A stretch of 31,636 bases of DNA, taken from the IMG/VR virus record IMGVR_UViG_3300032083_001462, positions 1 to 31,636 of that record, one strand, 5' to 3'. Shown piece by piece: positions 1 to 31,636 of this stretch (the first letter of the stretch is position 1; each line of letters starts with the position of its first letter). Source of the stretch: a virus. Position numbers and translations under genes: made by a program. Under the pieces are notes generated by a model. It made no database searches. It was not told the DNA's origin and was given only the letters and a program-made list of their open reading frames with translations.

Positions 1-2247
1 GCGGAAGGACCGGCTCGCCATGTCCCCGGTGGCCGTGTCCGGCGTCCCGAACCCGAGCGCGACGTTCGGACCCATCCCGAGGTAGGCGCGCTGGGTGTTG
101 CGCCCGGAAGGCTCCCACGACGAGTCCGAGTCGGCCATGTCCACCGGGCCGCTGAACATCATCATTCCGCCGGCCGCCTCGCCCCCCGCGTACCTACCGG
201 TTCCCGGGGGTCGGCTGTAGTCCCACCCCCTCGCGGTCTGCTTGCCCCACGCCTCGGCGCGCAGCACGACGGGGCGCCGCGAATCCTCGGCCTGAGCATC
301 GGCGGGCGCGTACCGGCCGCCGCGCAGGTCGGGCATCGCCCGCCCGTAGTGTTGGGGCCGGAACACCATGCTCCCGAATCCCCATGTGTCCGGGGACCAG
401 ACGTGCCGGCCGCCACCATCGAAGCCGGCCTCGCGCACCCCCTCCGGATCGTTCGCCCGGGGAGGATCGCCCGGGTATCGCGGACGCCCGAAGAACGGCG
501 GCGGGATCACCCGGTCACGCGGCGGATCACCGGGCGCGCTGGGCGTGATGGGCGGGATTCGGGGGGGGCGCTCACCGGGCGTGCTGGGCGGCGGCGGCGA
601 TCCCGGCGGCCCGCTGCTCGGCAGGAACGGCACCTCCGCGTACCACTTCCACATCCCCACCCGCGTCTCCCCGAAGAACGGGTGCGAGTCCATCGGGTCG
701 TAGACGAGATGCACCCTCGACTGCATCGGGAACTTGTTGGCGTTGTAGGGCAGCGTCTCGAACAGGAGCGGCGCGTCCCGGTCCTGATCCAGCGCGTAGT
801 ACGTCCCCGCCCCGATGTGGACCGGGTGCATCCGCTCGCCGTCCAGCGTCCGGTCGATCCGGTGCTTGTCGTCGTCGAATCCGCCGTGGAACGGGCCCAT
901 CGCCGTATGATCGGCGAACGCGCACACGTCCTGCTTCCCGCCGCTGCGCGTGGTGGTCACGAACCCGGCCGACGCTCCCGCCGGACCGTCCGCAGCGCTC
1001 GGAGGCGCCGGCGTGCCGCTGATCGGCGCGCTGGACCCGTCACGCTCGGTCCTGGTGGTCGTGTTGACGGCGGTGATCGTGGTGTAGGCGCCGAGCCCCG
1101 GCCAGCCCTCCTGCCCGGTCCGTCGCCCCTGCCACGCCACCGCGTTCCCGCACGGCGTCGTCTGAATCTCGAGGTAGGCAGGATCGGCGGGCAGCCTCAC
1201 CACCCGCATCATGGTCTGGAGCCGCGCCCCGCGACCCGCCACGCCGGGCTCGCCCTGCCCCACCGCGATCTTGCCCTCGGGCTCGAGGTCGAACACCAGC
1301 GAGCCCATGATCCCCTGCGGGCTCCTGTTCACGGCGAACAGGCGCGGATCGGTCGGGAGCCAGACCTCCTGCTGCGACTGCTCCTCCGTGCCTCCAAGAC
1401 GGATTCCGGCCATCCCCTCGGGGAACGACGGCCAGTAGTCCGGGATGAGGCACCCGCTGGGGGCGAAGCGCTGATCGGTCGCGTGGCCCTCGTCCAGAAT
1501 CGGGATCACGCCGACCGAACGCGGGTCGATCTGCGAGTCCTTTCCGCCCGTCACCGCGCCTGCGGGCCGAGCACCGCTGCCGGACGGTCCAGCCGCGCCA
1601 CCAGCACCAGCAGCACCCGCAGCGCCAGCGGCACCGCCGCCCGCCTTCTTGTTGGCCCGCTGCTGGCGCCACCACTCCTTGCTGTACTTCGTGACGCCGC
1701 GCCGGCTCTCTCGGCTAGCGGCAGTCCACACCAGCCGACCCGACGTGAACACCGACGCGCCACGGTCGATCGTCGTCCGCGTGCGCCCGCCGACGCTCTG
1801 CCGGCTGACGCTGATCCCGTTCAGCCCGACGCTGGTCCCCGGCGTGCGCCCGAGGCTGCGACCGAGCGCGAGGTTGGGCGTGCCGTCCGGGTTGACGCCC
1901 GCCACCGGACCGGCAACCCCCGCTGCGCCTCCCTGCCCCTTGCCACCCGGCGCCCCCACGTTCGGGTCGCCGTCCGCGCCGCTGGGGCCGATGCCGGCAT
2001 CCCCGCGCGTCCCGAGGCTGATCGACGGCCACGCCATCGCCCAGCCACGCATCTCGCGCCCCGCAGGCTCCCAGTCCGTCGCGCACAGGATGTCGCCCGC
2101 CGCCGTCATGCGGCGACGCCCGTACTTGTCCTTCCCGACCGCACGGACCGCGCCCTTGAACTCGCGCGTGGTGAGCGGCCACGAGGGATCGTGGTCCTGG
2201 AGGACCAGGTAGCCGCTGGAGTGCTGGTTCTCGCGCCCCCGGCTCAC
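1..2247 (-). CDS. Partial tail-tip or tail-fibre-like structural protein (3' end beyond window)
   Basis: The reverse strand is open for 749 codons from a GTG at 2247 to the window edge. The GTG overlaps the stop of the upstream gene (GTGA). Residues 79-108 are a collagen-like Gly-rich stretch, 202-226 an Ala/Gly-rich linker, and 546-596 a Pro-rich linker between two folded-looking parts. The segment 505-545 is rich in aromatic residues and reads like a compact beta domain. No catalytic motif or signal peptide is visible. It is the last visible gene of the tail module, downstream of two large tail proteins, where tail-tip, fibre or receptor-binding proteins usually lie. The modular, linker-rich layout fits such a role, but the family is not recognised. 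The C-terminus is missing. The reading frame is sure; the function is inferred from position. Confidence 0.75.
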   Translation of the reverse strand, partial: MSRGRENQHSSGYLVLQDHDPSWPLTTREFKGAVRAVGKDKYGRRRMTAAGDILCATDWEPAGREMRGWAMAWPSISLGTRGDAGIGPSGADGDPNVGAPGGKGQGGAAGVAGPVAGVNPDGTPNLALGRSLGRTPGTSVGLNGISVSRQSVGGRTRTTIDRGASVFTSGRLVWTAASRESRRGVTKYSKEWWRQQRANKKAGGGAAGAAGAAGAGGAAGPSGSGARPAGAVTGGKDSQIDPRSVGVIPILDEGHATDQRFAPSGCLIPDYWPSFPEGMAGIRLGGTEEQSQQEVWLPTDPRLFAVNRSPQGIMGSLVFDLEPEGKIAVGQGEPGVAGRGARLQTMMRVVRLPADPAYLEIQTTPCGNAVAWQGRRTGQEGWPGLGAYTTITAVNTTTRTERDGSSAPISGTPAPPSAADGPAGASAGFVTTTRSGGKQDVCAFADHTAMGPFHGGFDDDKHRIDRTLDGERMHPVHIGAGTYYALDQDRDAPLLFETLPYNANKFPMQSRVHLVYDPMDSHPFFGETRVGMWKWYAEVPFLPSSGPPGSPPPPSTPGERPPRIPPITPSAPGDPPRDRVIPPPFFGRPRYPGDPPRANDPEGVREAGFDGGGRHVWSPDTWGFGSMVFRPQHYGRAMPDLRGGRYAPADAQAEDSRRPVVLRAEAWGKQTARGWDYSRPPGTGRYAGGEAAGGMMMFSGPVDMADSDSSWEPSGRNTQRAYLGMGPNVALGFGTPDTATGDMASRSFR

Positions 2248-4361
2248 GGCTGCACCGTGCGGAGGAACAGACGACGTGCCGAGTCGGGGAGCATCGCCAT
2301 CGGATCATACGCCACCCCGTCGCCGCGCATCATCACCGCCGTAGCCGTGACCCCCGTCGTGCTGATCGTGTGCGACACCTGCCGGATCGTCCCGGTGGGC
2401 ACCACCCCGGGGTCGAGGTCCATGACGTGATCCCCGACCCACGAGTCCAGCAGCCCGGCGTAGACGCTCGCCGCCATCGCCTTCGCCAGCGACTCCATCT
2501 CGGCCTTGTTGCACAGCAACGGGTCCAGCGCCGCCCTCTGATCATCGTCCGACTGGCTCACCGGGGCCCCGACGCCGAAGGACCGCTCGATCTGCGCCGA
2601 CAGCGCATCCGACCATGCGTAGCGCGCCGTGGCGAGCTGCCCGCCCACCCGCACCTCCCACACCGGCCCCGACGACTTCTGCGCGTAGGCGCGAGCCCCG
2701 CCCGGGAGCATCGCGATGGCGTCCTCGGCCTTCACCTCGATCGCCTTGAACTGCCCCTTCCCGTTCGGCGCCGCCGGGACCGCCGTGAGAACGATCGTCA
2801 CCCGGTTGTCGGCCTTGAGCGTCACCCCCACGTCGCCATCGTAGACCGACCCGTCTGCCATGAGCGGGACGAGCGCCCCAGCCTTGGACGGATCGGCGGT
2901 CGGGACGTTCTCGACCATGCGCGGGATGATCTGCCGGTAGTGGCCGAGAAGGTCCGTCTGGTAGTCGAGCCGGATGATCCCCGTCTCCGGGTCCACGATC
3001 TCGACCAGGCACGGCGCGACGCTGCCGTTGCTCAACGCCTCGCCGATCGCCAGCGACCCGTCAACGTTCAGCATCCAATACTGCTTCGCCGGATCGCTCA
3101 GCAAACCCTTCGTGCTGGCCACGATGCAGTAGCCGGTGTACGCCTGCGCGCGGGCGAACAGGCCGTTCTCTTGGTCGATGATGCTCACGCGGTACGGCCG
3201 GAACTGGTAGACCCGATCCACCCAGCGGCGGTTGATGCGGAACGTCTGCGAGTAGTGCGCCCGGCAGCAGGCGATGCGCTCGACCCAGTTCGCGCTCGGG
3301 GCCAGTTCGCCCAGGCTCGCCCAGTACGCCTCCGGGAACCCGCTCACCCAGAACTCGCGCAGCGTCGCATCCGAGATGTCGGGGATCGCCGCGTTGCCCT
3401 TGTCAGCGTTCCACGCCGCGAACATCCGCGCATCGTCCAGCACCTCGTAGGTGCCGCTCACCTTCGTCACGCCTCCGACCACCAGCGTCGGGTCGGGGAT
3501 CGGCGCGACGTTCTGGAGGTAGCGCTGGTCCTGCGTGATCGTCTCGCCCGACAGCACCGAATCGAGACGGATCTCCTGCTCCACCTGGAACAGCACCCGC
3601 ACCTTCTCGGGCCGAAGCGCCGAGCGGTCCGAGAAGGACGGCCATTGTCCGTTCACGAAGGACGGGTTCTCGCGCCTGAGCCGGTCCACCAGTTGCGCCG
3701 TCGCGTCCACCGCCGTCGTGTCGTAGACGTGGACACGCCCGTCGATCCCGACGTAGACGTCCGCTCCGGTCAGGTAGTTCATCGCCCGCCGTAGCGCGGT
3801 CCCGCCCTCATCGTCGATGTCCAGGTCCTCCAGCGGAGGGCTCCCGAACGCGCCAAGGCTGCCGACCCACGCACCCGGCGCCAGCCCCTCGAGGATGCGC
3901 TCGACCACCTCGCGCGGCTGCCACGGCTTGCCGTCCTTGAGCGTGGCGGGGTGGTAGAACACGTCATCTGCGACCTGCTGCACCTGCTGGGGAACCCCGT
4001 CCTCGGTCAGCCTTCGACGCTCCCCCGTCCGGCGTCGGACGTTGTAGGAGCCACGGAACCGGCGCCGGCGCCACCAGATGCGGAGGTCGGCCACGAGGAT
4101 CGTGCGGCGGTAGGGGTCGATCGTCTCCGTCTCGCCGATGACGTAGAGGTTGCGGACCTCCATCGTCTTGCCATTGCTCGCCTCGATCCGGAGCGTCAGC
4201 GGCTCAGACCTTCGCCCCTCGCGCGGCACGATCTTGGCCGCCTCGTCCGCGTCCAGCACGAAGGTCTGCGTGAACGGCTCAACCCCGGCGATCACGCTCC
4301 ACCCGATGCCGCCGCTGGCGTCGAGCGTCGCGTCCCCGAGAGTGGCCTTGACCGTGTCCAC
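2244..4361 (-). CDS. Large tail protein, possible tail hub or baseplate component
   Basis: A 705-residue protein starting at a GTG three bases after the upstream stop. The N-terminal 100 residues look beta-rich and end in a very basic patch around WWRRRRFRGS. A middle region contains the segment VYVGIDGRVHVYDTT. The rest mixes beta-rich and alpha-helical parts, with no enzyme motif, signal peptide or membrane segment seen. Size and position, second from the distal end of the tail gene cluster and just before a fibre-like gene, suggest a tail hub or tail-tip structural protein. The family was not recognised from sequence, so this is inference from synteny. Its stop overlaps the start of the next gene by 4 bp (GTGA). 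Confidence 0.7.
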   Translation of the reverse strand: MDTVKATLGDATLDASGGIGWSVIAGVEPFTQTFVLDADEAAKIVPREGRRSEPLTLRIEASNGKTMEVRNLYVIGETETIDPYRRTILVADLRIWWRRRRFRGSYNVRRRTGERRRLTEDGVPQQVQQVADDVFYHPATLKDGKPWQPREVVERILEGLAPGAWVGSLGAFGSPPLEDLDIDDEGGTALRRAMNYLTGADVYVGIDGRVHVYDTTAVDATAQLVDRLRRENPSFVNGQWPSFSDRSALRPEKVRVLFQVEQEIRLDSVLSGETITQDQRYLQNVAPIPDPTLVVGGVTKVSGTYEVLDDARMFAAWNADKGNAAIPDISDATLREFWVSGFPEAYWASLGELAPSANWVERIACCRAHYSQTFRINRRWVDRVYQFRPYRVSIIDQENGLFARAQAYTGYCIVASTKGLLSDPAKQYWMLNVDGSLAIGEALSNGSVAPCLVEIVDPETGIIRLDYQTDLLGHYRQIIPRMVENVPTADPSKAGALVPLMADGSVYDGDVGVTLKADNRVTIVLTAVPAAPNGKGQFKAIEVKAEDAIAMLPGGARAYAQKSSGPVWEVRVGGQLATARYAWSDALSAQIERSFGVGAPVSQSDDDQRAALDPLLCNKAEMESLAKAMAASVYAGLLDSWVGDHVMDLDPGVVPTGTIRQVSHTISTTGVTATAVMMRGDGVAYDPMAMLPDSARRLFLRTVQP

Positions 4362-4364
4362 GGC

Positions 4365-5894
4365 TCAACGGAACCCGCCGGGAGGCGGTCTTAGCCCGAG
4401 CCCGTTGTCGCCCACGCCGCCGCTGCCCGGACCGGCACGAAGCCCGCCCGTCAGGGGGGCGCCTCGACCGCTCCCACCACCAGCAGACGGCGCACCGCTA
4501 CCACCCGCGCTCGTGGTCGCACCAGAACGCACCGCGCCCGCCCACGTCTCCACGATGCGGACGCTGGACTCCCAGACGACCATCGTCCGACCGTGGCGCA
4601 GGATGCCAAGACGAACGGGGCTCGACTGCTGCGCCTCCTCGACCAGAATCCAGCCCGACTCCGGGCCGGCGTTCTGGCCGTCTCCGTTGCGGCCCACGCT
4701 CCCGGCGGCGTAGGACGTGCCCTGCACCACCCCCAGAGCACCGCGCTCCGTCTGCGCCCGCCAGACCGCCGTCGTGGTCCTGAGCGTGTCAGACGGGCCC
4801 TGGTAGACCCGCTTCGCGTAGCGGTCCTTGTTCCACACCGGGACCACGATCTTCCCCGGCAGGTTCCGGTACTCCTGCGTGACCCGGTACTCCAGCAGGC
4901 CGCCGACGCTCGCCACCATCAGCAGCACCGTCGCGCGGATCTTGTTGTTCTGGCGGTCGAACGTCACGTCCTCGCGCACCAGCGCCGACGCACCGGGGTA
5001 CGCAACCGACGCCTGAGCCATGACGTAGGACCGCAGCGTGCCCGACCAGAGCGAGTCGAGGTCCGTCGTCACCCGCACGTCCACGCTGGCGTTGTAGACG
5101 CCTGTCACCGCCTGAAGCCGCGTCGCCTCGCCGTAGGGACCGCCCGGAGAGTCACCGGGAGCCTCCCACGCCAGCGAGAACGCCACCTCGTGCGCGAGGA
5201 TCGCGTCGATGTTCCCGCTCGCCGTCTCGGCGTAGTTGATCGCACGGTAGACGCGGCGGAAGTCGCAGAGCTTGTCCTGATCGTCGGCCGTCGCGCTCTC
5301 CATCGTCGGCTGACTGTTGTAGGTGCCGCCGAGCGCCGCCAGCGCGGCCGACGCGAACGTGCCGATCTTGGCCTCGTAGTTGGCGCGGGCCCCGTTGCTG
5401 CCCTGCGCCGTGTACTGCCCCGTGATCGTCACCGTCTTGCAGCCGGAATCGTCGTAGCCGAGCTCGATGCTCGCCCACCGCCGGCCCGTGTTGTCCGTCG
5501 CCGGCAGTTGCACCGTCACGGAGCAGCGGTACATCCTCGACCGCCCCGTCGTGGCGGGATGATCCACCACCTCGATCTGCGGCTGCGCGAGGAACCCCGT
5601 GTTCACCGACCCGCTCGGGTTCCAGTCGATCACGTCCACGCTGTCATGAATCACCCGGAAGCGCAGAAACCGCTTCTGGAACTCGTCCTCCAGCGTGCCG
5701 CAGGCCGTGTCGAGGTCCGACGCGCTGCTGGCCCCGTGGACCACGACGTGCCACGAGACGGTCGCCTCGGTCCCGCTCACGCGCCAGACCAGCATCCCGG
5801 GCGACTTGTCGATGTGGTAGACGCTGCTGCCGCCCATCGTCACCGCGCCGTAGACGATGGACAGCTCGCGCGTGACGACGGGGCTGGTGGTCAT
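4365..5894 (-). CDS. Tail structural protein with Gly-rich C-terminus
   Basis: A 509-residue protein. The start chosen is the ATG at 5894, which overlaps the upstream stop (ATGA); an in-frame ATG at 5921 would give nine more residues and a longer overlap. Residues 1-430 are rich in beta-prone segments and lack enzymatic motifs. The last 60 residues are low-complexity Gly/Ser/Ala/Pro, like a flexible tether. It sits between a small tape-measure candidate and the 705-residue tail protein, the place where distal tail proteins are encoded in many siphophages. That assignment is inference. It has no recognised family and is probably a virion component. Confidence 0.65.
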   Translation of the reverse strand: MTTSPVVTRELSIVYGAVTMGGSSVYHIDKSPGMLVWRVSGTEATVSWHVVVHGASSASDLDTACGTLEDEFQKRFLRFRVIHDSVDVIDWNPSGSVNTGFLAQPQIEVVDHPATTGRSRMYRCSVTVQLPATDNTGRRWASIELGYDDSGCKTVTITGQYTAQGSNGARANYEAKIGTFASAALAALGGTYNSQPTMESATADDQDKLCDFRRVYRAINYAETASGNIDAILAHEVAFSLAWEAPGDSPGGPYGEATRLQAVTGVYNASVDVRVTTDLDSLWSGTLRSYVMAQASVAYPGASALVREDVTFDRQNNKIRATVLLMVASVGGLLEYRVTQEYRNLPGKIVVPVWNKDRYAKRVYQGPSDTLRTTTAVWRAQTERGALGVVQGTSYAAGSVGRNGDGQNAGPESGWILVEEAQQSSPVRLGILRHGRTMVVWESSVRIVETWAGAVRSGATTSAGGSGAPSAGGGSGRGAPLTGGLRAGPGSGGVGDNGLGLRPPPGGFR

Positions 5895-6463
5895 CGGCCG
5901 ATCCCCCCGAGCGTCGTCCACGGACCAGCCTTCACCACGTCCTCAGCCTTGCGAGCGCCCTGCTCCTTCATCAGCAGCAGGCCGTACTGCATCCTCATGT
6001 AAGCGTCGATCGTCTCGGGCGACGCACGCCCGAACGTCTCGCGCCCGAACTCCATCGTCTTCTCTCGCGCCGCCTCCAGCGCACGGCCCTCCGTGCCCAT
6101 CTTGGACACGGCGCCGCCCGTCAGATCGTCCAGACCGCGACGGACCGCGTTGCTCAACTCGCCCGCGATGTTCTTCAGCGGGGCCATGCCGTCCTTGATC
6201 GCGTCCTTGAGCGTGACCGCCAGCGCCGCCAACGCCGCCGCACCCGCCATCCCGCCCACCGGGGCGAGGAACCCGCCGCCGCCACCAGCACTCGGTGGCA
6301 GCGACACGGGCACGCGCGGGGGAGGACGCGCAGGCGACCCCGGCACGTTCACCGTCCCGCCGCCGGAACCGCCCGGACCGATGCTGCCCTGGAGCGCCTG
6401 CAACTGGCGCAGGGCTTCCTCCGTGTCCAACTCGACGCCGATCCTGGCCTTGCCCTGGATCAT
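5891..6463 (-). CDS. Small protein in the tape-measure position
   Basis: A 190-residue protein; its ATG overlaps the upstream stop (ATGA). Residues 1-30 look helical and 30-65 are a Gly/Pro-rich linker. Residues 65-90 form a hydrophobic Gly/Ala-rich helix (GGMAGAAALAALAVTLKDAI), and the remainder is mostly helical with charged residues. A helical protein with a central hydrophobic stretch, encoded just before the large distal tail proteins, is what a tail tape-measure protein looks like, but those are usually several hundred residues or more. No other tape-measure candidate is seen in the cluster. Either this is a miniature version, which would imply a very short tail, or it is an unrelated tail assembly factor. 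Confidence 0.5.
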   Translation of the reverse strand: MIQGKARIGVELDTEEALRQLQALQGSIGPGGSGGGTVNVPGSPARPPPRVPVSLPPSAGGGGGFLAPVGGMAGAAALAALAVTLKDAIKDGMAPLKNIAGELSNAVRRGLDDLTGGAVSKMGTEGRALEAAREKTMEFGRETFGRASPETIDAYMRMQYGLLLMKEQGARKAEDVVKAGPWTTLGGIGR

Positions 6464-7305
6464 GTCACCGCCACGCTGTTGCGGTAGGAGCCGACCTCCT
6501 GCGACGAGTGCCGCTGCGCCTCGCTCAAGGTCTGCCCCAGCACCACGTCCCGCGTCTCATCGTAGGCCGCGAACAACGCGAACGAGTAGGTGCCCGCCGC
6601 CAGCGTCCCGGTCACGTCCACGCTCGTAGCGAGGTCGCTGGCGAGCGTGATCCCGGTCCCCGCCGTGGGGCCTGTCGGAGCCGTCGCACCCGAGGCGTAG
6701 CGCAGGACGATCTTGTAGCGGTCGAACCTGTCCGGCGGGAGCGCCCACGACAACACGTTGCCCGTGGCGATCAGGCGCTGGGGAGGGTGGTAGTACCGCG
6801 CCGACATACAGCGCACCTCGATCCGGTACTCCCGCACCGCGATACCCAGACCACCGACGCTGCCAGCCATCGGGGCGCCGACCGGACGCGCCTGCATGGC
6901 GAGCCCGATGTCCCCGGCCCCCTGCCGGATCGCGTCCAGCACCACCTCCTCCACCTCGAGAAGCCCACGCCCCTGGCTGGATGTCTGCCCGTAGGCGCCG
7001 TCGCTGTGGAGCCGGGCGCCGTGGGAGCCCACCAGCGCGCCCGATCCCGTCCGGTCGTTGCTCATCTGCACCGCGATCGTGACCGGGATCACCGCGACAC
7101 CCAGCGCGCCGCTCGCCTCGTCGGCCTGGTCGTCTCCGGCGTTGAACGCCACCATCGGACCAGCCCGGACCGCCCCGAGCAACTCCTCCACCGTCATGCC
7201 GGGGGAGATGATCGGCGTGGCCACCACCCGCTCGCCACCGCTGCCCGGCCACACCTTCGACCAGCAGCGGTAGCGCATCTGCCGGAGCACCTGCCAGCGG
7301 TTCAC
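6460..7305 (-). CDS. Tail protein with gp37-like N-terminus and Fn3-like C-terminal domain
   Basis: A 281-residue protein with a GTG start overlapping the upstream stop (GTGA). Residues 35-165 contain segments such as IPVTIAVQM, LLEVEEVVLDAIR and YRIEVRC that resemble the small tail-terminator type (Mu gp37/DUF1834-like); this is a tentative fold guess. From about residue 172, PPQRLIATGNVLSWALPP, then YKIVLRYASG and GTYSFALFAAYDE, form the strand pattern of a fibronectin type III domain, a module often added to phage structural proteins for surface or carbohydrate contact. A fusion of a terminator-like part with a surface domain would be unusual. It lies between a 93-residue protein and the tape-measure candidate. 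It is certainly a gene; its role is uncertain. Confidence 0.6.
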   Translation of the reverse strand: MNRWQVLRQMRYRCWSKVWPGSGGERVVATPIISPGMTVEELLGAVRAGPMVAFNAGDDQADEASGALGVAVIPVTIAVQMSNDRTGSGALVGSHGARLHSDGAYGQTSSQGRGLLEVEEVVLDAIRQGAGDIGLAMQARPVGAPMAGSVGGLGIAVREYRIEVRCMSARYYHPPQRLIATGNVLSWALPPDRFDRYKIVLRYASGATAPTGPTAGTGITLASDLATSVDVTGTLAAGTYSFALFAAYDETRDVVLGQTLSEAQRHSSQEVGSYRNSVAVT

Positions 7306-7583
7306 GGGACACCCCCGGCCGCCGTCGCCCCGATGGACTTCAGCGCGTCCACGAAGCCCGCCACGCCATCCGGCATCCCGGACACGGCGGCAGGGGCCTC
7401 CGGCCGCTCAGGGGCCGCCTCAGGCCGCCCAGAGGCCGCCCACGCCCGCGCCACCACGGCCTGCCCACGGCTCGCCGGCGTCATGCGCTCCCAGTCCTCG
7501 ACCGACAAGACACCCCCGGCGGCGAAGAACACCGCCCAGTCGGAGGCCAGCCAGTCCACCTTGCGAGCGAAGGGCCACATCAC
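7302..7583 (-). CDS. Small tail-cluster protein (chaperone position)
   Basis: A 93-residue protein starting at a GTG (7583) that overlaps the upstream stop as GTGA; an ATG follows immediately at 7580. The N-terminal half is mixed, with many Trp residues (WPFARKVDWLASDWAVFF). The C-terminal half is rich in Ala, Pro, Glu and Gly. No motif is recognised. Small proteins between a tail-tube gene and the tape-measure gene are commonly tail assembly chaperones, and this one lies downstream of a tail-tube candidate, but no programmed frameshift site was identified. The functional suggestion rests on position only. Confidence 0.5.
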   Translation of the reverse strand: MMWPFARKVDWLASDWAVFFAAGGVLSVEDWERMTPASRGQAVVARAWAASGRPEAAPERPEAPAAVSGMPDGVAGFVDALKSIGATAAGGVP

Positions 7584-8158
7584 GCCACCGCCGTGAGGTC
7601 ACGGAGCCGACCCATCTCCACAGCCTTCCCGCTCGCGTTCGGGATGCCCACCACCGCCAACGGGATGCCGCGCTCCCGGCCGAGCCGGTGCTCAAGGTCG
7701 GCCGTGGCCTGAACGTGGGGGAGGGCTCGGTAGAACACCACGAGGTCGTGCTGGTCCTCGAATCCGTTGACCACCGTCTCCGGCGTCACCACCAGAACCG
7801 TAGCACGGCTGGACAGACTGTACCCCGCACGATTCGTGCTCGGGCTCACCACCTTCGGCCGCTGGCTCACCGTCCCCGTGCTCGTGTTCAGGAAGAACCG
7901 CGTGTAGGCGTCCGGGTCCGCATCCCGCAGCACGAACGTCATGCTCCAGCCCTCGCCGCACGCCACCGCGTCAATCGCGCTCGCCCCGGGCAACTCCTGC
8001 GCCTGAATCACATGGACGGGCGCCGCCAGCGTCACCACCACGAGGTCCGTGAAGCCGAGCCCCGTCCCGCCGTGCGGCCACGCCGCCGTCAGGTCCGTAC
8101 AGCCGAAGGCCAGCCGGCAAGGGTACTCCAACACCCTCTGAAACGCGGGGGCGCTCAA
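7580..8158 (-). CDS. Possible tail tube protein, rare TTG start
   Basis: A 192-residue protein. The best start is TTG at 8158, because its TTGA overlap with the upstream stop matches the ATGA/GTGA junctions used throughout the operon, and there is no in-frame ATG or GTG between that stop and conserved-looking sequence. The content is beta-rich with alternating hydrophobic strands (TDLVVVTLAAPVHVI, WSMTFVLRD, RATVLVVTPE), consistent with a virion tube or ring protein. It follows the gpG-like completion gene, where the major tail protein is often encoded. No recognised signature was seen, so the tube call is tentative. Confidence 0.5.
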   Translation of the reverse strand: MSAPAFQRVLEYPCRLAFGCTDLTAAWPHGGTGLGFTDLVVVTLAAPVHVIQAQELPGASAIDAVACGEGWSMTFVLRDADPDAYTRFFLNTSTGTVSQRPKVVSPSTNRAGYSLSSRATVLVVTPETVVNGFEDQHDLVVFYRALPHVQATADLEHRLGRERGIPLAVVGIPNASGKAVEMGRLRDLTAVA

Positions 8159-8757
8159 GCGTTCACCTCCGCGACGATCTCGACGCCGGTCATCTCCGCG
8201 ATGTCCACCACGTCCTGCGGCAGCAGCACGAAGATCGGCCGCGCCCGCACGTTCCACGTCTCCGGCCCGAGCCTGTTCTTGTTGAGCAGGTAGGACAGGT
8301 CAGCCTTCCAGCCCTGCCCCGGCCCCTTGAGCCAGCGCCAGAGCCATGCCTTGAACTCCGGCGTGTTCGGCTCCGTCGCCGACTCGCCGCCGAAGTGCTG
8401 CTTGTCAACGTACGCGCCCGCCGGACCGTGAACGCCGACCTCCACGCGCTTGTCGTTCACGATCTCGAACGTCACCGACCGCGCGAGCGTGCCCTCGTCC
8501 ACCACCGCCGGACGGGCATCGAACCGACGCTGCTTCGGCGCCGGGCTCCCCGCATGGAAGTCACGCAGGATGCCCGGGACGTTCGGCACCGCACGCGCCG
8601 CCCACGTCCCCGCCGGCCGCCCCTGATCCTTGAACGCCGCCCGCGACCGCCCCGACATGATGGCCCCGATCTGCGTCAGGGCCCGCCGGGGCGACTTGAG
8701 CGCGTCACCGAGCGCCTGGAACCTGCTGCCCCAGTCGATGCTCGCAATCCTAAACAT
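8155..8757 (-). CDS. Virion morphogenesis protein, Mu gpG-like
   Basis: A 200-residue protein; the start chosen is the ATG at 8757, preceded by GGAG nine bases upstream and overlapping the upstream gene by 8 bp. An ATG at 8781 would overlap more. Residues 89-124 (GTLARSVTFEI, then VEVGVHGPAGAYVDKQHFGG) and the later RPIFVLLPQ match the phage virion morphogenesis family (gpG of Mu, gpS of P2). Those proteins act at the head-tail interface during tail completion. Residues 20-60 are basic and helical. Its position after the capsid and connector genes fits. The family match is by eye. Confidence 0.75.
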   Translation of the reverse strand: MFRIASIDWGSRFQALGDALKSPRRALTQIGAIMSGRSRAAFKDQGRPAGTWAARAVPNVPGILRDFHAGSPAPKQRRFDARPAVVDEGTLARSVTFEIVNDKRVEVGVHGPAGAYVDKQHFGGESATEPNTPEFKAWLWRWLKGPGQGWKADLSYLLNKNRLGPETWNVRARPIFVLLPQDVVDIAEMTGVEIVAEVNA

Positions 8758-9208
8758 CGGGGCGCTCCAGCACGCCCCCACCGGGCGGATTGAGCCGCAC
8801 CGACTCCGTGTAGCGCGTGTCGAACGCCGGACGCTGCCCGCTCCGGTCCCGCGTCGGGTCCAGCGCGCTATCGCTGTCCGGCATGATCCGGTTCCGACCC
8901 GTCACCTTCGCCACGCGATCCGCCACCGCCTCGGCGCGCGCACGGACCTCCTTGCCCATCGCCGCACCGCCGCTGCCCCATTCCAGCAGCAACGCCTCCA
9001 TCAGCAGCACGGCGACCCGGACGTGGTTCACGTTCGACGTGTCCAGCGTCGTGCCGCACAACGTCTGGAACTCCTGCGTCGCGTCCGTCGCCGCCTGCGC
9101 CAACTTCGTCGCGTCGTAGGACGACGCCACCTGATTGTCAGGCAGCGTCAGCGCACGGACCCGCGCATCCGAGTACCGCGCCAGAAACTCGGTCGTCAGC
9201 GCCGCCAT
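8750..9208 (-). CDS. Head-tail connector-like protein
   Basis: A 152-residue, mostly helical protein. The N-terminus (LTTEFLARYSDARVRALTLPD, read in short segments) followed by Ala-rich helices and HVRVAVLLMEALLLEW resembles the architecture of head-tail connector proteins such as Mu gp36 (DUF1320), in which an N-terminal helical bundle lines the neck. The C-terminal third is polar and probably disordered. It sits directly upstream of the gpG-like gene, the expected place for a neck component. The resemblance is one of layout rather than a clear signature. Confidence 0.5.
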   Translation of the reverse strand: MAALTTEFLARYSDARVRALTLPDNQVASSYDATKLAQAATDATQEFQTLCGTTLDTSNVNHVRVAVLLMEALLLEWGSGGAAMGKEVRARAEAVADRVAKVTGRNRIMPDSDSALDPTRDRSGQRPAFDTRYTESVRLNPPGGGVLERPDV

Positions 9209-9211
9209 GGA

Positions 9212-10531
9212 TCACGGGTCCGACACAGTAGGAGTGCCCGTCGTGCTGGGCAGGTAGAAGCTGGGGAACGCCCATTGGAGCCAGTACTGCAACTTGGCGT
9301 CCGCTGCCGCGCCGCCCGTGTCCGTGAACGTGTAGGCGTCGTCCAGCGCCCACGCCGTAGCGCCACCACGCACAAACCACCACGTCCCGTCGAACGCATC
9401 GAACGGCGCGAACAGGATGTCCCCAGCCAGGAACGTCCCCGTCGCCAGAGACGCCACGCTGATCCCGATGTCCAGGTTGGCCTCGTCAACGTACTTCGGC
9501 CAGTTCTTCTGCCCGATGGTCATGGCGAGCTCGGTCCAGGTCGTGTTCGTCAGCGACCCGAGCGCCTGCGTCACCGTCTGCGAGCCGAACGAGAGCGTCA
9601 CCGTCCCCGTCGCGCTCGCCTGCCGGTACAGCATCACCCGCAGGAAGTACGGCACGCTCGGGTCCAGACTGAACCCCGCGTCCGCGATCTTCTGCGTGAT
9701 CCCATCATCCGCCGTGAACTTGATCGACTGCGGCGTAGGCCCGCCCGTCGTGTTCTCGCTGGAGCCGGGGAACCCACGGAACACCGTGGAATCCGCCGTC
9801 ACGTTGCTCGCGCTGCTCGTCACCGTCCAGCCGGGGAACTTCGTGACCGTCGTCCCGCCCGAGTTGTAGTCCGCGAACGCGCAGTTCCGCAGCAGCGACC
9901 CGCCCGGACCCGTGCCCGCGTGGTGGCTGTAGAGCGTCCTGCGGAGCCCGGAGCCGTGAGAAGCCGACGCCAGCGTGTCGATGCTGGCCGACGTTCCGCG
10001 CAGCTCGAACAACTCCTCGTGCCGCCGCGCGCCCGTGCTGCCATCCTGGAGGCACTTGAGCGTCTTGACCTCGGGCGTGCAGGACTCCAGCCGGTAGTTG
10101 TTCTCGTCCACCGTCAAGCGCGAGATGGAACCCGTGCCCACGGGCGACCCGACCGCCGACGCGGCACCGTGCGTGAAGTTTCGGCTCTTGAGCGTCCGCG
10201 TGTTCGCGTGCCAGTAGACGTACAGGTCCCGCAGGCACCGCTGCACGTCCCCACGCCACGCACCCGGCGAGCCGATGAACTTGCCGTACTCCAGCACGAT
10301 CGGCGTCAACATCTCGGCCAGGATGTCGCGCGTGATCACACCGGCAAGGCGCGCACGCCACGTCGCCACCGACGCCGCGCCCTGCGACGCGATGTAGTCG
10401 CCCTCCATCGCCTGCTGCGCCGTGTCGATGTTGCCGACGAGCGTGCCGTCCGCGTTGCTGCGGAAGTTCTCCACCGAGGCCACCACGGCCTTCCAGTAGG
10501 CTTCGATCTCGGCCTGGGACGGCGTGGCCAT
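9212..10531 (-). CDS. Structural protein with beta-sandwich-like C-terminal half
   Basis: A 439-residue protein with its ATG two codons after the upstream stop. Residues 1-110 are helical (EAYWKAVVASVENF, then RDILAEMLTPIVLEYGKF). From about residue 225 on, the sequence is beta-rich, with PGWTVTSSASNVTADSTVF, FLRVMLYRQASATGTVTLSF and DANLDIGISVASL-type strands, which is the pattern of a jelly-roll or carbohydrate-binding-like fold. No catalytic residues were found. It lies between a capsid-proximal gene and the connector candidate, so it may be a head decoration, head fibre or neck appendage. The family is not recognised and the fold call is an inference. Confidence 0.6.
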   Translation of the reverse strand: MATPSQAEIEAYWKAVVASVENFRSNADGTLVGNIDTAQQAMEGDYIASQGAASVATWRARLAGVITRDILAEMLTPIVLEYGKFIGSPGAWRGDVQRCLRDLYVYWHANTRTLKSRNFTHGAASAVGSPVGTGSISRLTVDENNYRLESCTPEVKTLKCLQDGSTGARRHEELFELRGTSASIDTLASASHGSGLRRTLYSHHAGTGPGGSLLRNCAFADYNSGGTTVTKFPGWTVTSSASNVTADSTVFRGFPGSSENTTGGPTPQSIKFTADDGITQKIADAGFSLDPSVPYFLRVMLYRQASATGTVTLSFGSQTVTQALGSLTNTTWTELAMTIGQKNWPKYVDEANLDIGISVASLATGTFLAGDILFAPFDAFDGTWWFVRGGATAWALDDAYTFTDTGGAAADAKLQYWLQWAFPSFYLPSTTGTPTVSDP

Positions 10532-10538
10532 CAGGTCC

Positions 10539-11039
10539 TCACTTCGGCGGGAGCACCGTGGGGGGGCGGCTGCCGCGACCGTGCTTCATCCGCTCGGCCG
10601 CAGGCAGCACGAACAGGTACCGGCCGATCGGCTCCTCCCCGCGCACGCGCTGGTAGCCGGCCGAGCCGATGCGCGCCACACGGCCACGCTTCCGGCCACG
10701 CTCCAGCACCGAACCCGTCTGCGGGTCGATCTTGTCCGGGAGGTTGATCACCGAGCACACCCGGCGCTCGATGCCCTCCGCGATCTTCGCCATGTCCTCG
10801 GCCGTGATCGTCACCAGCAGGCCGACGCTGTAGTCCACCTGCGTCATGCCGGAACGCGGGTCGTCCTTCGGCTGACCCATCTCGTCCCGCACGATTGCGA
10901 ACGAGTCGCGCTGGAACGTGAACCCGCCGATCTTCTCGCTGAAGAACGGCGCGTCCTCGGTGACGCCGATCCAGAACTGCTCGCCCTCCGGGTCCTTGAC
11001 CTGGGGGAGAGTCACCTTCACAGGAGCCATCGTCGCCAT
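10539..11039 (-). CDS. Capsid-proximal structural protein of unknown family
   Basis: A 166-residue protein. The start at 11039 is preceded by GGAGG (11044-11048, reverse strand) at 4 nt; a second ATG three codons later (11030) is also possible, with a longer spacing. The N-terminal two thirds mix strands and helices (VGLLVTITAEDMAKIAEGIE). The last 60 residues are basic and Pro-rich, suggesting a disordered tail that may contact DNA or another virion protein. It is the first gene after the major capsid gene and has its own strong ribosome binding site rather than a coupled start, so it may be made in large amounts. No family is recognised. Confidence 0.6.
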   Translation of the reverse strand: MATMAPVKVTLPQVKDPEGEQFWIGVTEDAPFFSEKIGGFTFQRDSFAIVRDEMGQPKDDPRSGMTQVDYSVGLLVTITAEDMAKIAEGIERRVCSVINLPDKIDPQTGSVLERGRKRGRVARIGSAGYQRVRGEEPIGRYLFVLPAAERMKHGRGSRPPTVLPPK

Positions 11040-11098
11040 GTGTCCTCCGCAGCCTTTCGGCCTTACCGGACCCGGGCAGGCACCAGCGCCGACCCGGC

Positions 11099-12148
11099 TT
11101 AGTTGTTCACCATCAGCGCGCCGTAGGGCACGTTCACGCCCATCGTCCCGCGCTTGTCCCACAGGATCGCCTCCTCCTTGGTGAGGATGGCGTGACGGTC
11201 GCCCGTCTCGGCCGTGAGGATGCGCTCCTCGATGCCCTGGCGGTCCTGCCAGAACAGCGGCTTGACGTTCGCGCCCTTGAGGAAGACGTACCAGTCCGAC
11301 GTGTCGGTCAGGTACGGGTTGGGGAACAGAGTCACGTTGTCACCGGCCGCGAGCACCGGGTTGTTCGTGCCGGCCGCCGCCACGTTCGACGCGGCAGCAG
11401 CGGTCGCACCCGTCGCCGTGATCGTCGCCAGCGTCACCTCGGCGCGGAAGGCGCGCTTCATCACCTCCGTCAGCGCCGGGGGGTACATCACCACGAACCC
11501 CTCGACGAACGTGCCGGGGTCGATCAGCGGCTGGCTCTCCGTGTCCTTGAAGTTCAGGAACCGGGCCTGCGCGGCGTAGAAGTCCTTGATGATCTGCGAC
11601 TCGTTCGCCACGCCGCTGCCGCTGATGATGTTGCCGCCCGACACGCCGAAGCGGTTGGCGCCGGCGCCGTCCGTCGCGTTGAACAGGTCCGCACCGTCCG
11701 GGCTGTTCGGGATCGTGTCCAGCAGGTCGAAGTCGGTGGCGCCCTCAATCACCTGCGCCGCCACTCGCATCTCGAGCGTCGCCCAGCGCGAGGCCGTCTC
11801 CTTCACGTCGCCCATCAGGCTCTTGGTCACGTCGTCCGCGACCTGGTTGCGGTTCCAGCCCACACCGCTCGTCCAGTCCTTGTTGACGACGGTGTAGCGG
11901 ATGCGCTTGAAGCCCTTGGTGCCACGCGTGGTCCCCGAGGGCCAGCGCACCGGGTACGGGCGCGACTCGCTGTAGAAGTAGGACTCCAGCTCCATGCCGC
12001 TGGGCACGATGTCCATGAACATCGGCAGCAGGCCGCGCCAGTACTCCATCTTCAGGTCGTAGGTCTGGCGGAAGGCCGCGTTCAGACCCAGCGCGACGCC
12101 AGCACCGCCCTGGAGGGTGACGCCGGTCTGTACGAGAGAGACGCTCAT
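11099..12148 (-). CDS. Major capsid protein, Mu gpT-like
   Basis: A 349-residue protein. It follows the protease/scaffold and decoration-like genes, as gpT does in Mu-like phages. The C-terminal part carries the segment DWYVFLKGANVKPLFWQ near residues 283-299, typical of the gpT family, where strands close the capsid subunit. The N-terminal region (MEYWRGLLPMFMDIVPSG) and the middle (MRVAAQVIEGATDFDLLDTI) also fit the HK97-fold layout. Residues 245-270 are Ala/Thr-rich and probably an exposed loop. A strong AAGGAG ribosome binding site (12157-12162) lies 8 nt upstream, fitting high expression. An N-terminal cleavage site is not evident. Confidence 0.85.
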   Translation of the reverse strand: MSVSLVQTGVTLQGGAGVALGLNAAFRQTYDLKMEYWRGLLPMFMDIVPSGMELESYFYSESRPYPVRWPSGTTRGTKGFKRIRYTVVNKDWTSGVGWNRNQVADDVTKSLMGDVKETASRWATLEMRVAAQVIEGATDFDLLDTIPNSPDGADLFNATDGAGANRFGVSGGNIISGSGVANESQIIKDFYAAQARFLNFKDTESQPLIDPGTFVEGFVVMYPPALTEVMKRAFRAEVTLATITATGATAAAASNVAAAGTNNPVLAAGDNVTLFPNPYLTDTSDWYVFLKGANVKPLFWQDRQGIEERILTAETGDRHAILTKEEAILWDKRGTMGVNVPYGALMVNN

Positions 12149-12156
12149 GTTCGCTG

Positions 12157-12162
12157 CTCCTT
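12157..12162 (-). promoter_or_regulatory. Strong ribosome binding site of the major capsid gene
   Basis: On the reverse strand this reads AAGGAG, 8 nt before the capsid ATG at 12148. Most genes in this operon instead start inside the previous stop codon with weak or no separate site. An independent strong site here is consistent with the capsid protein being made in excess. Confidence 0.8.
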
Positions 12163-12174
12163 GCTAGTCCAGGG

Positions 12175-13050
12175 TCACAGGCCGGGACCGCGCTCGATGA
12201 GCGCGTAGAAGTTGAACCGACCCGTGGTGCGGGTCGTGGCCACCGAGGCAGCCTCGATGCTCAGGTTGTCACCCTCGCTGAACACGTTGTTCGCCGTGAT
12301 CGCGGCGCTCGCCACCACCTGGCCCTTCGTGGGCGTCGCGGCGGTCGAGAGCACGATGGTCGTGGGCGTGGTCGGCCCCACGTCCGTCGTCCCGATCTCC
12401 ATGTTCAGCGTGGCCGAGCCCGAGGTGCCCGTCAGGGCGATGTCGATGACGGCGAAGAACTTGACGATCTTGCCGCTGTAGGGCGCGGGGAAGTTCGTCA
12501 GGATGTCGCCGTTGGCGATGCTCACCCAGTCGAACGAGCCCAGGCTCAGCAGCGTGCGACCCGCACCGCCCGCCACCAGCGCGCGCAGCACCGGCACCGG
12601 GTAGCAGAACACGTCGCCCTCGCTCGTCGCACGGTACGCGCACACCTCGCCCACCAGCGCGCCGCCCACCGTGGGGCGCGTCACCGTGAAGGTGTCGTCG
12701 TCCGTCAGGTAGACGTAGGCGCCGATCTGCGTGATGGCCGAGAGGCCCGTGATCGCGGTCTTCTCGACCACGAACCCGTCCAGCGCGGCGCTCACCATGT
12801 TGTTGGCCGTCGCGTCGCCCACGACGCTGTTCTGGCCCTGCGAGGTGCCCGAGCCGCCGCCGCCCTGCGACAGACCGTAGGGGATCAGGCCGGCGGCATC
12901 GTTGAACGGCACCAGACGGCCGGGGCTCGAGGCCGAGGCGCCGCCAAGAGCGAGGAACCCGCCCTGGTAGATCGTGCTGCCGCTCGCCACCTGCTGGGCG
13001 ATGCGCTGCCACTCGCGCAGCCGACGGACCTTGTTGTCGCTGAGAGCCAT
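12175..13050 (-). CDS. Capsid decoration-like protein
   Basis: A 291-residue protein between the protease/scaffold and major capsid genes, with an AGGAA-type ribosome site before its ATG. Residues 1-25 are basic and helical. From 26 to about 155 the pattern IYQGGFLALGG, GRLVPFNDAAGLIPYGL and GGALVGEVCAYRA resembles small decoration proteins of the DUF2190 type, which bind the outside of the capsid lattice. The C-terminal half (160-291) is a second beta-rich domain (LNMEIGTTDVGPTTPTTIVL), perhaps forming surface knobs. The combined length exceeds that of a simple decoration protein, so it may be a two-domain version. The role is inferred from position and pattern. Confidence 0.6.
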   Translation of the reverse strand: MALSDNKVRRLREWQRIAQQVASGSTIYQGGFLALGGASASSPGRLVPFNDAAGLIPYGLSQGGGGSGTSQGQNSVVGDATANNMVSAALDGFVVEKTAITGLSAITQIGAYVYLTDDDTFTVTRPTVGGALVGEVCAYRATSEGDVFCYPVPVLRALVAGGAGRTLLSLGSFDWVSIANGDILTNFPAPYSGKIVKFFAVIDIALTGTSGSATLNMEIGTTDVGPTTPTTIVLSTAATPTKGQVVASAAITANNVFSEGDNLSIEAASVATTRTTGRFNFYALIERGPGL

Positions 13051-13061
13051 GGGTCAGTTCC

Positions 13062-13550
13062 TCACTTGCCGGCCAGAGCACCGAAGTGCTTGGCGTTGAA
13101 CTTGTGGTAGGCGTCGAACGGGACGCCGCCGCTGTTGGCCTTCCATGCCGCGAAGCACCGCAGCGCCACCGCGCCGTCCTCCGGCGTCTTGCAGCCCAGC
13201 GCCGCCACCTCTGCCGGGTACAGCTCGGAGTCGGCCTCGGGCAGCGACGCATCCGACGCGCCCGAACGCCCGCGCTTGGGCGCGATCTTCTTCGTGTGCG
13301 CCGAGAAGATGGCGAGCGTCTTCTCCCACGCATCGCCCGCCTCGGTCACCACGCCACGGATCACCGCCTCGGGCTCCCCGCCGATGTTGTAGTCGGCGAG
13401 GTCCTTCACCGCCGCGAAGATCGCGCGCTCGCGCTTCTGCTCGGCCTCGAAGGCGTCCATCCGCCCCTTGAGCGCCGCGTTCTCGGCGGCGAACTTCGCC
13501 AGCGCCTCGGCGTCCACCGGGCCCGCCACCTTGCTGTTGTCTGCGCTCAT
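13062..13550 (-). CDS. Probable scaffold protein from an internal in-frame start
   Basis: Inside the protease/scaffold gene, the ATG at 13550 (protein begins MSADNSKVAG) is preceded by AAGGAG at 13560-13565 with 9 nt spacing, one of the best ribosome binding sites in the window. Starting here gives a 162-residue product in the same frame, containing only the coiled-coil and C-terminal scaffold part without the protease. Mu does the same: gene Z is an internal in-frame start within gene I, giving a scaffold in excess over the protease. An ATG at 13556 lies only 3 nt from the site and is less well placed. This start is inferred from sequence. Confidence 0.6.
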   Translation of the reverse strand: MSADNSKVAGPVDAEALAKFAAENAALKGRMDAFEAEQKRERAIFAAVKDLADYNIGGEPEAVIRGVVTEAGDAWEKTLAIFSAHTKKIAPKRGRSGASDASLPEADSELYPAEVAALGCKTPEDGAVALRCFAAWKANSGGVPFDAYHKFNAKHFGALAGK

Positions 13551-14495
13551 GTTCATCGGCTCCTTGCCGTTGGCCGGCGGCTTGCTCTTGCCGTCCGGCT
13601 CCGAAGTGTCGTCGCTGGGACGAACGCCCTTGTCCTCACCACCGTCCTCGGCGTCGTCCTCGTCGTCCTGCTCGTCGTGATCGTCCTCAGGAGGGCGCAT
13701 CGCGCCCTTGAGCGCGGCGAGCTTCTCCTCCAGCAGACGGATCACGGCGGGCACGTCCTGAAGCGGAACGGCGGTCGCGGCGAGGTCGCTGATCTTCTGA
13801 ACCGCCTCGCTCATGCCGGCGGCAGCCCTCGGCGCGGGCGCGTCCTCGGCCTTGGGCGGCGCCGGGGGAGCCTCGCCATCAGGCTTGGACTCGTCCGGCG
13901 CGTCCTTGGCGAACTTGCGCTTCCGCATCGGGGCCTCGCTGAAGATCAGGCAGCGGTCGCCGAACGAGGCGAACGCCACCACGGGCGCCAGACTTGCATC
14001 GGCAGCAACCGGCGTCACCTCTGCCTCTGTGGCACCTGTCACACCGCCGCCGCTCTTGGCGAAGGTCATGGGCATCTGGAGATAGGGCGCGTTGTCCAGC
14101 AGCGCGACCGACTCCACCTCGGGCTCGCCGCGACCCGGGCGCACCACCTCGGCGCTGCGGTACGGCAGACGCTTGGCGCTCACCTCACGCCACGCACGAT
14201 CGTTCAGCGTCAGGTCAGCGAAGATCGCGCGCCGACCACGGAAGCGGCCGACGCGCGTGGCGCGGAACCAACCCGCGCCCTCGGGCTCGGGGTTGTCCTT
14301 GCGCCGATGCCCGATCGTCAGCGGCGGCAGATGCCCGTCACGCTCCCACTCGCGCAGACGGTCGAACGCAGCCCCGATCCACTCGGCGCTGTACTCGTCA
14401 CCGTCCCGCTCGCATTCGTAGAACACCGGCACGTCGAGCATCGTCCGCGTGCCGTCAGCGTTCTCCACCACGTCGAAGCCGTCGTGCTGGAGCAT
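13062..14495 (-). CDS. Capsid maturation protease fused to scaffold, Mu gpI-like
   Basis: A 477-residue protein starting at an ATG that shares one base with the upstream stop (TGATG). Residues 35-145 (AEWIGAAFDRLREWERDG, LPPLTIGH, AIFADLTLN, KRLPYRSAEV, ALLDNAPYLQMP) match the Mu gpI-type protease region, in which the protease cleaves scaffold and itself during head maturation. Residues 190-310 are a low-complexity linker with a long acidic tract. Residues 316-477 hold a helical segment (AEALAKFAAENAALKGRMDAF minus the first residue) typical of scaffolds, and a C-terminal domain that could bind the capsid. Location directly before the decoration and capsid genes is the usual one. Confidence 0.8.
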   Translation of the reverse strand: MLQHDGFDVVENADGTRTMLDVPVFYECERDGDEYSAEWIGAAFDRLREWERDGHLPPLTIGHRRKDNPEPEGAGWFRATRVGRFRGRRAIFADLTLNDRAWREVSAKRLPYRSAEVVRPGRGEPEVESVALLDNAPYLQMPMTFAKSGGGVTGATEAEVTPVAADASLAPVVAFASFGDRCLIFSEAPMRKRKFAKDAPDESKPDGEAPPAPPKAEDAPAPRAAAGMSEAVQKISDLAATAVPLQDVPAVIRLLEEKLAALKGAMRPPEDDHDEQDDEDDAEDGGEDKGVRPSDDTSEPDGKSKPPANGKEPMNMSADNSKVAGPVDAEALAKFAAENAALKGRMDAFEAEQKRERAIFAAVKDLADYNIGGEPEAVIRGVVTEAGDAWEKTLAIFSAHTKKIAPKRGRSGASDASLPEADSELYPAEVAALGCKTPEDGAVALRCFAAWKANSGGVPFDAYHKFNAKHFGALAGK

Positions 14496-15178
14496 CAGAA
14501 GTACTCCGTCACGATGATGAGCCCGCCGGACCCGTCACCGCCGGCACGGTCCGTCGCGTCCGTCGTGAACGCACCCGAGCCGCCAGCGCCGTAGCCGGCC
14601 GCGTTGACCCCGGCGCCGACCGCGACAGGCCCAAGACCGCCACGCCCGTACGGGCTCGATCCGCCGTTCCCACCGAAACCCACCGTGATCGAGACGTGAC
14701 CGCCCGGAGAGCCCGGAGCGCCAGCCCCGTTCACGTCGCCGCCAGAACCAGCAGCACCGCCAGCACCGCCAGCGACCAGCGCGGCGCCCGTCGCGCTCGC
14801 CTGGTTCGGGCCGCCGCTTCCGCCCTTGGCCGTGATCAGCGTCCCGCCAGCGCCGAACGTCGTGTCACCGCCCGCCGTCCCGTCGTTCGGGCCTGCGGTC
14901 CCGCCAGCACCGCCGGCACCGACCGCGTACGCCTCCGACGCACCCAGCGACGAGCGGTACTTGACCACCACCCCGCCAGCGCCACCGCCACCGGACCCGG
15001 CCGCCTGCGAGTTGTTCCCGTCCACCCCGCCGCCGCCACCGCCGGCGCCGACGCACACGATCTGCGCCGCACGAGCCCCCGAGGTGTAGGTGTGCGTGCC
15101 CGAGCCGCTGGTGTAGACCGTGACCTTCGTCGCCGCAGGCTGCGACGCAGACCCGGAACCCTGCGGAGCGAACGTCAC
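14495..15178 (-). CDS. Glycine-rich fibre-like protein
   Basis: A 227-residue protein with GTG start overlapping the previous stop (GTGA). After a short N-terminal part (KVTVYTSGSGTHTYTSGA) nearly all of it is Gly/Ala-rich with GGxGG clusters and a final LIIVTEY strand. This is the pattern of phage glycine-rich domains seen at tail-fibre tips and other receptor-contact proteins, where Gly-rich motifs form polyglycine-II type bundles. Here it lies between MuF and the protease gene in the head cluster rather than with tail fibres, so it may be a head appendage. No other enzymatic motif is present. Confidence 0.65.
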   Translation of the reverse strand: MTFAPQGSGSASQPAATKVTVYTSGSGTHTYTSGARAAQIVCVGAGGGGGGVDGNNSQAAGSGGGGAGGVVVKYRSSLGASEAYAVGAGGAGGTAGPNDGTAGGDTTFGAGGTLITAKGGSGGPNQASATGAALVAGGAGGAAGSGGDVNGAGAPGSPGGHVSITVGFGGNGGSSPYGRGGLGPVAVGAGVNAAGYGAGGSGAFTTDATDRAGGDGSGGLIIVTEYF

Positions 15179-15513
15179 AGCGCCGCCCCCTCGATCTCCC
15201 AGATCAGCAGGTAGTCGATCACGCTCGCGCCGCCCACGTTCTGGAGGTTGTAGGTGCGCGCGCTGGAGCACGGCACGTCGAACACGTAGAGCTGGTTCGC
15301 GGTCAGAGCCGTGCCGCCGTTGAGCCCGATCACCGTGCCCGTGTCGTCCACGAGCTTGATCGCGCGCCCCGTCGCCAGCACCACCGCGATACGCGCCGCC
15401 CGACCGCCCCCGCACGCGAAGTCCGTGGCGAGCCAGTCGGTGTCCGCGTCCTTCGACGCGATGCCTGCCGTGTGGTCGATGATCTGCCGGGGGCCGGGCG
15501 CGTACATGACCAC
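15175..15513 (-). CDS. Small beta-rich protein of unknown function
   Basis: A 112-residue protein starting at ATG 15513, with a second ATG two codons later (15507). It starts 12 bp after the upstream HTH gene, so it is not overlapped by it. Hydrophobic strands such as RIAVVLATGRAIKLVDD, QLYVFDVPC and VIDYLLIWEIE suggest a compact beta fold. Its stop overlaps the start of the glycine-rich gene (GTGA), so the two are probably translated together and may act together, for instance as anchor and fibre. The family is not recognised. Confidence 0.55.
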   Translation of the reverse strand: MVMYAPGPRQIIDHTAGIASKDADTDWLATDFACGGGRAARIAVVLATGRAIKLVDDTGTVIGLNGGTALTANQLYVFDVPCSSARTYNLQNVGGASVIDYLLIWEIEGAAL

Positions 15514-15525
15514 GAACCTAGCGAC

Positions 15526-15741
15526 TCATCGACGCGCGTTCCCCTGGCTCGGCGTGGCACTTGTCACGTTCAGACGTTCCAGCGCCACCACCAGCGCACG
15601 CCGCGCCACAGGCGACGGGTCATGGTGCTCGTTCACCCACCGGCTCACCGTCTCCCGGCGCACCCCTGCCTCGAAGGCGAGCCGCTTGGCCCCATGCTCG
15701 CGCACGGCGCGCACGATGTCGTCTCGAAGATCGTCGGTCAC
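15526..15741 (-). CDS. Small Cro/XRE-like helix-turn-helix protein
   Basis: A 71-residue protein with GTG start overlapping the MuF stop (GTGA). Residues 18-58 (AKRLAFEAGVRRETVSRWVN, then PVARRALVVALERL) show the helix-turn-helix of the Cro/C1 (XRE) type: a first helix, an AFEAGV turn, a recognition helix ending SRW, and two closing helices. It probably binds DNA as a dimer. Unusually it is embedded in the head assembly operon, so it would be made late, and could switch off early genes or autoregulate. Its target is unknown; the repeats at 22116-22442 or at 26909 and 27022 are candidates by inference only. Confidence 0.7.
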   Translation of the reverse strand: MTDDLRDDIVRAVREHGAKRLAFEAGVRRETVSRWVNEHHDPSPVARRALVVALERLNVTSATPSQGNARR

Positions 15742-16688
15742 GGCGACAACCTCAGCCCGCGCCGGTGGCCGAAGCCCGGCGCCGCCGTCACGTCCGGGTT
15801 CGGCACCCGGGGCACCACGCGCCCGTCCTTGAACAGACCCATCCGCTTGAGCGTCGCGTAGTCCACGAACCGCACGCTCGAACGGCAGTTGTGATGCATC
15901 GGAGGGACACGCCCGAGCCGTTCCAGGTCGCCCGGCGTCCCCACCGTCCCGTCGCACGCCTTGCAGATCGGCGTGGTGTCCGAGTCCGTCACCGCGTCGA
16001 ACGCCAGCGCCCCGATCACGCTCTGCACGTCCGGGTCATTCATCTGCTCGAACACGCCAGCCGTGTAGGCCGTGTTCAGGTTGTTCCGCCAGACCGTGTT
16101 GGCGTAGGAGCGCGTCCAAGGCCCCATCTCGGCCACAACCTGCTGCGTCGTCAGCGACGGCACCCCGCGCCGCATCGCGTCCGCGAGAACCGCCTGCACC
16201 CGCGCCACCGTCTCCTGCTCGGCCGCCCGCGCAAGGCTGAACCCGCCCTCGGCGTAGATCCTGCCCATCCGCTCCGCGACCGTACCCTCGCCCGGAATCG
16301 AGCCCAGCAACCTCGGCTGGCGCAGTTCCAGGTTCGCCATCGCCTCGGGGAAGTCGATCTTCGGGATGCCCGGACCATCTGGCACCAGCGGCCCGCCAGC
16401 ACCGGCAGGCGGCGCCACCGGTGGCGCGGGCGGCGTCGGCGTGAACGGCGTGGACGGCGCGGGCGTTGACACGTTCGCCCCGAGCGCCTTGCTCGCCAGC
16501 AGCACCCGGCGCCGACCCAGCAGGTCCCCCGCCGCCAGCAGCGTCGTGACGTAGCCGAACAGGTCCGCGAACGCCGAATCCCTGCCACGCCCCGTGACGT
16601 GCGCGGCAGCGACGCCCAGCAGGGCGAGCGTGAGGCGCCGCGCGTCACGGCGAAGCAGGTTGTCGATCTCGTTCGCGGGCGTCATCAT
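15738..16688 (-). CDS. MuF-type minor head protein
   Basis: A 316-residue protein; ATG at 16688 overlaps the previous stop (ATGA), and a second ATG follows directly. Residues 1-70 are helical, 72-100 a Pro/Ala-rich linker, and 195-275 hold the MuF core: SYANTVWRNNLNTAYTAG, TTPICKACDG and PPMHHNCRSSVRFVD. The paired Cys (242, 245) with His266 and Cys268 could form a metal site, as in the family. MuF proteins (Mu gpF, SPP1 gp7) are minor head proteins that associate with the portal and may be injected. No toxin-like extension was seen beyond the core. Confidence 0.85.
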   Translation of the reverse strand: MMTPANEIDNLLRRDARRLTLALLGVAAAHVTGRGRDSAFADLFGYVTTLLAAGDLLGRRRVLLASKALGANVSTPAPSTPFTPTPPAPPVAPPAGAGGPLVPDGPGIPKIDFPEAMANLELRQPRLLGSIPGEGTVAERMGRIYAEGGFSLARAAEQETVARVQAVLADAMRRGVPSLTTQQVVAEMGPWTRSYANTVWRNNLNTAYTAGVFEQMNDPDVQSVIGALAFDAVTDSDTTPICKACDGTVGTPGDLERLGRVPPMHHNCRSSVRFVDYATLKRMGLFKDGRVVPRVPNPDVTAAPGFGHRRGLRLSP

Positions 16689-17032
16689 CGCGGCACCAAC
16701 TTCAGGATCGGCTTCGCCGCCTCCTGCTGCGCCGCCCGCGCCTCGATGTCCTCCCGCGTCATCAGGTCCACCGTCATCGCGCCCTCCTCGGGCCCGCCAC
16801 CCTCCGGCACCACCTTCACGAACGCGACCTTGATGCCGCTCGTCCGCACCACGTCGTTGTGCTCGCTGCTCGGCACGCAGATGCTCGTCTCACCGTGCTT
16901 CCGCATCAGCCAGCCGACCACCGCCTGCCAGTACATCACCTGCTGCTCGCGCTTGGCGGCGACCTGCACCGCCATCTCCGCGCGCCGCTCGGCCTGCGCG
17001 ACCTGCGCCTTGAGGATGTCCGTCCCGTTCAT
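16685..17032 (-). CDS. Small helical protein between methyltransferase and MuF
   Basis: A 115-residue protein; ATG at 17032 overlaps the previous stop (ATGA), and this choice avoids a Gly/Arg-rich N-terminal extension that would start at 17146. Residues 1-45 form an Ala/Gln-rich helix with coiled-coil character (ILKAQVAQAERRAEMAVQ). Residues 55-95 look mixed (IKVAFVKVVPEGG), and a further helix near the end is rich in Ala and Gln. No family recognised. It could be a minor head or regulatory protein. Confidence 0.6.
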   Translation of the reverse strand: MNGTDILKAQVAQAERRAEMAVQVAAKREQQVMYWQAVVGWLMRKHGETSICVPSSEHNDVVRTSGIKVAFVKVVPEGGGPEEGAMTVDLMTREDIEARAAQQEAAKPILKLVPR

Positions 17033-17250
17033 ACGACCTCCGGCGCCTCGATCGGGCCGCGCCACGCCCACGCACCCGACGAAAGCCGCAGCCACGGCTG
17101 ACCCCGGACGTGCGTCAGGAACACCTGATGCTCGGCCACGACGCACCAGCGGACGTGCCGCTCGCCCGTCGCCACCGACACGAACTCGTAGAAGCCGGCC
17201 TTGACCATCGGCTCCGTCCCGAACCCGTGAGCCTTGAGCTCGTCAAGCAC
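17029..17250 (-). CDS. Small protein of unknown function
   Basis: A 73-residue protein with GTG start at 17250, overlapping the methyltransferase stop by 8 bp. The sequence is dominated by short strands with aromatic residues (YEFVSVATGERHVRWCVVAE, then HQVFLTHV and PWLRLSSGAWAW), consistent with a small beta barrel. There is no known motif. It forms part of the inserted block between portal and MuF and is tightly coupled to its neighbours. Confidence 0.5.
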   Translation of the reverse strand: MLDELKAHGFGTEPMVKAGFYEFVSVATGERHVRWCVVAEHQVFLTHVRGQPWLRLSSGAWAWRGPIEAPEVV

Positions 17251-17812
17251 GGCGCAGCACCCACGCGGCGTTGATCCCCTTGCAGTCGAGGCCCTCCCGC
17301 CGCTCCACCACCCACCCCTGCGCCCACCACGTCAGGCACTCTGTCCACTCCTCCGGCGTCCGCAGGTTGATGTGGAGGTCGGGACCGCCGCCCCACGTCG
17401 CAGGGTAGAGCCCGATCGTGAGCAGCACCCGCGCGCTCGCCACACGGCACAGGTCCATCACGCACGCGGCGTCGTCACCACGGATCAGATGCTCCAGCAC
17501 GTCAAAGCAGGCGACCGTGTGGAAGGCGTCCTCCGGGAACGGCACGCGCCACGCCTCGCCCCGCACCACGCGCTCGCCCAGCAGCGACTCGACCGCCTCC
17601 ACGCCCCACCAGTCCGCGTAGCCCAGCCGCTCGGCCAGCGCCAACGTCTCGCCGCGACCGCACCCCACGTCCAGGAACGTCGCCCCCGGCGCCGGGTCGC
17701 GCATCAGCGCCTCGCATTGGCGCAGCCGATCCGAGCCCATCCGGTAGGCGGGATCGACGTAGCAACGCTCGTACTTCGCCACCTCGGCGGCCTGCTCGGG
17801 CGTTAGCGTCAT
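17243..17812 (-). CDS. Class I SAM-dependent methyltransferase
   Basis: A 189-residue protein starting at an ATG that overlaps the previous stop (ATGA). Motif I is FLDVGCGRGET (46-56), the glycine-rich loop that binds S-adenosylmethionine. An acidic residue ends the next strand (E72 in WGVEAVE), and FDVLEH (103-108) is the motif-II type strand common in small-molecule and sugar methyltransferases. There is no DNA methyltransferase signature (no NPPY or PC motif), so DNA is an unlikely substrate. It lies directly downstream of the DUF115-like gene, and the pair may act on the same molecule, such as a surface sugar or a nucleotide. The substrate is unknown. Confidence 0.8.
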   Translation of the reverse strand: MTLTPEQAAEVAKYERCYVDPAYRMGSDRLRQCEALMRDPAPGATFLDVGCGRGETLALAERLGYADWWGVEAVESLLGERVVRGEAWRVPFPEDAFHTVACFDVLEHLIRGDDAACVMDLCRVASARVLLTIGLYPATWGGGPDLHINLRTPEEWTECLTWWAQGWVVERREGLDCKGINAAWVLRRA

Positions 17813-18426
17813 GCGTGCCTCACCAGCCCGCGAAGGCCCTTGCGTCCCCACAACGCCGACCGCATCGGGAAGGCGTCAAGCGCGCTGCCCGGCGTCAGGT
17901 TGTAGACCTCGGCACGGATGCACCCGGCCCAGCGCCGGAAGTGGTCGAGATGCCCCGCGTAGGCGGCGGGCTTCGTCTCCCAGCCCTCGCGCCCCGCGTA
18001 GTCCGTGTGGTAGTGCGTCGGACCCTCCGGCCTCATGTCGAAGCCCAGCAGCAGGATCTCCTTCGCGCCCAGGATGTCCGCGAGATGGATCGCCGTCAGC
18101 CCCGTGAGCGGCCCGTGGATCAGTCCGTCCTCGAGCCGATCCGTCCAACGCTCCGGCCGCGCCTTCCGCAACACCTGCCACGGCTCCGGCGCCGTCCACG
18201 AATCCTCCGTCGCCAGCCAGCAGCGATGCTCCGCTCCCGGCATCGAACCGAACTCGCGCACCCAGCGCCCGTCGTTCGCCATCCCCGCCGTCGTCCATCG
18301 CATCGCGTGGTTGCAACCGATCGAACGATCCCCGGCGATGAGCCCGAAGTCGAACCCGCGCAGCGACGCGCCCGCGCCCACCACCCAGACCCGCTCGCCG
18401 GACCACTCGCCCGTCTTGAGCGTCAC
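17809..18426 (-). CDS. DUF115/MptE-like Rossmann protein, possible glycosyltransferase
   Basis: A 205-residue protein with a GTG start inside the portal stop (GTGA). An N-terminal VVGAGASL (15-22), then DRSIGCNHA (33-41) and, later, TGLTAIHLADILGAKEILLL (108-127) followed by GFDM form the pattern of the DUF115 group, which contains archaeal pterin kinase MptE and bacterial sialyl- or glycosyltransferase-like proteins that bind nucleotide-activated donors. The HYHTDY segment near 138-143 may contribute catalytic residues. Placed between portal and MuF and paired with a methyltransferase, it looks like accessory cargo in the structural operon. Donor and acceptor are not predictable from this sequence. 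Confidence 0.65.
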   Translation of the reverse strand: MTLKTGEWSGERVWVVGAGASLRGFDFGLIAGDRSIGCNHAMRWTTAGMANDGRWVREFGSMPGAEHRCWLATEDSWTAPEPWQVLRKARPERWTDRLEDGLIHGPLTGLTAIHLADILGAKEILLLGFDMRPEGPTHYHTDYAGREGWETKPAAYAGHLDHFRRWAGCIRAEVYNLTPGSALDAFPMRSALWGRKGLRGLVRHA

Positions 18427-19751
18427 AGCGGCAGGCCCCCGACCTGCGGAGCAGGACGCGGCTCGATCACCCGCTCGTTCGCCCGGGGCACGCGGAAGCC
18501 CGCCTTCGCGTAGACCTCCTCCTCCACCAGCGGCACGCCGGCACGGAGCAGCGTCTCCACCACGCGACTGTTGACCTCGGGGTCCTCGATCCGCTGCTTC
18601 ACGCTCTGGAACTTCGGCAGGCGCGCGGAGCCCAGCCCCATCTCCACGAAGATCGGTCGGTTCATCCGCCACAGGTAGCCGATCAGGTCGTGCGAGATGC
18701 ACTCGTCGAGCTCGCCCTGGTCGTACTGGATCACCGCCTCGGTGCTCTCGGCCTCCACGCTCGCCTGCGCCCGAGCACCGGAGGCGCCGTCGCCACCGCC
18801 ACCCGTGGGACGCTGCGAGCCGAGGATCAGACGGGTGATGTCCGTCTTGAGCATATTGCAGAAGTCCACGACGATCGCGTGACCGCTGCCGCTCGTCTCG
18901 TGGACCTCGATCTGGTCCTGCGCGCCGTGGACGAGAACGTGGTGGCTGCGCTGGTTGCGGAGCTTGTCCACCCACCGGCTCACCACATCGTCGTTCGTGC
19001 GGTCGGTGCTGCCGGCCCGCTCCTCTCCGACCTTCGCCACGATCCAGCCCTGCGCCCAGCGCTCCAGACCCGACAAGCCCTGCGTCTCGGCCTCGGTCAG
19101 CGCGTAGGCGGCCCAGAACAGCGCGTCCACCAGCCCCGTGCCGAAGCCGAGCATCTGCTCGCGGTCGTCGTAGACGTGCTTCACGAAGCGGTCCGGATCG
19201 CTGACGCGCGCCCAGCGGCTCTTGCGCGTGTCCCACATCACCCACTCGCTGCGGTCGGGATCGCCACCCTCGAAGCCGCGCCAGCGCGTGAATCGGCGCT
19301 TGTCCACGTTCTTCATGTCGCGCACCACCCACCAGCGGCGCGCCTTGTCGTCATGGGTCAGACGCACGCGCTCGAAGTCGCCGCGCATCTCCTCGTAGGT
19401 CGAGCCGTAGAAGAACGAGTGCGCCAGGCGGAACCGCGCCGCGTCGAAGTGACCGATCTCCGCGATGAGGTCGTTCATGACGTGGGCGAGGCGCACGTCC
19501 TCAGACCGGCTCGTGGCGGGGACCGTCGTCCAGTCCCTGCCGCTCACCTGCGAGGCGCGCTGGACCACGCCGTGCTTGATCACGGGGACGCGGAGCAGCT
19601 TCTCGTAGACGTGCGCGTCGGAGGCGAGCCCGAAGGACGGATCGTAGATGCGCGTGCGACGGCGCTCGGCCATCGTCAGCGCCCAGTTGTAGAGGTCGCC
19701 GTTGGGACGCTGGGTGAAGAGGGGGTAGGGGTTGCCGGACTCGCCTGCCAT
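18423..19751 (-). CDS. Portal protein, resembling the Mu gp29 (DUF935) family
   Basis: A 442-residue protein. The start chosen is the ATG at 19751, preceded by AGGAG (19758-19762) with 6 nt spacing; the frame stays open upstream to 19868 but that extension is low-complexity Pro/Gly/Arg and crosses two hairpins. The middle region (FRLAHSFFYGSTYEEM, WRGFEGGD, FGTGLVDALFWAAYALTEAE) and a long helical end follow portal organisation, with a stem helix followed by a crown. Gene order after the large terminase and before MuF supports the call. As portal it would form the dodecameric ring through which DNA enters the head. Confidence 0.8.
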   Translation of the reverse strand: MAGESGNPYPLFTQRPNGDLYNWALTMAERRRTRIYDPSFGLASDAHVYEKLLRVPVIKHGVVQRASQVSGRDWTTVPATSRSEDVRLAHVMNDLIAEIGHFDAARFRLAHSFFYGSTYEEMRGDFERVRLTHDDKARRWWVVRDMKNVDKRRFTRWRGFEGGDPDRSEWVMWDTRKSRWARVSDPDRFVKHVYDDREQMLGFGTGLVDALFWAAYALTEAETQGLSGLERWAQGWIVAKVGEERAGSTDRTNDDVVSRWVDKLRNQRSHHVLVHGAQDQIEVHETSGSGHAIVVDFCNMLKTDITRLILGSQRPTGGGGDGASGARAQASVEAESTEAVIQYDQGELDECISHDLIGYLWRMNRPIFVEMGLGSARLPKFQSVKQRIEDPEVNSRVVETLLRAGVPLVEEEVYAKAGFRVPRANERVIEPRPAPQVGGLPL

Positions 19752-19765
19752 CGTGCGCTCCTGTC

Positions 19766-19788
19766 CCGTGAGCGGTCTAGGCTCACGG
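19766..19788 (-). promoter_or_regulatory. Perfect hairpin just upstream of the portal ribosome binding site
   Basis: On the coding strand the arms are CCGTGAGC and GCTCACGG (19766-19773 and 19781-19788), 8 bp each and exact, with a 7-nt loop. It ends three bases before the AGGAG of the portal gene. There is no U-run, so it is probably not a terminator; it may be an operator, an mRNA stabiliser or a translational control element. Confidence 0.5.
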
Positions 19789-19820
19789 CGGATGGTGGCG
19801 GCTTGCGAGCCATCGTCCCG

Positions 19821-19850
19821 CCCCCCGGTGCCCGGCACGGTGCCGGGGGG
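19821..19850. other. GC-rich inverted repeat between large terminase and portal
   Basis: CCCCCCGG (19821-19828) and CCGGGGGG (19843-19850) form 8-bp arms, and the intervening bases can fold separately as CGGCAC-G-GTGCCG. The alternative pairings exclude each other. The element sits in the 126-bp spacer after the terminase stop and could be a transcript-processing or pausing element. There is no U-tract for a classical terminator. Confidence 0.4.
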
Positions 19851-19877
19851 CACCTCAGACCGTAGCACACCCCGGCG

Positions 19878-21431
19878 CTACCTCGGCGGTCGCACGATCC
19901 CGTAGCCGTTGCTGCCGCGCGTCTCGGGCGCACGCGGGATCTCCCGGCGCACGTCCACCGGCACGGCCTCGGACTGCGGGTTGTAGGTGGCCCACAACGG
20001 AGGGCCCTGCCGCAGATGGTCTGCCAGCAGGCACGCCACCGCCAACGTCTCGGCGGCGTCGTCATGCCCCGTGCTGCTGTACGGGACGGTGGACATCTCG
20101 GCCTCGAGGTCGGACAGCCAGGCGGCTTGGCGCGGGAGGTAGAGCCGACCCGCCTCGACCATCGGCGTCGCGGCGTAGTAGGTCGGAACCTTGGGATCGG
20201 ATCCGCCTCCGGTGGGCAGACGAAGCTCGACCTCGCCGGCCTTGCCGTAGGCGCGGATGGGCAAGCCCTCGCGTCGCGCCTGCTGGATGAAGTAGAGGCT
20301 CTGCGTCGATTGCTCGACCCACGCCATGCGCGCGCCCCATCGGTTGAGCATGGCTCGGACGGCTGGGATGGTGTCTGGACCCTCCATCCGACGACGGTCC
20401 ATGTCGAGCACCAGCAGTCGCCGATCCTCGGTCACGCCGCAAGCGAGGATCACGGTGTAGTCGCTGGTCTGGCGCTCGGTCAACGCCGTGTCCACCACGA
20501 CGAAGCGCATCAGGTCGGGAAGGCGGAAGGATCGCTCGTCGGTGCAGACGAAGGGGGCGCCCTCGCCGTCACGGATGTATCGGCGGTCGCGCCACCACGA
20601 CGGCTTGAAGATGCCGCCGCCCTCGGGGACGGGGCTGCCCTGGTACATCGCGGACCACCAGAAGGCGCCCTTGCTGGCCTTGACATCCTCAAGCGCCGCG
20701 CGCGGCCATCGCTCGGGCCAGAGAGCGTCTCCGGGGGCTCGGCCGAGCGGATCGTTGCTCTCTGCAAGCGCCGGGAGCCTGAGCAGCCGCCAGCGCCCTG
20801 GTTCGCGGGTCAGAAGGCGCCCGATCAGGTCGTCGGAGTGCCATCGCGTAGCGAATACAACCTTCGCCGCGCCGGGCTCTAGGCGGGTGCTGGCGACCGA
20901 CTCCCACCAGTCCCAGACGGCCTCGCGTTGCACGTCGGACAGGGCGGCCTCGGCGTCTGGGCAGTAGTCGTCCACCAGCAGGAGGTCGGAGCCGAAGCCG
21001 GTCAGCAGGGTTCCGACGCCCACGGCGCGGTATCCGCCCTGGTGGCCGTCGAGCTCCCAATGGTCGGCGGCGCCGGAGCGGGGGTCCACGCGGACGCCGA
21101 ACACCGTCTCGCCCCATTCCTCCACGTCGCGGCGGGCCTGCTTGGAGTGGGTGACGGCTAGGCTGGAGGCTGCCGACGCCACAACCACGCGCTTCTCGGG
21201 CCAGCGGCAGAGGGTGAAGCCGGCGAACACGCGGGCGAGGCTCTGCGACTTGGAGTGACGGGGGGGGGTGGTGACGATCAGGCCGGAGCCGTCGCGCACG
21301 GCGTCCATCGCGGCGTCGAGCATGACCTCGATGTGGCGCGCGGTGCGGTAGGTGCCGCGCGTGACGAGGTGGCCCCAGGCGGCGGGGTGGACGCGGGCCA
21401 AGTCTACGGCGAGGTCCTGCGCGCCGGTCAT
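19878..21431 (-). CDS. Terminase large subunit
   Basis: A 517-residue protein with an ATG overlapping the small subunit stop (ATGA). The ATPase half carries Walker A PPRHSKS (56-62), Walker B LLLVDD (150-155) and the coupling motif FATRWH (193-198). The nuclease half has VVVDTA (D314), WVEQS (E373) and GHDDAAET (D457/D458), the acidic residues of an RNase H-like endonuclease. The enzyme pumps DNA into procapsids at the portal and cuts the concatemer. Length and motif order are those of the family. It is the first gene of the head module to be fully recognisable; phylogeny of this protein would best place the phage. Confidence 0.9.
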   Translation of the reverse strand: MTGAQDLAVDLARVHPAAWGHLVTRGTYRTARHIEVMLDAAMDAVRDGSGLIVTTPPRHSKSQSLARVFAGFTLCRWPEKRVVVASAASSLAVTHSKQARRDVEEWGETVFGVRVDPRSGAADHWELDGHQGGYRAVGVGTLLTGFGSDLLLVDDYCPDAEAALSDVQREAVWDWWESVASTRLEPGAAKVVFATRWHSDDLIGRLLTREPGRWRLLRLPALAESNDPLGRAPGDALWPERWPRAALEDVKASKGAFWWSAMYQGSPVPEGGGIFKPSWWRDRRYIRDGEGAPFVCTDERSFRLPDLMRFVVVDTALTERQTSDYTVILACGVTEDRRLLVLDMDRRRMEGPDTIPAVRAMLNRWGARMAWVEQSTQSLYFIQQARREGLPIRAYGKAGEVELRLPTGGGSDPKVPTYYAATPMVEAGRLYLPRQAAWLSDLEAEMSTVPYSSTGHDDAAETLAVACLLADHLRQGPPLWATYNPQSEAVPVDVRREIPRAPETRGSNGYGIVRPPR

Positions 21432-22000
21432 GTTGCGGGATTTTCCGCAGCCTCCGAGACTTCACAGGATGGCTTAGGAGGCGCTTGTATTGTGTCGGTC
21501 GATCCAGGCGCCATCCTCCCCGTCTGAATGGCTCTCAGGAGAACCAGCGCAGCCGCACGGGCCTCCGGGTCGAGCGCGGCGCGCTGGAATCCGGCGATTC
21601 CGACCGCCACGACGGTCTGCTGGCGCTGGTCGAGGTTGACCGTGGTGTGCCGGTGGACCTCCGGGCCCATGCCCAGCAGGCGGCCGATCTTGTAGTCCAC
21701 GTCAGCCGCAGCGCGGTGGTCGCCGGCCTCCCGGAGTTTCCGAGCGGAATCCTCCATCCGCCGGATGACCCGGATGCGGCGGTCCTCGCTGCGCTTGCTG
21801 TCCTCGGCCCGCCACGCGGCCCGGATGCGCCTGAGGTCCCGCGTGATCGTCTCGGTGCTGATCCCCGGCCACCGTGCCACCGCCAGCGCGCGAATCTCGC
21901 GGCGCGACACCGCGTTCAGCAGCCATTCCTCGATCAGCCGGCGGCGCTCGCGGCGCTCGCTCACAGGCCATGCCCCGGTGCTCTTGAGGGGGGGCACCAT
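21428..22000 (-). CDS. Terminase small subunit-like protein
   Basis: A 190-residue protein directly before the large terminase, overlapping it by 4 bp. Residues 15-65 contain a helix-turn-helix-like region (RRLIEEWLLNAVSRREIRAL, then RWPGISTETITRDLRRI), as expected for a DNA-recognition domain. A following helical region (ARKLREAGDHRAAADVDYKI) could be the oligomerisation core; the C-terminus is Pro-rich. The start is uncertain: the ATG at 22000 sits in a hairpin, and a GTG at 21964 is an alternative. Small terminases bind the packaging site, and a motif array lies immediately upstream. The call is by position and domain layout. Confidence 0.65.
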   Translation of the reverse strand: MVPPLKSTGAWPVSERRERRRLIEEWLLNAVSRREIRALAVARWPGISTETITRDLRRIRAAWRAEDSKRSEDRRIRVIRRMEDSARKLREAGDHRAAADVDYKIGRLLGMGPEVHRHTTVNLDQRQQTVVAVGIAGFQRAALDPEARAAALVLLRAIQTGRMAPGSTDTIQAPPKPSCEVSEAAENPAT

Positions 22001-22007
22001 CGGGGCA
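21971..22007. promoter_or_regulatory. Inverted repeat over the small terminase start
   Basis: TGCCCCG (21971-21977) pairs with CGGGGCA (22001-22007) and the next GTGC (21978-21981) with GCAC (21994-21997), leaving a bulge that holds the ATG at 22000. In the mRNA this could hide that start codon, so initiation there would need unfolding, or true initiation is at the GTG at 21964 instead. Confidence 0.4.
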
Positions 22008-22171
22008 CTAGCCTAGCACGCCCAGGCCGGGAGGCTCGGCTTGCGGGTCACGAAGTCGCGCGTGGCGTCGAGTATCCAGGTGGTGCCCGGTCGAATCTCG
22101 GACTTCTGATCGGACACCGGTTCCGGGCCCATTCTGCGGATCGGGAACTGGTTGGAAGTTGGGGCTCGCCG

Positions 22172-22214
22172 ACCAGTTCCCACGCCCCCTACGGGGGCGC
22201 GTGGGGAACTGGGT
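22172..22214. repeat. Imperfect dyad of two array motifs with CGCCCCC-TAC-GGGGGCG core
   Basis: Motif copies at 22172 and 22204 face each other around a perfect 7-bp inverted repeat CGCCCCC (22183-22189) and GGGGGCG (22193-22199) with a 3-base loop. The whole block could extrude as a cruciform or fold in single-stranded DNA. Confidence 0.6.
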
Positions 22215-22374
22215 CGTCGCGCTTGCCCGGCGCAACCAGTTCCGACCGGTTCCCGCGATTCGGGAACTGGTTGCCATGCCTCCGGAGAGCCATTTCTTGC
22301 GGGTGTCTTGTCTGCCACGAAAAAGCCCCTCGTTTTGCGTGTTGTTAGCCTAACTTGCATTTTCCCGATTTACC

Positions 22375-22398
22375 CCAGTTCCCATGCGCGGGAACTGG
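22375..22398. repeat. Exact palindrome of two array motifs
   Basis: CCAGTTCCC (22375-22383) and GGGAACTGG (22390-22398) are perfect 9-bp arms separated by ATGCGC. This is the cleanest dyad of the array and next to the AT-rich segment, so it is a good candidate for a dimer-binding site. Confidence 0.7.
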
Positions 22399-22443
22399 TG
22401 GTTTGCGCGTTTCGACGTTCGCGGACCCTAACGGGAACCGGTA

Positions 22444-22466
22444 CGCCAGGGATACACTTTCTGGCG
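22444..22466 (-). terminator. Stem-loop just after the RepA-like helicase stop
   Basis: CGCCAG (22444-22449) and CTGGCG (22461-22466) form a 6-bp stem with an 11-nt loop, one base after the stop codon of the helicase gene on the reverse strand. No U-run follows, so a factor-independent terminator is not convincing. It could stabilise the 3' end of the early transcript. Confidence 0.3.
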
Positions 22467-22467
22467 C

Positions 22468-23901
22468 TCAGGCGGGCCAGACTGTGGACGGCGTGCCGTT
22501 GGTGCCGTCGCCCTGGACGCGGACGCGACCCTGACGTTCGAGGTCGCGGATGGCCTCGATCACGGTCTGTCGCCGGCCGCCGAGCTCGCGGTGGATCACG
22601 TTCATCGTGCATCCCGGCTGAAGCGCGATGTAGTCGAGGATCTTCTTGCCCATGACGGCGCTTGCAACCTGGAGGCGGTCGGTGATGCGGACCAGCCTGC
22701 CGGCGGGGTCGCGCTCGTAGGTGAAGCCCTGAGCCCATCCGGCGCCGCGCCCGTTGCCCTGGATGCTCCGGACGGTGGAGTCCTCGGCCTGGCCGACCTT
22801 GCGGAGCAGCAGGTATCCGTCCATCGCGCCGGCAAGCGCGGAGGAGCCCCGGATGGCGGCGACTCCCTTCCTGTCCGGGGACTTGGAGAGGTGGTGGACC
22901 AGCACGACGGTCACGCCCTTGGCCGCGATCCTCTTGAGCGGCGCCACGGCAGACTCGACCACGCCGGCGTCGTTCTCGTCGCCCTCCTTGAATCCGGCCC
23001 ATGCGCTGAGGGTGTCGATGATGAGCATGGCGGCCTTGGTCTGCTCGGCCTGCCTCGCGGCGGCGGCGACGACCTGCGCCCACGGGATGGCGCCGAGGTG
23101 GCTCCGCATCATGAGGTGTAGCCCTGGCAGGTTGGCCTTGGCGGGCAGGAGGGCTGTGCGGAGGGTGGCGCGGGCCTCCTCGCTGACCCAGACCACGGCG
23201 TCGGCCTTGCGCGTCTCGAGCCCCACGGCCTCGGTCCCGGTGAGCATGGCGGCGACGATGTGGGCGAGCAGGGTGGTCTTGCCGCACTTGGGCTCGGAGC
23301 AGAGCAGGGTGACGCATCCGGAGGGGAACAGCCCCTCGACGTCCCACGGCATGACGGCCTCCGTGTCGGAGCACACGAGGTCGGCGGGCTCGAAGAGGCT
23401 GCTGGTGGCGGGCGCGTGGATGCTGGCCAGCGCGTGCTCGATGGCGCGTGCGGCCTCGGCGGCGCTGGCGCCCTCTCGCAACCGCTCGCGGATGCCGCTG
23501 CCGGCCTGCTCCAGCAGACGGCGCCGGTGCATCTCGCCGACGATGGCGGCGTGATCCTCGACGTGGGCGGTGCTGGTGTAGGCGCCGAGCAGCGCGTTGA
23601 GGTGGTCTGCGGCGCCGGACTCGTCCTTGGCGTCGCGGAGCCATGCGCGGATCGCGGTGATGCCGGCGGGCCTGCCCGCGTTGTGGATGGCGACGATGGC
23701 GCGCCAGAGCATCCGATGGGCGGGAGCCCAGAAGGACTCGGGGCTGGTGATGATGCCCTGGACGCGGCCGATGGCGTCGCCGGCCTCGGTGATGGCGTCG
23801 CCGTTCTCGGCGAGGGTGAAGGCGCCGACGATGGCGCTGAGAAGCGCGCGCTCGGCGTCCTCGTCGGACCAGGGCGCGTCGGTGCTGATGGGCTCGCTCA
23901 T
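22468..23901 (-). CDS. Replicative helicase: DnaB-N domain fused to RepA-like ATPase
   Basis: A 477-residue protein with an ATG overlapping the upstream stop (ATGA). Residues 11-160 have the helical layout of a DnaB N-terminal domain (ERALLSAIVGAF, then FWAPAHRMLWRAIVAIHNAG). Residues 188-415 are a RecA-type ATPase: Walker A SEPKCGKTT (202-210), Walker B LIIDTLS (293-299), then VLVHHLSK (333-340) and RGSSALAGAMDG (351-362), signatures shared with RepA hexameric helicases. Residues 417-465 form a winged-helix region that could bind DNA. It would unwind DNA at the phage origin, probably near the array at 22116-22442 downstream. Confidence 0.8.
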   Translation of the reverse strand: MSEPISTDAPWSDEDAERALLSAIVGAFTLAENGDAITEAGDAIGRVQGIITSPESFWAPAHRMLWRAIVAIHNAGRPAGITAIRAWLRDAKDESGAADHLNALLGAYTSTAHVEDHAAIVGEMHRRRLLEQAGSGIRERLREGASAAEAARAIEHALASIHAPATSSLFEPADLVCSDTEAVMPWDVEGLFPSGCVTLLCSEPKCGKTTLLAHIVAAMLTGTEAVGLETRKADAVVWVSEEARATLRTALLPAKANLPGLHLMMRSHLGAIPWAQVVAAAARQAEQTKAAMLIIDTLSAWAGFKEGDENDAGVVESAVAPLKRIAAKGVTVVLVHHLSKSPDRKGVAAIRGSSALAGAMDGYLLLRKVGQAEDSTVRSIQGNGRGAGWAQGFTYERDPAGRLVRITDRLQVASAVMGKKILDYIALQPGCTMNVIHRELGGRRQTVIEAIRDLERQGRVRVQGDGTNGTPSTVWPA

Positions 23902-25442
23902 GCGCCTCCCGTGGCTGCCTTGCGGAACTCCCGCTCCTTGTCCGATGCGAACTTGTTGGCGAACCAGGATGCCTTCGCCGGGTTGTCCTTGCCCCAGGGC
24001 TTGGATAGGGCGATCTGCCGGCCGAGCCTCCTCCACTCCTCCCGGAGCGCCGTGATCTCGTCGGCGCTGGCGTGGGCTGGCTGTACGAGGCGGTCCTCGA
24101 CGTGGACGGGCCACTCGTTGAAGGTGGCCTTGTAGCGAGCCAGCGCGATCTTGGGGTTGCCCTTGTGCACGGCGTGGTGGTAGGCGCGGCGCCAGAAGCG
24201 GGCCTTGTCGTCCCAGGTGACGGGGGCGGCCTTGGCGGCGTGCTTGACCTCGAGCGCCCCCTCGACCTCGAAGACGCCGGGCCGGGCGCCGCTCAAGCCC
24301 CAGACGTAGCCGCAGTCGGGACATGGGTTCTCGCCCAGCGCCAGGACGAGCCCGCAGGAGGGGCACTTCTTGGAGTCGATGGCGGCGGCCTTGACGGAGC
24401 CGTCGAGGCTGTAGGTGAGGGCGCGGGTGGGGAGGCCGTGGCGGTCGTAGTTGCCGGCGTGGTCGAGGACGAGGGCGCCGGCCTTGCCCTCGGCTGCGCG
24501 CATGATGCGGCCGAGCATCTGGAGGTGCAGTTGCAGGGACTTGGTGGGGCGGGCGACGATGGCGACCTCGAGGGCGGGGAGGTCCCAGCCTTCGGTGAGG
24601 ATCATGCAGTTGCACAGGACGTCGATCCTGTGGTGGGCGAGGTCGGCGAGGATGCCGGCGCGCTCGACGGGTCCGGTGGTGCCGTCGATGTGGGCGGCGC
24701 GGACGCCTGCGGCGCGGAATCGGTCGCGCAGGCTCTTGGAGTGCTCGACGTTGACGGCGAATACGACGGTGCGGCGGCCCTGAGCGCGCGCGAGCCAGGT
24801 CTCGACGATGCGCCCGACGATCTTGGGCCCGCGCATGACGTCGGCGGCTTCGCCCTGGTTGAAGTCTCCCGCGACGGTGTGGACGGCGCTGAGGTCGGGG
24901 GACTCGGGGGCGAAGATGGTGGGCTCGACGAGGGTTCCGTCGGCGCAGAGCTCGGCGGTGGAGGCGGCCACGACGATCTGCTGGAAGCCGACGTCGCCCA
25001 GCCCGATGCCGTCGAGTCGGAAGGGGGTGGCGGTGAGGCCGAGGATCTTGGCGTGCGCGTAGTTGTCGAACAGGGCGCGGTAGGAGTCGGCGGTGGCGTG
25101 GTGGCACTCGTCGATCACCACGAGGTCGGCGGGTGGCGGCTCGCGGCGCGCGAGGGTCTGGATGGAGGCGACCTGGACGGGCGCGACGGTGGCGGGGCGT
25201 CCAGCGAGGATGATGCCGGATAGGATTCCTGACCGCAGTAGCCGTTCGTGGGCCTGTCCGATCAGCTCGCGGCGGTGGGCGATCCAGAGGGCTCGCGCTC
25301 CGTTCCTGACGACGGCCTCGGCGCCCATGACGGTCTTGCCGGCTCCGGTGGGCGCGACGAGGATGGTGGGGTGGGACGCAACGGCGGCGAGCGCTTCGGA
25401 TACGGCGCGCTCCTGGTAGGGCCGGAGTGTGATAGCGGTCAT
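23898..25442 (-). CDS. SF2 DNA/RNA helicase with DECH box and zinc ribbon
   Basis: A 514-residue protein starting at an ATG overlapping the previous stop (ATGA). Motifs: Walker A PTGAGKT (31-37), DECH (111-114), TATP (137-140), ILTEGWD (281-287) and GRIMRA (311-316), giving a complete two-lobe superfamily 2 motor of the restriction/repair type. Residues 360-377 add CPSC and CPDC, a zinc ribbon that may hold nucleic acid. The C-terminal 120 residues are Lys/Trp-rich helices. No nuclease motif is present. It probably remodels DNA during replication or recombination together with the RepA-like helicase just downstream. Confidence 0.85.
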   Translation of the reverse strand: MTAITLRPYQERAVSEALAAVASHPTILVAPTGAGKTVMGAEAVVRNGARALWIAHRRELIGQAHERLLRSGILSGIILAGRPATVAPVQVASIQTLARREPPPADLVVIDECHHATADSYRALFDNYAHAKILGLTATPFRLDGIGLGDVGFQQIVVAASTAELCADGTLVEPTIFAPESPDLSAVHTVAGDFNQGEAADVMRGPKIVGRIVETWLARAQGRRTVVFAVNVEHSKSLRDRFRAAGVRAAHIDGTTGPVERAGILADLAHHRIDVLCNCMILTEGWDLPALEVAIVARPTKSLQLHLQMLGRIMRAAEGKAGALVLDHAGNYDRHGLPTRALTYSLDGSVKAAAIDSKKCPSCGLVLALGENPCPDCGYVWGLSGARPGVFEVEGALEVKHAAKAAPVTWDDKARFWRRAYHHAVHKGNPKIALARYKATFNEWPVHVEDRLVQPAHASADEITALREEWRRLGRQIALSKPWGKDNPAKASWFANKFASDKEREFRKAATGGA

Positions 25443-25621
25443 GTCGTGTCCGTGGCGGCGCGGTGCTTCGGGCAGGACTCGCTTGCGGCGGTGTCGGAGC
25501 AGCCATGATCAGGGGCGGGCCCTCCGATGGCGCACGTCCCGACAGCGCGCGGAATCTTGCCCGTGTCGATGCCCGGTGGTGCGCGCCAGATGGCGCAGGT
25601 GGAGCAGGTCTTGTTGCTCAC
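25439..25621 (-). CDS. Cys-rich mini-protein
   Basis: A 60-residue protein with GTG start inside the ParB-like stop (GTGA). Six cysteines are present (CSTC, TCAIG, GCSD and SCPKH), so it probably folds around zinc. Such small zinc proteins in phage early operons often bind DNA or adapt host enzymes. No specific family is recognised. Translational coupling to both neighbours suggests a role in the replication unit. Confidence 0.55.
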   Translation of the reverse strand: MSNKTCSTCAIWRAPPGIDTGKIPRAVGTCAIGGPAPDHGCSDTAASESCPKHRAATDTT

Positions 25622-26508
25622 GCCCGAGCGTCACGATTCTTGCGGGTGCTCTGCGCGTCGCGCACCACCTCGGCCGCCTCCTCCGTGGTCATGGGGATGA
25701 AGATGTCCCCGTTGGATCGGCGCATCTTGGCGTGGTCGAGGATGCCGGGCTTGAGGATGCTGACCTGATGGTTGGCGAGGTAGCAGACCCAGGCTCGGAT
25801 GCAGAACTCCAGGATGGCCAGCGGGCGATGCTTGGCGCGCATGGTGGCGTTGGCAAGCAGGGTGTCGCGGAGCTTGAGCGCGGGGCTTCCCCTGCTCAGG
25901 CCCTCGCCCGTCTCCACGGCGTCCCAGAAGGGCCGTGCGTCCTTCGGGTTCTTCCGCATCGTCTCCCAATGCATGAAGGCGACGGGCGCGGTGTTCATGT
26001 GCCGCTTGCCGTTGGTGTAGCGCACGGACTCGATCACGGTGGGGTAGTCGGTGGCGAGGGTGGCGATGTCGTTGTTGGCGGGGCGGTGCTCGGCGGCCAT
26101 GCTACCGAGCACGCCGAGCTCGTTCTGCCAGACGAGCCGCAGGACGGCTGCGACACGGTTGGCGCTGGACATCCCGCCTGCGGTGAGCACGTCCGCGCCG
26201 GAGCGGGATCGGCCGCAGTCGATGGTCGGGAAAGCATCCCGATGGACGCCTCGCACGATCAGGGTTCGCACGGACTTCTTGGACAGTACGACGGCGGCGC
26301 ATCGGTGCTGCCCGTCGAGCAGGTTCCCGTCACCGTCCACGATGATCGGCTGGCCGTTGAAGGTCCAGCCACCGCGCTCGATCTCGGCGGCGAGGGCGCG
26401 GACGCGCCCGGAGGCGAGCCCACGGTTGCCCTTGTTCTTCGCCAGCAGTTCCGCCGCCATCTTGGGCGTGAGGTCGATCAGTTCACGGGTCACTCGTTCC
26501 AGGCTCAT
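25618..26508 (-). CDS. ParB/Srx-like protein with DGQHR motif
   Basis: A 296-residue protein with an AGGAA ribosome site before the ATG. Residues 30-100 (RVRALAAEIERGGWTFNGQP, LLDGQHRCAAV and VRTLIVRGVHR) follow the ParB N-terminal/sulfiredoxin-like fold, where DGQHR forms the nucleotide-binding or catalytic loop. The C-terminal two thirds are helical (RDAFPTIDCGRSRSGADVL onward) and likely bind DNA or a partner. Members of this broad superfamily include partition proteins and nucleases. Here it stands alone without a ParA, so partition is unlikely; a role in early DNA metabolism is possible. The biochemical activity cannot be read from sequence. Confidence 0.65.
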   Translation of the reverse strand: MSLERVTRELIDLTPKMAAELLAKNKGNRGLASGRVRALAAEIERGGWTFNGQPIIVDGDGNLLDGQHRCAAVVLSKKSVRTLIVRGVHRDAFPTIDCGRSRSGADVLTAGGMSSANRVAAVLRLVWQNELGVLGSMAAEHRPANNDIATLATDYPTVIESVRYTNGKRHMNTAPVAFMHWETMRKNPKDARPFWDAVETGEGLSRGSPALKLRDTLLANATMRAKHRPLAILEFCIRAWVCYLANHQVSILKPGILDHAKMRRSNGDIFIPMTTEEAAEVVRDAQSTRKNRDARA

Positions 26509-26512
26509 GGGC

Positions 26513-26701
26513 TCAGTTCCTTCCGTTGTTGTCGTTCGAGAGGATGTGTTGATCGAGCTCGCCCCGCAGGACGCGCTGAGTGAACGCGTCGCCGTAGGAG
26601 AGCAGGTAGGTGGCGCGAGCCTCGTGGAGCCGCAGCAGGCGCAGGGCCTCGGCTAGCGGGTCGGGCTGGCGCTCGCGGGGCGTGTCGGTGTCGAGGATCA
26701 T
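26513..26701 (-). CDS. Small acidic helical protein
   Basis: A 62-residue protein; ATG at 26701 overlaps the stop of the HTH gene (ATGA). A helix (LAEALRLLRLHEARATYLL) and a second helix (QRVLRGELDQHIL) with an Asn-rich end are visible. The end of this gene supplies the AAGGAA ribosome site of the ParB-like gene. No family recognised. Confidence 0.55.
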   Translation of the reverse strand: MILDTDTPRERQPDPLAEALRLLRLHEARATYLLSYGDAFTQRVLRGELDQHILSNDNNGRN

Positions 26702-26880
26702 TGCGCGGCCTGTTTGCGCGCGGAGGCGATTTGGGCCTCTGTGAATCGCAGCAGGCGCGGCCCGACGCGCGTTCCTCTCAGGATTCCGGACCTGACCCAT
26801 CGACCGAGGGTGCGTGGGCTGATGCGGAGGATGGAGGCGGCCTCGCGGCGCGTGTAGAGGTAGGGCGCGGGGGTGAGCAT
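26698..26880 (-). CDS. Excisionase/MerR-like helix-turn-helix protein
   Basis: A 60-residue protein; the ATG at 26880 (or 26892) starts just before YTRREAASILRISPRTLGRW and LLRFTEAQIASA, the winged HTH_17 fold of excisionase-type proteins. The first helix with EAASIL, the turn, the recognition helix (PRTLGRW) and the RLLRF wing are all present. It is the first gene of the leftward unit, beside the repeat-bearing intergenic region, so it may regulate its own promoter. Excisionase function would need an integrase, and none was seen here. Confidence 0.7.
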   Translation of the reverse strand: MLTPAPYLYTRREAASILRISPRTLGRWVRSGILRGTRVGPRLLRFTEAQIASARKQAAQ

Positions 26881-26908
26881 GGGCGGGAGCATAGCGCGGC
26901 CGGTGACA

Positions 26909-26925
26909 TGGCCTCTTGTGTCCAC
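26909..26925 (+). repeat. 17-bp direct repeat, copy 1
   Basis: TGGCCTCTTGTGTCCAC, identical to copy 2 at 27022-27038, 113 bp away. With one more flanking base in copy 2 the ends GTGG and CCAC are complementary, giving a partial dyad. Likely an operator half of the divergent region. Confidence 0.75.
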
Positions 26926-27021
26926 ACGGAAAACGGCGCATTTCGTCCGGTCTATTCTTGCGTATAGAGAGCGCTGTTCGGTTTTCTCGTCGATCCACGC
27001 AATGCGGGGCCTTGGTCCCGG

Positions 27022-27038
27022 TGGCCTCTTGTGTCCAC
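27022..27038 (+). repeat. 17-bp direct repeat, copy 2
   Basis: Exact copy of the repeat at 26909-26925, in the same orientation. It lies 60 bp before the start of the rightward operon, next to a CTATTCT element, so a bound protein could control that operon's promoter. Confidence 0.75.
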
Positions 27039-27098
27039 TTGGGCTATTCTGTGTGTGTCGCGCTGGTCCTGGTGGCTGGTGCGGCGCAGGGAGGCGAC

Positions 27099-27509
27099 GT
27101 GAGCGTGTCCAGCAGCGCAGAGACATCCGTGCTGTTCCGCGACGCGCTGCGGCGCCATGTGGACGAGTTCTGCGCGCCCGAGGGCGCGTATCCGACTTGC
27201 ACGGGGGCGGCTCTCCAGGCCGCCGATGACCTGGGATGTGGTGCTGGCGCTTCTCCCCTGCGCGCCGCCCTGCCCGCGCCGCTCGTGAGCCGTGGGGGGG
27301 CGGACCCTGATGACCGCCCCTGCCACGGCACCTCTCTGCCGACCGGCGCCGCTGGCGCCGCTCTTCCCCGGTCTCACACCTCCCATGCCTCGCGGTGGCC
27401 GGGCGCCGGTCGGCTTCTTCATCGCGCTGTGCGCCTCCTGGCGCTCGCGCTCTACGTCGCTGCGGCGCTGGGCGTGATGTGCCTCGCCGCGCTGGGAGAC
27501 AACCGATGA
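27099..27509 (+). CDS. Small protein with C-terminal membrane segment
   Basis: A 136-residue protein beginning at GTG 27099, chosen because GGAGG lies 4 nt upstream and the frame upstream contains the promoter region. Residues 1-45 look like a folded helical part ([19 protein letters not shown]) containing two Cys. The middle is low-complexity. The end, [20 protein letters not shown], is a clear single membrane helix followed by a short polar tail. It is the first gene of the rightward unit. A membrane-tethered early protein could act at the envelope, for example in exclusion of other phages, but nothing here proves it. Confidence 0.5.
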
Positions 27510-27718
27510 GCCTGCGAGGGACCGGACGGACGACGTGCTACGACTGCGGCTGGACGATCCAGCCCGGCTACTACGGCACGCCGGGGCTGTGCGAGAGGTG
27601 CGACCGCGACCCGGCGGACGAGCCGTGCGTCGAGGGGTGTGGCCGGGACGCTGGCGCGAGCGGCACGGACGGGCGCTGTGCGTTGTGCAGCGAGGCCACG
27701 GCGGGGGCGCGGTCGTGA
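27506..27718 (+). CDS. Small zinc-ribbon protein
   Basis: A 70-residue protein with an ATG inside the previous stop (ATGA). The pattern CYDC, then CERC, later CVEGC and CALC gives two four-Cys sites, each likely to hold a zinc ion. Such double ribbons act in nucleic-acid or protein contacts. The C-terminus ends in ARS at the GTCGTGA junction shared with other genes of this operon. Substrate unknown. Confidence 0.65.
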
Positions 27719-28254
27719 GCCCCGAACAGATCCGCGATGTTCTCGACAAGCACGCGAAGTGGCTGCGCGGCGAGGATGGTGGCGAGCGCGCCAACCTCGC
27801 AGGCGCCGACCTCGCAGGCGCCAACCTCGCAGGCGCCGACCTCGCAGGCGCCAACCTCGCAGACGCCAACCTCGCAGACGCCAACCTCGCAGGCGCCAAC
27901 CTCGCAGGCGCCTACCTCGCAGGCGCCGACCTCGCAGGCGCCAACCTCGCAGACGCCAACCTCGCAGACGCCAACCTCGCAGACGCCTACCTCGCAGGCG
28001 CCAAGATCGCCGCTGGCGAGGTCGCGCGCCACCTGTCTGGTGGTTGGCTGCTCGCTTACGGGTGGACCGCGCTTGTGATGCGGGACGGCGCCACGCGCCT
28101 GCGCTACGGGTGCGAGGAACACGCGCTGACCGAGTGGCCCGCGCTGCTGCACGGCCTGTGCGAGAAGCACGTTGCCAGTGAGAGGGTGGACGAGTACGAG
28201 CGCGACCTGACGGCGCTGCTGGCCTTCGTCGGGGCGCTGGGGGTGCGGTCGTGA
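27715..28254 (+). CDS. Pentapeptide-repeat protein
   Basis: A 179-residue protein with GTG start inside the previous stop (GTGA). A short N-terminal helix ([17 protein letters not shown]) is followed by fourteen uninterrupted pentapeptides of the A(N/D/Y)LA(G/D) type (residues 26-95), predicted to form a right-handed quadrilateral beta-helix. A C-terminal domain follows ([36 protein letters not shown]), a tail found on other phage pentapeptide proteins. Family members can mimic DNA (as in Qnr or MfpA, which inhibit gyrase) but most have no assigned role. The repeats here are unusually uniform at the DNA level. Confidence 0.8.
27790..27999 (+). repeat. Fourteen tandem 15-bp units encoding pentapeptides
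   Basis: Units are GCC-AAC/GAC/TAC-CTC-GCA-GGC/GAC in frame, with variation confined to the second codon and to the last codon. Even the synonymous positions are nearly constant, pointing to recent expansion or homogenisation by slippage or recombination rather than long divergence. Confidence 0.85.
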
Positions 28255-28514
28255 GCGGCATCTACGACGGCGGCTCGGCGTTCCCCTTGGCGCCGGATCG
28301 GTGGACGGACATGGAGGGTGTGCGGCACATGAGCCAGGAGGCAGGCATGAGCCTGCGCGATTGGTTCGCGGGGCAGGCGATGGTCGGCATCATGAGCGGC
28401 AGCGGTGAGATCAGTAGGGACGGGGAGGTCGTCAAGCCCACGCCGGAGAACGTCGCCGCCGCTGCCTTCACGATGGCCGACGCCATGCTCGCGGCCCGGG
28501 ATGGTGCCAAGTGA
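28251..28514 (+). CDS. Small conserved-type phage protein
   Basis: An 87-residue protein with GTG start overlapping the previous stop (GTGA). The central segment [12 protein letters not shown] and the end [17 protein letters not shown] resemble a group of short phage proteins of unknown role, whose members contain LRDxFAGQA and ADAML. No motif suggests an enzyme. It is coupled to its neighbours. Confidence 0.6.
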
Positions 28515-28711
28515 GCATCCTCCGCGCCCGCATCGAAGCGCAGGAGCGCCGCATCGAGCGCCTGCGCTGCCTCATCGACCGCGCCGAGGCCATCCGCGAC
28601 GGGCTCCGCGCCCGTGAAACCTCCATCAACGTGGACGCGTGGCAGCGCAAGTTGGCGCGCGGCTTCGCGGAGCAGTACGGCGACCCGCGCCGGCTGGGGG
28701 TGCGGTCGTGA
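28511..28711 (+). CDS. Small coiled-coil protein
   Basis: A 66-residue protein with GTG start at the GTGA junction. It is almost entirely helical with Arg, Glu and Leu heptads (RARIEAQERRIERLRCLIDR), consistent with a short coiled coil. No family recognised. The C-terminus ends in GVRS, encoded by the same junction sequence as the upstream pentapeptide gene. Confidence 0.55.
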   Translation: MSILRARIEAQERRIERLRCLIDRAEAIRDGLRARETSINVDAWQRKLARGFAEQYGDPRRLGVRS

Positions 28712-29601
28712 CCGAGCTGCCCCCCATCGAGCCGGGCTGGGTTGACCTCCCCGCCGCCGAGTACCACGGGCTCAAGGCCGTGTCCTCCGGCCTGCTCAAC
28801 GCCTACCGCACCTCCCCGCTGCACGCCGCGCACTACATGAAGCGCGAGGACAGCAGCACCGAGGCGCAGGAGATCGGGACCGCCACCCACCTCGCCGTCC
28901 TCGAGCCCGACCTGTTCCCGTCGCGCGTGCTGATGGAGCCCGTCAACCCGGACGGGTCCGACATGGACCGCCGCACCAAGGCGTACAAGGAGGCCCGCGC
29001 CGCCGCCGAGCAGGCCAACCCCGGCGCGATCATCCTCAAGCCGTTCGACTACCGTCTGGTCCTGGCGCTCCGCGATGCCGTCCACGCGAGCGACGAGCCC
29101 GACGCGGTGGAGGCGCGCGGCATCCTCGCCCGCTGCGACCGCCGCGAGGCGACGGCCCTGTGGGTGGACGCCGAGACGCGGATGCTGTGCAAGGCTCGCT
29201 TCGACGCCTTCGGCCTCGGCATCGCCTGCGACCTCAAGACCGCACGCAACGCCGGGCGCTACGGCTTCGCCGCCGAGGCGGACAAGCTCGGCTATCCCAT
29301 CCAGCGCGCGTGGTACGAGCGCGCGGCCGAGGAGATGGGGGAGCCCGCCGAGGACTTCCCGCACATCGTCCTGAGCAAGGCGTACCCGCTGCACGTCCAG
29401 GTCTACCGCTTCGACGCGGAGTGGATGGACTGGGCGCACGGGGAGGCCCGCCGCCTGCTGGACCTGCACGCGGAGTGCGTGCGTACGAATCGCTGGCCCG
29501 CGCCGCGTGGTGGCGTCCTCGCCGCCCCGCGCTGGCTGCTGAACGGTTCCGAGGCGCCCGAGGATGGCGCTGAGTCTGACAACGGAGATGTGATCCTATG
29601 A
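28708..29601 (+). CDS. recE: RecE/exonuclease VIII-like PD-(D/E)XK nuclease
   Basis: A 297-residue protein with GTG start at a GTGA junction. Conserved features: SSGLLNAYRTSPLHAAHYM (26-44), GTATH (57-61), KARFDA with D166 (162-167), DLKT with D175 and K177 (175-178), and YPIQRAWY (196-203). Together these are the fold of PF12684-type exonucleases, which degrade one strand of double-stranded DNA 5' to 3' to leave 3' tails. The gene next to it encodes the annealing partner, so the two would form a RecET/Red-like recombination system. Length is near the catalytic-domain length of the family. Confidence 0.85.
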   Translation: MTELPPIEPGWVDLPAAEYHGLKAVSSGLLNAYRTSPLHAAHYMKREDSSTEAQEIGTATHLAVLEPDLFPSRVLMEPVNPDGSDMDRRTKAYKEARAAAEQANPGAIILKPFDYRLVLALRDAVHASDEPDAVEARGILARCDRREATALWVDAETRMLCKARFDAFGLGIACDLKTARNAGRYGFAAEADKLGYPIQRAWYERAAEEMGEPAEDFPHIVLSKAYPLHVQVYRFDAEWMDWAHGEARRLLDLHAECVRTNRWPAPRGGVLAAPRWLLNGSEAPEDGAESDNGDVIL

Positions 29602-30467
29602 GCACCGCACTCGTTCCCGCGGCCACGGCCGCTTCGTCCGCGATCACGCCCGAGGTGCTGCGCCTCGTGCGGGACACCGTGTTCCCCGACTCCACCGACG
29701 CCGAGCTGCAGTTGTTCGTGCACGACTGCGCGCGGCAGAACGTCCACCCGCTGGATCGGCTGATCCACCCCCAGGTCAGGAAAGACAAGAACGGGCACCG
29801 TCGCTACGTCGCGGTGACGAGCATCGACCTCATGCGGTCGCGGGCTGGCGACACGGGCGAGCACATGGGCACCGACGATGCCGAGTACGGCCCGTGCCGC
29901 GACAAGAGCGGGAACGTCGTGGACTCCGGTTCGCCCGAGGCCGTGCCCGAGACGGCGAAGGTGACGGTCTACCGCATGGTGAGCGGCCAGCGCGTGGCGT
30001 TCTCGGCTACGGCGCGCTGGCTGGAGTACGTCCCCGATGCCCCCTCCGACCGGATGTGGCGCAAGATGCCCTTCCTGATGCTGGCGAAGTGCGCGGAGGC
30101 GCTGGCGCTTCGCAAGGCGTTCCCGAGGACGCTGGCCGGTCTGTACGAGCAGAGCGAGATGGCACAGGCTGGCGAGCCGCTGGCTGCCGATGCGGTGGTG
30201 AGGAACGCCGAGCCGTCCAGGTCTGCGGCGCCGGCCCTTCCGGCGAAGCCGCGCCCCCCGGCGCGAGCGATCACGGCCGAGCGCAAGGCCGCAGAGTCGC
30301 GCATCGCGGATGCGCTCAAGGACTTCGAGTCGGGCGACAAGGTGCGCGCCGTGATCGAGCAGATGGGGCACAAGGGGAAGAGCCTGTACGCGCTGAGCGA
30401 CGACGAGCTCAAGTCGCTGGACGAGGCGGTGCGCGCGTTGTTCGCGTCGGAGGCGCAGGCGTCGTGA
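29598..30467 (+). CDS. bet: Bet/RecT-family single-strand annealing protein
   Basis: A 289-residue protein with an ATG overlapping the previous stop (ATGA). The segments VHPLDRLIHP, VAVTSIDLMRSRA and especially MWRKMPFLMLAKCAEALALR (153-172) followed by KAFPRTLAGLYEQSEM match the Bet/RecT core, in which these form the DNA-annealing ring. The last 85 residues form a less conserved, charged C-terminal part (KRPxx linker, then helical). It binds 3' single-strand tails made by the neighbouring exonuclease and anneals them to homologous strands, supporting concatemer formation. Confidence 0.9.
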   Translation: MSTALVPAATAASSAITPEVLRLVRDTVFPDSTDAELQLFVHDCARQNVHPLDRLIHPQVRKDKNGHRRYVAVTSIDLMRSRAGDTGEHMGTDDAEYGPCRDKSGNVVDSGSPEAVPETAKVTVYRMVSGQRVAFSATARWLEYVPDAPSDRMWRKMPFLMLAKCAEALALRKAFPRTLAGLYEQSEMAQAGEPLAADAVVRNAEPSRSAAPALPAKPRPPARAITAERKAAESRIADALKDFESGDKVRAVIEQMGHKGKSLYALSDDELKSLDEAVRALFASEAQAS

Positions 30468-30748
30468 AGCCCAACCCGCAGGCGCGCGCCGTGCTGGCTC
30501 ATGCCACGCGCTGGACGCAGAACGCCGCGCTGCTGTCCATGCCGGCGGCTGGCGTGGGCGCGTGGATGGCGGGCGTCCCGCTGGTGGCGGCGTTCTTCTG
30601 GCTGTCCACGCTGAACAACGTGGTCGTCTCGATCCACAACCGTCTCGCGGCTGCGGAGATGCGCCGGATGCGGCAGCAGTTGGAGTCGCGGATGACGCAC
30701 GCGATTGACCAGTTGGCGGCGCAGATGCGGGACGTTGGTGGGGCATGA
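30464..30748 (+). CDS. Small membrane protein with C-terminal coiled coil
   Basis: A 94-residue protein with GTG start at a GTGA junction. Residues 20-48 (AALLSMPAAGVGAWMAGVPL, then VAAFFWLSTLNNVVVSI) make one or two membrane helices, and residues 58-90 (RLAAAEMRRMRQQLESRM) make an amphipathic helix. A holin is possible by topology, but the location inside an early recombination operon argues against it. The role is unknown. Confidence 0.5.
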   Translation: MKPNPQARAVLAHATRWTQNAALLSMPAAGVGAWMAGVPLVAAFFWLSTLNNVVVSIHNRLAAAEMRRMRQQLESRMTHAIDQLAAQMRDVGGA

Positions 30749-30987
30749 CGTACAAGCCCTCCCGCAAGATGGCGCGCTGCCCGAACCACCCGCTGGTGGT
30801 GAGCAACAAGACGGGCTTCTGCCCGAACTGCTGCCGTCAGGCGGCGCTGCCGCCGGACATCGCGGAGATCCGCAGGGCCAAGCGCGCGGCGGCGTGGAAG
30901 GTGTACCTGAGCCTCCACCCCGAGGAGCGGCGAGCCTACCACCGGCGGCGCTACTACAGGCGCAAGATGCGGGCGGTGGCGTCGTGA
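30745..30987 (+). CDS. Basic zinc-finger-like protein
   Basis: An 80-residue protein with an ATG at an ATGA junction. CPNH (residues 12-15) and CPNCC (26-30) give a probable zinc site. The C-terminal half is very basic (RRAKRAAAWKVYLSL, then RRAYHRRRYYRRKMR), fit for nucleic-acid binding. No family recognised beyond that. Confidence 0.6.
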   Translation: MTYKPSRKMARCPNHPLVVSNKTGFCPNCCRQAALPPDIAEIRRAKRAAAWKVYLSLHPEERRAYHRRRYYRRKMRAVAS

Positions 30988-31244
30988 CGCAACTCGCGCT
31001 GTTCCACACGCAGCCGACGACTCCGGCGCGCCCTATCGCGCCGTGGGTGGACGTGTTCGACGTTCTCGCGGCGAGGATCGCCAAGATGCATCGTCTGTGT
31101 AGGTGGAACTGGCGCGCACCTACGCGCACGCAGAGGGCGCAGCGCTGGCTTCGTGCGGCGCGGTGGTGGCCTGCGGGGTCGCGGCAGCGCGAGGACTTCC
31201 GGGAGAGGGCGATGTCGCTGATCGGCCAGGAGGTGGCGTCGTGA
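30984..31244 (+). CDS. Small basic protein
   Basis: An 86-residue protein with GTG start at a GTGA junction. It begins TQLALFHTQPTTPARP, then a helix (VFDVLAARIAKMHRLCRW) and an Arg/Trp-rich region (NWRAPTRTQRAQRWLRAARW) before a helical end. The Trp/Arg character suggests binding to nucleic acid or membrane. No family recognised. Confidence 0.5.
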   Translation: MTQLALFHTQPTTPARPIAPWVDVFDVLAARIAKMHRLCRWNWRAPTRTQRAQRWLRAARWWPAGSRQREDFRERAMSLIGQEVAS

Positions 31245-31384
31245 CCGAGTGCCCCGCCCTGCGCTACCTGCTGGCGTGCGACTGGCTGGCGGCGGACGAC
31301 CTGAGCAGCATGACGACGCGGCTGTGGTGGCTGGCTGAGCGCGAGATCGCGCTTGAGGCGCTGCGGAAGGAGTTGGCGTCGTGA
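31241..31384 (+). CDS. 47-residue helical protein
   Basis: A tiny protein with GTG start inside the previous stop (GTGA). Two helices are likely (ALRYLLACDWLAADDLSSM and LWWLAEREIALEALRKEL). The fact that it shares the standard junction on both sides, GGAGGTGGCGTCGTGA and GGAGTTGGCGTCGTGA, supports it as a real gene. Function unknown. Confidence 0.5.
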   Translation: MTECPALRYLLACDWLAADDLSSMTTRLWWLAEREIALEALRKELAS

Positions 31385-31636
31385 TCGCCCCCGCCGACCT
31401 TCGCGCGCTGGGCTACACGCTGTGTGGCTGCGGCTCGACTGGAAAGCGCACCTCGCGCCCGTGGATCTGCGGGCCGGGGTGCGTGCCGAATGCGGGGAGG
31501 GGTGGTGCGACTCAGGCGCAGCAGAGCGCAAGCCGCAAGACGGGGCTACGTCGTGGGGGCGAGCCGTTCGACTCGGCGGCCCCGGCGGTGTCTGCCGTTG
31601 CCCACCCCTCCCCCTCTACCGACAAGTACCGCATCC
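31381..31636 (+). CDS. Partial Cys-containing protein running off the right edge
   Basis: The GTG at 31381 lies in the same GTGA junction as its neighbours, and the frame remains open to the end of the window (85 codons seen). The visible part has a Cys-rich start (LCGCGSTGKR, WICGPGCVPN) that could bind zinc, then a Ser/Ala/Gln-rich stretch. The rest is missing, so no function can be assigned. Confidence 0.5.
   Translation, partial: MIAPADLRALGYTLCGCGSTGKRTSRPWICGPGCVPNAGRGGATQAQQSASRKTGLRRGGEPFDSAAPAVSAVAHPSPSTDKYRI

Follow-up and report, generated by a model that had tools for sequence, protein, structure and literature searches.

The window, by which we mean the whole stretch of DNA analysed, is a virus contig of 31,636 bases with a leftward gene set in the order DEAD helicase, RepA-like helicase, iteron array, a gene in the position of a small terminase (TerS), TerL and late genes. 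The TerS-position gene starts at 22000, 116 bp from the array, and TerL is next. The original prediction had set the array between helicase and terminase genes; an AAA_25 helicase does end at 22468 and TerL does come after the TerS-position gene, while the small terminase is named from gene position only (the protein has no Pfam or PHROG match). Two further genes of the window may be mentioned here: one for a conserved PHROG 5931 protein (function not assigned; 25618-26508), directly upstream of the DEAD helicase gene, and a plus-strand gene at 27780-28015 for a pentapeptide-repeat-like protein, built of near-identical 15-bp units. The features of the locus are as follows.

22001-22467, intergenic region, non-coding, 63% GC, proposed replication origin
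22116-22125, minus strand, iteron 1, CGGAACCGGT, 1 mismatch
22143-22152, plus strand, iteron 2, GGGAACTGGT, exact
22170-22215, inverted pair of iterons 3 and 4, enclosing a GC stem with a CTAC loop
22172-22181, minus strand, iteron 3, GGGAACTGGT, exact
22204-22213, plus strand, iteron 4, GGGAACTGGG, 1 mismatch
22235-22244, minus strand, iteron 5, CGGAACTGGT, 1 mismatch
22245-22254, minus strand, iteron 6, GGGAACCGGT, exact, abutting iteron 5
22262-22271, plus strand, iteron 7, GGGAACTGGT, exact
22320-22372, AT-rich stretch, the AT-richest 52 bp in the contig, candidate unwinding element
22374-22383, minus strand, iteron 8, GGGAACTGGG, 1 mismatch
22374-22399, inverted pair of iterons 8 and 9, a dyad (22375-22398) of perfect 9-bp arms around a 6-nt non-palindromic centre
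22390-22399, plus strand, iteron 9, GGGAACTGGT, exact
22433-22442, plus strand, iteron 10, GGGAACCGGT, exact, about 25 bp from the helicase stop codon
22468-23901, minus strand, RepA-like helicase gene (477 aa; DnaB-N-like domain, AAA_25 domain of RecA fold, C-terminal winged helix), proposed initiator
22471-22731, minus strand, codons of the modelled C-terminal 87 residues with the winged-helix domain (pLDDT 87)
22570-22581, minus strand, GGRR codons at the N-terminus of the recognition helix, putative reader of GGGAAC

With up to one mismatch allowed, GGGAACYGGT occurs ten times in 22116-22442, five times on each strand; six of the copies are exact to this consensus and four to its T form, the latter agreeing with the four exact copies originally counted. 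The array had been proposed as ten copies with five in each orientation, and this was confirmed: in 1000 runs of a third-order Markov simulation of the contig, no 328-bp stretch contained more than 3 copies, whereas 10 are observed. The rest of the contig (31.3 kb) holds only four further matches at this threshold (at 196, 728, 3199 and 28910). The dyad described at 22375-22398 is indeed perfect. The DNA fold of the other inverted pair, 22170-22215, has an energy of -19.1 kcal/mol and a z of -5.35, a value that the iteron pair itself inflates. The contrast drawn earlier with classical iterons also stands, given the equal numbers in the two orientations and the irregular spacing; a dimeric binding protein had been suggested from this, and a winged helix carried on a multimeric helicase would account for the mixed orientation equally well.

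No ORF overlying the array has the codon-position signal of a gene, in line with the original description of the region as non-coding: G+C is flat across codon positions in the minus-strand ORFs (about 0.62-0.69) and shows no gene-like pattern in those of the plus strand, as against about 0.7/0.5/0.9 in the contig's real genes. The AT-rich segment noticed beside the array (starting at 22320 or 22321) is 58% AT in a genome of 70% GC, the highest AT content of any 52-bp stretch of the contig.

Pfam matched DnaB-N and AAA_25 in the helicase, with no Toprim or SF3 domain. A profile comparison relates its core to RSF1010 RepA (1g8y, E 4.9e-25, over profile positions 163-351) and also matched RecA. 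The full-length model was mediocre (pLDDT 67), and we therefore used the model of the C-terminal 87 residues alone; this is a winged helix with fold matches to MarR and Z-alpha. Direct search of viral contigs found no close relatives of the helicase or of the TerS-position protein, and among known phages the helicase had two weak partial matches and the TerS-position protein none.

Since the window's proteins lack close relatives, we screened 2.9 million viral contigs for the DNA motif alone, using gene-blind patterns (an inverted pair and a direct pair) and, as control, a scrambled inverted pair of equal composition; a profile made from helicases that adjoin arrays then served to detect helicases at the motif loci. 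At 22 of 120 inverted-pair loci the match lay 3-206 bp past the stop codon of an AAA_25/RepA-like helicase (Fisher 1.7e-7), as it did at 11 of 104 direct-pair loci (Fisher 1.6e-4). Taken together, 33 of 224 loci were helicase-adjacent, versus 0 of 120 for the scrambled control; the helicase profile was trained on some of the counted loci, which cannot create a positional effect but leaves the counts not fully independent. Among 22 records, the window and 21 motif contigs, Pfam AAA_25 matched 15, nearly all of them just upstream of the array. The array lies 3' of helicases in about 16 lineages that are less than 50% identical (14 clusters including the window, plus the later finds L404 and L570), and BLAST of the window's helicase against the other lineages gave 20-34% identity, one 37-residue fragment excepted.

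A pattern of three same-strand copies, searched in viral and genome contigs, behaved differently, with a helicase adjacent at 1 of 65 and 0 of 120 loci; because most such loci lack the helicase, we rejected tandem GGGAACYGG alone as a signature. The pattern ACCGGTTCCC..GGGAACCGGT gave 7 loci, part of them chance. One contig without an AAA_25 match (L088) has eight perfect tandem GGGAACA 7-mers at 2300-2355, where a different protein may read the same sequence. As GGGAAC was the search criterion, its constancy among the positives comes partly from selection; the evidence independent of the search key is the positional effect relative to the control pattern and the different repeats found with other helicases.

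The repeat changes together with the C-terminal domain of the helicase. Helicases with GGGAAC arrays mostly end in a winged helix whose recognition (third) helix starts with two adjacent basic residues, in variants such as GGRR, KGKR, EGRR, GGRK and AGKK. At least three copies of GGGAAC lie within 500 bp downstream for 35 of the 41 helicases carrying this winged helix that were gathered here; among the six exceptions, the array is elsewhere in the same locus (L121 and L221) or overlaps the helicase stop codon (L570), and L047, a fragment, has few copies. The last two, MinS1 (NGKAS) and L325 (SHDRS), have winged helices of this family in which the paired basic residues are missing, and their repeats are different, GGGACGAGG and GTTGTCA, respectively. 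Conversely, the profile of the winged helix finds no match in a few GGGAAC-array helicases (the L029 group, L123 and L163). Where the helicase has some other C-terminal domain, a private repeat occupies the same downstream place. Some relatives also have a Prim-Pol domain. The arrays and private repeats are listed here.

L298, private repeat ACGGACA
L337, private repeat CGAAACA
Roseobacter phage CRP-831 (L573), array at 3885-4027, private repeat TGTATAAA
Microcystis phage MinS1 (L574), array at 308-465, private repeat GGGACGAGG
ct3Oc712 (L575), array at 14433-14538, private 7-mer TGGGACA
Idiomarinaceae phage 1N2-2 (L576), array at 34211-34381, private 7-mer CGGTACA
Alteromonas phage XX1924 (L577), array at 24389-24532, private 7-mer TGAACCA

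In each of the five named phages (L573-L577) the private 7-mer array sits directly 3' of the RepA-like helicase gene, a site without origin annotation in these records. The Microbacterium phages Koji and WilliamStrong, whose helicase ends right after the motor, have no array. We also assembled a motif-independent panel, scoring a site as positive when a single 7-mer occurred five times or more within the following 400 bp: this was so for 10 of 27 helicases versus 3 of 181 control sites after other ORFs of the same records (p 6e-8, which is optimistic as some panel members are mutually related), leaving 17 of the 27 AAA_25 helicases without a strong array. A separate observation concerns L112 and L551, whose helicases are 81% identical: the base after GGGAAC is mostly A/T in L112 and G in L551, and their reader domains have EGRRQMK and EGRKQTK, respectively, making them a natural pair for a study of the site code.

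Arrays 3' of such helicases in many unrelated lineages, with repeats that change with the C-terminal domain, lead us to the reading that the array is most likely the phage replication origin, with iterons bound by the helicase's own winged helix so as to load the helicase. From this pattern we infer iteron binding, melting, helicase loading and origin activity, which might proceed as follows. The winged-helix C-terminus would bind the GGGAAC(T/C)GGT iterons; the many sites in both orientations would gather helicase subunits over the AT-rich stretch; this stretch, 22320-22372, would be melted and the helicase ring loaded on it. The inverted iteron pair around the small hairpin could serve as a loading or priming structure, comparable to the ssi sites of RSF1010. 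Three readings had been offered originally, and they fared unequally: the helicase-bound replication origin gained strong comparative support, the packaging site was weakened, and an operator is left as at most a side function.

As an operator cluster, the array would regulate either the late operon with the terminase or expression of the helicase itself. It does lie upstream of co-directed late genes, and winged helices are often regulators, as initiators are often autoregulated. On the other hand, the array sits 3' of the helicase gene and is followed by different genes in most lineages. Ten sites spread across 327 bp and interrupted by an AT-rich segment would be large for an operator, and this reading leaves the link to the helicase unexplained. 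We consider it very unlikely as the main role, with regulation perhaps a secondary function of the array. It is very unlikely that the array is an origin whose iterons are read by another protein, for example an HTH_17 protein or a host factor. The phage has such a separate small HTH protein (HTH_17, 26698-27126), and RSF1010 uses RepC, a protein distinct from RepA, as its iteron binder (PMC4234260), but the repeats change with the helicase's own C-terminal domain and arrays are absent where the helicase ends right after the motor. A role in packaging, with the array as a cos or pac site recognised by the small terminase of the adjacent gene, is highly improbable: the TerS-position gene does start 116 bp away with TerL after it, and TerL is shortly downstream in the L112/L078 family too, but the array goes with the helicase and not with the terminase, most relatives have some other neighbour gene (a Holliday junction resolvase in L046, a methyltransferase in L029, a DEAD helicase in L570, and others without assigned function), the terminase is about 2-6 kb from the array in the complete CRP-831, MinS1, ct3Oc712 and XX1924 (1N2-2 departs from this if its genome is taken as circular), and, as the next gene varies among lineages, the terminase appears incidental.

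The helicase-read origin can be set beside several known systems. SaPI Rep and SCCmec Cch2 use their C-terminal domains to bind iterons that lie immediately 3' of the genes encoding them; their motor is D5-related, and Cch2 moves 3'-5' (PMC7581432). Shared with these are a helicase with a C-terminal domain for binding double-strand DNA (here a winged-helix model, with binding predicted), short iterons just past the end of the helicase gene, and the proposed self-loading. The window differs in its AAA_25/RepA-like motor of RecA fold in place of a D5-related core, in belonging to a tailed phage, and in having iterons in both orientations and a small hairpin.

The P4 alpha helicase is of SF3 type, and the P4 iteron is similar to GGTGAACAG. 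The winged-helix domain of P4 alpha binds origin repeats, after which unwinding occurs, and the protein has a Toprim primase (PMC4234260). The window resembles it in the winged helix and in repeats at the proposed origin, with neither Toprim nor SF3 found in its helicase; the P4 alpha winged helix is not among the fold or sequence matches listed, which bears neither way. RSF1010 divides helicase, iteron binding and priming among the separate polypeptides RepA, RepC and RepB', and has the priming sites ssiA and ssiB (PMC4234260). The window is like it in its RepA-related motor, and its iterons and short hairpins recall ssiA/ssiB; in contrast, its putative iteron reader and its helicase are fused in one protein. 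In pRN1 (replication protein ORF904, with a winged helix) and phage BIP-1, the origin comes immediately after the 3' end of a gene whose product, a replication protein, ends in a winged helix, and a stem-loop is important (PMC4234260); these differ from the window in having an SF3 helicase and one large stem-loop, with the iteron array absent. Classical iteron plasmid origins are set apart by the window's five copies per orientation, irregular spacing and lack of a TTWTNCACA box, and a cos/pac site by the lack of a consistent link between arrays and terminase genes across relatives. We looked for D5 and SF3 cores and found a RecA/RepA motor, so the window's system would work like these others while belonging to none of them.

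Whether the window exemplifies a wide and undescribed class of phage origins seems to us evenly balanced. Such a class would comprise RecA-fold helicases of RepA type with an exchangeable reader domain, self-loading at private downstream iterons, sharing the device of an inverted-pair hairpin, and with a code set by few residues of the recognition helix. Within the literature searched, for which coverage is incomplete, we found no account of GGGAAC origins or of such an arrangement with RepA-like phage helicases, and the MinS1 paper does not mention an origin. To our knowledge, the origin has not been mapped in most sequenced tailed phages. If the rule is true, the origin would lie directly 3' of any RepA-like or Prim-Pol helicase that carries a reader domain at its C-terminus, and the repeats there would be the reader's site, making origins and their specificities predictable from sequence in many phages. 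It would also suggest that replicative helicases of RecA fold can act as initiators that load themselves, as is best documented for motors of the SF3 and D5 types.

In several arrays two iterons face outward from a short stem whose loop is TTTA, TAAA or CTA; such nested hairpins are found in the window (22170-22215), L106, L139, L163, L120, L126, L337 and CRP-831. A crude stem test was not significant in most arrays, and we therefore describe the hairpin and do not claim it as statistically proven. The window has no consensus DnaA box (TTWTNCACA). DnaA-box-like sequences, TTATCCACA or similar, occur near the arrays of L106 (near 410) and L126 (near 3305), and also 3' of the helicase in L544 (ctjtQ328) and L569 (Leaf).

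No GC-skew switch, a check suggested originally, coincides with the array: the change point for third positions falls at 18.6-19.2 kb, and the cumulative curve reaches its minimum at 19.4 kb. For the window and five complete array-bearing phage genomes, three of the six skew minima fall no more than 3 kb from the array. We also observed that the two helicase genes of the window (22468-25442) have third-position GC skews of 0.36 and 0.48 in plus-strand reading, a strong reversal compared with most of the same-strand late genes.
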